A stretch of DNA of 61,316 nucleotides from a candidate division Zixibacteria bacterium RBG_16_53_22 (lineage in GTDB: Bacteria > Zixibacteria > MSB-5A5 > UBA10806): the NCBI GenBank assembly GCA_001775395.1, contig MEWP01000013.1:1-61316 (forward strand). Direction: 5' to 3'. This document shows positions 1-61,316 of the stretch, in pieces. A program made the translations under genes and the position numbers. Under the pieces are notes generated by a model. The model made no database searches. It was not told where the DNA came from and saw only the letters and a program-made list of their open reading frames with translations. Every line of letters starts with the position of its first letter. The first letter of the stretch is position 1.

Positions 1-261
1 ATGCAGAAGTTTAAAGAGCCCCGATTTAAGGGCAAGAAGGGCGGAATCGTTCTGGTGGCCGGCGATTATGGCAAATTCGAGGGGGCGATTCGGGTGGCAC
101 GGGCGTTTTTCGTCTGGGCCGGCATCGAAATCGTGTTCGAGCTAAAGTACCAGTCCAAAAGCCTCGAGGTCGGCGAGGTCAAGAACGATCACCTCGTGCT
201 CGAGGAAGCCGGAAGATGCGGCCGGCAGCTGCAGGCAGCAATCATGACCAAATCCCACTAG
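1..261 (+). CDS. C-terminal fragment, flavodoxin-like/NADPH-dependent FMN reductase family (partial)
   Basis: The reading frame is open from the first base of the window, so the true start is probably upstream and the ATG at position 1 may be an internal Met. The 86 residues show a beta-strand and glycine turn (GGIVLVAGDYGKFEGA) followed by a second strand and a C-terminal helix, EEAGRCGRQLQAAI. That resembles the last third of iron-sulfur flavoproteins and FMN reductases, where a conserved Gly-rich strand precedes a helix ending in LGRRL-like residues. The FMN-binding N-terminus is outside the window, so family assignment is tentative. The stop codon touches a large palindromic repeat that begins immediately after it and may also act as the transcript end. 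Confidence 0.45.
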   Translation: MQKFKEPRFKGKKGGIVLVAGDYGKFEGAIRVARAFFVWAGIEIVFELKYQSKSLEVGEVKNDHLVLEEAGRCGRQLQAAIMTKSH

Positions 262-422
262 CGCGGCGGCTCGGCCCCGCCTCCCCCTGCGGGGGAGCGA
301 AACCCGCCCTCGAAACGCATTCAGCAATGACAAGCCATCTCTCCGGAAACAACCAAGGACCAATTCGGGCGGGTGGGCGGGTTTCCCTGGCCCGAAGGGC
401 CAGCGGGGCCGAGCCGCCGCGC
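261..422. repeat. Dyad element E1 (inverted repeat with two side hairpins)
   Basis: The outer arms 261-279 and 404-422 are reverse complements. Just inside each arm sits a small hairpin: 281-286 with 292-297, and 387-393 with 397-403. Inside those, 300-309 (AAACCCGCCC) pairs with 375-384. The central 65 bases are unpaired and of lower GC. The same architecture recurs at 29457-29635 and 34301-34465. No convincing protein is encoded. It lies between convergent genes. Confidence 0.8.
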
Positions 423-483
423 GAGCCGAAACCACAAACGAGGCCACGTCTCCGGCATTTACATATTGACCAATGCTTTAAAA

Positions 484-3252
484 TTATCTATAGCCAAAAA
501 TCTCAGCGTAGATAATAAGGCCGATCAGTATCAGTCCCATTGAGAGCGCCACCCAGCCGAAAAATCTCATGCCCCGGATAACAATTGGCGGCAGGGGATC
601 GACCAGGCGCTTTTCAAGTTCGCCTGATTCCGCCATTTCCCGGTATTCGCGCGGGCGGTCAACCTTGAATTCCTCCAGCGGCACGCGGCCAGTGAAGATA
701 ACCGTGTCCATTGGGAATTTCTCCGGCCTGAAATGGGTATTGAAGAAGTGCACCGTGAAGATGAAACCCACCGCCAGCAGGGCTTCATCGGAATGAATCA
801 CGGTGGCGACATTGATAAACCAGCCCGGCAGGATGTGAGTGAAGAGCTCGGGGAACCAGAGAATCAGGCCGGTCGAACCGATTACCATGACTCCCCAGAA
901 AACCGCGAAATAGTCGAATTTCTCCCAGTATGTCCAACGGCCGTACTCGGGTCGCGGACCCATCCCCAGGAACCACTTGAAGGAGCCGAAAAATTCCTTC
1001 AGGTCTGTCCAGTTGGGGATCATGGAGTTGCCGCCGAAGAGGAATTGACGCCAGCTTTTATTCTCGCGGCGCTTGCGGCGGTAAAGGTCGAAGACGTGTG
1101 TGCCGAAATAGCCAAATGTAATTACGGCGCAGACCCGATGTATATATCCGGTCGATTCGAATCCGCCCAGGACACGCGAGAGCCATTGCGCCCAGCCCAG
1201 ATAAGAGAATTTCAGGGTCATACCGGTAACTGCCAGGCCAATGAAGCTGATTATGACCAGTATATGCAGCCGTCGGGGCAGACTGTCGAAACGCAAATAC
1301 TCCTTGCCCTCGTAGTTTTTCGTCTCGCCCTTATGCTTTTTCATCATCTGGAATGAGCGCGGCAGCCACAGCGCGGTGTGGATTCCTGAAACGGTCAAAG
1401 TGCCAATCAGGAGAATTGTCATGAACCAAAAAGTATAGAAGAGGACCGGATAACGTTTCCGGTCATGATGCGTGGCATGGGTCAGGTAGCCGGCGAATCT
1501 CCGGTGCGAACCCTCGTGACATCGGGCGCAGGTTTCTACGATATTATCGCGGGAGAGGGTCGATTTCGGATCCCAGGTAGGCAAGACATTATGGGCGCCA
1601 TGACAGTCGTAGCACTTGGCAGCGGCGGTGTATCCGAGTTTCGATACCTTCCCATGATAGGTTTCGAAATAAGTCTCCATGACCTCCTCATGGCAGCGCC
1701 CGCATTGATTAATGATAGATAGTTTAAAGCCTTCCTGGTCGGTGCGCGAGATGGTGTGGGATGTGTGGCAGTCATTGCACATCGGCAGCGGCTTTTCCGT
1801 TTTCGAGCCGTTGGGGAAATGGATGCTTTTGGCATACTGCTCGTAAATGCCGTTATGGCACGTGGCGCATGTCTGAGCGATATTATCGCGGTTTATACTC
1901 GAGGCCGGATTGTCATGCGGCAACTCGTGATGGGCCGTATGGCAGTCGGTGCACATGGCGGTGACCACCAGTCCGCTCTCCAATAGCCCTTTGCCATGGA
2001 TGCTTTCCACGTAGCTGTTGACGATGTTTTTCTCATCGCCCTTGTAGCGCACGGCAGCCTTGTTACCCTCGCGATGGCACTTGCCGCACAATTCAGGAAC
2101 ATTGGTGGGATATGTCGGCGAGGTTGTGTTACGATGTTCTTTGGCACCGTGCTTGCCATGACAGTCGAGGCAGGTGGGCGCATTTGGATCTCCCCGCTCG
2201 GCCAGCGTGCCATGTGTGCTGGTCTGATAGACATTGACCACCTCGGCGTGGCAGATAGAGCAATCGACTTTGGTAACGATGGTGGCGCAGGGGCGTTTCT
2301 GCGATGGGCTGGCGCCGGTATGGCATTGGGCGCAGGCTGTATTGCGGTGGATGGAACTCTTGGTTTCCAAAGTATCAATGTAAAGCGAGATTGTCTGGCC
2401 GTCCCGGATCGTTGTCAATTCCCCTTTACCGTGGCAGCTCATGCAGTCCTTGTCGGACATGCCCAGCTCATAGAATATCTTGCGGGCTTTGTGAGGGGCA
2501 TGGCAGTCGACACAAACCGGCACCTTGTTAGGTTCACGCTCCCACAGTTCGCCGCGGATCACTTTCTGGTGCACCTGCTCAATCAGGCCGTGGCACTTCT
2601 CGCAGGTCTTGGGCACGTTGTCGCGATGAATCGAGGATTGTGGATCGGTGTGCGGCAAGATGTTGTGCGATGTATGGCAGTCCGTGCACACGGCCGAGAC
2701 GGTCAGACCTTTTTGGAAAAGTCCCTCGCCATGTATGGAAAACGAATAATGTGCCAGTATGCTATCCTGAGGGATGTCGTAAGTGCGGGTGACCTCGGTG
2801 CCCTCCTTGTGGCATCTGCCGCAGACGAAGGGCACGTTGTACCTTGATACATTAGAGCCGGGTGTATCCGCTTTTGTTACATTGTGCGAGCCGTGACAAT
2901 CCCAGCATCTCGGGGCCAAAATCTCACCTTTGGCAACTGCTTTGCCGTGCAAACTACCATCATATGTCTTGGAGATATCCTCGTGGCAACTGCCACAGTT
3001 GACAGTCGCGACTTCTTCGGCGTGCGGAAAATCAGAGCCGGAGAGATCCTCGTGACAACTGACGCATTCGAGATCGGCGTGGATTGAATTGGCCAGCGTC
3101 TTCTTCTGGACGAAGACCGAAATTGTCCTGCCCGACTTCTGCCCGGTAAGGCCCGGGTCCTCGTGGCAGGCCAGGCAATCATCGTTGGACTGCGCCAATA
3201 AAGGTGAGCACAGAGCCAATAGCGATAAAATGACGATGGCCTGGTATTTCAT
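484..3252 (-). CDS. Multiheme c-type cytochrome (19 CxxCH) fused to a cytochrome b-type membrane domain
   Basis: The protein is predicted to carry electrons between the quinone pool and the periplasm or cell exterior. Start choice: an upstream TTG at 3279 is possible, but the ATG at 3252 begins a clean signal peptide (MKYQAIVILSLLALCSPLLAQ), giving 922 residues. Nineteen CxxCH haem-binding motifs fill roughly residues 25-600, in repeating modules with DCHGxH and NI..TCxxCH signatures. From about residue 605 there are about five membrane segments with paired His residues (RRLHIL, YIHRV, VIHSDE, HFFNTHF), as in the formate dehydrogenase gamma/cytochrome b561 family. It lies 46 bases downstream of a related 11-haem gene and is surely co-transcribed with it. 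Role in extracellular or metal respiration is inference; no porin or oxidoreductase partner is adjacent. Confidence 0.9.
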   Translation of the reverse strand: MKYQAIVILSLLALCSPLLAQSNDDCLACHEDPGLTGQKSGRTISVFVQKKTLANSIHADLECVSCHEDLSGSDFPHAEEVATVNCGSCHEDISKTYDGSLHGKAVAKGEILAPRCWDCHGSHNVTKADTPGSNVSRYNVPFVCGRCHKEGTEVTRTYDIPQDSILAHYSFSIHGEGLFQKGLTVSAVCTDCHTSHNILPHTDPQSSIHRDNVPKTCEKCHGLIEQVHQKVIRGELWEREPNKVPVCVDCHAPHKARKIFYELGMSDKDCMSCHGKGELTTIRDGQTISLYIDTLETKSSIHRNTACAQCHTGASPSQKRPCATIVTKVDCSICHAEVVNVYQTSTHGTLAERGDPNAPTCLDCHGKHGAKEHRNTTSPTYPTNVPELCGKCHREGNKAAVRYKGDEKNIVNSYVESIHGKGLLESGLVVTAMCTDCHTAHHELPHDNPASSINRDNIAQTCATCHNGIYEQYAKSIHFPNGSKTEKPLPMCNDCHTSHTISRTDQEGFKLSIINQCGRCHEEVMETYFETYHGKVSKLGYTAAAKCYDCHGAHNVLPTWDPKSTLSRDNIVETCARCHEGSHRRFAGYLTHATHHDRKRYPVLFYTFWFMTILLIGTLTVSGIHTALWLPRSFQMMKKHKGETKNYEGKEYLRFDSLPRRLHILVIISFIGLAVTGMTLKFSYLGWAQWLSRVLGGFESTGYIHRVCAVITFGYFGTHVFDLYRRKRRENKSWRQFLFGGNSMIPNWTDLKEFFGSFKWFLGMGPRPEYGRWTYWEKFDYFAVFWGVMVIGSTGLILWFPELFTHILPGWFINVATVIHSDEALLAVGFIFTVHFFNTHFRPEKFPMDTVIFTGRVPLEEFKVDRPREYREMAESGELEKRLVDPLPPIVIRGMRFFGWVALSMGLILIGLIIYAEIFGYR

Positions 3253-3298
3253 AATTTGAATGAAAGTTGCGCGAAACAATTCCGCAAGGTCAACGCTA

Positions 3299-5245
3299 TT
3301 ATTCCTTGGAGCCCACGGGTTTCTCCGCTGGTCCCTCCCGCAGGGCCGGGTCGAGCGGATGCTCGTGGTGATACATCTCCGCCGGCATCTTGCCGGTGTA
3401 CCATGACGGATTCATGGGATAGACGGAAGGGCTGAACACTGTCGAATACATATGCCAGATCAGGATGGCCAGCGTCGCCAGCCAGGCCTCGTAGTAATGA
3501 ATGACCAGCATGACATCGAGGAAACCTTTGGGGAACCACTTAACGGCGACATTATCAAACCACAGGAAGAATCCGGTTAACGCCATGACTGCTGTCCCCC
3601 AGACCAGGGCCCAATACTCAGCCTTTTCCACGTAGCTGAAACGGGCGAATTTGGGAGGCTCCTTGCGGATCCCTAAATTGTAACCTGCCATCTGGAAGAA
3701 TTGCGCGAAGTCTGCTCTTGTGGGGAAAATATCCTTCATAAATTGCCGGCCACGGTGGCTCGAGAGCCAGATGAAATGCCAGATCGCCGCCAGCACCAGC
3801 ACGACCGCGGCCACGCGGTGGATAATTCCGCGCACCGGGAATCCACCCTCGAAACCGAATAGAAACTGGACCCACCAGGCCTCGGAGAACCGCAGTGAGA
3901 ACCCGGAGATCACCAGCGCGATAAACGATATCATGAGAATAGTGTGTTGCCAGACCTCGCCGATCGTCATGCGTTGGATTTGTTTGCCCTCGCTGACTTT
4001 CTTGATTTGTTTGCGGAGATCAAGGAGCCAGTGAATCACCATGGCGCCTATGATTATGACTATGGCAACGACATAAATGTATCTTACTACATTGGCCACG
4101 GGTGTCGTGGATACGCCCGGTGTCCCGTGAATAGGAGTGTTGGCGATTGCGGGGGTGATTCCGGGATGGCAATGGCCGCACATCTTCTGCAGGTTGGCCA
4201 CGTTCACCGACGAGGACGGATCGGTGTGAGGCAGTATACGATGGGCGCCGTGGCAGGATGCGCAGTTGGCCACTGTCAAATCGCCGGCACGGCTCTTGAG
4301 GCCATGGTAGCTATCCACCCATGATTTCAGCCGTCCGCTGGGCACGCCGTACTTCTCATTTAACCTGGCTGACTCATGGCAGGGAGAGCAAGTGGCTTCT
4401 GCGATTCGAGCCGGGCTTACCGGCGATCTGGGATCACTGGGAGAAAGAATCCCGTGCTCTCCGTGACAATCGGTGCAGACCGGGGAATCGGTCTCTCCCT
4501 TGGCGGTTAGGTCGCCGTGGATCCCCTCCCAGTAGTCGGATTCGATACTCGAATGGCATCGGCCACAGGTCTTGGGGATATTAAAATGGTTAATTGACGA
4601 GCGAACGTCGCCCGGTGAGAGAATAATATGGGCGGTGCCGTTACTCGAATGGCAGTCATTGCAGGTGGCCGCCAGGTATATTCCTCCGAGTGAGGCCTGA
4701 CCGTGGACACTGCTTTCAAAGACCTCGACCGGTTTCTCCATCGGGATGTGATGTTTCTTGACTATATCGACATCTTCATGACAGCGGCCGCAGGTTGTTG
4801 GCAGGTTGAGTGGATTGGTGTGAGAACCTTTGTTTGACGATGGCAATATATCATGAGCGCCGTGACAATCGGCGCATGCCGGGATATCCTGGCCTACTCC
4901 CACCTTCAGACGGCCATGCCACAGGTAAGTCTCGGTCTCACTCGAATGGCACTCGCCGCAGTTGATATCGGGCAGGTCCTCGGCGTGGGGAATTTCGGTG
5001 ATACCTGTGTGGCAGGAGGCGCAATCCAGCCCGGCGTGAGCGGAGACCTGGAAGAGGGAATCGTTGAAGTAGAGCGACACTTCGTGCCCGGCCGGATCGA
5101 TCTTTGTCAAGGTGTTATCACCATGGCATTCCAGACACTCTTGGGCAGTGACGGAACCTGATAGAAAAACCGAAATCAGCGCTGTCAGGCCCAGGATTAG
5201 CCAGATATTCCCATTGAGCAGATCTTTGCTTTTTCTGCCGTTCAC
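3299..5245 (-). CDS. Multiheme c-type cytochrome (11 CxxCH) fused to a cytochrome b-type membrane domain
   Basis: This is the first gene of the pair. Two in-frame GTG codons, 5251 and 5245, compete; AGAGG directly abuts the first but lies six bases before the second, so 5245 is preferred (648 residues). A signal peptide ends near SVTAQ. Eleven CxxCH motifs follow (CLECH through CGHCH, about residues 37-350). Then come about five membrane helices with His pairs (WQHTIL, IIHRVAA, WHFIW, VIHYYEAW, IWHMY) typical of b-type cytochromes that oxidise quinol. The C-terminal tail YPMNPSWYTGKMP matches YPMD..FTGRVP-like residues in the downstream 19-haem protein, so the two membrane domains are paralogous. 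Together they look like a quinol-to-multihaem conduit. The terminal acceptor cannot be told from sequence. Confidence 0.9.
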   Translation of the reverse strand: MNGRKSKDLLNGNIWLILGLTALISVFLSGSVTAQECLECHGDNTLTKIDPAGHEVSLYFNDSLFQVSAHAGLDCASCHTGITEIPHAEDLPDINCGECHSSETETYLWHGRLKVGVGQDIPACADCHGAHDILPSSNKGSHTNPLNLPTTCGRCHEDVDIVKKHHIPMEKPVEVFESSVHGQASLGGIYLAATCNDCHSSNGTAHIILSPGDVRSSINHFNIPKTCGRCHSSIESDYWEGIHGDLTAKGETDSPVCTDCHGEHGILSPSDPRSPVSPARIAEATCSPCHESARLNEKYGVPSGRLKSWVDSYHGLKSRAGDLTVANCASCHGAHRILPHTDPSSSVNVANLQKMCGHCHPGITPAIANTPIHGTPGVSTTPVANVVRYIYVVAIVIIIGAMVIHWLLDLRKQIKKVSEGKQIQRMTIGEVWQHTILMISFIALVISGFSLRFSEAWWVQFLFGFEGGFPVRGIIHRVAAVVLVLAAIWHFIWLSSHRGRQFMKDIFPTRADFAQFFQMAGYNLGIRKEPPKFARFSYVEKAEYWALVWGTAVMALTGFFLWFDNVAVKWFPKGFLDVMLVIHYYEAWLATLAILIWHMYSTVFSPSVYPMNPSWYTGKMPAEMYHHEHPLDPALREGPAEKPVGSKE

Positions 5246-5439
5246 GTTCACCCTCTATTGCGAATTGAGTTTATTGTGAATAACTTCACAAGTTTTTCGT
5301 GTAACTTACTACGTAATTTATAATACTAAAGCGTCCACGTGTCAAGCGAAATGTGAAATAATTCTCATCTTCAATATGGAGTCCTCTTATACTAAGTTAA
5401 TTTACAACAACTTATGCAGAATTCGCCGGGGAAAACCGT

Positions 5440-6399
5440 CTATTTTTCAGCCATTAACCTCCCAAAATCATCTCGTCCGCGGAGGGCCTCAAGATCGGAA
5501 TCGCCAACGGCCATGGCCTTAAACTTAGGCGTCATCTGAATCGCCGTGGTCAGGCTTCTCATGGCCTGATCATGCTGGCCCGAAAGGGATAGGTAGCAGG
5601 CATAGTCGTAATGCGTTTCGGGGATATTGGCATTCAATTCAACGGCTTCTTTGGCTGCCGAGACCGCTCCGGCCAGATCGCCCTGCATGCGGAGGCGGTA
5701 AGCCTGGTCTAGACGGGAAAGGGCCTTGGCCATCTTGTAGAGCCGCGTCAACTCCCCGAAAGGATCCTGGCTGTCATCGACACGGATATCAATCTTGGTA
5801 TCATACCGCCGCCACTGGCCGGGTCGGACTACATACAGCGCCGCCGACTGCCGTCCGCGAGAATCACCTCCGGCCGTATCGCCTGCCAGGAGAGCGGATA
5901 GGAGTTTGTCGGACAACTCACCGGTCACGTTTTCGAAGGCAGTAATCATCTTATCTACGACTTCACCAGAGATAAGGATATTGCCCTGCGCCGCGCAGTG
6001 TCGGCCTACTCGTCCGCCGGCCCAGGGCAGACATTCGGCGCCAGTGAAGTTGGCGGCGCGCCCGCGGCTGTCGATGATGCCGACCTGCCGTCGCTCGAAC
6101 ATCGAATCGGCGCGGGTCAGGGAATCGATGACTTGCCGGGGCGACAGGCCTTGTTGCAACAATTCCAGGCCGATGATGCCATAGTCGGGATTGACATACG
6201 ATTGCGTGGCGGCGGCGCCGACATCCGCTTTGGCCCAGGGAACGATGGCACCGACCGCAAAATACTTGCTGGCCACAGCTACGCCCAGCTCGCCGGTAGC
6301 GGTGTCGCATCCGACAATCGAGAATGTCGAGACCGGCATGGCGGCCCAGACAAGAGCGGGCATTAACAGAAGCGATAGAACGTTGATCGTCTTTTTCAT
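5440..6399 (-). CDS. DUF1028 family secreted protein with TPR-like C-terminus
   Basis: The start at 6399 is set by a strong AAGGAGG ribosome site and a signal peptide (MKKTINVLSLLLMPALVWA); the frame remains open to 6495 but that extension is not needed. Residues from about 20 to 225 match the DUF1028 family, a predicted Ntn-hydrolase-like fold, with its opening TFSIVGCD..TGELGVAVASK and the QSYVNPDYG..GL motif. The last 80 residues contain a tetratricopeptide-like helix pair (AVSAAKEAVELNANIPETHYDYACYL is too long to be chance) and end in DDFGRLM, common in TPR proteins. The function of DUF1028 is not established. It is monocistronic, with divergent transcription from the next gene. Confidence 0.85.
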   Translation of the reverse strand: MKKTINVLSLLLMPALVWAAMPVSTFSIVGCDTATGELGVAVASKYFAVGAIVPWAKADVGAAATQSYVNPDYGIIGLELLQQGLSPRQVIDSLTRADSMFERRQVGIIDSRGRAANFTGAECLPWAGGRVGRHCAAQGNILISGEVVDKMITAFENVTGELSDKLLSALLAGDTAGGDSRGRQSAALYVVRPGQWRRYDTKIDIRVDDSQDPFGELTRLYKMAKALSRLDQAYRLRMQGDLAGAVSAAKEAVELNANIPETHYDYACYLSLSGQHDQAMRSLTTAIQMTPKFKAMAVGDSDLEALRGRDDFGRLMAEK

Positions 6400-6639
6400 G
6401 GCAGATATCCTCCTTGGCTTGATTATAACAGCGATAATTTTGACGGAAACGTGGGTAATAGTCAATGAGAAATATTGGCTATCCAATTCCGACAATGAAA
6501 CGCCTTGATTCCCGGAATTCGATTTAATACCTTATGGATTGAAGATTTTTGCAGGTATCTATATAAAGGCATTTTCTTGCGAGGTTTTGGATGCTGCCAT
6601 CAGGCAGCCATGGTTATCACCAGATCAAGGAGGTTAACC

Positions 6640-8082
6640 ATGAGACCTTTTAGGGCCATTTCGATTAGCTTAGTTTTGCCCATGATATTGACATCGGTAT
6701 CGATCGCTCAATTCGAGGGCGCTATTTGGGATACCTTAACGGCCGACACGCTGGGCGACGGCTTGAGCATCCAAGCCCTCTCGACCACTCCTTACCAACT
6801 TCATCTCACATATTCTAAAGAAAGGGCCGGCGGAGGGCGGGAAGTGCGCTACCGGTTTTTCGACATGCTGGCGGGCTGGGACGAGGATAGAATCGTGGAG
6901 GCGGATATACCGTGCGTTGGCCCGGTAATTGCCGCACATTTCGCCGACCAATATGATATCTTCGTCGCCTTTGAATCCGGGAACGATATCTGGGGGTGGA
7001 TCGCACATGGACCTACCGACTGGGATCCGGTAAATGTGACAAATTCGCCCGAGCCTGAATTCTCTCCGACTGTGGCATTGGGAGACAGCACTGTGCACGG
7101 GGCCTGGATCATGCAGACGGCGCTTGGCTACAAGATCGTTCACTTCTGGGGATATAACGATTCGACTTTCGCGGACACGATTATGGATTCTAACCTGGGT
7201 GATTTCGGCTCGGGAGCAGCGCCCTTCATCGTATCCGTTGGGGAGGCTCCGCATTTATTCTATAGGGGAGTGAATGATTTCGGGTACCATATTCACCATG
7301 CCTATAAGGAGCATCCCGACAGTTCTGGTACCATCGAATTCCTCAACAGCGGAAACCTCGATGATTATGTAGCCTCGGCCGCGGTTGACAGCGCCGGCAA
7401 TATACACCTGGCCATGTCGGGGAATGAAGGATTCGGCATGCCCGCCCACGTTTATTATAGAAGGCGTGACCATCAAACGAGACAATGGTCCCCTCCGGAG
7501 TTAGTGACCGGCGGTTCCTCGGCCACAAACGCCAGTATCGCAATTACCGCGGGCGGGACTGTATGGATTGTCAGCTGCGGTGTCAGCGGTAATTTCTACA
7601 ATGGCGAGATATATTTATCGAATAACGGATCGGGCACTTTTCAGACCACACTTCTGGCATCTTATAGTTCTTGCACCCAACCTGTAATTGCCATGATTAA
7701 CGGCATATACGGCGCCGTGGTTCTGGATGCGCCAATTGGCGGGGATGATTCGAGGAATTATGAAATTGTCTATTATGGCCCCGGGACCACAGGAATAGGC
7801 GAGCCCTATACGCGATCGAAGGAGATCTCGCTTGGTGACAACTATCCCAATCCGTTCAACGCCAAAGCGACGATTGTATATGATATTTCGAGTGAGGCCG
7901 AAATTGCTATCGAGTTCTTCGATATTGGCGGGAAGCGTGTCGATGTCGCCGCGTTTGGAATTCAGGCGGCCGGGCATTACTCGTTAACCTGGAATGCGCG
8001 CGGGTTGCCGTCGGGGGTATATATTTGCCGGCTTAACGCGGGTGGGCGCTCGGAGGCGAGGAAATTGTTGCTGTTAAAATAG
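6640..8082 (+). CDS. Secreted protein with T9SS-type/FlgD-like sorting tail
   Basis: ATG 6640 follows AAGGAGG (6627-6633) and starts a signal peptide ending near VSIAQ; the open frame upstream to 6505 is non-coding leader. The 480-residue mature body is beta-rich, with repeated short blocks (VALGDSTVHGAW, AAVDSAGNIHLAMSG) resembling the sialidase/WD-like repeats common in FCB exoproteins. No catalytic motif is visible. The last 85 residues contain NYPNPFN, a YDISSEAEIAIEFFDIGG strand pair and SGVYICRL, ending LLLLK. This is the FlgD-like/Por-secretion tail, so export to the cell surface or medium is inferred. Function unknown. Confidence 0.85.
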   Translation: MRPFRAISISLVLPMILTSVSIAQFEGAIWDTLTADTLGDGLSIQALSTTPYQLHLTYSKERAGGGREVRYRFFDMLAGWDEDRIVEADIPCVGPVIAAHFADQYDIFVAFESGNDIWGWIAHGPTDWDPVNVTNSPEPEFSPTVALGDSTVHGAWIMQTALGYKIVHFWGYNDSTFADTIMDSNLGDFGSGAAPFIVSVGEAPHLFYRGVNDFGYHIHHAYKEHPDSSGTIEFLNSGNLDDYVASAAVDSAGNIHLAMSGNEGFGMPAHVYYRRRDHQTRQWSPPELVTGGSSATNASIAITAGGTVWIVSCGVSGNFYNGEIYLSNNGSGTFQTTLLASYSSCTQPVIAMINGIYGAVVLDAPIGGDDSRNYEIVYYGPGTTGIGEPYTRSKEISLGDNYPNPFNAKATIVYDISSEAEIAIEFFDIGGKRVDVAAFGIQAAGHYSLTWNARGLPSGVYICRLNAGGRSEARKLLLLK

Positions 8083-8200
8083 TCTTACGAAAGCAGGGGT
8101 AGATCAGGAGGTCTGCCCAATTGGACGCCGGCCTTAGTGATGATCCATCGAAATCCCAGCGGGCGGAGAAATCAGCGGGCGACCGAAATGGGCTGCCCAG

Positions 8201-8454
8201 GGCCGCAGGGGTCTGCGGCCCCTACATGGTACAAGTGAATGAGTCAGGTCCTGGGGCGTGACGCCACTTTGCGGCATGCCCCATTTTTGTCGCAAGCGAA
8301 AGCGCCCGAAGTATCGGGCGCCTACATATCCGGGGCATAGCCTTATTGTGAAATATACTCCATCGACCAGCGGGCCAGTCATGGCATTAATTGGCGACAG
8401 TGACGACTTCTGAAGTCTGAAATCATTACCAAGGGGCAGACGAGGACGTCTGCC
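8201..8454. repeat. Cluster of REP-like hairpins in a 497-base gap
   Basis: The gap 8083-8579 holds no convincing gene but at least four near-perfect hairpins: 8201-8208 with 8213-8220 (GGCCGCAG stem), 8253-8282 (GGGGC...GCCCC with inner GACGCC/GCGGCA), 8302-8309 with 8314-8321 (GCGCCCGA stem) and 8435-8442 with 8447-8454 (GGCAGACG stem). On the minus strand the first and third are each preceded by GTAG (CATGTAGG, TATGTAGG), the tetranucleotide head typical of REP sequences. Confidence 0.6.
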
Positions 8455-8488
8455 GCCCAAGAATATCAGCGTAATTTCGCTTCTTTAC

Positions 8489-8520
8489 AAAATAAAAAGG
8501 GGCCGATTGTAGCCGGCCCC
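8489..8520 (-). terminator. Rho-independent terminator of the NtrC-like gene
   Basis: On the minus strand a 7-bp G+C stem (GGGGCCG/CGGCCCC, bases 8514-8520 and 8499-8505) with an 8-base loop is followed by TTTTTATTTT. It lies 60 bases after the regulator stop codon. Confidence 0.85.
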
Positions 8521-8579
8521 GTCAGGGATCTGCGACGCTCCATTAGGCGGGTCGCCAAGACTCGACTCTTGCGAGTTGC

Positions 8580-9899
8580 TTACGTCTGGCCAACCGGCAG
8601 TCCCTCGATCTTGAACTTTTTCAGACGGCGCCAGAGCGTGGTCCGCGATATGCCAAGCTGGGTAGCGGTGCGAGAGAAATTGCCCGAGTTATGCTTCAAA
8701 GCCTTCAATATCAACGTGCGCTGGTTATCTTTCAGGGTGATGTTCAGGGTTCCTGTTTGATCGTCTCCTGCCGGACGGTCCTGGGGAAGCGTGAAAATCA
8801 GGGATTCGTCGAGTGTTTCGCCGTGGGCCAATACGCAGGCGCGGGCAATGATGTTTTCCAGCTCGCGGACATTGCCCGGCCAATCGTAACTTGTCATCCA
8901 GGTCAAAACCTCCGGAGCGATTGACTTTATAGTCTTCCCCGACCTGGCGTTGTTTCTTGCCAGGAAGTGCTTTATAAGTGGCATTATATCGTCGGTGCGG
9001 GTTCGAAGCGGGGGCATGTAGACCGGCATGACATTGAGAAGATAATACAGGTCCTCCCTAAAGGCGCCGGATACGACCAGGCTTTTCAGGCCCCTGGTTG
9101 TGCCGGCGATTATCCTGACGTCACCCCTTTGGTAGGCGGCGCCATCCACCTGAGCATAAATGCCCTCGCGAAGGAAGCGCAGAAGCTTGACCTGCAGTTT
9201 CGGCCCGATACAGTCGATATCCCTGATCAAGACGGTGCCGCCATTGCAGTTCGCAACAAGTCCGGGGTTGTCGGAATCGCCCCATCCGAAAAGAGTTTTC
9301 TCCAGCTCGCTTTCGGGGCTGGAGGCGCACTCCAATACCATGAAGCGGCCTCGATACCGGTTACTATTCTGATGGACTATTCTGGCGAAAAGCTCCTTGC
9401 CGGTCCCGATCTCACCCTCGATGAGCACGGTGACATCGGAGGCCGCCGCTTTGTCGGCCAGGTCCGATATATCCTTCATTTTTGGCGTCTGATAGACTAT
9501 TCGCAGGTCATGGTGATGGTCGGCCAACGCTTTCTGCTGCCGTCGATGGAGCACCTTTTCAATTGCGGCCAGGATAATGGAATATTCGGACGGCTTGGCG
9601 ACAAGATCGGCAGCGCCATCGCGCACCAGTTCGACTGCCAGATTGACCGATCCCTGGGCCGTCATGATTATGAATTCCAGCGAGGGTTGTATCTTGCGGG
9701 CAGTAAGCATGAGCTCGTGGCCGTTCATATTTTCCATCTCGTAATCCGTGACTATAATGTCAAAATAGCCGCCGTCGATTTTGGAGAGCGCTTCTCCACC
9801 GGATTCGGCGCTGTCCACCTCATACCCCTGGCTTCTGAGATAGAAAGCCAAATTCCTGCGCTGCGCTTTTTGGTCATCGACAACTAGAATGCTGGCCAT
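8580..9899 (-). CDS. NtrC-family response regulator with degenerate AAA+ domain
   Basis: Start ATG 9899 has a GGAGG site. Residues 1-120 form a receiver domain with the acidic pair (VVDDQ), the phospho-acceptor in VTDYEM, MTAQG and the Lys of AKPSEY. Residues 150-375 align with the sigma-54 activator AAA+ domain: Walker A is GEIGTGKE, and the WPGNVRELEN signature is intact. The GAFTGA loop that contacts sigma-54 is absent: FGWGDSDNPGLVANCNGGT replaces the usual FGHEKGAFTGA region. Walker B DE is replaced by RD (GGTVLIRDID), and FREDLYYRLN reads FREDLYYLLN, losing an arginine-finger candidate. Residues 395-435 are a Fis-type helix-turn-helix (LGISRTTLWRRLKKF). No histidine kinase is adjacent. 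It probably binds DNA and receives phosphate but does not remodel sigma-54 polymerase. Confidence 0.9.
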   Translation of the reverse strand: MASILVVDDQKAQRRNLAFYLRSQGYEVDSAESGGEALSKIDGGYFDIIVTDYEMENMNGHELMLTARKIQPSLEFIIMTAQGSVNLAVELVRDGAADLVAKPSEYSIILAAIEKVLHRRQQKALADHHHDLRIVYQTPKMKDISDLADKAAASDVTVLIEGEIGTGKELFARIVHQNSNRYRGRFMVLECASSPESELEKTLFGWGDSDNPGLVANCNGGTVLIRDIDCIGPKLQVKLLRFLREGIYAQVDGAAYQRGDVRIIAGTTRGLKSLVVSGAFREDLYYLLNVMPVYMPPLRTRTDDIMPLIKHFLARNNARSGKTIKSIAPEVLTWMTSYDWPGNVRELENIIARACVLAHGETLDESLIFTLPQDRPAGDDQTGTLNITLKDNQRTLILKALKHNSGNFSRTATQLGISRTTLWRRLKKFKIEGLPVGQT

Positions 9900-10224
9900 G
9901 CGTGCTATTCCTCCGTTTTGCCCGACATGGAAAAATATCGGGTTCTCTTAATTTTTCGTCAATAATCGGCGGAAGTTTAACTCCTTGAACAAATTAATCG
10001 CTTGCGGAAAGGCATGATACGGGATTTATTGCGATAGACCCATCCTAAATCGGTTAATTGGCCAGGAACGAGCGCCGATTGCCTTGCCGGTTGTCAGACT
10101 TCATGGCCTGGCGACGGACCCTGCTTGAGTGAAGCCACCCGGGCGCCAAAATGGTCGAATGCCACCGAATGTGACGGGCGAATCTGGATCGGGGATCAGG
10201 GCGCCCAGGCGGTCAGGGGAGCGA
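9900..10224. other. Intergenic region between divergent genes
   Basis: These 325 bases separate the regulator (minus) from the TPR gene (plus). They should hold both promoters. I see no hairpin array, RNA gene or convincing small gene. A short duplicated word GGGCGCC appears near 10141 and 10200. Confidence 0.4.
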
Positions 10225-11301
10225 ATGCACAGGAATTATCGGATACAGATCTTGAAAATACCCCCGGTCATCGTAATCCTGCTAATATGCGCGGCACTGA
10301 CCGCGGAGGGCGCCACGCTCAAGCCGTCGGATTATGAAATGGCCGTTGTCTTGGAAACAATCGATTACGTCTTTGCGGACAGCTTCGAACGCGCCCGCGA
10401 GATAACGAACGCTCTCAACGACACTTTTCCCGGCCAGCCGCTCTACCACCTTCTTATCGCAAGCATCATTCACAGCCAGATGATGGATGGCGAGGATTTC
10501 AGTTCGGAAAAGGAGTTCATGACCAATATCGATTACTGCCTGGATGCCCTGGAGCGGTGGACAGAGAAATACCCCGACGACCCGTGGGGGCACTTTTTCA
10601 TTGGCTCGGCGCAGGGATACAAAGCGATATGGCAGGGTCAGAAAGGGAGCTGGCTCAAATCGCTCCTTTCGGGGCTGAAAGCCAAGGGAAAATTCTATGA
10701 TGCCTTGAAGCTTGACCCGTGGCTTTATGACTGCTATACCGGCATCGGCAGCTATCATTACTGGTCATCGGTGAAACTTCGCAAGATATTTCCATTCCTG
10801 TCGGACGATCGCCGGAAGGGGCTGGAGGAGTTGAAGCTGGCCATGGATAGCTCATATATCTCGAGGCCGGCCGCCGCGATCGGTTATGGCTGGGCGCTAT
10901 TAAACGAGCGCAAGTATTCCGATGCTCTCAAGGTGGCGCGGGCGCTTCATGATTCCACCGGCGGAGCTCGCAACGCGCTATGGCTTCTGGGCGGAATATA
11001 CTGGAGCAAGGGCGACCTGAGAAACGCCGCCGAGAATTACGGTATGCTGATTAATTCGCTCGAAAGGGCCGGAGACCAGAATTACTACAACCTTATTTAT
11101 TGCCGCTACCGTCGAGGATTTTGTCTCTACGGCCTGAAGAAATATAAGGAAGCCGAGCTGGAATTCAGAGCGATCCTCTCTTATAAGCCATCAAGGGAAA
11201 TTCGGGATCGGCACGGGAAAACCTTCCAGAAAACAAAAGAATACCTGGAAAAAATCGGGATCGAGTCGGCCGCACAAGCCCAAACTCAATCTCGAGACTG
11301 A
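10225..11301 (+). CDS. Secreted tetratricopeptide-repeat protein
   Basis: ATG 10225 is preceded by AGGGGA and opens a signal peptide (IPPVIVILLICAALTAEGA); the frame is open back to 10129 but lacks a better start. The 358-residue protein is mostly helical, with TPR-like pairs such as RPAAAIGYGWALLNERKYSDALKVA-type helices, NALWLLGGIYWSKGDLRNAAENY and RRGFCLYGLKKYKEAELEF, about residues 200-340. A region near residue 115 (WGHFFIGSAQGYKAIW) is characteristic of a family of FCB periplasmic TPR proteins of unknown role. It probably acts as a periplasmic scaffold. Monocistronic; the next gene converges on it. Confidence 0.75.
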   Translation: MHRNYRIQILKIPPVIVILLICAALTAEGATLKPSDYEMAVVLETIDYVFADSFERAREITNALNDTFPGQPLYHLLIASIIHSQMMDGEDFSSEKEFMTNIDYCLDALERWTEKYPDDPWGHFFIGSAQGYKAIWQGQKGSWLKSLLSGLKAKGKFYDALKLDPWLYDCYTGIGSYHYWSSVKLRKIFPFLSDDRRKGLEELKLAMDSSYISRPAAAIGYGWALLNERKYSDALKVARALHDSTGGARNALWLLGGIYWSKGDLRNAAENYGMLINSLERAGDQNYYNLIYCRYRRGFCLYGLKKYKEAELEFRAILSYKPSREIRDRHGKTFQKTKEYLEKIGIESAAQAQTQSRD

Positions 11302-11324
11302 CGGGTTGTTCGATAGAGCGACAA

Positions 11325-13034
11325 TCAGGCGCCGATGATTCCGTGGGCGGGTATTGGCTCTTTTCTTTTCTTGAAAGCCAGCACGGTAAAAGCCTCGATA
11401 ACCAACCAGAGACTCAGCACGAATAGTATTACGCCGAAGACACCCGAGATTATCAGGTCGGTTTTAACCGCCTCGCCGCGTGAAATGGCCGGCAAGATTC
11501 TCACGAATGGGATGATTTGCAAAATGAGCGACCACATCGTCATGACCAGCATTAAAGCCATGGGTATAATTGCGTAGACAGCGCGGCGCCCGCTTCGGAC
11601 CAGCCACACCGAGACGGCCAGTAATGTCAGGCTGGCCAATAGCTGGTTCGAGGTGCCGAATATCGGCCAGGCTACGAGGTATCCTTTTTCCTTGGCCAGA
11701 AGCAGAATTATGAGCGGAAGCGCCAGGGTCGCCAGGGTTGCGATTATGCCTCCTTTTCGAGTATTAAGGCCGAAAATCTCCTGGAAGATATAGCGGCCCA
11801 GCCGGGTGCAGACATCGAGCGTGTCATAGACGAATGTCGAGAAGGCTAACAATGCGAACGGGAAGGCAACGCTGAAAGCGATGCCGGTCATGCCAAGGTA
11901 GCGCGCCAGGCCATTGGCATAGATCAGGTTGGGATCGCTTTTAAGCATATCAGAGCCGACCGGCAGCATCATGACAGTGGCCAGCGCCAACACTGCGACC
12001 AGCCCCTCCATGAGCATGGCTCCATACCCCACGACCCTGGCGTCGGACTCGCGCCGCAGTTGCTTGGATGTTGTCCCCGAGCTGACAATGCCGTGGAATC
12101 CAGAACAGGCCCCGCAGGCTACGGTGATAAATAGTATCGGGAATACCAACTTGCCATTGATGATGCTTGCCAGGCCCGATGTATTCAGCGCCGGGTATTG
12201 AATATGGAATCCTCCGAAAAGAGCACCTATCAGACCAACCGCGATGGTCATGTAAAGCAACCATCCGCCAAGATACCCCCGCGGCTGTAATAAGAGCCAC
12301 ATCGGGATAATAGAGGCGATGCCGCAGTAGATGAGCAGCAGGACATCCCATTGCTTGACTGGAATTCCACCCAGAAAAGAGAGAAGGGACGCCGGCATGC
12401 GGGGACCGATCCAGACGATGAAGAGAACGATCGGCAGGAATATGCCGGTGGCCAGGGCCACGCTCATCTTGAATTTATATAGCAGTATTCCCATGATCAT
12501 GGCGGCCAGGATGTAGAGTATCGACGAGGCCGCTACGCCGGGACCAAAGGCGGTATCGGATGCCACGGTCTTGAATGTCTGGGCCGTGATGTCGGTGAAG
12601 GCGATGACGACATATACCAGGCAGAGCCAGACGAATATCAGGAAGAGGATATGGGATGTGCGGCTCATGTTGTTTTTGACTATTTCGGCGATGGAGGCGG
12701 CCTTGTGCCTGATGGAAGCCATCAGGCTGGCGAAGTCATGCACGCCGCCGATAAAGACTGAGCCGAGTATAATCCACAGGAAAGCCGGCGCCCATCCGAA
12801 CCAGATTCCGGCCAATATCGGTCCCACGATTGGGCCGGCGGCGGCGATGGCCGAAAAGTGCTGGCCAATCAGGAGGCTGGCCTTAGCAGGCACATAGTCA
12901 ACCCCATCGTTGATCTGGCAGGCAGGTGTCTGGTTGGCATCGTCAACGGAAAGTTGATGTGCCAGGAATCGTCCGTAGAAACGGTAACCCAGGGCCAGAA
13001 CGATGATGGTGATAATGACAACGTAAGCGATCAT
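11325..13034 (-). CDS. cstA: CstA-family carbon starvation/peptide or pyruvate transporter
   Basis: ATG 13034 follows GGGAGG. The 569-residue polytopic protein has some 15-16 membrane segments and the CstA family core: FWIFLGSVFIGGVHDF-like residues (WIILGSVFIGGVHDFASL), ACGACSGFHGIVSSGTTSKQ and ESDARVVGYGAMLMEG. E. coli CstA is longer (about 700 residues); the shorter form is common in anaerobic and environmental bacteria. Family members import peptides or pyruvate; which substrate applies here cannot be read from sequence. No CstA-linked two-component kinase is beside it, although the orphan NtrC-like regulator lies 1.4 kb away. Confidence 0.9.
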   Translation of the reverse strand: MIAYVVIITIIVLALGYRFYGRFLAHQLSVDDANQTPACQINDGVDYVPAKASLLIGQHFSAIAAAGPIVGPILAGIWFGWAPAFLWIILGSVFIGGVHDFASLMASIRHKAASIAEIVKNNMSRTSHILFLIFVWLCLVYVVIAFTDITAQTFKTVASDTAFGPGVAASSILYILAAMIMGILLYKFKMSVALATGIFLPIVLFIVWIGPRMPASLLSFLGGIPVKQWDVLLLIYCGIASIIPMWLLLQPRGYLGGWLLYMTIAVGLIGALFGGFHIQYPALNTSGLASIINGKLVFPILFITVACGACSGFHGIVSSGTTSKQLRRESDARVVGYGAMLMEGLVAVLALATVMMLPVGSDMLKSDPNLIYANGLARYLGMTGIAFSVAFPFALLAFSTFVYDTLDVCTRLGRYIFQEIFGLNTRKGGIIATLATLALPLIILLLAKEKGYLVAWPIFGTSNQLLASLTLLAVSVWLVRSGRRAVYAIIPMALMLVMTMWSLILQIIPFVRILPAISRGEAVKTDLIISGVFGVILFVLSLWLVIEAFTVLAFKKRKEPIPAHGIIGA

Positions 13035-13474
13035 CTAATCCTCCCGAATGCCCCTGATTATCTGATAAATTATATTAATCTAAAACGCCTACCCATGCAA
13101 GACAGATTAAGGCTAATGAGGATTAGATGGGCGATGAAGGCGGGTTAGTTACGGGAGGTCTGGCTCATCCGCGTTCTATAAGGCGGGATCTTGAAACCAT
13201 CCGGTCACGCAATCCCTTTAACACCGCCAGAACTTTGTCCTGGAATCCCATTTTCGCCACTTTATGGCTCGCCTCAAATCTCCAAAGTTTGTGAATTAGG
13301 CCACAAGATACTACGTTTCAATCAACCCCGCATCAGCGGCATGCTGTATAAGACGACTCCCTCGCCGGTCTGCCGCCAGCGGACTTCCGAGAACAAGAAA
13401 CCATCTAAACCTCTACCTATCAACTGTCCACTTGACAGGGGGGGTTACGATGACAATATATATTAAAAGAATAT
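13035..13474. other. 440-base intergenic region with possible promoter near its right end
   Basis: No gene is supported. Bases 13432-13437 read TTGACA and an A/T run (13455-13464, AATATATATT) follows at about 17 bases, a weak -35/-10 pair directed at the membrane-protein gene starting at 13475. Otherwise I see nothing distinctive. Confidence 0.35.
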
Positions 13475-15046
13475 ATGAACCCTGATCATTTAAAGACCAT
13501 TTCGTGGAAAAATCCGCTCATTTATATAGTGGCCTTACTTATCATACTTCCGGTATTTCTTTCCGATTACTTGCCATTTCAAGATTATCCTGATTGGCTA
13601 TATCAAGCCACTGCCCTCGCCCATTATCACTCAGGCGACAACGCATATAGTCAATACTTGACTGTTAAACCTTATCTTGTGCCCAACTCAGCATCAACGA
13701 TCATAATGGCATTATTGATAATCATGGTGAATCCGATACTGGCAGGCAAACTTACTTTGGTCTTATGGTTATTGGCTATGCCCTTGTGTTATTTATACTT
13801 TTATAAGGCCTTTCAACCAAAAGGGAACATCCTTCAATTTGCCCCTTTGCTCCTACTTTACAACATAAGATTCTATCATGGTAACTTGAGTTACTTGCTT
13901 TGTCTTCCCATAGTCTTTTTTCTACTAGGCTACTATAAACGCAGAATCGATAATTTCGGTTGGCTGCCAATGAACAATATGATGATATTACTCATACTAT
14001 TGTTCATTTTTCATTTTATTGGCTTTATTATTTGTCTCTTGGGAATAGCGGTATTATCAGTTGAGAAATTCAAATTTCATGCCAGGAATCATATTCTTCC
14101 TGCAATCGCAATCGCGCCATCCCTGGTTCTGGCTATCATTTATGTTACGAACCAAACTCCTCATGGTGATGAATTGGCCTTTATTCTCAAGTTATCTTTG
14201 CTGGGCAAATTGGCCAGCATTTTTGCCTCGTGGGCTGTAGCATTCAATTTTGACTATGAACCAAATTCCGTTTCGATTCTGATTAAAGGCAGTCTGAATA
14301 TATTATTCGTGGGATTTATTCTCTACTTAGTTGCAAATTTCGTGGTTGCTGCTCTGAATCGCAATATTAGATGGAACTCAATAGCCTTGCTGGGATTAGC
14401 GTTGATCGCCATTTCTTTGGTAATGCCCAACATGTTCTATTATATCACCGACGCCGGCTCAAGGCTGATTTGGATCGGAGTTCTTTTGATCATGCCCATA
14501 TTTAATACAGATAAGTATGCAATCAAGCGAAACAGCGTGATAGTATTTGGAGCCTTGCTTATTATCATTACTGCCCTAAATTCATGGCAGATATATTCCA
14601 AAGGGAGACAAAATTCCAAACTGTTCGAAAAAATAGATCGGTGTTTGGGCCCCAAGAAGAAACCATTGAATATAATGGGCGATTTCATTTATTCTCATCA
14701 TGTCTCGACCGATCTATTCCCATCAAAACCCAAAGATAAAATAATAATGAGAATTGTCCCCGGGGTTTCCTCATTAATGCGATTGCCTTATTACTATTAT
14801 ATAAAATATGATGTTCCATACCCGCATGTCTTCCAGACTTCTATGTTCGAATCCAAGAACTATCGCATTCCCCTGATGATCAAACCATTTCCATCCCCCC
14901 AACAAATTTTCGATGGTATCGAGGAATATGATTACTCAATTATAGTGGGAAAGAAAGAGATTATACAGTATTTCAATAATTATCTGGCCCCCAAGAGCAC
15001 GGTTATATTATCAGATTCAATCTGTTCTGTCCTGAAGATACTTTAA
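13475..15046 (+). CDS. A+T-rich polytopic membrane protein, unknown
   Basis: The 523-residue product has about 10-11 hydrophobic helices between residues 15 and 370 and a soluble C-terminal domain of roughly 140 residues. The layout (an acidic first loop, LPFQDYPDWLYQATALAHY, then many helices and a terminal globular domain) resembles GT-C membrane glycosyltransferases, which use lipid-linked sugars, but I see no diagnostic motif and would not assign the activity. The gene is visibly richer in A+T and in Ile, Asn, Lys and Tyr than its neighbours, suggesting transfer from another genome. It has no good ribosome site. It stands alone between convergent and divergent neighbours. Confidence 0.75.
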   Translation: MNPDHLKTISWKNPLIYIVALLIILPVFLSDYLPFQDYPDWLYQATALAHYHSGDNAYSQYLTVKPYLVPNSASTIIMALLIIMVNPILAGKLTLVLWLLAMPLCYLYFYKAFQPKGNILQFAPLLLLYNIRFYHGNLSYLLCLPIVFFLLGYYKRRIDNFGWLPMNNMMILLILLFIFHFIGFIICLLGIAVLSVEKFKFHARNHILPAIAIAPSLVLAIIYVTNQTPHGDELAFILKLSLLGKLASIFASWAVAFNFDYEPNSVSILIKGSLNILFVGFILYLVANFVVAALNRNIRWNSIALLGLALIAISLVMPNMFYYITDAGSRLIWIGVLLIMPIFNTDKYAIKRNSVIVFGALLIIITALNSWQIYSKGRQNSKLFEKIDRCLGPKKKPLNIMGDFIYSHHVSTDLFPSKPKDKIIMRIVPGVSSLMRLPYYYYIKYDVPYPHVFQTSMFESKNYRIPLMIKPFPSPQQIFDGIEEYDYSIIVGKKEIIQYFNNYLAPKSTVILSDSICSVLKIL

Positions 15047-15184
15047 CGCACACGCAACTGGTGAGATTGTCTTCATTAATCCCGGTTTTTGGGGGAAGCA
15101 TAGCGATACCATACCCCTGTGTTCGTGCTGGCACCCGTCTTAACTAAGTTAAAATTCCGCGATCGGCCAACGTTCCATAAAGAT

Positions 15185-16252
15185 CTACTCTAATTCCCTC
15201 CATCGAAAACTATACCAGCCTGAGAGACCAGAATAATGGTTATAATAAGTCATAATCTGAAATTTACAGGCCCAACTGCCGTCTATCACCAAATATATGT
15301 TGCCCTTGGAAAGCACTGTGGGCGTCCCCCCCGGCTCGTGAATGTAGTCATACCAATCAGTCAAGGGTGAGCCGAAATCATCGGGGAACGGCGGCGCCAT
15401 ATCCGGCATCGACGCGGTTTCATCAAAATCGGTGGGGTCGTCCTGGTCTTGCCAGACCTCGTAAGTGCCCATTTCGCCCGGGCCGAAAATCGTATTGTTC
15501 TGGTGAATCTCATAATTCTCGATCTCCAGGTCCCAATCGGTGGAGGCCCGGGGATTGGCCGGATTGGCAAGCGCTCCCGAGGAGAAATCGACATAAAACG
15601 GGCCGCCGGAGGAGGCATCGAAAACCAACGTATCAGGAGCCTCGTCGAAACTACGATCGGTCGAATAAATGTACCGGATTGAGATTGTGCCCATGTCCGG
15701 CGGGAAACCGGGGTTCTCCATGCCGATAACCTGGAATTTGACAAATCCGCCAGCGGCGTCGGTGGACATATAAACATAATTAGTCAGGTTGAATTGATGC
15801 GTGACAGGGTTGTATGAATACCATTCATCGATTGCCAATGAATAAGAGCCGGATTCAAGCCCGGTCGTATCGACTCCCAACAAATTGATCAAATTTACAA
15901 AGCCGGCAGTATCGACCTCGCCCGCCGCCGTGAGATCGAGCGCCCTTGTATTGGCCGCTCCCGAAACTCCACTATTTATCAATATCGATACCCGGCGGAA
16001 ACCGATGTCCCAATCGGCGCTATTCATGGCCTGGTCGAATGTCAATGTGACCGTGTCCCTTCGGGCGAAACTATAGAAGATATAATCCTCGGTGCTGGAG
16101 GCGTTCAGGTCTGTTGTCTCCCAGTAACCGGCGCTATTCCAGGTGGTAGTCGATGTGTTCGCCGGTGGATTGCCCGAGGTCGGCTTGTCATCGGAACAGC
16201 CGGCGGCAAAGAGGGCGGCGGTCAATATCATTGGCAAGAGTTGCTTAATCAT
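15185..16252 (-). CDS. HmuY-like lipoprotein with two tandem HmuY-type domains
   Basis: ATG 16252 follows AAGGAG. Residues 1-19 are a lipoprotein signal with lipobox LFAAGC. Residues about 35-200 resemble the HmuY fold (NSADWDIGFRRVSILINSG, DEWYSYNPVTHQF, FVKFQVIG, ISIRYIY). A second copy follows at about 215-355 (STDWDLEIENYEIHQNN, DWYDYIHEPGG, ACKFQIMTYYN, GWYSFRWREL). HmuY is a surface haemophore that hands haem to its TonB receptor HmuR in Bacteroidota. The gene is 4 bases downstream of a TonB-dependent receptor, supporting a HmuY/HmuR-like pair. The ligand might be haem or another metal complex; axial His residues cannot be assigned confidently. Confidence 0.8.
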   Translation of the reverse strand: MIKQLLPMILTAALFAAGCSDDKPTSGNPPANTSTTTWNSAGYWETTDLNASSTEDYIFYSFARRDTVTLTFDQAMNSADWDIGFRRVSILINSGVSGAANTRALDLTAAGEVDTAGFVNLINLLGVDTTGLESGSYSLAIDEWYSYNPVTHQFNLTNYVYMSTDAAGGFVKFQVIGMENPGFPPDMGTISIRYIYSTDRSFDEAPDTLVFDASSGGPFYVDFSSGALANPANPRASTDWDLEIENYEIHQNNTIFGPGEMGTYEVWQDQDDPTDFDETASMPDMAPPFPDDFGSPLTDWYDYIHEPGGTPTVLSKGNIYLVIDGSWACKFQIMTYYNHYSGLSGWYSFRWRELE

Positions 16253-16256
16253 TCAG

Positions 16257-18446
16257 TCACTCCTTCGAGTCGTGAGACTCCCTTGATAGATTTAATCTCA
16301 ATCCTACGGTGAATGACCTCGGGGGCCAGTAGCCGTAGGTAGCGTTTATCTCATTTGTGATGTTTTCGATTCTAAAATACCCCTCGAATGACTTGAGCAG
16401 CCTCTTATGGAGATTGAGATTCCAGACAATCCACCTGGGGGCGTAGGTGTTAGAGAACCTATCAGGCGTATCGCCCTGCGAGGTCCAGAGTTTGCGGTCA
16501 TCATAAGTACCCCAGACCGTGAGGCCGGCATCCCAGCGCGGCAGGGATATGAGGCTGCTAATCTTGGCCGTATGCTGGGGGCGATTGATGAGGTCGATAT
16601 CCTCGGTCAGGTTATGGGCCCGCAGGTAGGTATAGGAAAAGGACAGATCCCAGTTGGCAAGAACCCTGATTTTTGATTCCCACTCCAGCCCCTGAGTGCG
16701 GGCCTTGACAATATTCAAGTATCGGTAGACACCGCGCCAGTAGGTGGGTGTGAATTCGACCAGGTCAAATTCGATCAGGTTCGACAGATCGTTACGGAAG
16801 AAGGTTAGTCGATGGAGGCCGCGGCGGCCGTAATTGAGCTCGGCGGTCAGCGAATAATTATAGCTCTTTTCGGGATCGAGCTGGTCTCCCCCGCCATAGA
16901 CGATATAACCCGCCGCTGAATGGTCGAATATGAAATAGAGCTCCTTTATCGATGGCGCTCGAAAACCCTGACTGGCAGCGGCTCTGAAAGCGAGATTGTC
17001 GCCGGGAGACCATTTCGTATAGATGCCGGGATTGATGTGATTGCCGTAGGTCTGATGGCGCTCCCAGCGCAAGCCCGGCAAGAATGTCAGGCCGGCAAAA
17101 GGACTCCATTCGACCTGAGCGTAAAGGTCGCCGTAATTCAGATTTTTTTTACCGCCGACTATTTGGGTAGATTTTAACCCCTCGTTTGAAATATCGGCGC
17201 CGGCGGTCAGTATAAGGCCGGGCGCGAACGAGTGATTGACCTGAAAGGAGCTTTCGATAATGTGATCGTCCGTTACGGAAGAGTCGTTCTGATATCCGGC
17301 CCTGGTGTATTTCGACCAGTCGTGGTCGTAATACGAGGCGTGAAAAGAGGCCTCAAGCTCGGTCCGGGGATTTGCCATGTATCGATGGAGTGTCCCAACA
17401 TCATAGCGATTATTCCACTCGTAGTCGTCATAGACCAAGGTTTGCCGCAAGCCCTCGTGCCACTCCGATTCGACCCATATTTTCTTCTCGTGCATATAAC
17501 CCAGGGAAAGCTCGTTGTAGAACGATTCCCCGAGGTTGGCGCCGAGTCTGGAGTCGAGATTATACCGCTTGATAGCCTCCTCGCCGTTGGTATGAGGCGT
17601 ATCCTTGTAAAGATCGAAACCGTCAGTGCGCTCGTGCTTGCCTGAGAGGATTAGCCCCAGCTTGCCATGCCGGGTTTCGAGCTGAAACTCTGGATCAAAA
17701 GTGTTGAAGGAGCCGTATTCGACAGAGGGGCTGAGGCGGCGAGATTGGCTCGGTTTCCTGGTGATGATATTGATGACTCCGCCCATGGCCTCGGAGCCAT
17801 ATAGCGTGGAGCCGGAGCCTTTGACTATCTCGATGCGGTCGACATCGGAGAGTGATAACTGCCCCAGATCGATCGATCCGCGCACGCGGCCGATGACCCG
17901 GTGGCCATCGATCAATATCAGCACCCTCGAAGGGTCGATACCTCGAAGGATGGCGCCCTTGCCCGAGAGATCATCCTGAATTGTAACTCCAACATGCGAT
18001 CGCAAGGCTTGGTCGACTGTCAGGGCCCCGGTGGCCGTCATGTCATCACGGGTAATGAGCTCCGTGGTCACGGGGACATCTTTGAGGATATGTTTTCGGC
18101 GCGTGGCCGTGACCACCACCTCATCGAGTTCCCACGGCGACTGGGCGAGCGCGACATCGATCCGGATTGTAGAATCCTCGACGACAATCATATTCCGGCT
18201 AATCTGCTCGTACCCCATAAGGTGGACCTTGATCTCATATTCACCGGGAGGGACATTGTCGATCGAGAAACCACCATCGGGGCCGCTGGCGGCGCCTAAT
18301 TTGGTTTTCTCAATAAAGACATTGGCGCCGGGGAGCGGCATGCCGGTCTTGGAATCGGTAACTGTGCCTGTTAATTCAGCCGCGTAAGAATTGGAGAAGA
18401 ATGCGAGAATTAGAATCCAGCCCCAACGATTGATGTTCGATCTCAA
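16257..18446 (-). CDS. TonB-dependent outer-membrane receptor (HmuR/FepA-like)
   Basis: The TTG at 18446 has GGAGG nine bases upstream and starts a proper signal peptide (NINRWGWILILAFFSNSYA), giving 729 residues. An ATG at 18506 is in frame but lacks a ribosome site and adds a hydrophilic leader. After the signal come a carboxypeptidase-regulatory-like domain (GTVTDSKTGMPLPGANVFIE), a TonB-box-like ELDEVVVTATR, a plug (ILRGIDPSRVLILIDGHRV, EIVKGSGSTLYGSEAMGG) and a long beta-barrel ending SFTVGLRLNLSR. It imports a large ligand using TonB energy. First gene of a two-gene operon with the HmuY-like lipoprotein. Confidence 0.93.
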   Translation of the reverse strand: MRSNINRWGWILILAFFSNSYAAELTGTVTDSKTGMPLPGANVFIEKTKLGAASGPDGGFSIDNVPPGEYEIKVHLMGYEQISRNMIVVEDSTIRIDVALAQSPWELDEVVVTATRRKHILKDVPVTTELITRDDMTATGALTVDQALRSHVGVTIQDDLSGKGAILRGIDPSRVLILIDGHRVIGRVRGSIDLGQLSLSDVDRIEIVKGSGSTLYGSEAMGGVINIITRKPSQSRRLSPSVEYGSFNTFDPEFQLETRHGKLGLILSGKHERTDGFDLYKDTPHTNGEEAIKRYNLDSRLGANLGESFYNELSLGYMHEKKIWVESEWHEGLRQTLVYDDYEWNNRYDVGTLHRYMANPRTELEASFHASYYDHDWSKYTRAGYQNDSSVTDDHIIESSFQVNHSFAPGLILTAGADISNEGLKSTQIVGGKKNLNYGDLYAQVEWSPFAGLTFLPGLRWERHQTYGNHINPGIYTKWSPGDNLAFRAAASQGFRAPSIKELYFIFDHSAAGYIVYGGGDQLDPEKSYNYSLTAELNYGRRGLHRLTFFRNDLSNLIEFDLVEFTPTYWRGVYRYLNIVKARTQGLEWESKIRVLANWDLSFSYTYLRAHNLTEDIDLINRPQHTAKISSLISLPRWDAGLTVWGTYDDRKLWTSQGDTPDRFSNTYAPRWIVWNLNLHKRLLKSFEGYFRIENITNEINATYGYWPPRSFTVGLRLNLSRESHDSKE

Positions 18447-18647
18447 TATTCGAAACCTCCGGTATTCGAGACATGAACAATTTCGCAATTTCGATCTTGG
18501 CGCCATCTACCGAGAAACCCATGCGGTCGGCGCCAAACCCGAAATTCGATTCAAATGATAATGAATGGCGTTTTCAATGAATATGACCTATGTCATAAGG
18601 ACTGACAATTATTTAGCGGGGCTGGCAAGGATCACAAAGAAAATGAC

Positions 18648-19322
18648 TTACGAAAGAGCAAAGCGGAGAATATCCATCGCCTTGGAATAGCCGTGTATCA
18701 GCGAATTGTTGAAAAAATGCAGGCCGACGACATACTCCTCAATCTGCACGGCGGCGTTCATTTTAGAAATCAGATTTGGCGAAAAATCGCCCTGGGCGAT
18801 ACAGCCTAACGACAGCCGCCCCCCCAGGCCGACCAGCTTGACTATCTTATTTAGCTCATCGAGGCGGGCGTTAAGACTCCCGGCTGAAATATAGGGCTCG
18901 CAGTTTAAGATAATATAGTCGCATTTGAGCTTGGCGGCGTCCTTCATAGGCTCAATGTCGAGAGGAATCTCCAATCCCACCAGGATATTTTCAATTTGCA
19001 GATTTGTGACCACATTAGCCAGGATATCCCGCTTTTCAGAATGATACGGGAAAACTACCATGGCGGGCTTGATATCCGAGAGAGCGTCGATAGAGCGGTC
19101 GTCGAGGCCGGTTTTGACCGTGAGGTTAATGTCGACGCTGTCGATCAGAAGAGCGATAAGCTTGCGTTTGCGCTGATCGTATTCATGTCCCATACCGATC
19201 ATGACGCTATCGGCGCCCGCGATTTCGCAGGAGAGGGCGTTTTTCACAACCGCCCTGGGCAAATCCGAATTTTCGCGGTAGAGGTTAACCAGCGGTTCGA
19301 GATCGATTGTAATTCGTGCCAT
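18648..19322 (-). CDS. PdxJ-like TIM-barrel protein lacking catalytic residues
   Basis: ATG 19322 is chosen because homology begins there; the frame runs on to 19430 with no support. The 224 residues follow the order of PdxJ (pyridoxine 5'-phosphate synthase): ITIDLEPLVNLYREN aligns with NIDHIATLRNARG, EIAGADSVMIG with EQAGADGITVH, INLTVK with MNLEMA, and VVGLHFFNNSLIHGYSKAMD with ELNIGHAIIGRAVMTGLKD. The catalytic His of the DH motif is Leu, the Glu of LEMA is absent, and the His of NAGHGL is missing (SLGCIAQG). So the barrel is kept but PNP synthesis looks impossible. It may bind a phosphorylated ligand or do other chemistry. It stands alone, divergent from yceI. Confidence 0.65.
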   Translation of the reverse strand: MARITIDLEPLVNLYRENSDLPRAVVKNALSCEIAGADSVMIGMGHEYDQRKRKLIALLIDSVDINLTVKTGLDDRSIDALSDIKPAMVVFPYHSEKRDILANVVTNLQIENILVGLEIPLDIEPMKDAAKLKCDYIILNCEPYISAGSLNARLDELNKIVKLVGLGGRLSLGCIAQGDFSPNLISKMNAAVQIEEYVVGLHFFNNSLIHGYSKAMDILRFALS

Positions 19323-19451
19323 GCGTGCAAGATTAAGGGATGAGTTTCGCCATGTCAAGGCACAAAAGCGGGCATTGGGGAACAGAATGATGATTATGGG
19401 TGTTTCCTCAATTTGAATGTGTGAAAACAACCCCCTACCATGGAGGATTCT

Positions 19452-20111
19452 GTGAAGAGATTAGGAATTAGCATATTGCTGATCGCGATGGCCACAAGCG
19501 GGTACGCCCAGACCGCCACGAAGACATTTTACATTAACGATGAGAAGAAGCGCGACGTGGTGACTTTTATCTCGAAGGCGCCGCTCGAGACGATAGTCGG
19601 GATGACCGGTCATATCGTGGGCTTTGTCGAGACCGATCCGGCCGACATCATGAACACCCGGGCTCGTTTCGAGGTCGATTTGGCCACGCTCAAGACCGGG
19701 ATAGACATGCGCGACGGGCACATGCGAGGCCAATATCTCGAGACCGATAAATATCCCAAGGCGATATTCGAGTTGACCAAGGTCGCCAAGGCCTCGCAGC
19801 CGACACTGGAAAACCAGAAGCCTGTCGAGCTGACAGTCGAGGGGGACTTCAGCGTTCACGGCGTAACCAGGACAATCACGATTCCACTGACCATTGTCTA
19901 CTACCAGGAGTCGGAGCAGACAAAGGTGAAGCTTCCTGGCGACGTGATTCGGATCGAGGGGACCTGGGATATTCTTCTCTCGGATTATAAAATCAGCAGG
20001 CCGCAATTCGTGATATTGAAACTCGACGACAAACAAAAGATCGATATCGATGTTTTCGGTTCAACCGGCTCTCCGGCGGTTACTTTCGCGGAGTCAAAAC
20101 AGTCGCCGTAA
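19452..20111 (+). CDS. YceI family periplasmic lipid-binding protein
   Basis: GTG 19452 is favoured because GGAGG (19442-19446) sits five bases before it; the ATG at 19440 would overlap that site. The signal peptide is KRLGISILLIAMATSGYAQ. The 200-residue mature part has the YceI lipocalin-like signatures: KDVVTFIS..PLE, DPADIMNTRARFEVDLATLKTG, DMRDGHMRGQYLETDKYP and GDFSVHGVTRTITIPLTI. YceI proteins bind polyisoprenoids or other amphiphiles in the periplasm. Monocistronic by spacing. Confidence 0.9.
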   Translation: MKRLGISILLIAMATSGYAQTATKTFYINDEKKRDVVTFISKAPLETIVGMTGHIVGFVETDPADIMNTRARFEVDLATLKTGIDMRDGHMRGQYLETDKYPKAIFELTKVAKASQPTLENQKPVELTVEGDFSVHGVTRTITIPLTIVYYQESEQTKVKLPGDVIRIEGTWDILLSDYKISRPQFVILKLDDKQKIDIDVFGSTGSPAVTFAESKQSP

Positions 20112-20247
20112 ATTCAAGAAGGCCGCATGGAAATAATCAAACTCAGAGGCGCCAAGGCACTCTGTGGCCGCGCCCTTTTGGCCTTACCCTGCAGGTTATT
20201 GATTAAATAATTCACGGGATATGCAAATTTGACTTAAAGGAACCTTA

Positions 20248-20829
20248 ATGTCGGGGAAAGATTCTAACAAACTGGAACTACGGATAGCGGCTCTTGAAGA
20301 AGAGATAATCGCCAAGAAGGAGGAATTGGCCAAGCTTCGTAAGTCGGCGCCAAGACAGCAGGTTACCGACTATGTCTTTGCCACCAGCAACGGAGAGACG
20401 AGGCTTTCGGACCTATTCGGCCAAAGCGATGAGTTGATAATTATTCACAACATGGGCAAGGGGTGCGCTTACTGCACGCTCTGGGCCGATGGATTTAATG
20501 GAGTAAGGCATCACCTGGAGAATCGTGCCGGCCTCGCTCTTGTCTCGCCCGATAATCCCACAACGCAGAGGAGTTTCGCCGAATCGCGCGGGTGGAAATT
20601 GAGAATGCTCTCCGGCAAGGGGAACACTTTCGCGAAAGACATGGGATTTGTCTCTGAAAAAGGTGGCTATATGCCGGGGGTTTCGACATTTATCAGGGAC
20701 CGCGCCGGCACGATTTACCGCGTGGCGCACGCCTATTTCGGCCCCGGCGATGACTATTGCGGGCTCTGGCACCTTTTCGATCTTCTGGCAGATGGCGCCA
20801 AAGAATGGGCGCCGAAATTCAAATATTGA
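20248..20829 (+). CDS. DUF899/thioredoxin-like family protein
   Basis: ATG 20248 follows AAAGGA. The 193-residue protein starts with a coiled helix (ELRIAALEEEIIAKKEELAKL), then matches the DUF899 family of thioredoxin-fold proteins: DYVF..NGETRLSDLF, GCAYCTLWADGFNGVRHHLE, LVSPDN and SRGWKLRMLS. A CAYC pair replaces the usual CxSC of the family, so dithiol redox chemistry is possible. No signal peptide is visible, so it is likely cytoplasmic. The dehydrogenase gene begins 28 bases downstream, so the two may be co-transcribed. Confidence 0.8.
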   Translation: MSGKDSNKLELRIAALEEEIIAKKEELAKLRKSAPRQQVTDYVFATSNGETRLSDLFGQSDELIIIHNMGKGCAYCTLWADGFNGVRHHLENRAGLALVSPDNPTTQRSFAESRGWKLRMLSGKGNTFAKDMGFVSEKGGYMPGVSTFIRDRAGTIYRVAHAYFGPGDDYCGLWHLFDLLADGAKEWAPKFKY

Positions 20830-20857
20830 AAGCGATTAGAAAGGTCCCATCGAACTT

Positions 20858-21883
20858 ATGAAGGCCGTTATTTTGCCACAGCACGGCGGGCGCGAGGCGC
20901 TTCGATTCGTAAGTGATTTTCCGACCCCATCTCCAGGTAAAGGGGAGATTCTGGTCAGGGTCAAGGCTACGGGCATTAACTATGTAGATATAGTAAACCG
21001 TCAGGGGTATCCGGGGATAGCATTACCGCTGCCGCATATTCTGGGGGGCGATATCGCCGGCGAGGTGGCGGCTCTGGGCGAGGGAGTCGACGGCCCCAAG
21101 GTCGGCACGCGGGTGGTGGTCTATCCGCTGATTGGTTGCGGCCAATGCCCGCAATGTCTCGACGGGAAGCCCAATATCTGCCTGAACTGGAAATTCATCG
21201 GGCTGCATCTTCACGGCGGTTACGCCGAATATGCGCTGGCGCCGGCCGCAAACGTGTTGCCAATCTCGATACCATTCGAGGAGGCGGTGACGGTCCCGGT
21301 GGCCGGATTGACAGCCTATCACGGGTTGGTGAATGTCGGTGAGCTAAAATTGGGGCAGATCTTTTTTATATGGGGGGGCGCCGGCGGCCTGGGGACAATG
21401 GCGATTCAGATTGCCAAGCATCTCGGGGCCACGGTTATCGCCACAGCCGGCTCGGAGAAAAAGCTCGAATCTATGAAAAAGCTGGGGGCCGATCACGTGC
21501 TGAACAGGTTCAAGGACGATATCGCCGGCGAGGTGAAGAAAATCGCGCCGTTCGGGGTCGATTTGCTTCTAAATTATGTCGGGCCGCAGACATTCCAGAC
21601 AAGTTTCGACATGCTGAAAAAGGGCGGCACGATGCTTCTCTGTGGGATTATCACTGGGCGCGAGACAAATTTCAGCATCCACCAGACTTATTTGCGGCAC
21701 CTGAGCATCAAGGGGGTTTACCTCGGTACCAAAGATGAGATGCAGGCGCTCTTGCGGTTGGTCGAACAAGGAATTATCAGGCCTTACGCGGGCGTGACAC
21801 TTCCGCTTGCCGAAGCTGCCGAGGGGCATCGTTTGGTCGAATCGGGCGAATCGATCGGGAAGATAGCGCTGAGGGTGGAGTAA
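20858..21883 (+). CDS. Zinc-containing MDR alcohol dehydrogenase/quinone oxidoreductase-like
   Basis: The 341 residues show the medium-chain dehydrogenase order: an N-terminal GroES-like domain (GEILVRVKATGINYVDIVNRQG), the catalytic metal site region GGDIAGEV, a structural zinc lobe with four Cys (GCGQCPQCLDGKPNIC), then the Rossmann motif GGAGGLGTMAIQIAKHLGA and a C-terminal segment PLAEAAEGHRLVESG. Zinc Cys residues place it nearer alcohol dehydrogenases than zeta-crystallin quinone reductases. The substrate is unknown. Confidence 0.85.
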   Translation: MKAVILPQHGGREALRFVSDFPTPSPGKGEILVRVKATGINYVDIVNRQGYPGIALPLPHILGGDIAGEVAALGEGVDGPKVGTRVVVYPLIGCGQCPQCLDGKPNICLNWKFIGLHLHGGYAEYALAPAANVLPISIPFEEAVTVPVAGLTAYHGLVNVGELKLGQIFFIWGGAGGLGTMAIQIAKHLGATVIATAGSEKKLESMKKLGADHVLNRFKDDIAGEVKKIAPFGVDLLLNYVGPQTFQTSFDMLKKGGTMLLCGIITGRETNFSIHQTYLRHLSIKGVYLGTKDEMQALLRLVEQGIIRPYAGVTLPLAEAAEGHRLVESGESIGKIALRVE

Positions 21884-21906
21884 GGGTAGCCCCGGTGCTA
21901 ACATCG

Positions 21907-22671
21907 CTATTTCAACATCACGGCGTTGCGCGTGAACTCACGGTCGGAGGCCGTCATGCGCACGAAGTAGACCCCGGATGCCACAGATGCCCCCCCGCTG
22001 TTGGCGCCATCCCATATGATGCTGTGGTACCCGGCCTCCATGAAACCGCAGTTTAAGGCCCTGACCTTGCGCCCTTGAACATCGTAAACAGTAAATACAA
22101 CCTCCGAAGGCTCGGGCAGGCCAAATCGCATCGAGACCGTGCTGTTGAAGGGATTGGGATGAACTCCCGAAAACTCAAACTCCGTTGGCAAGGGTCCTTT
22201 CTCCCCGGCCAGGCCCACTATGGGGGTGCCGATAACCTCGACCCGCCAGGAGTACCAGAAGAGCGTGTAGTCTTCAAAAGGATCGAAGCAAAACATCTCC
22301 CAATGGCCAAAGGCGTCCAGGCCCGCGTAATCCTCAAGCCGTCCGGGGCCGTCCTCCTCACGCTCAGTATCATACCAGCAATTATACCAACTTCTATGTG
22401 GTCCTTGCCAGTCATTCAGGCGCACGCGAGATCGGGAAGGCGAGAAAATATCGATCAGGACCTCCTCAGCCCAAGGAGTTTCAAGCACTCCTATGCCGAC
22501 GTAAATATTGATATCCTCGATTAGAATATGCTGGTCGATGAAGATCGTGTCGCGAATCCCGGTGGAGTCGGAATCGGGTATTTCCAGGTTGACATAAGCG
22601 ACATATTCAAACCTATCGGCAGAGACAACGCCAGATAGGGCCAAAATAAAAGGTATGACATATTTTTTCAT
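21907..22671 (-). CDS. Secreted proprotein-convertase P-domain-like protein with sorting tail
   Basis: It starts with a signal peptide (MKKYVIPFILALSGVVSA). Residues 20-155 resemble the P/Homo B beta-sandwich: IPDSDSTGIRDTIFID, ILIEDINIYVGIG, VLIDIFSPSRSRVRL and the closing FWYSWRVEVIG. Residues 170-254 are the FlgD-like/T9SS tail (HPNPFNSTVSMRFGLPEPS, VYDVQGRKVR, SGVYFVRM, ending VMLK). It overlaps the upstream gene by four bases (ATGA), so the two are translationally coupled. It is probably a cell-surface or exported binding protein. Confidence 0.8.
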   Translation of the reverse strand: MKKYVIPFILALSGVVSADRFEYVAYVNLEIPDSDSTGIRDTIFIDQHILIEDINIYVGIGVLETPWAEEVLIDIFSPSRSRVRLNDWQGPHRSWYNCWYDTEREEDGPGRLEDYAGLDAFGHWEMFCFDPFEDYTLFWYSWRVEVIGTPIVGLAGEKGPLPTEFEFSGVHPNPFNSTVSMRFGLPEPSEVVFTVYDVQGRKVRALNCGFMEAGYHSIIWDGANSGGASVASGVYFVRMTASDREFTRNAVMLK

Positions 22672-23396
22672 GGCATGGCCTCCTTATCGATGAACTTGGT
22701 GATTTCGATGAGGGAATATGGTTTAGCTTTTGTGCCGCCAGCGATCCAAGTTTCATAAGGTATTTCCCTGATTATATAGAAGCGGATGCGCATTAGTCTC
22801 TTCCCGTCCTTATATTCGATAAAATATTTCCATTTATCCGTGACCCGCCTAATTCGTAGTGTGTCGGTATTGGCATAAGCTGGCGATATTCGCCCAACTT
22901 GCTGCTGGAGATCATATAGCGATATCCTCGTCTCGCCAGGCACAGCATAATAGAATGACATGAACTTCCCCAGCCAACCCGAAATCACGAAAATAGTGTC
23001 CCCGGCAGAATAACGCACATGATATTCGCGTCGCTTAACTTTACCTTCTTCCATCGTGTAACTGAATGCTGTTAAATTGGAGAGAACAAGAGAATCAAAA
23101 TAGCTGGAATCGATGAAGGAGCTTAGTACGCTCGATATCTCAAGAGACTCATCGGCCGTAAGAGCAGTGGTATCAGCACCATTTGGGTATAGATAGTAGT
23201 CGCCTGGATGAGTGCTGCTTCTGTCGCGTATCCAAAACTGGATGCCGCCATCAGGTTCAGGAAGCTTCGGTCCTAAACCCAGAAAGCTGGCATTTTCATT
23301 TGTTATTGATCCTTCTCTTGTTATGGCGAAGCGACTTTCTGCAACATATCCTGCCGACAATAGTGATAACGCGCTGATTAATATTATTTTTCGCAT
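22668..23396 (-). CDS. Secreted protein of unknown function
   Basis: A 242-residue protein with a signal peptide (MRKIILISALSLLSAGYVA). The mature part is beta-rich with many Tyr and Arg residues and no motif that I recognise. Strands such as KVKRREYHVRYSAGDTIFVIS and WKYFIEYKDGKRLMRIRFYI suggest an antiparallel sheet. It is the middle gene of a three-gene unit, 15 bases after the transglutaminase-like gene and overlapping the P-domain-like gene. Base composition is lower in G+C than the surrounding metabolic genes. Confidence 0.7.
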   Translation of the reverse strand: MRKIILISALSLLSAGYVAESRFAITREGSITNENASFLGLGPKLPEPDGGIQFWIRDRSSTHPGDYYLYPNGADTTALTADESLEISSVLSSFIDSSYFDSLVLSNLTAFSYTMEEGKVKRREYHVRYSAGDTIFVISGWLGKFMSFYYAVPGETRISLYDLQQQVGRISPAYANTDTLRIRRVTDKWKYFIEYKDGKRLMRIRFYIIREIPYETWIAGGTKAKPYSLIEITKFIDKEAMP

Positions 23397-23411
23397 TCTC
23401 TCCTCCGTTAT

Positions 23412-25370
23412 TCATGGTACTGCGGGATGAACAAAATAAATTATTCTTGGAAAAATTGTATCAGGTAGCACGCCGGTACCAGACGGGATGTATAGGGGCC
23501 ATTCATATAGATTGGGGGGAAAAGGTGGTGGTTCGTCGTGAGAATAGTGATCCGGTGGGTCAATAATCAAGCGCGGATGCAAATAATATCGCCACCATTG
23601 GGAATATTCACTTTCTTTTCGAAACATCCCCAGCGCGGCATCACATAAAAAGCTATTCCAGTGACTGACCGCATGATAATTAAAGGCCCATGTTGTATCC
23701 TCGCCATCACATGAACGAAGCCGTTTACTCAACAGGCAAAAAGGCCTGTTATACATAGAGTAAATCCAAAAAAGCCAAAACGATGTATCGGCTGAATTTA
23801 GGCCGTTGAATATCACGGTTGAATTGGCTTCCATGCCTATAGACCTATACAAATTTGTTAGCAAATTGGCATAGTCTCCACATTGCCCCGTTGTATTACG
23901 AACAACATCAAGTGGATCAGCGAATATTAGGTGACCGGGATCATAATCCCACCCCTCGCCATAAACGCCCCTTACACCACCTTCCATAATTAGGGTATCT
24001 ATGCTTTGTCCTCGGGCATACCCGCAGATTTTGTCCAATGCTAAGATATTCACCGTGTCTAAAAGAGGGGTATCATATGTTAGGAATATTTTATGTGGGC
24101 CCGACGAGTTTATAAAATTATAGCCATAATCTCCCATAATTCCCACCTTATTGACCGCCCAATTTATTTCCATGCTATCTAAGATGCCCACATAATCGGG
24201 AAATGTTCCCCCGAATATCGAGCTTGGCGTGATGTTAGGTATCGTATCGCGGTCCGTGAAACTTATATGCCTCTCATATTCAGATGTATTATACCAATCA
24301 CCATGATACCTTGAAACTCCCTTGATATAGTATTGAAAATCATGAAAGGGTACGAAATTACATTTGGTCAAAATATCCATCAGATAAGCGCTGTTTTTTC
24401 TATACGCAATAGGCTCATTTTTTTCTGGTGTCCGCCTCCAAACGGGATCTATTATGGGAGCAACCGTTGGAGGTATGGATCCGGGGGAATCCTTATAAAG
24501 AGGGAAATCGTCCTTGAAAGTGACCTCATCGACTGTGAAAATGTAATTGGCAATCACAATATTGTCATATATGCCAGCGGTATCTGGATTGCAGTATTCA
24601 ATCACCGGCACAGCGCTGACGTTTGTACCTAAATATGGCAGATCGTCGGGGTCGCCTGCAATCAGAGGTAGTGTCCAAGGAGGTAATATTGCTTGATATA
24701 CAGCTACATTTTCATTGAACTCGGTGCGTGGCAGCTCGAAGAGCAGGGCCTGTCCACTAAACTCGCACCAAACCTTGACATAAACCGAGGGGGCAGTCCT
24801 ATCCGGCCACTTGACGCTGGCCCTTATTCCAACTGACTCCATGGGATCGAATTTGTCATTATTCATAATATTAGTATAATCTCTATTCAGGAATTTAATA
24901 TATTGAAATTCTGGCCTGCCGAATTCCTCGTAGTTTCCAAAATCAAAATCTACGATCAAGATAGGATTTTCTCGAAACGACACTATAATTTGTCCTTTGC
25001 CCCATGTTAAAATATAGAATGTGAAATTGGAGTAATCAAAGGACCAAAAGCCGCAGTCGTCGCAATAACCCGGTGCGCCCTGCCCAGACCAACATTCAAT
25101 GCCGCAGGAATTTAGAGCGAAATAGCATATGGCTGTGGTTGTACATTCTTTAACAATATTGATTTCAATGAAACCGCAATTGGGGTCGCCCGCAGTCTGG
25201 TAATAGTCCACATCTATTACAATCTCGCCGCGCGATGTGTCAATCGATACAAGCGATGCCGTAGCCCAGCACTGATCTCCCTGAACAGGGCAATAGTTAC
25301 AGGGGTTACCAGCTTGGGCAATTCCAGTAATCATCAAGCATAATACGAACGAAGTAAGGACTAATTTCAT
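23412..25370 (-). CDS. Secreted transglutaminase-like protein
   Basis: ATG 25370 follows AGAGGAAG and opens a signal peptide (MKLVLTSFVLCLMITGIAQA); the extension to 25415 is not needed. The 652-residue protein has a Cys-rich N-terminal part (CNYCPVQGDQCW, CGIECW, CDDCGFW), a central beta-rich part, and near residue 495 a transglutaminase-core signature: GQCGDYANLLTNLYRSIGMEA, then NYHAVSHWNSFLCDAALG about 80 residues on, giving a Cys-His-Asp triad. Such domains cleave or cross-link peptides. It is the first gene of the three-gene secreted unit. Low G+C suggests a distinct history. Confidence 0.72.
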   Translation of the reverse strand: MKLVLTSFVLCLMITGIAQAGNPCNYCPVQGDQCWATASLVSIDTSRGEIVIDVDYYQTAGDPNCGFIEINIVKECTTTAICYFALNSCGIECWSGQGAPGYCDDCGFWSFDYSNFTFYILTWGKGQIIVSFRENPILIVDFDFGNYEEFGRPEFQYIKFLNRDYTNIMNNDKFDPMESVGIRASVKWPDRTAPSVYVKVWCEFSGQALLFELPRTEFNENVAVYQAILPPWTLPLIAGDPDDLPYLGTNVSAVPVIEYCNPDTAGIYDNIVIANYIFTVDEVTFKDDFPLYKDSPGSIPPTVAPIIDPVWRRTPEKNEPIAYRKNSAYLMDILTKCNFVPFHDFQYYIKGVSRYHGDWYNTSEYERHISFTDRDTIPNITPSSIFGGTFPDYVGILDSMEINWAVNKVGIMGDYGYNFINSSGPHKIFLTYDTPLLDTVNILALDKICGYARGQSIDTLIMEGGVRGVYGEGWDYDPGHLIFADPLDVVRNTTGQCGDYANLLTNLYRSIGMEANSTVIFNGLNSADTSFWLFWIYSMYNRPFCLLSKRLRSCDGEDTTWAFNYHAVSHWNSFLCDAALGMFRKESEYSQWWRYYLHPRLIIDPPDHYSHDEPPPFPPNLYEWPLYIPSGTGVLPDTIFPRIIYFVHPAVP

Positions 25371-25716
25371 AAAAACTTCCTCTTGTTGGTTTGGGCCGAC
25401 ACAAGTCAATGACAATCTATAACATAGCCCTAGTTCCCCCTAATTGCCCATTTAAATTGGGCCGCTGAGACTACCTTAACATCATGCCTTATATAGGCTA
25501 TTTTTCATGAAAGTCAATACGACATCTGTAGGTACAGATTGCGTAACGGGGATTACTCAGTATCTTTTTGACCAACCTAAGCCCGCATGGTTCAAAAGAT
25601 TATATAAGACATGCCAAAATGCGCAAAAAAGGGCGCCCGGATCAGGCGCCTCAGAGTAATCGCTGTATAGTAGGTATAATTCCGATGGGCCGCTAACCGA
25701 CGCGATCGGGGGCCGA
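25371..25716. other. Intergenic region with a terminator
   Basis: No gene is supported in these 346 bases. The left part should hold the promoter of the secreted three-gene unit; the right part holds the terminator described at 25625-25650. Confidence 0.4.
25625..25650 (-). terminator. Rho-independent terminator of the 67-residue gene
   Basis: On the minus strand GGCGCC (25650-25645) pairs with GGCGCC (25637-25632), with a short loop, followed by CTTTTTT. It is 67 bases past the stop of the small gene. Confidence 0.7.
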
Positions 25717-25920
25717 TCAGGTCGCCTCGATATTATCAGATGAATGAGTCAGGGCGGAGAGGATGCTGTCCTCCAATCGTGCGCTGATTTGTTCGCGGTG
25801 TTCACCCTCGGGCACATGCGACCAGAACTCGCGGAGCAGTTTGTCCCTCAAGCCGGCAATGATATCGTCTAATTTTTCGCTGGCGAGCTCCAGCGCAACG
25901 TAATCCTGGCGTTTCTGCAT
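25717..25920 (-). CDS. Small conserved-looking helical protein, unknown
   Basis: The 67-residue frame begins at ATG 25920 behind a clear GGGAGG ribosome site and ends before a good terminator, which supports a real gene. The sequence is acidic and helical (VALELASEKLDDIIAGLRDKL, then EHREQISARLEDSILSAL). I recognise no family. It is separate from the CoA-transferase operon 100 bases upstream but could be its last gene. Confidence 0.65.
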   Translation of the reverse strand: MQKRQDYVALELASEKLDDIIAGLRDKLLREFWSHVPEGEHREQISARLEDSILSALTHSSDNIEAT

Positions 25921-26017
25921 ATTTTATAGCCTCCCATATTAATTATCGGAATATAATGAGGCACTCTAAAGGTTAAGTTATATATGGAGCGCGCGGCGTT
26001 TCAGTACGATTCGCCCA

Positions 26018-27313
26018 TCAGATATATTTTTTCTCGCGAGCGAATTTCTCAAGCTCGTCGCGGAACTGCGGATCGGCGAGAGCGATGAGGTCCCGGGTGC
26101 GCTCGCGGACGCTTTTGCCGTGCAGGTTGGCGGCTCCGTATTCGGTCACCACCCAATGGACATCGGCGCGGCTGGTGGTGACACCGGTGCCGGGCGGGAT
26201 GAAGGGGACAATGCGCGTGACGGTACCACGCTTGGCGGTGGCGGGAAAAGCGATGAACGGTCTGCCGCCTTTCGATTTGGCCGCGCCTCTGACAAAATCG
26301 ACCTGACCACCGAAGCCGGAGTAGAACATAAAGCCGAGAGAATCGGCGAAGACCTGGCCGGTCAAGTCGATCCCGAGCGCGGAATTGACCGATACCATCC
26401 TGTCGTTCTGGGCAATGATGAAGGGATTGTTGGTGTAACGGCAGGGATGGAATTCGATAATAGGGTTGTCGTGGCAGAAATCGAAAATCTTCTTGGTGCC
26501 AAGCGCGAATGCCGCAACTACCTTGCCGGGATGCAATGTCTTCCTGGAATTATTAATAACGCCGCTTTCGACCAACGGTATGATGCCATCGGAGAACAAT
26601 TCGGTGTGGATTCCCATGTCACGGCGCCCCTCGAGCGCGTTCAAGAAGGCATCAGGTATGGCCCCTATCCCCATCTGCAGTGTGGAGCCGTCCTCGATCC
26701 GATCGGCGACATGCTGCCCTATCTTACGTGAAACCTCATCGATTTCACCTTGTGGCATCTCGATGAGGGGAGCGGAGTGTTCGACGACATACGTTATCTT
26801 GCTTATATGAATGAAACAATCGCCATGGACACGGGGCATTTCGGGATTTACCTGGGCGATGACGACACGGGCTACCTGGGCGGCCGACATGGTAACCTCG
26901 ACGCCAACGCCATAAGAAAGAAAGCCATGTTCGTCGGGAGGGCTGACCTGAATAAGGGCGACGTCGATAGGCAGTTGGCCTGTCAGGTAGAGGTCCTCGA
27001 TTTCATGCAAAAATATGTGCATCTGGTCAGCGCGGCCATCGTTGACAGCCTGCCTGACGTTGCTGCCGGTGAAAAACGAACGGTGTCTGAAATGCCCCTC
27101 CATGCCCGGCTCGATATAACCTGCCTTGCCGGAGGTCAGGATATGACAGACCTCTACATTCTCCAACTCATCCTTGCGGGCGACCATGGCGGTCAAGAGA
27201 TGTTCCGGCGTGCAACATCCAGGGTGGACGAAAACCCGGTGACCGGATTTAATGCATTTGACCGCTTCCTCGGCGGTGGTTCTTTTTCTCTGATACTGAT
27301 CTATCCAGCCCAC
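26018..27313 (-). CDS. Acetyl-CoA hydrolase/4-hydroxybutyrate CoA-transferase family
   Basis: GTG 27313 has AAGGAT eight bases upstream. The 431 residues carry the family order: KSGHRVFVHPG, HFRHRSFFTG, DVALIQVSPPDEHGF, LQMGIGAIPDAFL, the catalytic Glu in HTELFSDG, a SVNSALGIDLTGQV motif and GGQVDFVRGAA. Members move CoA between acyl-CoA and acetate, butyrate, propionate or 4-hydroxybutyrate. The substrate cannot be fixed from sequence. It begins five bases after alanine dehydrogenase, suggesting fermentation or amino-acid use with acyl-CoA interconversion. Confidence 0.9.
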   Translation of the reverse strand: MGWIDQYQRKRTTAEEAVKCIKSGHRVFVHPGCCTPEHLLTAMVARKDELENVEVCHILTSGKAGYIEPGMEGHFRHRSFFTGSNVRQAVNDGRADQMHIFLHEIEDLYLTGQLPIDVALIQVSPPDEHGFLSYGVGVEVTMSAAQVARVVIAQVNPEMPRVHGDCFIHISKITYVVEHSAPLIEMPQGEIDEVSRKIGQHVADRIEDGSTLQMGIGAIPDAFLNALEGRRDMGIHTELFSDGIIPLVESGVINNSRKTLHPGKVVAAFALGTKKIFDFCHDNPIIEFHPCRYTNNPFIIAQNDRMVSVNSALGIDLTGQVFADSLGFMFYSGFGGQVDFVRGAAKSKGGRPFIAFPATAKRGTVTRIVPFIPPGTGVTTSRADVHWVVTEYGAANLHGKSVRERTRDLIALADPQFRDELEKFAREKKYI

Positions 27314-27318
27314 TCTGT

Positions 27319-28443
27319 CTATCCTTTTCCAATGATGCTTTTAAGGGAATTGTATTCGATATCAAATCGCTTGGCGACCAGAGGATGAGTTACATGCCCA
27401 CCATAGATGTAGACTCCCCTGGCCAGTCCGGGATCCTCGAGGAAGGCTCGTCGGGGACCGTTGGCCGCTATATTCAAGATGTACGGAAGAGTGGCGTTGG
27501 CCAGGGCGTAGGTGGCAGTGCGTCCAACATTAGACGGCATGTTGGGAACACAGAAGTGTGTGACGCCGTGAAGCGTATACGATGGGGTTGCCCAGTTGGT
27601 CGGCCGGGAGGTTTCGACGCATCCGCCCTGATCGATGGAAACATCCAATATGACCGATCCCGTTTTCATACACTTGACTATTTCCTCAGGCACGAGCTTG
27701 GGAGTCATCTCGCCGTGGATTAGGACCGCGCCAATAACGACATCAGCAACGGGCAGCACTTTTTCGAGGTTATACCGATGCGGCAGATATGTCACGAGCT
27801 GTTTGCAGAAGAGATCATTGGCATACCGCAAGCGTTCCAGGCTGGAATCGAACAGAATGATGTTGCATCCCAGCCCCCTGGCGGAGCGAACGGCGTTGAG
27901 CCCCACGGTGCCAGCCCCGAGGACTACCACCGTGGCCGGCGGCACACCAGCCGCTCCACCAAGGAGGATGCCGCGCCCGCCGCCGACATTGGAGAGGTAG
28001 TAACTTGCTATGGGGAGCGCCATCTGACCCGCCAGTTCCGACATCGGAGTGAGGATGGGGAGATTGCCGCTGTTATCCTCCATTATTTCCATGCCGATAG
28101 CCGTGATGTTGCGTTCGCGCAAGATAGTCACACCCTCCTGGTGGGCCGCGGCCAGATGGAGGAAAGACATGACAATTTGATCGCCGACCAGCAGCCGATA
28201 CTCATCCAGGGAAGGCGGAAATATCTTCAAGAGCATCTTGCCCCGCTTAAAGGCCTCATCCTTGGAGAACACAATTTTGGCCCCGACGGCGGAAAATAAT
28301 TCATTGTCGAATCCGGAGGCCTGCCCGGCGCCGCTTTCGATGAAGACATTGTGCCCGGCTCGGACCAGCGATCTGACGGCAGCCGGAGTCAGGGCAATGC
28401 GGTTTTCGTGATAATGGCTTTCTTTTGCGATACTGATATCCAT
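27319..28443 (-). CDS. ald: Alanine dehydrogenase
   Basis: ATG 28443 follows AAGGAG. The 374-residue length is normal. Signatures are the N-terminal KESHYHENRIALTPAAV, the substrate-binding Lys in LLKIFPPSLDEY, the catalytic His in FLHLAA, the Rossmann motif VVVLGAGTVGLNAV and the acid-base Asp in ILDVSIDQGGC. It catalyses reversible oxidative deamination of L-alanine to pyruvate and ammonia with NAD. Promoter-proximal gene of a two-gene operon with the CoA-transferase. Confidence 0.95.
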   Translation of the reverse strand: MDISIAKESHYHENRIALTPAAVRSLVRAGHNVFIESGAGQASGFDNELFSAVGAKIVFSKDEAFKRGKMLLKIFPPSLDEYRLLVGDQIVMSFLHLAAAHQEGVTILRERNITAIGMEIMEDNSGNLPILTPMSELAGQMALPIASYYLSNVGGGRGILLGGAAGVPPATVVVLGAGTVGLNAVRSARGLGCNIILFDSSLERLRYANDLFCKQLVTYLPHRYNLEKVLPVADVVIGAVLIHGEMTPKLVPEEIVKCMKTGSVILDVSIDQGGCVETSRPTNWATPSYTLHGVTHFCVPNMPSNVGRTATYALANATLPYILNIAANGPRRAFLEDPGLARGVYIYGGHVTHPLVAKRFDIEYNSLKSIIGKG

Positions 28444-28785
28444 AGATTATTCTCCTTGGATGAGTGGAGATCCATCGAAGATTGAAATCCTCCCTTACCC
28501 CTTGCCCATAATTTTTCTAAGTTTATTAAAATAACGGTTGTCCCGCAAGGCATTTTGGTGAAAACAGTCACAATCGTCCTCTGATCAAATCTGAACCAAA
28601 TGCGACTCGCTGCTAATGTTTTGCACTGGAAGCCCTTCCACAATCGTTTTTATCGGCTGTCATAAGTCATTATTAGACAAAGCCTATTGAAAGACAGTGC
28701 AAATTGAAACGTTTCGGCACGGAATTTTATAATATCATCTTTCATCAGGCAGGATTTATCAAAGTGGACTAAATATGGAGATATT
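28444..28785. other. Intergenic region between divergent genes
   Basis: These 342 bases separate ald (minus) and the DinB-like gene (plus). I see A/T-rich stretches suitable for promoters near 28460-28540 and 28720-28770 but no clear consensus, hairpin or gene. Confidence 0.35.
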
Positions 28786-29340
28786 ATGCAGGCGACTTCA
28801 GCTTTCGCGGAGCTTTTGAAATTCAACATTGCGTATTTAATTCGCACACTCGAGGGTCTGCCGAAAGAAAAATATTTTGTCAGGCCGGAAAATAGGGGCA
28901 ATCCCGTAATGTGGCTCTTAGGCCATCTGGTGCTGAATCGCGGCGAGATAGTCGAAATATTGGGCGGCGACCCCGCCACCAGAGATCTGGGAAACCTATT
29001 TGCCAGAGGCACTCGTCCGCTGAGCGATCAATCGAATTATCCGGAGCCGGATAAATTAATGAAAAGATATATCAGGCTGGCCTCAATCACAGATCACCTT
29101 CTAAAAAATTGCGATCAATCCCTTCTCGATAGGCCAAGCTGGGGGCAGTTCGAAACTGTCGGCCAAAATCTGATTTACAGCTACATGCATGAGACTCATC
29201 ACATAGGACAAATTACCTATCTCGTGAATCTGCCATCGGTGCGAGGCCCCAAAAAGCAAACCTCGTTTAATAAACCCGAGGATAGAAAAACCTCAACAAC
29301 CAAGATTGTATTGGAAAGTATTAAATCGGTTTTTAGCTAA
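28786..29340 (+). CDS. DinB-like metalloenzyme-fold protein
   Basis: ATG 28786 follows TGGAGA. The 184-residue protein has the four-helix DinB/YfiT layout: LLKFNIAYLIRTLEGLP, then VMWLLGHLVLNR and HETHHIGQITYL, supplying the three His residues that bind a metal in the family. Many members are thiol-dependent transferases; the substrate here is unknown. Monocistronic, closed by a strong terminator. Confidence 0.85.
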   Translation: MQATSAFAELLKFNIAYLIRTLEGLPKEKYFVRPENRGNPVMWLLGHLVLNRGEIVEILGGDPATRDLGNLFARGTRPLSDQSNYPEPDKLMKRYIRLASITDHLLKNCDQSLLDRPSWGQFETVGQNLIYSYMHETHHIGQITYLVNLPSVRGPKKQTSFNKPEDRKTSTTKIVLESIKSVFS

Positions 29341-29368
29341 CTGTTTTCATCGCTACCCCCCTGCCCAT

Positions 29369-29405
29369 GAGCCGAGACTACCTCAGTCTCGGCTCGGCTT
29401 TTTTT
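29369..29405 (+). terminator. Rho-independent terminator after the DinB-like gene
   Basis: An 11-bp perfect stem (GAGCCGAGACT, 29369-29379, with AGTCTCGGCTC, 29385-29395), a 5-base loop and a run of T from 29399. Confidence 0.9.
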
Positions 29406-29456
29406 GCGACATGACTGGCGGCCAGAACTGTCATTAGACCGGATCAATGTCGCGCG

Positions 29457-29635
29457 CAGCCCCCCTGGCCGGCCGGGGCCGGCTCGCCGCAGGCGAGCAG
29501 GAAACCCCTGGCTGCAACGCCATTTTGCCGTTATCCGCGAATTTGATTGCGTTACTGATTGCCGATATCCGCATCCCGGGGTTTCCCCCCTCGGTCGGAG
29601 ACCGAGGGGCCGGCCCCGCCCGGTCAGGGGGGCTG
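29457..29635. repeat. Dyad element E2 (inverted repeat with two side hairpins)
   Basis: The outer arms 29457-29482 and 29609-29635 pair with about two mismatches. Side hairpins are 29483-29488 with 29492-29497 and 29588-29595 with 29601-29608. The inner pairing is GAAACCCC at 29501-29508 with 29578-29585. The centre is about 70 bases. The fold and the GAAACCC inner arm match E1. It fills most of the 29341-29697 gap. Confidence 0.8.
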
Positions 29636-29697
29636 CCGGGGGAGGGGCTCATAAATCCGCGATTGAATTTATCACCGTTTTAGGCTAATTTATAGTC

Positions 29698-30105
29698 ATG
29701 TTCTGCTCATCGTGCAAAGCCCCGATGCTGGTCATCGAATATGAACGTATCGAAATCGATCATTGCATTTCATGCGGCGCAATCTGGCTCGATTCCGGCG
29801 AGCTGGAGATACTGCTCGAGAAGAGCGACATCGCTACCAAGACCCAATCGGTATTTGAACGAACAGAACATGTCAAAGAAAAAAGGTTGAGATGCCCCAG
29901 ATGCCTGACTAAAATGGACAAGGCCTGGTTTAATCCCGAGAAGTCGGTGCTTGTGGATATGTGCAATAATGGGCACGGCATTTGGCTAGACCGAGGCGAG
30001 CTGGAATCGATGCTGGGCTCAGGGGAGACAGGGAATCGAATAAAAACGATGCTGGCGGGTATATTCTCGAAAAAGGGATCGAAACTCAAAGGAGAGCTTG
30101 AATGA
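29698..30105 (+). CDS. Double zinc-ribbon (zf-TFIIB type) protein
   Basis: A 135-residue protein with two TFIIB-like zinc ribbons: CSSCKAPM...[16 protein letters not shown] (residues 3-40) and CPRCLTKM...[16 protein letters not shown] (residues 65-105). The repeated IWLDxGELE is the family signature. A basic tail (SKKGSKLKG) follows. It overlaps lemA by four bases (ATGA). Association with LemA and an M48 protease suggests a role in envelope protein quality control, by inference. No ribosome site is obvious at 29698. Confidence 0.85.
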
Positions 30106-30656
30106 TAATGATGCTTTTGCCTCTTGCGGTTGTCTTGTTGGCGGGGCTTTATTTTATCGGAATTTACAATGCCCTGGTTAATCTGAAGAACCAGATCAGG
30201 AATGCTTGGGCGCAGATCGATGTGCAGTTGAAGCGGCGCCATGACCTCATCCCGAATCTGGTGGAAACGGTCAAAGGGTATGCCAGGCACGAACGCGAGG
30301 TCTTCGAGAATGTGTCCTCGGCCCGAAGCCGCGCCATGGGGGCATCGACAGTAGGCGAAAAGGCACAGGCTGAGACCGGCCTGAGCGCTGCCATTGGCCG
30401 GCTTTTTGCGGTGGCCGAGAACTACCCAGAACTCAAGGCGAATCAGAATTTCCTGGGGCTGCAAGAGGAGCTCACCGCCACCGAAAACAGGATCGCTTTT
30501 GCCCGTCAGAACTATAATGACCAGGTGCTTTTCTACAATAACAAAATCCAGATGTTTCCCTCGAACCTGGTGGCCGCCTGGTTCAAGTTCCTCAAGGAGG
30601 AGTTTTTCGAAATCGAGGACAAGGCACAACGCGAGGTCCCCAAAGTCAGCTTCTAA
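30102..30656 (+). CDS. lemA: LemA family membrane protein
   Basis: A 184-residue protein of usual length: one N-terminal membrane segment ([20 protein letters not shown]) then a helical domain with the LemA signatures [42 protein letters not shown] and [19 protein letters not shown]. LemA proteins commonly sit beside HtpX-like M48 proteases, as here. Biochemical role is not established. Translationally coupled to the zinc-ribbon gene. Confidence 0.93.
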
Positions 30657-30677
30657 GGCTGCCTGCTTGCACAACAT

Positions 30678-31877
30678 ATGTGGGAATTGATTCGCTCCAA
30701 CAGGCGCAGATCGATGGCGCTGTTTTTATTCCTCGGGGGCCTTTTCCTTGTCATGGGGTATTTGTTCGGGACTGTGCTTTACCCCGACGGAGACCCGGCG
30801 CTTTTCCTTGGGATATCGCTTCTAATCTGGCTTGGCTACTGCCTATTCGCTTATTATTCCGGAGCCGATCTGCTTCTTTGGGTTAGCGCTGCCCGACTGG
30901 TTGATCGCGATTCCGATCGCAGGCTTTTCAATGTAGTTGAGGAGATGAAGATCGCCGGCGGCCTTAAATCGCTGCCGAAAATCTATGTCATGCCCGAGGA
31001 TGCCATGAACGCCATGGCAGTTGGACGAGGACCTGATGACTGCGCAATCGTGGTGACCTCGGGGCTGGTTGCGAGATTAGATCGCAATGAACTTCAGGGA
31101 GTGGTGGCTCACGAGATGTCGCACATTATTAACCGCGACAGCCTGTTTATGACATTTGCCGGAGCCACGCTGGGAAGCATCAGTCTGATTTCGAGCTTAT
31201 TTTGGCGAAGTCTTCGTTTTACACGATTCAGGTCGCGCTCGTCGAGGGATGCTGGGGGGATTGTGGTCTTTTGGATATTTGCGATCGCTCTTGCTGGTGT
31301 CGGGGTTTTTCTGGCGCAACTTTTCTATTTTGCCATATTGCGCAAGCGGGAGTATCTGGCCGATGCCTCGGCGGTGCGATTGACCAGATACCCTGATGGC
31401 TTGGCCTCGGCGCTGGAGAAGATTGACAACTCCGACGTGGCCATGATCCATTATAATAAAATCACCGCCCCCATGTTTATAGCCAGCCCGATATATGGCA
31501 ACCGTTTCTCGCTTTTCAACATGAGCACACATCCGCCTATACAAGAGCGGATAAGGATCCTGCGGAAACTTGGCGGCGCAAGTTATAAGGATTATCAAAT
31601 GGCATATTCAAACGTCATGGGGAAACGAAGCGAATTGATACCAAGAAATTCCCTTGGCGCCGAGCATGATATTGCACTCCGCGCTCGAAGCCCTCAGGCC
31701 CCACCAGAGAATATGACTGATATCAGGCGCAACCTGGGCGATTCACTCCTGGCTGCAGATAGTTATATTTTCCTCAATTGCGTTTGCGGCTTAAAGATCA
31801 AGGTTCCGCCGGCCCTTGACGGCAAGACAATCGATTGCCCTAAGTGCGGCCATAGATTTGCGGGAAGCCTGACGTAA
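30678..31877 (+). CDS. M48 (HtpX-like) membrane metalloprotease with C-terminal zinc ribbon
   Basis: A 399-residue protein. Two membrane segments lie at about residues 15-60, then the catalytic region with zinc motif HEMSH (VVAHEMSHIINRDS, about residue 145), two more hydrophobic segments and the third-ligand region RKREYLADASAVRLT. STHPPIQERI matches the M48 C-terminal motif. After about residue 355 there is an extra CVCGLKIKVP...CPKCGHRF zinc ribbon. HtpX-type proteases degrade damaged membrane proteins. It is the third gene of the zinc-ribbon/LemA/protease operon; the ribbon may bind the partner or substrate. Confidence 0.92.
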   Translation: MWELIRSNRRRSMALFLFLGGLFLVMGYLFGTVLYPDGDPALFLGISLLIWLGYCLFAYYSGADLLLWVSAARLVDRDSDRRLFNVVEEMKIAGGLKSLPKIYVMPEDAMNAMAVGRGPDDCAIVVTSGLVARLDRNELQGVVAHEMSHIINRDSLFMTFAGATLGSISLISSLFWRSLRFTRFRSRSSRDAGGIVVFWIFAIALAGVGVFLAQLFYFAILRKREYLADASAVRLTRYPDGLASALEKIDNSDVAMIHYNKITAPMFIASPIYGNRFSLFNMSTHPPIQERIRILRKLGGASYKDYQMAYSNVMGKRSELIPRNSLGAEHDIALRARSPQAPPENMTDIRRNLGDSLLAADSYIFLNCVCGLKIKVPPALDGKTIDCPKCGHRFAGSLT

Positions 31878-31909
31878 AATTATTGCGGATCATTGATGTG
31901 CGATGCTGA

Positions 31910-34192
31910 TTAATACCCAACCAGTTCCACGGCCACTTCGACAATCCTATTAATTTGCGGCAAGCAGATTTCGTCGCCATCGGAGCCGTATGCCACGCGC
32001 GCGTCCTGGGCAGTGATGATCCGCACCGGGCCGTCGAGATATTCGAACAGGTTATTGGCGATATAGGCGGAGATGGTCGGCCCGACACCGCCGTAGAACC
32101 TGTCCTCGGAAACAACCAGCACTTTCGAGCATTCCTTGACCGCCTCCTCGATCGCGTCCCAATCGATCGGCTTGACCGTACGCAGATCGATTGCGCGGGC
32201 GTTTATATTTTTCTCGGCCAGCGCCTGAGCGGCTTTCATCGTCATGGAAAATGTTATACCATAAGTAATGATTAGAATGTCTCTGGCATCGGCATTGTAT
32301 ACTTTGGCCTTACCGAATGGAATCAACTCCTCTATCGTCGGGTACTTGGCGGCAATTTTGTAGCCATCCCAATCGTTCCTATTGTAGAGAGCCACGGCCT
32401 CGCAGAAAAGAACGGGGTCGCCGGAAACAAACGCCGTGCGCATCAGCCCGGCGGCATCGGCGGCGTTGGATGGCACCACCACATGCAGACCAGGGATGTT
32501 GATGAAGGTTCCGAGGTTGGCCTCGGAATGCCACATGGCGCCGGCGCCCTGCTTGTAACCGCCGTAGCTAGTGCGGATCACCATCGGCAGACGCACATTT
32601 CCGCCCGAGCGCTGATAGATGGTGGCGATCCTGTCTTTAAGTTGCTGGTAGGCCGGGCTCATATAGTCGATGAATTGAATCTCCGGGAATGGCACCCGAC
32701 CCTGGTAGGCATGCCCCTGAGCACGACCGAGGATTCCAGCCTCATCGAGCTGGGTGTTGTAGACACGCTCTGGCCCGAATGTCCTCTGAAGTCCCTTTGT
32801 GACCAGAAAGACTCCCCCCTTGCCCCTGAGCTTGTCTGTGATTTCGGGCCCCTTGGCAAAGACCTCGGCCGCGAAATCGGCCACGTCTTCTCCGAAAAGG
32901 ACAGTATCATCCGAGAGCATGAAGATGTCGAAAAGCGAATAATTGATTGCCTTGCGAAGCGTCATGGGTGGCTGGTTTTCAGGCAGGTCGGCCGATTCTA
33001 ATAGACCGCGTTTGTAAAGTTCCTCGTAGCGTCCGGCGCGACTCCCGCCCCGCTCTCTAATGAGTGCCCGCCAGCGTTCCTCGGCGGTATCGTGCTTATA
33101 GCTGTAGACTTTGCCGACCACATCGTCATAGGATTTCCGTTGGTAACCAGCGACTACCTCGTCGGTGACACGCTTCACGTCGTCATCGGTCCTGTCGAAG
33201 ATTGCCACCAGCTCCTCGGGGGCGAAGAGGCCGTCGTCGATCAGAGTCTTGGCCGTTTCTCGCAGAGGATCATGTTCGATATGGTAGAGTTGAAGTGTCG
33301 GCTCCATGTAATGCGATTGGTCATCGGAGCCGGAATGCGATTCCTCGCGCACGACGTTGATATTGGCCAAAGCAGGTCCGCGGCTATCCCGCACGTACTC
33401 TACCATACGCTTGAAAGCGGAGAGTGTCTCCTTGATCCGAGTGCCATCGAATTCCTCGATCAGCAGGCCAAATCGCTTGAAGCCCTCGAAAGAAGTGGTG
33501 GGATTCCCCTCCGGAAATTGCTCATTGACCGAGGTCGAGATCGCCCAGCCGCAGTTGTAAATGCCGAATATATTTTTCGTTTGATTATAAACGGAATAGA
33601 AGACGGCGCGGTGGAATTCCGGGGACGATGTTGAGCCCTCGCCGATGGAGCAGAAGACGATCGAGTCGCGCCTGTAACGTCCGCCTTTAATTCCGATCGG
33701 TCCTGTGATAGGTGTGGGATTCTCGATGGCCTCCCCGAGCCCAGCCGCCTCCAATGCATGCGAACCGGTGGGTGAGGCCTGGGGCAAGATAGCCAGCTCC
33801 GGATACGACGAATGCGACGGTTGCAGCATGCCGCCGGTCGAACTCGAGCGGCGATCGCCGATAGCCTCCAGGATTTTCTGCTCGATTGTGACTCCGCGGT
33901 AGAGATCGAAAGCCTTGTTGCGGTAGTAACCGACGAAGGGGTCATCAGGATGCAGCAGATGCGCGGCGACAACATCGATAAGCTCTTTGCCACCGCATCC
34001 GATGAAGAAACGGCAAAGGCCCTTGCGCAGGAGCACCTTTTCCTCGAGCTCTATGCGTCGTGCCAGCACCATGACACTGTACATTTCTTTCAGAGTTTCC
34101 CGGTCGACCCCGCAGTATTCCTCGATTGCCCCCCTGCGCGGCGGCGATGGTTTGAGTTTCCCAACCCAGTCTCGGACTTCAAAATAAGGCAT
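31910..34192 (-). CDS. Fused E1 alpha/beta thiamine-dependent 2-oxoacid dehydrogenase
   Basis: ATG 34192 follows AAGGGG; a TTG two codons upstream is less likely. The 760 residues join two subunits that are separate proteins in most bacteria. The E1-alpha half (about 25-390) has the thiamine diphosphate motif region CSIGEGSTSSPEFH...YNCGW. The E1-beta half (about 415-760) has FGEDVADF, FGPERVYNTQLDEAGI, QFIDYMSPAYQQL and the C-terminal transketolase-like domain (DILIITYG...DLRTVKPID). It decarboxylates a 2-oxoacid, most likely branched-chain, for transfer to an E2 lipoyl protein. No E2 or E3 gene is nearby. Confidence 0.9.
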   Translation of the reverse strand: MPYFEVRDWVGKLKPSPPRRGAIEEYCGVDRETLKEMYSVMVLARRIELEEKVLLRKGLCRFFIGCGGKELIDVVAAHLLHPDDPFVGYYRNKAFDLYRGVTIEQKILEAIGDRRSSSTGGMLQPSHSSYPELAILPQASPTGSHALEAAGLGEAIENPTPITGPIGIKGGRYRRDSIVFCSIGEGSTSSPEFHRAVFYSVYNQTKNIFGIYNCGWAISTSVNEQFPEGNPTTSFEGFKRFGLLIEEFDGTRIKETLSAFKRMVEYVRDSRGPALANINVVREESHSGSDDQSHYMEPTLQLYHIEHDPLRETAKTLIDDGLFAPEELVAIFDRTDDDVKRVTDEVVAGYQRKSYDDVVGKVYSYKHDTAEERWRALIRERGGSRAGRYEELYKRGLLESADLPENQPPMTLRKAINYSLFDIFMLSDDTVLFGEDVADFAAEVFAKGPEITDKLRGKGGVFLVTKGLQRTFGPERVYNTQLDEAGILGRAQGHAYQGRVPFPEIQFIDYMSPAYQQLKDRIATIYQRSGGNVRLPMVIRTSYGGYKQGAGAMWHSEANLGTFINIPGLHVVVPSNAADAAGLMRTAFVSGDPVLFCEAVALYNRNDWDGYKIAAKYPTIEELIPFGKAKVYNADARDILIITYGITFSMTMKAAQALAEKNINARAIDLRTVKPIDWDAIEEAVKECSKVLVVSEDRFYGGVGPTISAYIANNLFEYLDGPVRIITAQDARVAYGSDGDEICLPQINRIVEVAVELVGY

Positions 34193-34300
34193 GCACAATC
34201 CCCTTATGTATTTAGCCTAATTTCGTAATTACCAAAAAATAGATAGCACGGTTCCCGGTGAAGAGAAATATGCGTTGACAGTCACGGAGCCGTTGGTCCC

Positions 34301-34465
34301 GACCCCGGCCGCCGCGGCTCCGCCTATGGCGGAGCAATCGCAATGACGCCAATTGCTCTCGCAGGCGATAAATTTGACAATGTCCTTCTATCGCTGACAA
34401 GCGCCTGTTGCACGCCGTCATTGCGATAAATCCCCTTTCGGGGATTACGCGGCGGCCGGGGTCGA
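34301..34465. repeat. Dyad element E3 (inverted repeat with two side hairpins)
   Basis: The outer arms CGACCCCGGCCGCCGCG (34301-34317) and 34449-34465 pair perfectly. Side hairpins are 34318-34325 with 34329-34336 and 34430-34436 with 34441-34447. The inner pairing is ATCGCAATGACG at 34338-34349 with 34417-34428. The centre is about 67 bases. Same design as E1 and E2 with a different inner arm. It occupies the 34193-34472 gap. Confidence 0.82.
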
Positions 34466-34472
34466 CACGACA

Positions 34473-35228
34473 TCACTCGCGCACCTCATGCACCGTCCAC
34501 ACGTTCGGCTCGACATAAGTGCCACGATCGGATTCAAGATTAATTGTCACGGGCACGAGCGCGCCGGGCACGAGATAATCACCGCTTGCAGGAAACTCCA
34601 TGCCGGTCCATTCCCGCCATTTGGCGATACTATTTTCCACTATAAAGGAACGCGGGCAGATACGGATGAAGCGGCCGCCGAGCCTGAGATGCACCCGAAG
34701 CCAATCATCGAACGGTAAGCCGTCATTGCGTTTCCAGGCCAGGTAGTCTTCCATCGATGTGCGTGGATGTTCGCTTTTGCGATTGGGTCGTACCGGCGCG
34801 ATCAAGGGCCCGAGGCCGTGCTCTCTGGCAACGTCGATCATGATTTCGACCGCCTTATAGCTCAAACCTGCGCGCCGCATATTCGGCGAGGTAATAATCT
34901 GGAAAGCGCACAGGAGGTTGGGCTGCGTTCCGTGATCATTTTGCTCGACCGAACTCACCAGCGCCCATTCGATACCGCCGTCGGGAAGCTCCTCCAACGG
35001 CCGGTTCCAGAAAAGCGGGAAGGAGTTGCCCAGCGCCAGATATTCATTCGATTCGGTATCGAACAGCCCAAACTGATAGTCTGCAAATCTTTCGTAAAGG
35101 TTCCGCCAGTATTTGTTAATGACAGCCCCATGAAATGCAAAGTCCGGAAAAGCGCTATTGATTAAGTGGACGGTCTTCCTGTGAAAATCCGGCTCCTTAT
35201 CTGTCATGATGCGGATGAGGTTGGGCAT
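34473..35228 (-). CDS. GNAT-like acetyltransferase-fold protein, unknown
   Basis: ATG 35228 is used; ATG 35207 (MTDKEPDFHRK) is an equally plausible start and neither has a clear ribosome site. About 250 residues. The segment LLCAFQIITSPNMRRAGLSYKAVEIMIDVAREHGLGPLIAPVRP has the N-acetyltransferase pattern (beta strand, RRxGLS in place of RGxGxG, helix, then a strand and Pro-Arg). The last 60 residues are beta-rich. No substrate can be named. It starts just 23 bases after the LVIVD gene and may be co-transcribed with it. Confidence 0.65.
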   Translation of the reverse strand: MPNLIRIMTDKEPDFHRKTVHLINSAFPDFAFHGAVINKYWRNLYERFADYQFGLFDTESNEYLALGNSFPLFWNRPLEELPDGGIEWALVSSVEQNDHGTQPNLLCAFQIITSPNMRRAGLSYKAVEIMIDVAREHGLGPLIAPVRPNRKSEHPRTSMEDYLAWKRNDGLPFDDWLRVHLRLGGRFIRICPRSFIVENSIAKWREWTGMEFPASGDYLVPGALVPVTINLESDRGTYVEPNVWTVHEVRE

Positions 35229-35251
35229 ATACGGAATGATAATAAAGAATG

Positions 35252-36529
35252 TTATTTGATGAGAAGCATTTTCTCGGTTTTCGAGGATGAATCGACCGTG
35301 ACCTTGCAGAAATAGACACCGGAGCCAAATCCTGCCGCATCCCAAGACAACCGATAACGGCCGGCTTGCTTCCATTCGTCGAGCAGGATTTCGACCCTCC
35401 GGCCTCGAATGTCGAAAACCTCAATGCGCACGCTCGATGCAAGAGACAGTTCGTATGTAATATTGGTGGCGGCGTTAAAGGGATCGGGGTAGTTGGCGAA
35501 TTGGGCAAATTGCGTCGGTCTGTCGGCGCCTCGATCTTCGGCAGCATTCATCACGAGCCTCAAGATATAAAACCAACCGAAGCCCGGACCACCGGTCGCA
35601 TAGATAAGGTCCCCCTCGACTACCAGATGGTTGATCGGCGGATAATAGTTAAGCGCAATTCTGGACGGCATGGCGGGATTGCTGATGTCGATTATCTGAA
35701 CCCGCGTGCCCGAGGTGATCAGCGCTACGCTGCCCATTAACGCGATCTTCCAGCCACCAGACCATATGCCACAACTCCCTATCAATCTCGGATTCAGCCC
35801 ATCGGTGACGTCCATGACGCGGAGGCAACTGTCGCCGCAGACCATGTACACGGTATCGCCGTGCGCGGCGACATCGTAGATGTCATAGGGTTCATCGAAC
35901 ACGGTGAGGAGAGCCGGGTGATCCGAGCTTGCGATATCGTACATTGTAACGGTATAGCTATAATCGCTAAGCAGGTGGCTTATCACGAAAATCTTTGAGG
36001 CGCCCATTCTGATGTTTCGTAATTCCAGTGCCCGATTTTCGAACCAGTCGCGCTGCGGGTTCGCGGCGTCCTGGATGTCTATCGAGCAGACGCGGTAACA
36101 TGATGCCGTATAGGCGCGGTCGGCCGCGGTGACGACATCGTGGCAGAAATGAGCGCTGTCGCAAACCCCGGCGACTCGCGGCGAGGCGGGGTTCGCGACA
36201 TCCACGATCCACAGCCCCAATTGCTGCTGCGCGAGATAGACCAGCGACTCCGAAACACAGAGACCCTCACTCGAAAAGCCCAATGGCAAGGCGGAAATCG
36301 AATCGGGATTGTGGGAGTCGGATATGTCGATAACGTACATGACATCGGGCGTGCGATGAACCGAACAGACGTAAGCATGGAAACCATCGACAGCCAGATT
36401 CCTGACCTCGTAGCCAAGCTCCAACTGGCCGACGATCTCGAATTGGGCGTCAGCAATGGGCCAGGCCGCAACTATAATGATCAACACCAAAATGGTAATT
36501 CGGGAAAATTTAACGCTGGTGTCGCCCAT
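35252..36529 (-). CDS. Secreted LVIVD-repeat beta-propeller protein with sorting tail
   Basis: ATG 36529 follows GGGAGG. The signal peptide ends near PIADA. Residues 30-330 hold about six LVIVD-type repeats (DGFHAYVCSVHR..VIDISDSHNPDSI, LVYLAQQQLGLWIVDVANPASPRV, VALITSGTRVQIIDISNPAMPSRI), a predicted beta-propeller. Residues 340-425 are the sorting tail, with NYPDPFN instead of NYPNPFN, VFDIRGRRVEIL, SGVYFCKV and terminal LLIK. Likely surface-exposed or exported; ligand unknown. Confidence 0.87.
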   Translation of the reverse strand: MGDTSVKFSRITILVLIIIVAAWPIADAQFEIVGQLELGYEVRNLAVDGFHAYVCSVHRTPDVMYVIDISDSHNPDSISALPLGFSSEGLCVSESLVYLAQQQLGLWIVDVANPASPRVAGVCDSAHFCHDVVTAADRAYTASCYRVCSIDIQDAANPQRDWFENRALELRNIRMGASKIFVISHLLSDYSYTVTMYDIASSDHPALLTVFDEPYDIYDVAAHGDTVYMVCGDSCLRVMDVTDGLNPRLIGSCGIWSGGWKIALMGSVALITSGTRVQIIDISNPAMPSRIALNYYPPINHLVVEGDLIYATGGPGFGWFYILRLVMNAAEDRGADRPTQFAQFANYPDPFNAATNITYELSLASSVRIEVFDIRGRRVEILLDEWKQAGRYRLSWDAAGFGSGVYFCKVTVDSSSKTEKMLLIK

Positions 36530-36616
36530 GATATCCTCCCGTGATAAGGGCCGATGAACAAAGGCAAGAATCTATATATCAAATATACTATGGCGGGCAG
36601 GAAAACAAGATAATTT

Positions 36617-37411
36617 CTAGTGATCCGATGCGAGTTTGTGCCGGGTGAATTTAAGCCCTGACCACGTCGCATCGATGGCGCAGACCTTGTAATCGACCAG
36701 GCCGATATCGAGCCCGATCTGCCGTACGACCTGCTGATTCAGGTCGGAATCGATGCCGGAAGCTTTCTTCGGCCAGCAAATCCATAGGCCGCCCCGGGGC
36801 GCAATCGTCCCGGAAATCGATTTCACTTTTTGATGAAGATGTCCTTTCGATTTCACAAACCAGATAATTAAATCGCATTCATTATAATGGGCCTCGATAA
36901 ATTTGACATCATGCGGCAGATCGGCGATAAGTTTCTTGAATCCGGTTGGGGGATCGATTAGCAGAATATGGGAATTGGGTCTTATGCCCAGCTTCTTGAC
37001 AAGCGGCGCATTCGAATAACCCTCGAGCGCCGATTTCGGCACAACCGGATTTGGCGGCGGATTCGAAATGGCGGTCTTGAGTGCGGTCGCGGCCTTGTCC
37101 CAGGAGGTAAAAGAGGCATCGGGCAAGAACCCCATCACCATTTCGATCTTCTGGGGAGCGCCGCCCACGAAGACAATCGGCGCCGGGCGAGTCGCCTTGG
37201 TCTGCCTGATGACGAACGCCACGTCGCGCCCCTGCGATGGCAGGCGCGAAAGGTCTATCACGAAAGCATCGGGTGGATTATCTTTCAAGGCACGTATGCC
37301 GGCGGCATTGGGGGCTCCGGATTCGACAGCGAAACCGGCACGGCGGAGCATGGCGGCTCGCTCCGCGGCCTCGCCGGCATTCCAATGTATCAGGTAAACG
37401 CGATAAGTCAT
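36617..37411 (-). CDS. Degenerate receiver domain fused to a DUF3052 domain
   Basis: A 264-residue protein. Residues 1-115 have a CheY-like pattern with a retained Asp (FVIDLSRLPSQG), but the acidic pair near the N-terminus is missing (LIHWNAG) and the conserved Lys is absent (SFTSWDKA). Residues 128-260 match DUF3052: GYSNAPLVKKLGIRPNSHILL, LWICWPKKASGIDSDL and GLVDYKVCAIDATWSGLKF. DUF3052 is usually a stand-alone small protein of unknown function. The fusion suggests that something other than phosphorylation at the usual site controls it. It precedes the ceramide synthase candidate, 31 bases past that gene's end. Confidence 0.75.
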   Translation of the reverse strand: MTYRVYLIHWNAGEAAERAAMLRRAGFAVESGAPNAAGIRALKDNPPDAFVIDLSRLPSQGRDVAFVIRQTKATRPAPIVFVGGAPQKIEMVMGFLPDASFTSWDKAATALKTAISNPPPNPVVPKSALEGYSNAPLVKKLGIRPNSHILLIDPPTGFKKLIADLPHDVKFIEAHYNECDLIIWFVKSKGHLHQKVKSISGTIAPRGGLWICWPKKASGIDSDLNQQVVRQIGLDIGLVDYKVCAIDATWSGLKFTRHKLASDH

Positions 37412-37442
37412 AGTTTCTATGAAAGTTGGGTCTCGGCCGGAA

Positions 37443-38573
37443 TCAGCTCAGACGTTTATCGAAAATCCGGTATTTCTTATAGACGTGGCCGCCCAGTGTC
37501 TCGGCGGCCTTGTTCATCAGCACGTTGCTTTCGAGGATCCATGACATCTCGCCCCACCAATAGCCGATCCTGGGGCCGTTGATAAAGGTATCATAGCATA
37601 GAATCATATCAAGGCCCATCTTCTGATATTTATGCACGATCCCCATGGTGATTATCCTGGCGCCGTTGATGATTCTCCTGAATTTGGTATAATAGATAAA
37701 TTTAAGGAGGCCGGTCGGGAAGAGCCGGCCGTTCATTTTGCGGAATACTTGATTGTAATCGGGCATGGCCAGCGAGAATCCGGCCGGCTCGTCATCGATG
37801 AATGCCAGAAGGACGAGCTCGGGCTCAACCAGTCGTTTGAAATCGTTGGCGGTATGCTGAAATTCCTCCGGCGTCATGGGGACGAAACCCCAGTTGCTGC
37901 TCCAGGCGTCGTTATATATTTTTCGCACGATCTCGAGTTCTCGTTCAAAATCATCCAGGTTGATCTTGCGAGTCTTGACACGGCTGCGCGCCCGCACTTT
38001 CTCGACTATATTTATCAGCCTCTCCGAGGGCCGGCTTTTTTCATCGATATAATACGCGAAAACATCCTCGACCTTCTTGAGGCCGAGCTTATCGTAAAGG
38101 TCGATATAATAAGGCGGATTATAGGTCATCATGAAGACGGGGTAGGAATCGAACCCCTCGACAAGCAGTCCGATCTCGTCGTTGGTCGAGAAATTCATCG
38201 GCCCGCGAATGATCTCCATCTTCTCGGCGCGCACGAAATTTTCGGCTGCCGCCAGAAGAGCCCGGCCAACTTCGATATCATCGATGCAATCAAGAAAGCC
38301 GAAAAAGCCGGTCTTCTCGTTGTGGAATTCGTTATGAAGGTCATTGACACAGCCGGCGATCCGACCCACCAGCCTTCCATCCCGGTAAGCCAGATAATAG
38401 GCGGCGCGCGCATGCTTAAAGAACGGATTCTCGTTACGGCTGAGGAATTTCTTGCGATCCGAGATCAGATAGGGAATATAGAATTTTTCGGATTTATACA
38501 AATCTTTAGGCAACTTGATGAACTTGATCAAGTCGCCCCTGGAGATGACCTCTTTAATTTCGATTCTGCTCAA
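37443..38573 (-). CDS. bcerS: GNAT-like protein, candidate bacterial ceramide synthase (bCerS)
   Basis: The frame is open upstream to 38708, overlapping the previous gene, but the TTG at 38573 (LSRIEIKEVI) lies four bases after the serine palmitoyltransferase stop and yields 377 residues, the usual size of this family. Features include KLPKDLYKSEKFYIPYLISDRKKFLSRNENPF in pieces of the N-terminus, a GNAT-like core (AAYYLAYRDGRLVGRIAGCVND), GPMNFSTNDEIGLLVEGF, and YNDAWSSNWGFVPMT followed by GMGIVHKYQKMG-like MGIVHKYQKMGLD. In Caulobacter and Bacteroides, GNAT-related bCerS N-acylates the sphingoid base. Adjacency to an spt homologue and a reductase gives strong context. Substrate chain length is unknown. 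Confidence 0.82.
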   Translation of the reverse strand: MSRIEIKEVISRGDLIKFIKLPKDLYKSEKFYIPYLISDRKKFLSRNENPFFKHARAAYYLAYRDGRLVGRIAGCVNDLHNEFHNEKTGFFGFLDCIDDIEVGRALLAAAENFVRAEKMEIIRGPMNFSTNDEIGLLVEGFDSYPVFMMTYNPPYYIDLYDKLGLKKVEDVFAYYIDEKSRPSERLINIVEKVRARSRVKTRKINLDDFERELEIVRKIYNDAWSSNWGFVPMTPEEFQHTANDFKRLVEPELVLLAFIDDEPAGFSLAMPDYNQVFRKMNGRLFPTGLLKFIYYTKFRRIINGARIITMGIVHKYQKMGLDMILCYDTFINGPRIGYWWGEMSWILESNVLMNKAAETLGGHVYKKYRIFDKRLS

Positions 38574-38577
38574 GTTA

Positions 38578-39759
38578 TCAGATAATCCCGAATTGCTTAC
38601 CGATATCGTGGAATGTCTGCAGGACCCGGTCGAGCTGGGAATCGGTATGGGTGGCCGTATAGCTGGTGCGGATGAGGGCCCGGCCGGGCGGGACCGCCGG
38701 CGAGACAATCGGATTGGTGAACAGGCCGGCCTCGGTTAACGCTTTCCAGAACGCGAATGTTTTCATATCCTCGCCGATATAAACCGGGACTATCGGAGTT
38801 TCCGTAGTGCCGATATCGTATCCCATCGCCTTGAATTCCCTGTGCATGCGCCGAGTGATTTCCCAGAGCCTGCGCCGGCGTTCCGGTTCCGATCTTAAAA
38901 TTTTCAGCGTAGCCCTGACCGCTGCCACGGCCGCAGGCGGCGGCGAGGCCGAGAATATCAAGGCCCGCGAGAAATGCTTGATATAATGGATAACCTCCTC
39001 GTCGCCGGCGATGAAGCCGCCGATCGAGGCAAACGATTTCGAGAAAGTCCCCATGATCAGGTCGACTTTGTTCTCGAGATGATGGTGCTCGGCGGTGCCG
39101 CGGCCGTTTTCGCCTAACACCCCGATACTGTGGGCGTCATCCACCATAATGCGGGCATCGTGTTTTTGCGCCAGCTCCACGATACAAGGTAAGTTGGCGA
39201 TATCGCCTTCCATCGAGAAGACACCGTCGGTGACAATAAGTTTGCCGCGGGCGTTGTGGTTGCGCTGTAACTGTCGCTCCAGGTCGGCCATATCGTTGTG
39301 CCGGTATTTGCGCAGCTCTCCGAATGACAGCCGGCAACCGTCGACAATGGAGGCATGGTTGGAGCGGTCGCCCAGGATGAGATCGTCTTTTCCCACCAGC
39401 GTGGCGATAGTGCCTTGGTTGGTTTGGAAACCGGTCGAGAATACCAGGACGGCCTGCCGCTGCATGAACTCGGCCAGCTCCTCCTCGAGCTTGACATGGA
39501 TATCGAGCGTACCGTTCAAGAATCGCGATCCGGTACATCCCGAGCCGTATTTATCGACCGCCTTGTGAATTTCCTCGATAACATAAGGATGGTCGGTCAG
39601 CCCCAGATAATTGTTGGAGCCGATCATTATGACCTCTTTGCCTTCGCAAACTACAACCGTGCTCGGAAGTGATGAGATTTTTCGGAAGTAAGGATATAAC
39701 CCCGCTGCCTCCACCTCACGCGCCGCCTCGAAATTCCTACACTTATCAAATAAATCCAT
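38578..39759 (-). CDS. spt: Serine palmitoyltransferase (alpha-oxoamine synthase family)
   Basis: A 393-residue PLP enzyme. It condenses L-serine with a fatty acyl-CoA or acyl-ACP to 3-oxo-sphinganine. Motifs include GLYPYFRKISSL, GSNNYLGLTDHP, YGSGCTGSRFLNGTLDIH, DRSNHASIVDGCRLS, MVDDAHSIGVLG and the PLP-lysine motif GTFSKSFASIGGF. The wording is closest to Bacteroides-type Spt rather than BioF or Kbl; glycine C-acetyltransferase is the alternative. The ceramide synthase candidate follows directly in the same operon and the reductase is divergent. Confidence 0.85.
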   Translation of the reverse strand: MDLFDKCRNFEAAREVEAAGLYPYFRKISSLPSTVVVCEGKEVIMIGSNNYLGLTDHPYVIEEIHKAVDKYGSGCTGSRFLNGTLDIHVKLEEELAEFMQRQAVLVFSTGFQTNQGTIATLVGKDDLILGDRSNHASIVDGCRLSFGELRKYRHNDMADLERQLQRNHNARGKLIVTDGVFSMEGDIANLPCIVELAQKHDARIMVDDAHSIGVLGENGRGTAEHHHLENKVDLIMGTFSKSFASIGGFIAGDEEVIHYIKHFSRALIFSASPPPAAVAAVRATLKILRSEPERRRRLWEITRRMHREFKAMGYDIGTTETPIVPVYIGEDMKTFAFWKALTEAGLFTNPIVSPAVPPGRALIRTSYTATHTDSQLDRVLQTFHDIGKQFGII

Positions 39760-39871
39760 TCAAAACCCCGATAGAGACATAAACGACTTGCAACAGACAA
39801 CACCGTTAAATAACTTATGCCTGTTAAACTTTAAAATTACCCAAAGCGGGCTGAGAAGTCAAGGAAAAGGA

Positions 39872-40852
39872 ATGGCAGAGGCGCTGGTAACGGGGGCAAA
39901 CGGATTCGTGGGCTCGCATATATGCGAGGCCCTGATCGATGCCGGTTTTTCGGTCAGGGCGTTAGTCAGAAAAACATCAGACCTGACGAATCTAAAGGCG
40001 ATACCGGTTAACCTGGTTTACGGCGACCTTGTCGATCTTGCTTCGCTTGGTGATGCGGTCGGGGGTGTCGATGCCATTATCAACAACGCCGGCTTGACAA
40101 AATCCATTCGACCGGAGGAATTTCACAAGGTTAATGTCCTGGGGACTGAAAATATGCTCAGGGTGGCGCTCGAGCATAATCGCGCGATCAAGCGATTTGT
40201 GCAGATGTCATCCACAGCCGCCTGCGGGCCATCTCAATCAAAGTCAGTCATAACCGAAGACCATCCTCCCGCTCCGCTAACCCATTATGGTCGCTCGAAG
40301 CTCGAGGCCGAGAGAACCGTTTTATCGTATCGGGACCGCTTGCCGGTGGTGATTCTGAGGCCATCGGCCGTATACGGGCCGCGCGATAAGGAGATGCTGA
40401 GATTTTTCAAGAGCGTGAAATTGGGTGTCAAGCCCGCATTTGGATGCAGCCAGAACTATATCAATTTTACGTTCGTCAGGGATTTGGCCCGTTCCGCGGT
40501 CAGTGCCATAAGGTCCGAGATAAAATCGGGCAGCGTATATTTCATTGCCGAAAAGCGGCCCTACTCTTACAGCGAGGCCGGCGATATCATTGCCGACATT
40601 TTGGACGTTCGGGCGCATACCCTTTACATGCCCGAGGCCATCATTGGCCTGGCGGGGCTGGTTTCGCAGGGAGTCGCCAGGATGCGGCGCAAGCCCTCGA
40701 TATTCACCCGGGAGAAGGCGATCGAAATTGCGCAGAAGTATTGGCTGTTCGATACCTCCCGGGCTGAGCGTGACCTGAATTTCGCCGGCACCGATTTCGC
40801 AATCGGCGCCGCGGAGACAATCGCCTGGTACAAGGAGAGAGGATGGTTGTGA
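39872..40852 (+). CDS. cerR: NAD(P)-dependent epimerase/reductase, candidate ceramide reductase CerR
   Basis: ATG 39872 is preceded by AAGGAAAAGGA; upstream ATG-containing leader is not needed. The 326-residue extended-SDR protein has the nucleotide motif VTGANGFVGSHI, the catalytic Ser-Tyr-Lys as MSSTAACGP and HYGRSKLEAE, and RPSAVYGPRDKEML. In characterised sphingolipid clusters a member of this family (CerR) reduces the 3-oxo group of the ceramide intermediate. Divergent from spt across 112 bases. It could instead be a sugar epimerase; the neighbourhood favours CerR. The next gene overlaps its stop codon. Confidence 0.8.
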   Translation: MAEALVTGANGFVGSHICEALIDAGFSVRALVRKTSDLTNLKAIPVNLVYGDLVDLASLGDAVGGVDAIINNAGLTKSIRPEEFHKVNVLGTENMLRVALEHNRAIKRFVQMSSTAACGPSQSKSVITEDHPPAPLTHYGRSKLEAERTVLSYRDRLPVVILRPSAVYGPRDKEMLRFFKSVKLGVKPAFGCSQNYINFTFVRDLARSAVSAIRSEIKSGSVYFIAEKRPYSYSEAGDIIADILDVRAHTLYMPEAIIGLAGLVSQGVARMRRKPSIFTREKAIEIAQKYWLFDTSRAERDLNFAGTDFAIGAAETIAWYKERGWL

Positions 40853-41997
40853 GCAATTACGACTTGAAGCGGGCGCGCTCATATTTCGCATTAGATAATG
40901 GCGTCACCTACCTCAATCACGCCTCGCACTCTCCTCTGGCGCTTCCGGTGCGAGAGGCTTTCGAGCGCTTTTTCGATTCCTGGCAGAAGACAGCGCATCG
41001 TCACGACCCCGAATCGTTCCGCATCTTCGAGGACGTGCGCGCCAGACTGGCCGGCATGATAGGCGCCTGGCCCGAGAGGGTCGGTCTTTCGCCGCACACG
41101 ACATATGGCATGAACATTCTATCATCGGGATTGACCTGGAAGGCTGGCGACAATGTCGTCATCTCCGAAAAAGAGTTCCCGGCCAGCGTCTATCCCTGGT
41201 TGAGATTGAAGGACAAAGGGGTAGAGATAAAGTGGACAAAAACCAGAAATGGCTTCATCGATGAGGACGCTCTGATCGCCAATGTCGATAGCGGCACCAG
41301 GCTCATTCACACAAGCTGGGTTCAGTTCAACAACGGAAACCGCGTCGATCTGCGCACGCTGGGGGAATTTTGCGGCAACGGCGATGTTCTATTGAGTGTC
41401 GACGGCATCCAGGGAATGGGCGTAATGCCGATTGACACGCCTTCGCTCGGCATAGACCTTTTCACGTCCGGGTGCCAGAAGTGGATGCTGGGACCATGCG
41501 GAACCGGCTTCTACTACCTCTCTGAAAGAGCCGAGTCGCGAATTGAGCCGCCTCTGATGGGTTGGCTATCGGTCGACTGGGGCGCCGAATTTTCCGATCT
41601 CATGCGTTACGACCTATCCCCTCGTGTTGGCCCGTCGAGATACGAGATCGGCACCTATGCATTTCAGGATTGGCGCGGCCTTAATGCCGCCATTGAAATA
41701 TTGTTATCATTCGATCCAGAGGAGAGATGGAACCAGGTCAAATCGCTGACACAAAGGGTGATTGACTTTGTCGAATCGAATGACCGGCTTCAACTGATTT
41801 CGCCGACCGACCCTGCGAGACGCTCGGGGATCGTCACATTTGAGTCGAACGATTCAAAGCGGCTTTTCGATAAGCTCTCGGCGCTCGGATTTGTGGTCAG
41901 TTACCGCGAGGGGGCGGTACGGATCTCGCCCCATTTCTACAATAGCCTGGAAGAGATCGAGCGGCTTATTGCAGCCGCGGGAGAATATTCGAGTTAG
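40849..41997 (+). CDS. Class V PLP aminotransferase (cysteine desulfurase/isopenicillin N epimerase-like)
   Basis: GTG 40849 overlaps the cerR stop as GTGA and has AGAGG at the right distance; an ATG at 40843 touches that site. The 382 residues have fold-type I features: YLNHASHSPLALPVREA, HTTYGMNILSSGL, STSWVQFNNGNRVDL-like HTSWVQFNNG, SVDGIQGMGVMP and the PLP-lysine region TSGCQKWMLGPCGTGFYYL. No SufS active-site Cys loop is visible. Coupling to the reductase suggests a role connected to the sphingolipid head group or base, but this is inference. Confidence 0.8.
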   Translation: MSNYDLKRARSYFALDNGVTYLNHASHSPLALPVREAFERFFDSWQKTAHRHDPESFRIFEDVRARLAGMIGAWPERVGLSPHTTYGMNILSSGLTWKAGDNVVISEKEFPASVYPWLRLKDKGVEIKWTKTRNGFIDEDALIANVDSGTRLIHTSWVQFNNGNRVDLRTLGEFCGNGDVLLSVDGIQGMGVMPIDTPSLGIDLFTSGCQKWMLGPCGTGFYYLSERAESRIEPPLMGWLSVDWGAEFSDLMRYDLSPRVGPSRYEIGTYAFQDWRGLNAAIEILLSFDPEERWNQVKSLTQRVIDFVESNDRLQLISPTDPARRSGIVTFESNDSKRLFDKLSALGFVVSYREGAVRISPHFYNSLEEIERLIAAAGEYSS

Positions 41998-42087
41998 TGT
42001 CGGGCCATACCGCCATATGGACCACAGTGGAATCGCGGCCCAATATCATACTGCGCCCGACCGAGAAATTCCAGGGCAAGGTTTTTA

Positions 42088-42116
42088 TTGACAGGGCCTG
42101 TGGGTTTGCGTAAAAT
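42088..42116 (+). promoter_or_regulatory. Sigma-70-like promoter abutting kdsB
   Basis: TTGACA at 42088-42093 and TAAAAT at 42111-42116 with a 17-base spacer. The expected transcription start is about 42122-42124, exactly at the GTG start of kdsB, and there is no Shine-Dalgarno sequence, so kdsB may be leaderless. Confidence 0.55.
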
Positions 42117-42121
42117 AGCTT

Positions 42122-44518
<2,397 letters not shown>

Positions 44519-44519
<1 letters not shown>

Positions 44520-44938
44520 TGAGATGCGTGTTGCCCCTCCGGCAAAGGTACTTCCCGATTCTGTTGTCGCTTTGCATCTCTGCCTTCCTGGTGCCGGGTT
44601 GCAGCCTGAAAAAGGAAAAACCCGTTCGTCAGCCGAGGATGCCTTATCCGGACGAGAAGATGTCCATATACTTGCAGGGCAAGGTCGATTCCATGCAATT
44701 TCTATGGTTCAAGGATATCAAGGCAACCGCATCAGCGTTCTGCAATGACGAGATGAGATCGGAGGGGAGTGTCTCTACCGCCGACGTTGTCGTATTGAGC
44801 GAAGAGTTGTTCCACGCCAGGGCGGAGGTGAGACTGCCAAATAAGGTGCTGTTGTTGACCATGGAGCGCCCATTCAAGCACCGGGGAAAAGACTCCATAT
44901 GGCAGGTGACGAAGATGGAGGAGAAAAGTGTCGAATAA
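44519..44938 (+). CDS. Small predicted lipoprotein in the Kdo operon
   Basis: The ATG at 44519 shares one base with the pyrG stop (TGATG), and the gene overlaps kdsA by 11 bases. The 139-residue product starts with a lipoprotein signal (ILLSLCISAFLVPGC) and then a short domain with YLQGKVDSMQFLWFKDIKATA and VRLPNKVLLLTMERPF. I recognise no family. Position between pyrG and kdsA suggests a role in LPS export or envelope maintenance; an LptC-like part is conceivable but unsupported. Confidence 0.75.
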
Positions 44939-45734
44939 GCAAGTTAAGGTCGGCGGCGTGGTTGTCGGCGGCGACAGCCTGGTGCTGATTGCCGGCCCCT
45001 GCGCGGTTGAATCGGAGGAGATCACGTTTAAGGCCGCCGAGGCGGTGGCCCGCGCCCGCGACCAATACAAGATTCCAACCATCTTCAAGGCCTCCTACAA
45101 GAAGGCCAACCGCCTTTCAGCGAGTTCCTTTTCGACAATCGGTATCGGCCAGGCGCTTTCGATTCTGCAGGGTGTCAAGCGCCATTTCGAGCTGCCTATT
45201 CTGACTGACGTCCATAACATCGATGAGATTGACGTGGCGGCCGAGGTTGCCGACTGCCTTCAAATACCGGCTTTCCTGTCGCGCCAGACCGATCTGGTAG
45301 TCGAGGCCGCCAGGAGCATGCTGCCGGTCAATATCAAGAAAGGGCAGTTCCTGGCGCCGGAGGATATGAAGCCATTGGCTGAAAAGGTCCTCGCGACCGG
45401 GAACAAACAGGTCATGATAACCGAGCGCGGAACAAGTTTCGGCTACCGCGACCTGATCGTCGATTTCCGCGGGCTGGTGATAATGAAGGGGTTCGGCTTC
45501 CCGGTCATTTTCGATTGCACGCACTCGGTGCAGAAGCCGGGAGCCGGAGGCGGGACATCCGGCGGCGATCCGCGCTTCATAATTCCATTAGCCCGGGCGG
45601 CCGTGGCGGTGGGGGTCGACGCCATCTTTGTGGAGACGCATCCCGACCCGGCCAACGCCCTCTCGGACCGCGAATGCCAGCTTCCGACCTCAAGGCTGAA
45701 TGAACTGGTGGAGAGCATTCTCAGCATAGGATAA
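44928..45734 (+). CDS. kdsA: 3-deoxy-8-phosphooctulonate synthase (Kdo-8-P synthase)
   Basis: GTG 44928 follows GGAGGAG. The 268 residues show the DAHP-synthase-like barrel: LIAGPCAVES, FKASYKKANRLS, LPILTDVHNIDE, IPAFLSRQTDLV, VNIKKGQFLAPEDM, TERGTSFGYRDLIVDFR, DCTHSVQKPG and FVETHPDPANALSD. It condenses arabinose 5-phosphate with phosphoenolpyruvate. A Cys (DCTHSV is conserved; the metal Cys position near the N-terminus reads KKAN) so the class (metal-dependent or not) is better left open. Last gene of the kdsB operon. Confidence 0.96.
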   Translation: MSNKQVKVGGVVVGGDSLVLIAGPCAVESEEITFKAAEAVARARDQYKIPTIFKASYKKANRLSASSFSTIGIGQALSILQGVKRHFELPILTDVHNIDEIDVAAEVADCLQIPAFLSRQTDLVVEAARSMLPVNIKKGQFLAPEDMKPLAEKVLATGNKQVMITERGTSFGYRDLIVDFRGLVIMKGFGFPVIFDCTHSVQKPGAGGGTSGGDPRFIIPLARAAVAVGVDAIFVETHPDPANALSDRECQLPTSRLNELVESILSIG

Positions 45735-45746
45735 TTACCGGATTGT

Positions 45747-45784
45747 GCGTCAGGATGGAGTCCATGTGGACGACATCCTGACGC
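45747..45784. repeat. Left REP-like palindrome
   Basis: GCGTCAGGATG (45747-45757) pairs with CATCCTGACGC (45774-45784). The loop holds a small inner stem TCCA/TGGA. Confidence 0.85.
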
Positions 45785-45803
45785 GTCTTGCTTCCCAATA
45801 CTC

Positions 45804-46363
45804 ATGCCACGTAACTGGGTAAATATCTATGTCGATGGCGCGGTGCATCACGTGACAGGCACCGTTCATCAATGGCAGCCCGCGCTTCTCTATCCGGAGA
45901 TCACTGATATATTGTACGATGAAATGGCGGAAAAGCTAAGGATATGGCAAGTTAAACTATGTGGCTTTGTCATAATGCCGGAGCATTTTCATTTACTGAC
46001 GATGGCTGAAAGCGGGTCCAACGTGGAGCGGTTCATTCATGGATTCAGGCGGTCGGTATCCAGTAAAGCCCGGCAAATTATCACCGTAACAAACCGACTT
46101 TTAAAACCTACTGTATCCTGAATAATACCCACACATGTTTATTCTTCCAGAAGACAGCCGGAAAATCCGCATTTAGATTTTGGAAAGAAAAACCCAGAGT
46201 ATTCCCAATGGACCGAGAGAAGGATGTGCTCCGCATCTTACGATATATCCATAATAACCCCGTTAAGAGGGGGCTGGTGAAAAACCCCGAAGATTGGGAG
46301 CATTCCAGTTTCCGATATTACGAATTTGGCGAACAATGCAGACTTAAAGTGGGAATGAATTAA
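45804..46363 (+). pseudogene. RAYT-type Y1 transposase with a frameshift
   Basis: ATG 45804 opens a frame to the stop at 46119-46121 with a Y1/RAYT N-terminus (NIYVDGAVHHVTGTVHQWQP) and the HUH motif in MPEHFHLL. The C-terminal half continues in the minus-one frame from at least 46067 to a stop at 46361-46363: FWKEKPRVFP, ILRYIHNNPVKRGLVKNPED and SSFRYYEF. The catalytic Tyr region (YIHNNP) lies in the second frame. Joined, the protein would be about 186 residues, a normal length. The overlap contains TTTAAAA at 46100-46106, read T TTA AAA in frame, which fits the X XXY YYZ slippery pattern, so either decay or programmed frameshifting is possible. Confidence 0.75.
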
Positions 46364-46370
46364 GGCATCG

Positions 46371-46408
46371 GCGTCAGGATGTCGCGTTCATACGCTCCAT
46401 CCTGACGC
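46371..46408. repeat. Right REP-like palindrome
   Basis: GCGTCAGGATG (46371-46381) pairs with CATCCTGACGC (46398-46408). It is the left palindrome in inverted orientation with a different loop. Confidence 0.85.
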
Positions 46409-46446
46409 ACCCTGAATTGGTTGAGAGCATCCTGAGCGCAGGTCAA

Positions 46447-47544
46447 TTAACAGATCAGCTCTTTATAGTTCTCCAGCGCCCGGGCGAAAGCCTCGATATC
46501 CTCGGCGCTATGCAGAGCCATGGGCGTGATACGCAAGCATCCCTGCATCTGCCCGCCAAGATTGGCCTGAACGGTGATTGTCAGGAAGCCATCCTCGAAT
46601 AGGTTTGCTTGAAGCCGCTCGGAATCGCTGCAGGGAAGCAACATTACCATGCTCTCGCCGTGGATGATATCGATGCCGCGCTTCTTACATTTTTCTATTA
46701 TGGCGGCTTTCGCTCTGCGCAACAATTCCATGAGACCGGGGCCATTGTCTAACAATTCAATCGCTTTCAGGGCCGCCGCCGCTGAGACGGCGGAAAGCGA
46801 TGTCGAATATTCGTACGGACGAAAGAATGACGTTAGATACTGCAAGTTCAATTCATCATAGGCCAAAAACCCGCCCTGGGAACCGAGGGCTTTGGACAAG
46901 GTCCCCATAAGGAATTCAGCCGCGCCCTTGAGATTGAAATGCTCTTCTATGCCACGCCCATTTTTACCAAGACATCCAGTGGCATGGGCTTCATCCAAAA
47001 TCAAGATAAATCCGGTTTTCTTCTTTAGCGAAATTAGGCGATCGAGCGGTGCGATATCGCCATCGACGGTGAAAACCGATGGCAGGGAGACGACGCAGGT
47101 GTGGTCTTTATTGTCGCCAATGCCTTTTTCGAGCTCCTCCAGGTGAGCATGGTCGAACCTGACGATCCGCGATTTCCTGGCCAGCCTGACACCATCCATG
47201 GCCGAAGGATGATGCCGCCGATCGACAAAAAAGACAGTCTGTTCGCTATCGAGGGCGTGATGGATGGCCTGATTGGCCTGATACCCCGAGGGAAACAGCA
47301 CGGCGCGATCACGGCTCTCAAAACGTGCGATCTGGTTTTTCAGTTTCTCGTGGACGGCCGTGGTACCGGTGGTTCCGGGGGCGCCGCCGGTGCCGACGCC
47401 GAAACTGCGCGCGGCCTCGGAGGCCGCCGCGATGACCTCCGGATGCGCCGAAAGTCCGAGGTAATCATTGGAACTGAAAATAGTCACTTCACGCCCAGCC
47501 ACCCTGGCCTTGCATCCGCGCCGATCTTCTAAAATAAAATGCAA
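46447..47544 (-). CDS. Alpha-oxoamine synthase family PLP enzyme (BioF-like)
   Basis: TTG 47544 has GGGGAG six bases upstream. The 365 residues show the family order: FSSNDYLGLSAHPEVI, a GTGGAPGTTGTTAVHEKL loop, FPSGYQANQA, DRRHHPSAMDGVRL, ILDEAHATGCLGKNGRG and the PLP-lysine motif MGTLSKALGSQGGF. Related enzymes condense an amino acid with an acyl-CoA or acyl-ACP: BioF, Kbl, ALAS, Spt. The GTGGAPGTTG loop differs from that of the spt homologue at 38578, so a distinct substrate is expected. BioF is the most likely, but no bio genes are adjacent. About 40 bases shorter at the N-terminus than most family members. Confidence 0.8.
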   Translation of the reverse strand: MHFILEDRRGCKARVAGREVTIFSSNDYLGLSAHPEVIAAASEAARSFGVGTGGAPGTTGTTAVHEKLKNQIARFESRDRAVLFPSGYQANQAIHHALDSEQTVFFVDRRHHPSAMDGVRLARKSRIVRFDHAHLEELEKGIGDNKDHTCVVSLPSVFTVDGDIAPLDRLISLKKKTGFILILDEAHATGCLGKNGRGIEEHFNLKGAAEFLMGTLSKALGSQGGFLAYDELNLQYLTSFFRPYEYSTSLSAVSAAAALKAIELLDNGPGLMELLRRAKAAIIEKCKKRGIDIIHGESMVMLLPCSDSERLQANLFEDGFLTITVQANLGGQMQGCLRITPMALHSAEDIEAFARALENYKELIC

Positions 47545-47682
47545 TATATTCTCCCCGGACTTATAGGCGTAACATCATGCCAATATGCGTAGTCTGATGT
47601 TGCCTAACAACATTTATTTGAGCAATCTTCTCGCCGGGCTCGATTCTTCCCGTGAATTGCGCGTTTAGACCAGCGACAAAAC

Positions 47683-47734
47683 GGGCGGCCATCTTCCTTT
47701 TGCTGAAAGATTCGCGGAGGAAGAAGGGCCGCCC
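47683..47734 (-). terminator. Hairpin terminator after the FG-GAP gene
   Basis: GGGCGGCC (47683-47690) pairs with GGCCGCCC (47727-47734), extended by CTTCC/GGAAG, and is followed on the minus strand by GTTTTG. The T-run is short. Confidence 0.5.
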
Positions 47735-47750
47735 ACAAACGTAGAATCAG

Positions 47751-49274
47751 CTATTTCGCCAAGATCATTTTGCGCGTGATCGAATCCCCCGTAGCAGTCA
47801 GTCTGTAGAAGTATGTCCCGGACGCCACATCCGAGGCATCCCAATTAACGCTGTAGGCTCCGGCGGCCAAATCAGCGTCGAGCAGGCAATCGACCTTATT
47901 TCCGAGCAGATCGAGTATCGCGAGGCTTACGCGCGAAGCCGTCTTTATCTCGAAATCGATTTTGGTGACGGCGTTGAACGGATTGGGGTAATTCTGCGCC
48001 AGCGAAAAGACTCCAGGAATCTCGGGCTCGTCGGCTCGGTTTGAGCCCCCGATATTCAGGAACACCAGGACACATGGTTGGCCGGATAATCCCATGGCCA
48101 GATCCAGAAGGCTATCGCCGTTGACATCACCGAATGCCAGCGCCGTTCCCATGCCGCTGCCATCATATAGCCATGATGGCGTTGATTCCAGTGTGCCGGC
48201 GACATTCAAATATACTCTCAGGTGGCCGTTGGAGAATTCGACCGTCGCCAGGTCGGGATCGCCGTCACCATCGATGTCGCCCCAGGCGATATCCTGGCAG
48301 CCATGATAAGCGTTGTTCGATTGCCAGATCGGCGTGGAACCAAGTTGTCCGGAGACGTTGTCGAAAAGCCAGGTTGGCTCGGTTGCTCCGATGGCCAACT
48401 CCGGGAAAGAGTCATTGTCAACGTCGCCGAATGCGATCCCCTTGTCGCTCCTGGTTGAACCACTCGTCCAAGAAGGAGTAGTCCCGATCGTGCCCTGGTC
48501 GTTAGGGTAAACGCAGCTTTCGTAATTAACCCACTTTGAGACAGCCAGTTCGTACCAGCCGTCGTTATTGACATCGCCCCAGCTGACAAAGCCCGATATA
48601 GCCAGGTCCGCCGATTGCCAGGCCGGGGTGGGATTCAATCCGGCGCCGGTGTTCTCGTAGATATAGACCGGCCTCGTCGGATCGGGGCTGACACCCTGAT
48701 TTGATGTCGCCATATCGATATCGCCGTCATTATCATGATCGCAAGGGGCGCAGCCGGTGCTGAAAGTTATGTCGGTGGCCTGCCAGCCGGGGCTGTCGGC
48801 CAGGCCTCCGGATGAGCCAAAATAGATGGCATTCAGGTCAAATGTGAAATCGCCCCTGGCGACGAACAGATCCAGGTAGCCGTTGGTATCGAAATCGGCC
48901 CATTTGATATCGGTGGTCGATTTTTCATCCGTTGACCACCAGGACGGAGTCGATTCCAACTGGCCGTCGTTATTGACCAGCATAAAATCGCGCCAGTCGT
49001 CATACGGAGGGTAGCTTTGCGAATGATAACACCCCACCGCCAGGTCGAGATCGCCGTCGTTGTCGAAATCGCCGAAATTCATGCCGCCCACCTGCATTCG
49101 GAGGTTCAGAGAGTAATCCGGAGTGTCGGGCAACGGCACTTCGTCGGTGGCGATATCGATATGTCCGGGTTCGGTCGATATCATGCCCATCTGCCAGCCG
49201 TCCTCGGATATCTCGATACCCTGCGACGGACTCGCCCCGAAGATCAAGAACAGTGTCAATAGCATTCTCACCAT
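47751..49274 (-). CDS. Secreted FG-GAP/VCBS-repeat protein with sorting tail
   Basis: ATG 49274 begins a signal peptide (MLLTLFLIFGASPSQG follows three residues in); the extension to 49352 is unsupported. The 507-residue protein carries at least seven repeats with calcium-binding style DxDxDGDxD-type loops (FGDFDNDGDLDLAVG, CDHDNDGDIDMATSN, WGDIDGDGDPDLATVEF, FGDVNGDSLLDLAMG), a predicted beta-propeller as in integrin-like FG-GAP domains. The tail has NYPNPFNAVTKIDFEI, SGTYFYRL and terminal MILAK. Likely surface-attached or secreted. Confidence 0.9.
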   Translation of the reverse strand: MVRMLLTLFLIFGASPSQGIEISEDGWQMGMISTEPGHIDIATDEVPLPDTPDYSLNLRMQVGGMNFGDFDNDGDLDLAVGCYHSQSYPPYDDWRDFMLVNNDGQLESTPSWWSTDEKSTTDIKWADFDTNGYLDLFVARGDFTFDLNAIYFGSSGGLADSPGWQATDITFSTGCAPCDHDNDGDIDMATSNQGVSPDPTRPVYIYENTGAGLNPTPAWQSADLAISGFVSWGDVNNDGWYELAVSKWVNYESCVYPNDQGTIGTTPSWTSGSTRSDKGIAFGDVDNDSFPELAIGATEPTWLFDNVSGQLGSTPIWQSNNAYHGCQDIAWGDIDGDGDPDLATVEFSNGHLRVYLNVAGTLESTPSWLYDGSGMGTALAFGDVNGDSLLDLAMGLSGQPCVLVFLNIGGSNRADEPEIPGVFSLAQNYPNPFNAVTKIDFEIKTASRVSLAILDLLGNKVDCLLDADLAAGAYSVNWDASDVASGTYFYRLTATGDSITRKMILAK

Positions 49275-49790
49275 AGTATCACCCACTTTGTTGATTTTAT
49301 CGGTTTCACCGTGGGCGACTATCAGTTTAACTGACGGCCTACCCACCCTCAAGGCAGATTATTAATTGTCTGATGTCAAGCCCAATAGCAAAGTAACTGC
49401 GATAATTGTCGGGCGCGACAAAGATTATTGGGAACCCGCCGTAATCGAATCGAGGGGGCTTCCCTGCCGCGCCATAGCCAATTAAATAAACAATATCTAT
49501 GCCATCCGCAATTCCAATATTATTGATTCTGTTCGATAACAAGTGGATAGGGTCAAGTCTGCAGCATCCGGGCTGCGACACCCATTAGCCTATTTTTCAT
49601 GCAAACGCTCTAATATGCCTGGGGACGACCTCATTTTGAATGATTGCGATCCCGTCAGGGCAATAGAATTTCCGCGTGAATGCGCCTCAAACATGAAATT
49701 CGCCTAATTTATATTGACAATAAAATGGATACGTGCTTACATTTCCAATCGGGGCCTTTGCAAATCTCGATAAAGCGAAAGGCGGGTGCG
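49275..49790. other. 516-base intergenic region
   Basis: It separates the FG-GAP gene (minus) and an outer-membrane-like gene (plus). A short frame at 49339-49581 on the minus strand shows no recognisable domain or ribosome site and is not called. The right end holds the promoter candidate at 49714-49742. Confidence 0.4.
49714..49742 (+). promoter_or_regulatory. Promoter candidate for the outer-membrane-like gene
   Basis: TTGACA at 49714-49719, 17 bases, then TTACAT at 49737-49742, giving a leader of about 40 bases before ATG 49791. Confidence 0.4.
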
Positions 49791-50708
49791 ATGTGTGGTT
49801 GGCGATTCTATTCCTGTCTGATTACCCTGATCTTAATTATCTTCAGTCCCGAGATATCCGTGGCTCAGGCGCATCCCACCGATTCCTTGAAAATCGCAAT
49901 ATCCGACACATCCCATGTTCAGATATTGAAACTCAAGGATGGTTCCGAGGTAATCGGCCGGACCATCGAGATCGGTGAAGACGACATCCTATTCCAATCG
50001 AACCTGGGGACAAACCGAGTGAGAAAATCGGATATCGCGCAAATCACTACCATTCCGAGGGAATCGGCCAAGCCCGGAGGCTACTGGTTCCCAAACCCCA
50101 ATGTCACCAGGCTCTATTTTGCTCCGACCGGCAGAATGTTGAAGAAGGGCCAGGGGTACTTTTCGGACTATTATCTCTTTTTCCCGGGCTTAACCGGCGC
50201 GTTTTCGGATAGAGTTTCAGTAGGCGCGGGATTTTCGCTTTTTCCGGGCGTAGGCCTTGAAAAGCAACTGTATTATTTAACACCCGAAATAGGCCTTTAT
50301 CAGTCGGAACGCCTGAACTTTGCGGTGGGCGGCATTTACGCCGCCGCGCCGGGATGGGATATCGACGGCGATGACATCCCTACGTTTGGGGCGGTGTATG
50401 GCATTGGAAGCTGCGGGCCGCCCGACGCTTTTCTCACAGGCGGCCTGGCTTTCGCGTTTGCCGAAGACGATTTCGAGGGTCGACCCGCTGTTCTAATCGG
50501 CGGCCAGGGACGCCTCTCCAGGAATATTGCATTTGTTTCGGAGAATTGGAAATTCCCGGGAGCCGATTTTGTTCTGACATCATACGGCCTCAGGTTTTTT
50601 GGTTCGAGAATGAGTTTCGACCTTGGCTTTTTCAATACCATGGGTGGCGAGGACGGAATCGGCTTCCCCGGCCTCCCCTGGGTGGATTTTGTCTATAATT
50701 TCAAATAG
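49791..50708 (+). CDS. Predicted outer-membrane beta-barrel protein, unknown
   Basis: ATG 49791 follows AAGGCGGG; the frame extends to 49680 without support. The signal peptide is FYSCLITLILIIFSPEISVAQ. Residues 35-90 form a small domain with LKLKDGSEVIGRTIEIGEDD, LFQSNLGTNRVRKSDIAQI, a pattern seen ahead of barrels in FCB exoproteins. The rest has alternating hydrophobic strands rich in Gly, Tyr and Phe (YFSDYYLFFPGLTGAFSDRVSVGAG, FYNFK-like C-terminus VDFVYNFK ending in Phe-Lys). Function unknown. Monocistronic. Confidence 0.7.
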   Translation: MCGWRFYSCLITLILIIFSPEISVAQAHPTDSLKIAISDTSHVQILKLKDGSEVIGRTIEIGEDDILFQSNLGTNRVRKSDIAQITTIPRESAKPGGYWFPNPNVTRLYFAPTGRMLKKGQGYFSDYYLFFPGLTGAFSDRVSVGAGFSLFPGVGLEKQLYYLTPEIGLYQSERLNFAVGGIYAAAPGWDIDGDDIPTFGAVYGIGSCGPPDAFLTGGLAFAFAEDDFEGRPAVLIGGQGRLSRNIAFVSENWKFPGADFVLTSYGLRFFGSRMSFDLGFFNTMGGEDGIGFPGLPWVDFVYNFK

Positions 50709-50761
50709 GGCATGCGGCCACGGAAATTCTCTATAAGCACGTGGTTCGATTAATGGAATTG

Positions 50762-52054
50762 TTATTCAACCAGCGCCCGCGCGGCCGAAAGCCCTGCCAG
50801 GTAACCGGTGGAAAACGCCATCTGGAAATTATACCCGCCCCAGGGGCCGAGCAGATCAAGAACCTCACCTGCAAAATATAAATTCCTGACCTTTTTCGAG
50901 CGCATCGTTTCGGGATCGATCTCCTCGGTGGCAACACCTCCGAGGACGGCTCTTGTTTCATTGAAGGGCCTGGGCCGCCTGATCGTCAGGTGAAAATCCT
51001 TGACCCACATCAACAGGAGCTTCCTTTCAAGGTACGACAGGTTGGCCACGGGTTTATCGGAGTGAATCCTCACTACCTTGCTCATGACAGCGCGCAGTCG
51101 TTCCGGGATATAGTCCCGGAGCAAAGCTCCGACCGTTATCTTGGGAGAGTTCGCCACCTGTTGCGTGAACCATGTATCGAGATCTTTCTTCTTGATATCG
51201 GGCATCATATCGATATGGAATTCGACACGATGCTGTTTCCCATCCTCGCGCCCGAGCAGTCCGATGATCCTGGCGGAATGGGTAAACACCAGATCCCCCT
51301 CGATTCCGTAGCTGGTGAACTTAAGGCTTCCGCGATCCGAAAACTGCGGCTCATCATCGCAAGTCACCTGAATTTTGCAGTCGGGAAATTCGGATTCGGC
51401 CAGGCTTTTGCCATATCTTTCCATTGTCTCGAGGCCCACCATGGCCGGCAGAATTTGTGTCACCGTGTGCCCCGCTTTGCGCGCAAATTGATAGCCGTCG
51501 CCGGTAGCGCCTCTTGCCGGCGATGCCACCGAGCCACAGGCTATGATTACCGACGATACGGGATATTCGACAGAATTCACGACCACGGCGGTCACCAGGT
51601 TTTTGCCGAAGACGATATCGGAAACTTTCGAGGATTTCCTGATGACGGCGCCGGCCGCCTCGGCGGCCCTGCCAAGCCTGGTGGGCAAATCGGGCGCCAC
51701 ATCGGGTACGACCACCAGGTGACTGCTGCCGTTGGGAGTTAATTTGATTCCCATGGCGGCCAGATGTCGAGAGAGATCCTCCAACCCGAATGCATTCAGG
51801 GCCGGGAGTATGAATTTCTCCTTGTCTCCAAAGGCCCTGGCCAGCTTGTCGTCGGGAAGATTCTCCGAGATAAACAGTGGTCCGGATGATAACGAGCGGA
51901 GTTTCTTGCCGGGTTCGGGATTCTTGTCGAATAATATGATATTGTCGCAATGTTCAGCGGCGGTCTGGGCAGCGGTCATGCCGGCCGGCCCGCCGCCTAT
52001 CACAACAACAGGACGCTTCTTTTCCGGTTTTTTTGCTTTCCGTGTACTTGCCAT
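50762..52054 (-). CDS. HI0933/BaiN-type FAD-dependent oxidoreductase
   Basis: ATG 52054 is chosen; a GTG at 52081 adds nine residues. About 430 residues. The dinucleotide motif is VVVIGGGPAGMTAAQTAA, the family C-terminal motifs are GGVATEEIDPETMRSK and NLYFAGEVLDLLGPWGGYNFQMAFSTGYLAG. Members are flavoproteins annotated as aminoacetone oxidase or BaiN-like; physiological substrate is not known. Cytoplasmic, no signal peptide. Convergent with the outer-membrane-like gene and 120 bases downstream of pyrF on the same strand. Confidence 0.88.
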   Translation of the reverse strand: MASTRKAKKPEKKRPVVVIGGGPAGMTAAQTAAEHCDNIILFDKNPEPGKKLRSLSSGPLFISENLPDDKLARAFGDKEKFILPALNAFGLEDLSRHLAAMGIKLTPNGSSHLVVVPDVAPDLPTRLGRAAEAAGAVIRKSSKVSDIVFGKNLVTAVVVNSVEYPVSSVIIACGSVASPARGATGDGYQFARKAGHTVTQILPAMVGLETMERYGKSLAESEFPDCKIQVTCDDEPQFSDRGSLKFTSYGIEGDLVFTHSARIIGLLGREDGKQHRVEFHIDMMPDIKKKDLDTWFTQQVANSPKITVGALLRDYIPERLRAVMSKVVRIHSDKPVANLSYLERKLLLMWVKDFHLTIRRPRPFNETRAVLGGVATEEIDPETMRSKKVRNLYFAGEVLDLLGPWGGYNFQMAFSTGYLAGLSAARALVE

Positions 52055-52175
52055 TAATTCAAACCGAATATTATAAGCCACAAATCTATTGCTTTGAATA
52101 TTGTGAGGTCAATATACAAAGCCGAAAAGGACTGTCAAGATATATTCATTTTGATAGAATTGCGTCCGGAAAAGG

Positions 52176-53096
52176 TCATCTGCCGGCAGAGTATTTTATC
52201 TTTCGGGTGGCGGCGTCCATGATCTGCGCTCGGTAATTCTCGGCGGCGGCCCGAATTTTCTGGCGAAAGTTTTTTTCCTGGCCGCCGGCGTAGATAACGC
52301 CCCTGGCGATATTTATTATCGCCAGCTCCGCTCTACCGTTCGAGCCGGCATCGACCGACCTTTCCAGGTCACCGCCCTGCGCGCCCACCCCCGGTATAAG
52401 TATGGGTATTTCGCCTCCGACCTTTTTTCTGACCGCCTCCAGCTCAGAAACGACGGTCGCCCCCACGACCAACCCGACATTGTCATTCTTGTTCCATTCC
52501 GGCACCAGCGACGCCACCAGAAGGTACAGATCAGTGGTCGAGGCGCCGAAGAATTCCGCGAATGTCCTGGCCTTGGCCTGGGGTGTCATCCATTCTGCCG
52601 ATGGTGGATTTTCAAGAAGGACGATCTTTTTCTGAAGCTCAAACGCGGATGGATTTGAGGTCAGGCAGAGGACGAAAACGCCCTTGTCGACGTAATCGAG
52701 GAATGGCTGAAACGAATCGGTTCCCATATAGGGACTGACCGTGACAGCATCGGCGCCGATTATCTCGAATGCCGAGCGGGCATACATTTTGGCAGTATTA
52801 CCGATGTCGCCGCGCTTGAAATCGAGTATCAACGGTATATTCTCGGGGATCGATTTCGCCGTCTCGATGAGTAGTTCCCAACCCTGCGATCCAAGGCTTT
52901 CATAAAAGGCGCCGTTGGGCTTATAGGCGCAAACCAGGTCGCAAGTAGCCTCGATCACGGCCCGATTGAATTTCAATATGGCATCGATATCATGCCCCAG
53001 ATGCTCGGGTATCTGGGATAGATCGGGGTCAAGCCCCACGCAGAGCCAGCTATTGTTCTTGCGCGCCGCCCCAATTAGTTTCTCCTTGAACGTCAT
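52176..53096 (-). CDS. pyrF: Orotidine 5'-phosphate decarboxylase (type 2)
   Basis: A 306-residue enzyme of the longer PyrF type. Motifs are WLCVGLDPDLSQIPEHL, YKPNGAFYESLGSQG, the catalytic Lys-Asp region LILDFKRGDIGNTA, DAVTVSPYMGTDSFQPFL and LIPGVGAQGGDLE. It makes UMP, the last step of de novo pyrimidine synthesis. The start overlaps the pyrD stop by four bases (ATGA). Confidence 0.95.
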   Translation of the reverse strand: MTFKEKLIGAARKNNSWLCVGLDPDLSQIPEHLGHDIDAILKFNRAVIEATCDLVCAYKPNGAFYESLGSQGWELLIETAKSIPENIPLILDFKRGDIGNTAKMYARSAFEIIGADAVTVSPYMGTDSFQPFLDYVDKGVFVLCLTSNPSAFELQKKIVLLENPPSAEWMTPQAKARTFAEFFGASTTDLYLLVASLVPEWNKNDNVGLVVGATVVSELEAVRKKVGGEIPILIPGVGAQGGDLERSVDAGSNGRAELAIINIARGVIYAGGQEKNFRQKIRAAAENYRAQIMDAATRKIKYSAGR

Positions 53097-54007
53097 GATC
53101 GTCGCACCTTGCCAATAATATCTTTCACGCTTTTTTCATGGTGTCTTGCCAGGTAATCCCGAAGGCCATCGATTATCTTAAGCGGCGCCATGGGATCGAT
53201 GAAGCAGGCCGTCCCGACCTCCACGGCGCTGGCTCCGGCCAGCATAAACTGCACGGCGTCGGAGGCGGTCATTATCCCCCCCATGCCAATGACAGGCACT
53301 TTCACAGTGTTTGCTACTTTGTAGACCATGGCCAGAGCAACCGGCCTTATTGCCGGACCGGACAAGCCTCCGCATTTGTTGGAGAGCTTGAAAGATCTCT
53401 TCTCGATATCGATAACGGTCCCCACCAGGGTATTTATGAGCGAGATGGCGTCGGCGCCGTTAGCGACCACGCTTTTGGCAATCTCCACGATATCAGTGAC
53501 GTTAGGCGAGAGCTTGGCAATAACCGGCTGCTTGGCCCGGCGTTTTATCTCGGCTATGACCCTGCCGGCCGGCTCGCGATAGGCGCCGAATTCCAATCCT
53601 CCCTCATCCACATTGGGACAGGATATGTTGGCCTCGATAGCGGCGATGCCATCGCATTCCGCCAGCCTCTCCGTCATCTTGACATATTCCTCGACCCTCG
53701 ATCCGGCGATACTGACAATGCAGGCCGTATCGAATTGCCGCAGGAAAGGGAGTTTCTCGAAAATAAATTTATCTATGCCGACATTGCTCAAGCCAATGGC
53801 GTTAAGCATGCCGGAGTCGGTTTCGACAACCTTGGGCGGAGGATGTCCCTCGCGGGGGAGATAAGTCAGCGATTTGGTGACGATCCCCCCCAGGCGTGAA
53901 ATGTCATATATCTCGCTGGCCTCCTCGCCATAGGAGAAGCATCCCGAGGCGGTAAGAACGGGGTTTTTCAAGCGGACTCCCGCAATATTTACGGAGAGAT
54001 CGATCAT
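53093..54007 (-). CDS. pyrD: Dihydroorotate dehydrogenase, class 1B catalytic subunit
   Basis: ATG 54007 shares one base with the pyrK stop; the frame continues to 54055 inside pyrK. The 304-residue protein opens SVNIAGVRLKNPVLTASGCF, has NAIGLSNVG, the FMN region ANISCPNVDEGG with the active-site Cys, and PVIGMGGIMTASDAVQFMLAGASAVEVGTA. It oxidises dihydroorotate and passes electrons through PyrK to NAD. Confidence 0.95.
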   Translation of the reverse strand: MIDLSVNIAGVRLKNPVLTASGCFSYGEEASEIYDISRLGGIVTKSLTYLPREGHPPPKVVETDSGMLNAIGLSNVGIDKFIFEKLPFLRQFDTACIVSIAGSRVEEYVKMTERLAECDGIAAIEANISCPNVDEGGLEFGAYREPAGRVIAEIKRRAKQPVIAKLSPNVTDIVEIAKSVVANGADAISLINTLVGTVIDIEKRSFKLSNKCGGLSGPAIRPVALAMVYKVANTVKVPVIGMGGIMTASDAVQFMLAGASAVEVGTACFIDPMAPLKIIDGLRDYLARHHEKSVKDIIGKVRRS

Positions 54008-54765
54008 CAATCCCACATGACCTCGCCGGCGGAGAAGACAGGTCCCTCGATACAAACCCGTTTAAGATGGTAGTCGCATCTATCATCAGTGGGTCCTCGA
54101 TCTGCGGGCGGATGGACCCTGACTGCGCATCCCGAACAAATGCCATAGCCGCATGGCATCAGCGCCTCGAGCGAGAGAAAGCCCGACAAATTTCCTCGAG
54201 CCAGGAGGAGATCAACTTCCCGGAGCATGGCGTTTGGGCCGCAGGCATAGACTGTCACCTTTTGTCTTGGCGCAAGTTCTTGTTCGAGGACATCGACCAC
54301 GGTCCCCCGGCGGCCCGCGGTGCCATCATCGGTGCAAATGACGGGTCTAAGGCCCAACTCGAAAAGCCGGGCTTCGTTCAGAAGCTCCAATTTGGATTTG
54401 GCTCCGGCGATAAACGTCATTTTATGTGGCGAAAGGCCCTTCTCCACGGCATCCTTCGCCAAAAAATAGAGGGGCGGCAGACCTATTCCGCCGGCCGCCA
54501 ATATAACGTCCAAGTTGCCGTCGACAGCAGGGAATCCGTTGCCCAGGGGGCCGAATAGATGCATGAGTTCACCCGGCCGCCGCGCCGCCATCTGGGCGGT
54601 GCCGCTGCCGTAAATCCTGAACATGATAGTGAGGTGAGCCGTTACGGGGTCGGCATCATGAATCGAAAAGGGACGAGGCCAAAGCGGGAAACAGTCATCG
54701 CTGGTCTTGACTTGAATGAACTGACCCGGCTTGGCGGCTGTCGCGATATCGCCTGCATCAAACAC
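54007..54765 (-). CDS. pyrK: Dihydroorotate dehydrogenase electron-transfer subunit (start uncertain)
   Basis: The frame from GTG 54765 gives 252 residues with the PyrK order: PGQFIQVKTSD, WPRPFSIHDAD, FGPLGNGFP, LAAGGIGLPPLYFLA, YACGPNAMLREVD and the 2Fe-2S Cys cluster MPCGYGICSGCAV...CIEGPVF. The family N-terminal strand lies upstream in frame as IIAVEAVSSSIYKL (54766-54807), before the previous gene's stop at 54832-54834, yet that stretch contains no ATG, GTG or TTG. Translation may start at ATT 54804 or ATA 54807. The GTG form would lack a core strand. Confidence 0.9.
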   Translation of the reverse strand: MFDAGDIATAAKPGQFIQVKTSDDCFPLWPRPFSIHDADPVTAHLTIMFRIYGSGTAQMAARRPGELMHLFGPLGNGFPAVDGNLDVILAAGGIGLPPLYFLAKDAVEKGLSPHKMTFIAGAKSKLELLNEARLFELGLRPVICTDDGTAGRRGTVVDVLEQELAPRQKVTVYACGPNAMLREVDLLLARGNLSGFLSLEALMPCGYGICSGCAVRVHPPADRGPTDDRCDYHLKRVCIEGPVFSAGEVMWD

Positions 54766-54831
54766 AAGCTTATATATGGAAGACGAAACTGCCTCGACGG
54801 CAATTATGGGGTAGAAGCCTGCGTATTTTAT

Positions 54832-57531
54832 CTACGGACCTCTTTCATACCTGTCGCGATAGGGATCGTTGAATATGTTGATATCCGGTCGCTTAAAGGA
54901 GATGCTGTACTGGAAATAGCCGTCAAGTTGCGCCAGATCCAGCTCCGAAATGTCGAATTCTGTTCTTATCAAAGATTCGGTTGCCGCCGAATCGATGGCG
55001 TACTCTCCCGACGGGCCAATTATCTCGTAGTCTTTGACGATCCCGGCGATATCGAGCCTTATCTTGAAAATGACCTTGCCTTTGAGTTCCCTGGAGAGAA
55101 GCGCCTCGGGGTATATAAATTCCTCGACCCTCTTCGTCCTGGGCGCCAGAGGGAGATCGCCGGCCAGAGATTGAGCGGCAGTATCGGCCTCAGCCCCTTC
55201 CTGAGAAGGCGGCTTTTGCACATCCTGCGGTTGCTGGCTCTGCCGCGGCGGCGTGCGGCGCTTATCATTTCCGGATGCTGTGCCCAGTCTCTGGCTGGCA
55301 GCCTGCGCATATACCGTTTCGGGGTATTTTTCCGCGACCGAGGCGTAGGCAAAAAAGGCCGAACTGTCCTCGACACCTTTGACCTGATCGAGGATCCAGG
55401 CGGCGGCAAATGCGGCTTTGGGGGCCAGGTCGGGATAATTCCCGGCAATGTATCTGAAAAGAGTAAGCGCGGAATCAGGACTATTAGCGAAAAAGACCAG
55501 GCTCTCGGCAGCCGCATAAAGGCCAAGCGCATTACCTGTAAGGTCAAATGGGGAATTCATGATTTCCGCCGCCCGCGCGGCCTGGGGTGATTCGCGATAT
55601 TCGGAAATGACTCTCCGCAGGTATGTATACGCGGCCGTGGTATCGCCACGGTCGAGTTCTACTTGAGCAGCCGCCAAAAGCGATTTTGGGGCATATGGAG
55701 ATTCGGGGTGTTCCTTGGCAATCATGAGGTATTCGTTGATGGCGGAGTCGGGACGATTTAACTCATACGCGTAAAGCTCGGAAAGCAAATATCGGGTTTC
55801 AATTCCAGCTTTGAGTATGGCCGCCCTGAGGCTATCCTCGTTCGTTGATCCCCGGGCAGAGGGGGTGCCGGCTGGAGCGACAGCCGCCGGCGTCATCACC
55901 TGTGCGGAGGTATCCTGTCGGCCCGGAAGGACGGTATCGATCATACTCGGGATTGCCCGTGCCAGCGTATCGGGCGATAAATCGGCGTTCAGGAGCGTCA
56001 TCAGGCGAGCGGCACGAAGCGAATCGTCCGGCGTGGCGATGGAAGGGATCGAGAACTCTTCTTGTTCGTTGCCGCGAAATGTCGTATCGCCGATAACAGC
56101 GCTTGATAATGAATCGACACCGGATCGTATGACTGAATCGGAATTCGAGATCGAGGGTGGCGGAATGGAATCTTCTTTGATAAGCTCCGGCTGGACCGCT
56201 AACGTGTCGAAAGCCGGCTCAACTTGACCGGAATCCGCAACCGCGCCCGATGAATCGATGCCGGCTGGGGCCGGCTGAATGTCGGGGGCCGTGGAAGGCT
56301 GAAGATCGCCGCCCAATGAACTTAACTCTTCGGCCCTCTTGAGCGAATCCGCCCGTTGAAGCTCCGCCTGATACGACTCGAGCTTGGCAATCTGCGCGGA
56401 ACGCGCCAGGGCGAGATTCTTGAATTGGGAATTCGGCGTCTCCTGTTGGGCCTTGGCAAACGCATCTTTGGCCCCTGCCAGATCGAACTTGTCATTTTGA
56501 TATATGAGGCCGAGTTTGTAAAAAGCCTCGGCCGATTCATTGGTCTTGGGGTTCGACGTCGTGACATTCTGATAAGTTTCAATTGCCTTATCGATGTCGC
56601 CCTGGAGGTAATGGCCCTCGGCCACGCGCAAGCGAATCTCGCCGGAACGCGAGAAGTAACGCTCGTCCTTGGCCAGTCTGTCCAGGATTCTCATGCCCAG
56701 CTCGACTGAATCGCTCTTGAGGGCGGCCGTTGCGGAGGCCAGGGTAGCCTCAAAATAAAGAAGGCGGTCCGGGTTGAATTTCACGACAGCGGCATAGGCC
56801 TGGTATGCTCCAGTGAAATGGTTTTGTTTTTCACGACAGAAGCCCAAATTATATGTGGCTCTGGCGGAGGAATCTCCTCCGGGAAATTTGGCCACATAGT
56901 CGGCAAAATACTCATCGGCCTGGCGGTAATTCTCCGACATCATCTCCATGGCCCCCTCGGCGAAGAGCATATCATCCAGGTAGGGGCTTTTCCCGTAGGT
57001 GTCTTCGAGAGCGGCGAAAGCGGATAGAGCCTGGTCGTTGTGACCGAGGAACATCTCGCACAAACCCATGTAATAATACGATTCGTCGGCGAATTTCGAT
57101 TTCGGGTGGTTAGTAACGAGTTCTTTGAACCTTCTGTCGGCGGGCAGATAATCACCCATGTTGTAATATGATTTACCGATCAGCCATAGGGCATCATCGA
57201 CCCACTTGGAATTAGGGTGATATTGAAGGACCTGGTTGGCCTTGGCGATAGCATCCTTATAGAGGTTTTTCTCCTGCATGTTAACCATCGAGCCGGTTTG
57301 CTCTCTGGGCTGCGGCCCCTGGGATGGAATTGCGGGCGAGCGTTGACCGGGCGGCGTGACCGGCGACAGTGGCGTCTGGCCCATCCTTTCCAAATTTTGG
57401 GCCTGGCTTTTCTCGGCCTCCTCGAATTTTTGTTTGGCGTGGAAAAAAGTATTGTAGTAGACACAAGCGGAGCCGAGTATAAGGATAACCAAGAAAAGAG
57501 GAATCGCTGCCTGATGACGCCGACTAAACAT
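54832..57531 (-). CDS. TPR-repeat lipoprotein with TonB_C-like C-terminal domain
   Basis: An 899-residue protein with a lipoprotein signal (IPLFLVILILGSAC, then VYYNTFFHAKQKFEEAEK, a run typical of FCB TPR lipoproteins). Residues 70-390 hold at least eight TPR units (KDAIAKANQVLQYHPNSKWVDD, YLPADRRFKELVTNHPKSKFADE and others). Residues 400-580 are a low-complexity Ser/Pro-rich linker. More TPRs cover 580-760, then a Pro/Gln-rich hinge. The last 100 residues (PEALLSRELKGKVIFKIRLDIAGIV) resemble the TonB C-terminal domain, which contacts receptors or peptidoglycan. It probably organises envelope complexes. Immediately upstream of pyrK in the same frame. Confidence 0.85.
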   Translation of the reverse strand: MFSRRHQAAIPLFLVILILGSACVYYNTFFHAKQKFEEAEKSQAQNLERMGQTPLSPVTPPGQRSPAIPSQGPQPREQTGSMVNMQEKNLYKDAIAKANQVLQYHPNSKWVDDALWLIGKSYYNMGDYLPADRRFKELVTNHPKSKFADESYYYMGLCEMFLGHNDQALSAFAALEDTYGKSPYLDDMLFAEGAMEMMSENYRQADEYFADYVAKFPGGDSSARATYNLGFCREKQNHFTGAYQAYAAVVKFNPDRLLYFEATLASATAALKSDSVELGMRILDRLAKDERYFSRSGEIRLRVAEGHYLQGDIDKAIETYQNVTTSNPKTNESAEAFYKLGLIYQNDKFDLAGAKDAFAKAQQETPNSQFKNLALARSAQIAKLESYQAELQRADSLKRAEELSSLGGDLQPSTAPDIQPAPAGIDSSGAVADSGQVEPAFDTLAVQPELIKEDSIPPPSISNSDSVIRSGVDSLSSAVIGDTTFRGNEQEEFSIPSIATPDDSLRAARLMTLLNADLSPDTLARAIPSMIDTVLPGRQDTSAQVMTPAAVAPAGTPSARGSTNEDSLRAAILKAGIETRYLLSELYAYELNRPDSAINEYLMIAKEHPESPYAPKSLLAAAQVELDRGDTTAAYTYLRRVISEYRESPQAARAAEIMNSPFDLTGNALGLYAAAESLVFFANSPDSALTLFRYIAGNYPDLAPKAAFAAAWILDQVKGVEDSSAFFAYASVAEKYPETVYAQAASQRLGTASGNDKRRTPPRQSQQPQDVQKPPSQEGAEADTAAQSLAGDLPLAPRTKRVEEFIYPEALLSRELKGKVIFKIRLDIAGIVKDYEIIGPSGEYAIDSAATESLIRTEFDISELDLAQLDGYFQYSISFKRPDINIFNDPYRDRYERGP

Positions 57532-57640
57532 CTTAGAAATAATATATAGCTATTGCACCCCGATGTTCCAAGCAAAAAATTTAGGGCTCATACCAAACTC
57601 ATTACATTATAGGGCAAGGAGTTATTGGCACAAATGAAAC

Positions 57641-57666
57641 GTCCGACGGAAGCGGCTCCGTCGGAC
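57641..57666 (-). terminator. Hairpin after the four-gene membrane operon
   Basis: A perfect 10-bp stem GTCCGACGGA/TCCGTCGGAC with a 6-base loop, 25 bases past the last stop codon of the operon. The following minus-strand bases (GTTTCATTTG) are only moderately T-rich. Confidence 0.6.
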
Positions 57667-57690
57667 GCCGATGATCTATCCGGCTGTGCG

Positions 57691-58326
57691 TTACCCGCCA
57701 AAGAATGCCGTCAAGCTGTTCACATATCCTCTCAAGAAGATCACCCTCTGAACCAGCAGAGCGATACGGCCCATTACAGTCATCCCGAAGCCGGCTCCGA
57801 AGCCGATCATGATGACGTAAATACCGATCCTGGAAATTACCCCCATGGAGCCCTTATGGGCAGCCGAGAAGAAGAAGTAAACCAGGGCGGAGAGTACTCC
57901 CACGATAATGAGGAACGAGGAGATCCCGGCAGCATCGAACGTGAGGGGTTGGTTGATAGTGGCCTCGAGTTGGCGGAATAGCGAGGCGTAGAGAGACAAG
58001 GTGATCGTGATGCCAGAGGAGATGCCGATGTAGAAGGCGATCGAGTAACGCGAGACCCACGACCACTTTTTCGAAAAGCGAGTCCACATCATGAGCCCGA
58101 GCATGGTCGGGATGATGTATTCGTACCTGCCATCATGAGCCAAGCGGTTCCAGACAACCGGTACAAAATTGGTATGGAAAAGGAGCATGGTCCAGTATCC
58201 CGTTGCAACGCCGGCTACCAGGCGCTCGGCGAACTTGTAGAACGGGTTATCCCTATAGAGGAAGCTGAAGATGCACAATGTCAGGAAGGCCGCCAGGCCA
58301 TTGAGTAACAATTGTCCGCCGGTCAT
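57691..58326 (-). CDS. Membrane protein of the four-gene operon, unknown (gene 4)
   Basis: ATG 58326 follows AGGAGG and overlaps the preceding stop (ATGA). The 211-residue product is almost entirely hydrophobic with about seven helices (LLLNGLAAFLTLCIFSFLY, IIPTMLGLMMWTRF, IAFYIGISSGITITLSLYA, ISSFLIIVGVLSALVYFFF, IGIYVIMIGFGAGFGMTVMGRIALL). Charges cluster in loops (RFSKKWSW, RDNPFYKFAERL). No transporter or enzyme motif is seen. Function unknown. Confidence 0.8.
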   Translation of the reverse strand: MTGGQLLLNGLAAFLTLCIFSFLYRDNPFYKFAERLVAGVATGYWTMLLFHTNFVPVVWNRLAHDGRYEYIIPTMLGLMMWTRFSKKWSWVSRYSIAFYIGISSGITITLSLYASLFRQLEATINQPLTFDAAGISSFLIIVGVLSALVYFFFSAAHKGSMGVISRIGIYVIMIGFGAGFGMTVMGRIALLVQRVIFLRGYVNSLTAFFGG

Positions 58327-59171
58327 TGGGCACCTCCTATTGTCTTCTTCTGCCGTCTCGTGGCGAAATAGGCGACGTTGGACATCACGATAAACAAAAT
58401 AATCACCGAGTGGGCTACGAGCTGGTAAGAGACCTGTTCTTTTCCCTGGCCGGGCTTGCCGATCATTTGCTCATATTCGGCAGCGCCCTTGACACCGGGG
58501 ATAATCCCAAAGATCTGGTCCGATTGTAGATACTGGTAATAATCGGCAGCCATGACCCCCGTAATTCCTATCGCCAATGGAAAATTAAAGCGGCCGTTGC
58601 CGTATACGATCCACATATCAGCGGTATTGCCGGCCGTCAGATCGATCACGCCCCGGACATTGTTGAAGTTCTTGACGCCTTGCATGATGGGCAGCGAATC
58701 CAAGGGAGTACCGTAGTAGTCCTGTGGGAACGGGACGCGGAAATCGGTGCCCATGAGCATGATCGTGATGGCCGGATAGGGGCGATAGCCGAGGAAGGCG
58801 TAGTCGACTCCATATTGCCTGTTATACTCTTTGCCGATACGGGTGGTGATCTCCTCAACCATGCCCGGTCCGAACTGCGCCAGGGTCACGATGATTACCT
58901 TGCGGTCCTCGGAGAAGGCGTGCTTGAGAATCGCCTCGGCCATAGGATTCAACTCCGCCATCGACGACGGGTCGTAATCCATCGCCAAAAAGAGGGGATT
59001 GTTAGAATCGGTGTTTTCCACAAAGTCGTGAACATTCTTCACTTCTTTTGAAACCGGCACCGGAACCGTAAACGGGATAATGGCAGGTATGATCACCGCC
59101 AGACCGATGGCCAGGTAGATCCAGCGACGGTCTATTTTCATCATCTGTTCTAAGAATCTCATAACCGTCAC
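58323..59171 (-). CDS. Membrane-anchored periplasmic-domain protein, unknown (gene 3)
   Basis: The GTG at 59171 and ATG at 59162 (MRFLEQMMKIDRR) are both possible; GGGGG upstream fits the ATG better. About 280 residues: one N-terminal helix (IYLAIGLAVIIPAIIPF), a periplasmic domain of about 170 residues with VHDFVENTDSNNPLFLAMDYDPSSMAE and VDYAFLGYRPYPAITIMLMGTDF, then a second helix near residue 255 (SVIILFIVMSNVAYF). The order looks like a substrate- or partner-binding domain held between two anchors. I know no homologue of defined function. Confidence 0.8.
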   Translation of the reverse strand: MTVMRFLEQMMKIDRRWIYLAIGLAVIIPAIIPFTVPVPVSKEVKNVHDFVENTDSNNPLFLAMDYDPSSMAELNPMAEAILKHAFSEDRKVIIVTLAQFGPGMVEEITTRIGKEYNRQYGVDYAFLGYRPYPAITIMLMGTDFRVPFPQDYYGTPLDSLPIMQGVKNFNNVRGVIDLTAGNTADMWIVYGNGRFNFPLAIGITGVMAADYYQYLQSDQIFGIIPGVKGAAEYEQMIGKPGQGKEQVSYQLVAHSVIILFIVMSNVAYFATRRQKKTIGGAQ

Positions 59172-59174
59172 CCC

Positions 59175-59810
59175 CTAATCCCGGCCCATATAGGTTCGTT
59201 CAATTCCAAGTATTATCTTAATCGCCGTGGCGGTGGCGCCCAACGCAATCCCCATGGCGATGGCGCGCTTGGCGGCCATGTTGGGCACCATCAGGATCTT
59301 CTCGACCAGCCAGTTGTTGATGTCCGATATGGGCCCCATTGGGATGAACCGCATCATGATGATGAAAGCGGTCAAAAGCAATATGGTTGCCAACACTGAA
59401 CGCGCCCGGAAGGCCCGATAGGCGGCCGATGCCACGAAAAATGCCAGCAGCGAGAATATGGTCGACTGAATCGGAATCAGGACGCTCTGGAATATGGCCA
59501 GATGCACCCCCTTGGTGCGCCATTCGGGCATCCAGCCGCTGATTACCATAACAAGAAAGCCCATAAGAAGAATTGCGGAGTAGAATCTCTCGTCCGCGGC
59601 TTTCAATTTATTGACATTGGCTTTCAGCAGGCTCCAGATTCCCAGGGGAAGCGACAGGATGCCGATCACCATCACCCAGTCATTAAGGAATTCGAAGAGT
59701 TTTTCCGAGCTAATAAATGGAATGAACAGGAATCTGCCCGGAAAGAAATATTGAAGAAACATGATTATACCCGTAACCATGACAATCATTAACGGTATTT
59801 CTCTTTTCAT
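59175..59810 (-). CDS. Membrane protein of the four-gene operon, unknown (gene 2)
   Basis: ATG 59810 follows GGGAG. The 211-residue protein has about six helices (LMIVMVTGIIMFLQYFF, DWVMVIGILSLPLGIWSLL, AILLMGFLVMVISGWM, IFSLLAFFVASAAYRAF, TILLLTAFIIMMRFIPM, AIAMGIALGATATAIKIILG). Loops carry KANVNKLKAADERF and RAFRARS. It lies 13 bases past the DUF6754-like gene. Not assignable by motif. Confidence 0.8.
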   Translation of the reverse strand: MKREIPLMIVMVTGIIMFLQYFFPGRFLFIPFISSEKLFEFLNDWVMVIGILSLPLGIWSLLKANVNKLKAADERFYSAILLMGFLVMVISGWMPEWRTKGVHLAIFQSVLIPIQSTIFSLLAFFVASAAYRAFRARSVLATILLLTAFIIMMRFIPMGPISDINNWLVEKILMVPNMAAKRAIAMGIALGATATAIKIILGIERTYMGRD

Positions 59811-59823
59811 CGCGCACTCCCGG

Positions 59824-61050
59824 TTACAGGTTAATGGTTACAAGGTTTCTGAGGAATGGCCAGCCGGCAGTAATGGCGATCGCCCCGAGGATGATAAAGG
59901 CCATTACGATTGCCTTGGTGTAATCCTGGGCCTTTAATGTCCCCAACTGGACCGGTTCCTGCGAGAGGTATGCCGAGGCGGCGTAGAGCTCCTCGCCGAT
60001 CAAAGTGTAATCGGTGGCCGCGACAAAGAATGGCAGCTGGGCCACCTGGTCGGTGCCGGAGATCTGAATCGAGCCGGCGATATTGCCGGTTTCGGCCAAG
60101 ATCAGCGATTCGGCATAAAAAACGCCCATATAGAAATTTGTAGCGGGATGCTCGCGAAGCATGATACCATTGACTGCGGCTACGTAGGGGAATTGCATTG
60201 AGGTTACGAAGAAGACGTTCTCCGGATTGTACTGGTCGGGGCGTCCGGCCTCAAGGTAGGCAGTCCGGACCGTTTCCTGGGCCACGGCAAGGACCACTGG
60301 ATCCTGCACTGGCACAATTACCTTGGTCTGGTATTCGGCGGTTCGCTTGGCCACGCGCGACAAAATCGTAAAGCCAGCGATCGTGGCGATGTCGCCGGCA
60401 GTACCCAGCCCCAGGATGTAGAGGATCGGTTTGCCCATCTCGGTTGCCCGCCCGATAGCGTCATCCACCGCATTTATACCAGCCAGGGGCCTGACATACA
60501 TCTTCTTGCCTTTTCGAGCTGAGGAGATGAAAATTATCAGGAACACCGTAAATGTAATAGCGGCCACTCCGATCGGAATCTTGCCGGTGTGAATCCAATT
60601 TTCAATAGTCGTGCCGGAGGCAACGCTGGAAAATTCCGAGCGCACCTGATTGTCGGAAATGGCCAGGATCTTGTAAAACCAGGTGCTGTTGACCGGCATG
60701 AAATTGGGATTGGGATGTTCGCTGTTGGGCTCGGTTTCATCGAAATCGACATACTCGGTTATCCCTCTCGGCACCACCCCGCGCGAGATAAATTCACCGT
60801 CAGGCGAACCTGCCCGGAACACCTCATAGATGGCGACATTGTTGAGTCCCGCGCTGTCATCTGGCGACAGGTCCCATTTGACAATAAGGCCGTGTCCAGC
60901 GTCATTTGGCCTGTCAACAACCCGGACATTTGTCGGAGGCGCCGGGGCCGGCGGGGCCAGGCCTGCACTATCCGGTATCGCCTCCTGACCGATGGCCAGG
61001 CTGGAGCTAATTATGACAAGACACAATAACATAATGAGTTTTTTTGTCAT
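59824..61050 (-). CDS. Fibronectin-like plus DUF6754-type membrane protein, first gene of the operon
   Basis: ATG 61050 follows AAGGAGAG. The 408-residue protein has a signal peptide (LIMLLCLVIISSSLAIG), a fibronectin type III-like domain at about residues 38-150 (PPTNVRVVDRP...IVKWDLSPDD...YEVFRAGSPDGEF), a membrane helix (IPIGVAAITFTVFLIIFIS, about 155-180) and a cytoplasmic domain opening GKKMYVRPLAGINAVDDAIGRATEMGKPILYILG, with AATDYTLIGEELYAASAYLSQEPVQLG near its end, which I place in DUF6754. A last helix (IVMAFIILGAIAITAGW) ends the chain. No function is established for the family. Promoter-proximal gene. Confidence 0.8.
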   Translation of the reverse strand: MTKKLIMLLCLVIISSSLAIGQEAIPDSAGLAPPAPAPPTNVRVVDRPNDAGHGLIVKWDLSPDDSAGLNNVAIYEVFRAGSPDGEFISRGVVPRGITEYVDFDETEPNSEHPNPNFMPVNSTWFYKILAISDNQVRSEFSSVASGTTIENWIHTGKIPIGVAAITFTVFLIIFISSARKGKKMYVRPLAGINAVDDAIGRATEMGKPILYILGLGTAGDIATIAGFTILSRVAKRTAEYQTKVIVPVQDPVVLAVAQETVRTAYLEAGRPDQYNPENVFFVTSMQFPYVAAVNGIMLREHPATNFYMGVFYAESLILAETGNIAGSIQISGTDQVAQLPFFVAATDYTLIGEELYAASAYLSQEPVQLGTLKAQDYTKAIVMAFIILGAIAITAGWPFLRNLVTINL

Positions 61051-61316
61051 AAACTCTCCTTAAAATTTAGACCACACATCTAAAAAACAAAGTAGAATAG
61101 AATTCAATGCTGCGTCTGACCTATGGCTGGCTTAACAACGATAAATTGGCTGTTGGTATCAGGGTGGCCAAATGAGGGAAAATCCAGAATAGGAACCTCC
61201 ATGTTAACTCCGCCACCAAAAATCATGCGGTTATGATACTATAATCAATATGGGATGGAAACATAATTTTTCGATGCCGACGGCCGGCACGCTGAAGCTC
61301 GGCGCCCCGGACCCCG
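61051..61316. other. Upstream region of the four-gene operon
   Basis: These 266 bases are A/T-rich near 61070-61110 and should hold the operon promoter. The last 45 bases become sharply G+C-rich and repetitive (GGCCGGC, GGCGCC), which could be the left arm of another dyad element cut by the window end; this cannot be shown. Confidence 0.3.

Follow-up and report, generated by a model that had tools for sequence, protein, structure and literature searches.

A DUF6754 membrane block and its co-inherited partner families: a predicted membrane system in Candidatus Zixiibacteriota and other lineages

Group II ECF transporters use one cytosolic core with several alternative membrane modules per genome, and Rnf/Nqr complexes contain two polytopic subunits of approximately 200 residues together with a periplasmic subunit. 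In the GlmL/MutL family of ASKHA proteins, GlmL is thought to be an activase or reactivase for glutamate mutase. GlmL-like proteins are not known to us as motors, and we know of no precedent in this ATPase family for a shared ASKHA core that drives membrane units.

The genes described here lie close to the end of the window (the whole 61,316-nucleotide stretch of DNA analysed, whose contig continues past it, to 84,251 bases). One of them encodes a member of DUF6754 (PF20539), a family characterised solely as a domain of unknown function; the three membrane partners and the soluble partners of this protein are in no entry that we found, and DUF6754 appears in no paper of the open-licence literature searched. 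A survey of unknown gene families that define lineages does not name Zixibacteria in its main text (PMC10849945). Within the open-licence papers searched, the inner-membrane machine that we propose seems to be undescribed. At least seven families form a conserved membrane system, which every sampled genome of the phylum Candidatus Zixiibacteriota possesses, as do about a quarter of the other lineages sampled. None of 14 well-known control genomes carries the DUF6754 system, which may be why it has been overlooked.

Gene layout and predicted topology

All four genes, called as open reading frames (ORFs), lie on the minus strand and run from P1 (59824–61050; 408 aa) through P2 (59175–59810; 211 aa) and P3 to P4 (57691–58326; 211 aa). 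P3 occupies 58323–59171 if it starts at a GTG (282 aa), or 58323–59162 if it starts at an ATG. The ATG at 59162 is the likelier start, since an AGGGGG Shine-Dalgarno sequence overlaps the GTG and P3 relatives begin closer to the DRR motif. An earlier note on this DNA had given gaps of 13, 3 and −4 bases for P1–P2, P2–P3 and P3–P4; the first and last stand, whereas the middle one, 3 bases from the GTG, is probably 12 given the likelier P3 start. Shine-Dalgarno sequences of plausible quality precede all four genes: that of P1, AAGGAGAG, lies ahead of its ATG, while P4, whose ATG overlaps the P3 stop, has a strong AGGAGGT. A hairpin of 14 pairs 3′ of P4 (57638–57669, minus strand; z = −4.05 against shuffled sequences) is a possible terminator with a weak T tail. 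The ORFs and the folding both bear out the description of four genes with a hairpin at the end. The next gene upstream of P1, on the same strand and 603 bases away, appears to encode a heavy-metal-type P-type ATPase; past the right end of the window (L174 6655–9294), it reads by eye as a copper/heavy-metal ATPase of this class and carries a DPVCGMEV motif.

P1 is a member of DUF6754 (E 3.9e-115, 383.8 bits against a curated cut-off of 27). Its predicted order is an N-terminal signal or anchor, a periplasmic Fn3 domain, a transmembrane (TM) segment, the alpha/beta DUF6754 domain, probably cytosolic, and a C-terminal TM segment. The Fn3 domain (60607–60951, minus strand; approx. residues 34–148) was found by hmmsearch, with profile matches to titin and other Fn3 domains, and Foldseek and the AlphaFold2 model of P1 (mean pLDDT 88.8) agree. 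Across homologues this head region ranges in length from none to approximately 670 aa. The DUF6754 domain (59851–60603, minus strand; residues 150–400 by Pfam) is the best-conserved part of the unit, with 32 invariant columns among 60 homologues. P2, with six hydrophobic segments, is predicted from hydropathy to be a six-TM protein without a database family, and P4 is polytopic, mostly with 5–6 TM segments across its family. In P3, two TM segments flank a Rossmann-like alpha/beta domain of approximately 210 residues (58422–59063, minus strand; approx. residues 37–250 numbered from the GTG), modelled by AlphaFold2 with a mean pLDDT of 94.0. A positive-inside pattern is seen in 87 of 88 P1 homologues, and the charges flanking the P3 TM segments in 94 homologues are the basis for placing its domain. 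Taken over 94 complete units, hydropathy and charge predict that the Fn3 and P3 domains are periplasmic and DUF6754 cytosolic. This topology agrees with the earlier description of an Fn3/DUF6754-type protein, two polytopic proteins (P2 and P4) and a protein with a periplasmic domain between two anchors (P3). The absence of assigned roles that the same note had remarked on also stands: P2–P4 matched no family in the Pfam profile search, and an NCBIfam search with P1–P4 gave nothing credible, its sole trace being P3 to YajC (E 0.088).

The arrangement of P3, an alpha/beta domain between two anchors, is like that of GldFG-type proteins (PF09822), and the block could on that basis be a distant relative of GldFG/ABC-2 gliding or transport modules, with P3 as the GldG periplasmic domain. 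Such a relationship is highly improbable: hhalign against 16 PF09822 proteins gave a 25-column match confined to the anchor, at a probability of 2%, on which GldG homology of P3 was rejected, and an ABC ATPase is never a constant partner. P1–P4 match no named component of type IX secretion or gliding in NCBIfam; the comparison with secretion and gliding machines yielded neither a T9SS nor a GldG match. Foldseek searches with the P3 model returned nothing below E 1e-3 and those with the P1 model were dominated by Fn3 matches, so the folds lend no support to a transport function. The idea that P1–P3 and P2–P4 are pairs of ancient duplicates was rejected, as profile comparison gave no similarity; the P1 and P3 models are alike in their alternating strands and helices despite this dissimilarity.

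Conservation and duplication of the block

Every one of the 133 phylum genomes has DUF6754, mostly in 3–6 copies; outside the phylum, 40 of the 156 genomes sampled have it (nearly all of different families, and with some of the 156 incomplete). Two related contigs were assigned to Ca. Zixiibacteriota, and searches of viral contigs and plasmids found no relatives. Gene order is shared across lineages far beyond chance. In a gene-neighbourhood check across phyla, limited to copies with enough flank, the four genes stood together as P1-P2-P3-P4 in 104 of 112 copies (45/46 within the phylum and 59/66 elsewhere); of the intergenic gaps, 90–97% measure 30 bases or fewer. Separation of the genes in relatives, or a match to a known complex, would have spoken against the earlier note; neither emerged from the searches. 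Among the 156 outside genomes, P3 was found in 40/40 DUF6754 carriers and, as a weak match (3.4e-30), in one of the 116 others, G224, which has no DUF6754 match. At three loci P1 has no P2–P4 directly behind it (L104 8693–11482, L103 6692–7903 and L095 6243–7427); in L104 a 929-aa P1 comes immediately after a complete unit.

Protein distances co-vary among P1–P4 (Mantel r 0.69–0.82, against at most 0.24 in permutations). In a FastTree phylogeny of concatenated units, paralogous classes span genera and interleave with other lineages, and the window's unit clusters with a single unit from each of G116, G117 and G118 and with one from contig L006; the tree is unrooted and its inner forks are weak, so the broad reading alone is used here. 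As P1–P4 diverge in step and the paralogous units are old, duplication took place as a block. By these sequence comparisons, the block has been kept and duplicated whole, and genomes carry several paralogous forms of old origin. Four DUF6754 matches come from the genome of the window; besides the one described here, three (C39, C41 and C161) sit at contig ends or on short contigs, and two of these are cut, which suggests that paralogous units may break the assembly.

We infer from gene order and co-divergence that P1–P4 very probably form one complex, which strengthens the same proposal in the earlier note. The alternative, that the genes sit together by chance or through a housekeeping neighbourhood and do not build one complex, would have to accommodate conserved order, tight spacing, block duplication, co-divergence and the near-exclusive co-occurrence described below, and we regard it as very unlikely indeed.

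Partner families and a possible envelope machine

Four further families recur with the block. C1 (approx. 610 aa) belongs to the GlmL/MutL ASKHA family (PF13941, E about 1e-128), is nearest to GlmL and to ornithine-degradation GlmL relatives and retains the nucleotide motifs DCGSTTTK, DIGGATTD and GSGGVLS. With that family (PF13941, NF040745, NF040744 and TIGR01319) it shares these motifs and a body of approximately 450 residues; unlike named GlmL proteins, it has an extra C-terminal region of approximately 115–130 residues and tracks a membrane unit. Its scores fall short of the curated thresholds for the named GlmL models (235 bits against 475 for the NCBIfam GlmL equivalog), and by that measure it is not the glutamate-mutase accessory protein proper. 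C0 is a soluble protein of approximately 375 aa with weak RnfC_N barrel-sandwich-hybrid and KOW matches, n0 is small (approx. 125 aa), and n3, a recurrent neighbour of approximately 150 aa, has two TM segments and weak PH-like matches.

In the sample of 156 genomes from outside the phylum, 38/40 DUF6754 carriers and 0/116 others have C0, 38/40 and 1/116 have n0, and 35/40 and 1/116 have C1 at E below 1e-100 (Fisher p 3e-28 or lower, a value that overstates certainty given that the genomes share ancestry). The exception for both C1 and n0 is G218, of 85% completeness, where the two are an adjacent pair and P1, P3 and C0 were undetected. C1–C0 lie immediately upstream of P1 in many lineages, and single runs of n3, n0, C1, C0 and P genes are found in L086, L089, L100 and L124. 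The window's contig has neither C0 nor C1 near the upstream side of P1; in this genome, contigs 42, 47 and 8 carry C0, C1 and n0, respectively. These patterns indicate a co-inherited system made up of the membrane unit and soluble families, one of them a putative ATPase that has kept its motifs.

The system resembles Rnf/Nqr complexes in having two polytopic subunits of approximately 200 residues and a periplasmic subunit, and C0 matches RnfC_N at E 0.0012, below the cut-off. It differs in that P2, P4 and C0 have no invariant or nearly invariant Cys for Fe-S centres, and no invariant Cys was found anywhere in the P1–P4 or C0 alignments. An Rnf/Nqr identity was rejected on the lack of conserved Cys and of any Rnf/Nqr chain among profile matches to PDB sequences. 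Two other ideas were also set aside. PADLOC models for anti-phage defence were unmatched by P1–P4, C0, C1 and n3, with trace matches alone for n0, and Omp85, present in 39/40 carriers and also in 36/40 non-carriers, gave no sign of a diderm-only distribution.

Genomes mostly encode one C0/C1, and P units usually number 3–6 in the phylum. This layout is like that of group II ECF transporters; the sequences are unrelated and C1 is an ASKHA instead of an ABC ATPase, so the likeness is one of analogy. It is this resemblance to transporters whose several membrane modules draw on one energy module that leads us to favour a role in transport or assembly, and we tentatively read P1–P4 as the inner-membrane unit of an envelope machine. 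A single C1–C0 pair would bind P1 at its cytosolic, near-invariant DUF6754 face and would spend ATP to drive, assemble or reset the P unit engaged. P2 and P4 would make the membrane path, and P3 and the variable P1 head, facing the periplasm, would set what each unit handles. Going a step further, and with more reserve, the system may represent a new class of envelope machine, in which a GlmL-type ASKHA ATPase and a dedicated adaptor serve exchangeable four-subunit units in about a quarter of the sampled lineages. A shared ASKHA core that really drove or assembled the units would be an arrangement without known precedent in this ATPase family, and with the gene set defined it is directly testable. 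Against a transport or assembly role stand the description of GlmL-like proteins as reactivases rather than motors, the two P-bearing genomes in which C0 is undetected (G189 and G208), the five that lack a clear C1, and neighbouring genes that suggest no consistent substrate.

Periplasmic heads that vary beside a cytosolic domain that hardly does, and several paralogous units with one common C0/C1, would also suit a sensory or regulatory scaffold, in which an external signal, bound by P3 and the P1 head, is relayed by DUF6754 to C0/C1. We find this doubtful, as two polytopic subunits per unit exceed a sensor's need and regulator or output domains are not recurrent nearby.

Genomic neighbours of the units

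Neighbouring genes, which were called mechanically, bear on a further reading, in which the P unit would be an enzyme in the membrane, C1 its ATP-dependent activase or reactivase and C0 a scaffold or carrier. C1 is closest to GlmL and to its ornithine-degradation relatives. In L089, L112, L124 and L146, gcvPA/gcvPB are found close to n0-C1-C0 or immediately ahead of n3; a lipoate-ligase-like gene is nearby in L112, L116 and L146. The gcvPA/gcvPB genes may point to a connection with glycine cleavage or with lipoylation, or may reflect just an old neighbourhood. No B12 enzyme is recurrent beside the cluster, however, P1–P4 and C0 lack any invariant Cys that might point to a metal or redox centre, and methylmalonyl-CoA mutase is missing in 12/40 P-bearing genomes; on balance we think a membrane-bound enzyme unlikely. 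For the specific candidate of C1 as a methylmalonyl-CoA mutase reactivase, the mutase showed no clear association (28/40 carriers against 22/40 non-carriers).

Among the paralogue classes, neighbouring genes show no common substrate theme. A divergent sugar-type ABC transporter, with a solute-binding protein and permeases, adjoins at least one class (L040, L049, L053, L057, L061, L064 and L067), and another class adjoins genes for SAM synthetase, AHCY and pantoate ligase. A small cluster that includes a Band 7/SPFH protein and a CBS-domain protein lies between two P units in L050 and L054 (G116 and G117). Downstream of the P unit in the window, before the pyrimidine genes, is the gene for a TPR protein (899 aa; C-terminal TonB domain; 54832–57531, minus strand). 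The protein resembles TPRs of the YbgF/BamD type and, at a weak 122 bits where the cut-off is 250, PorW/SprE, and a homologue is also found behind the unit in L052, L056 and L066.
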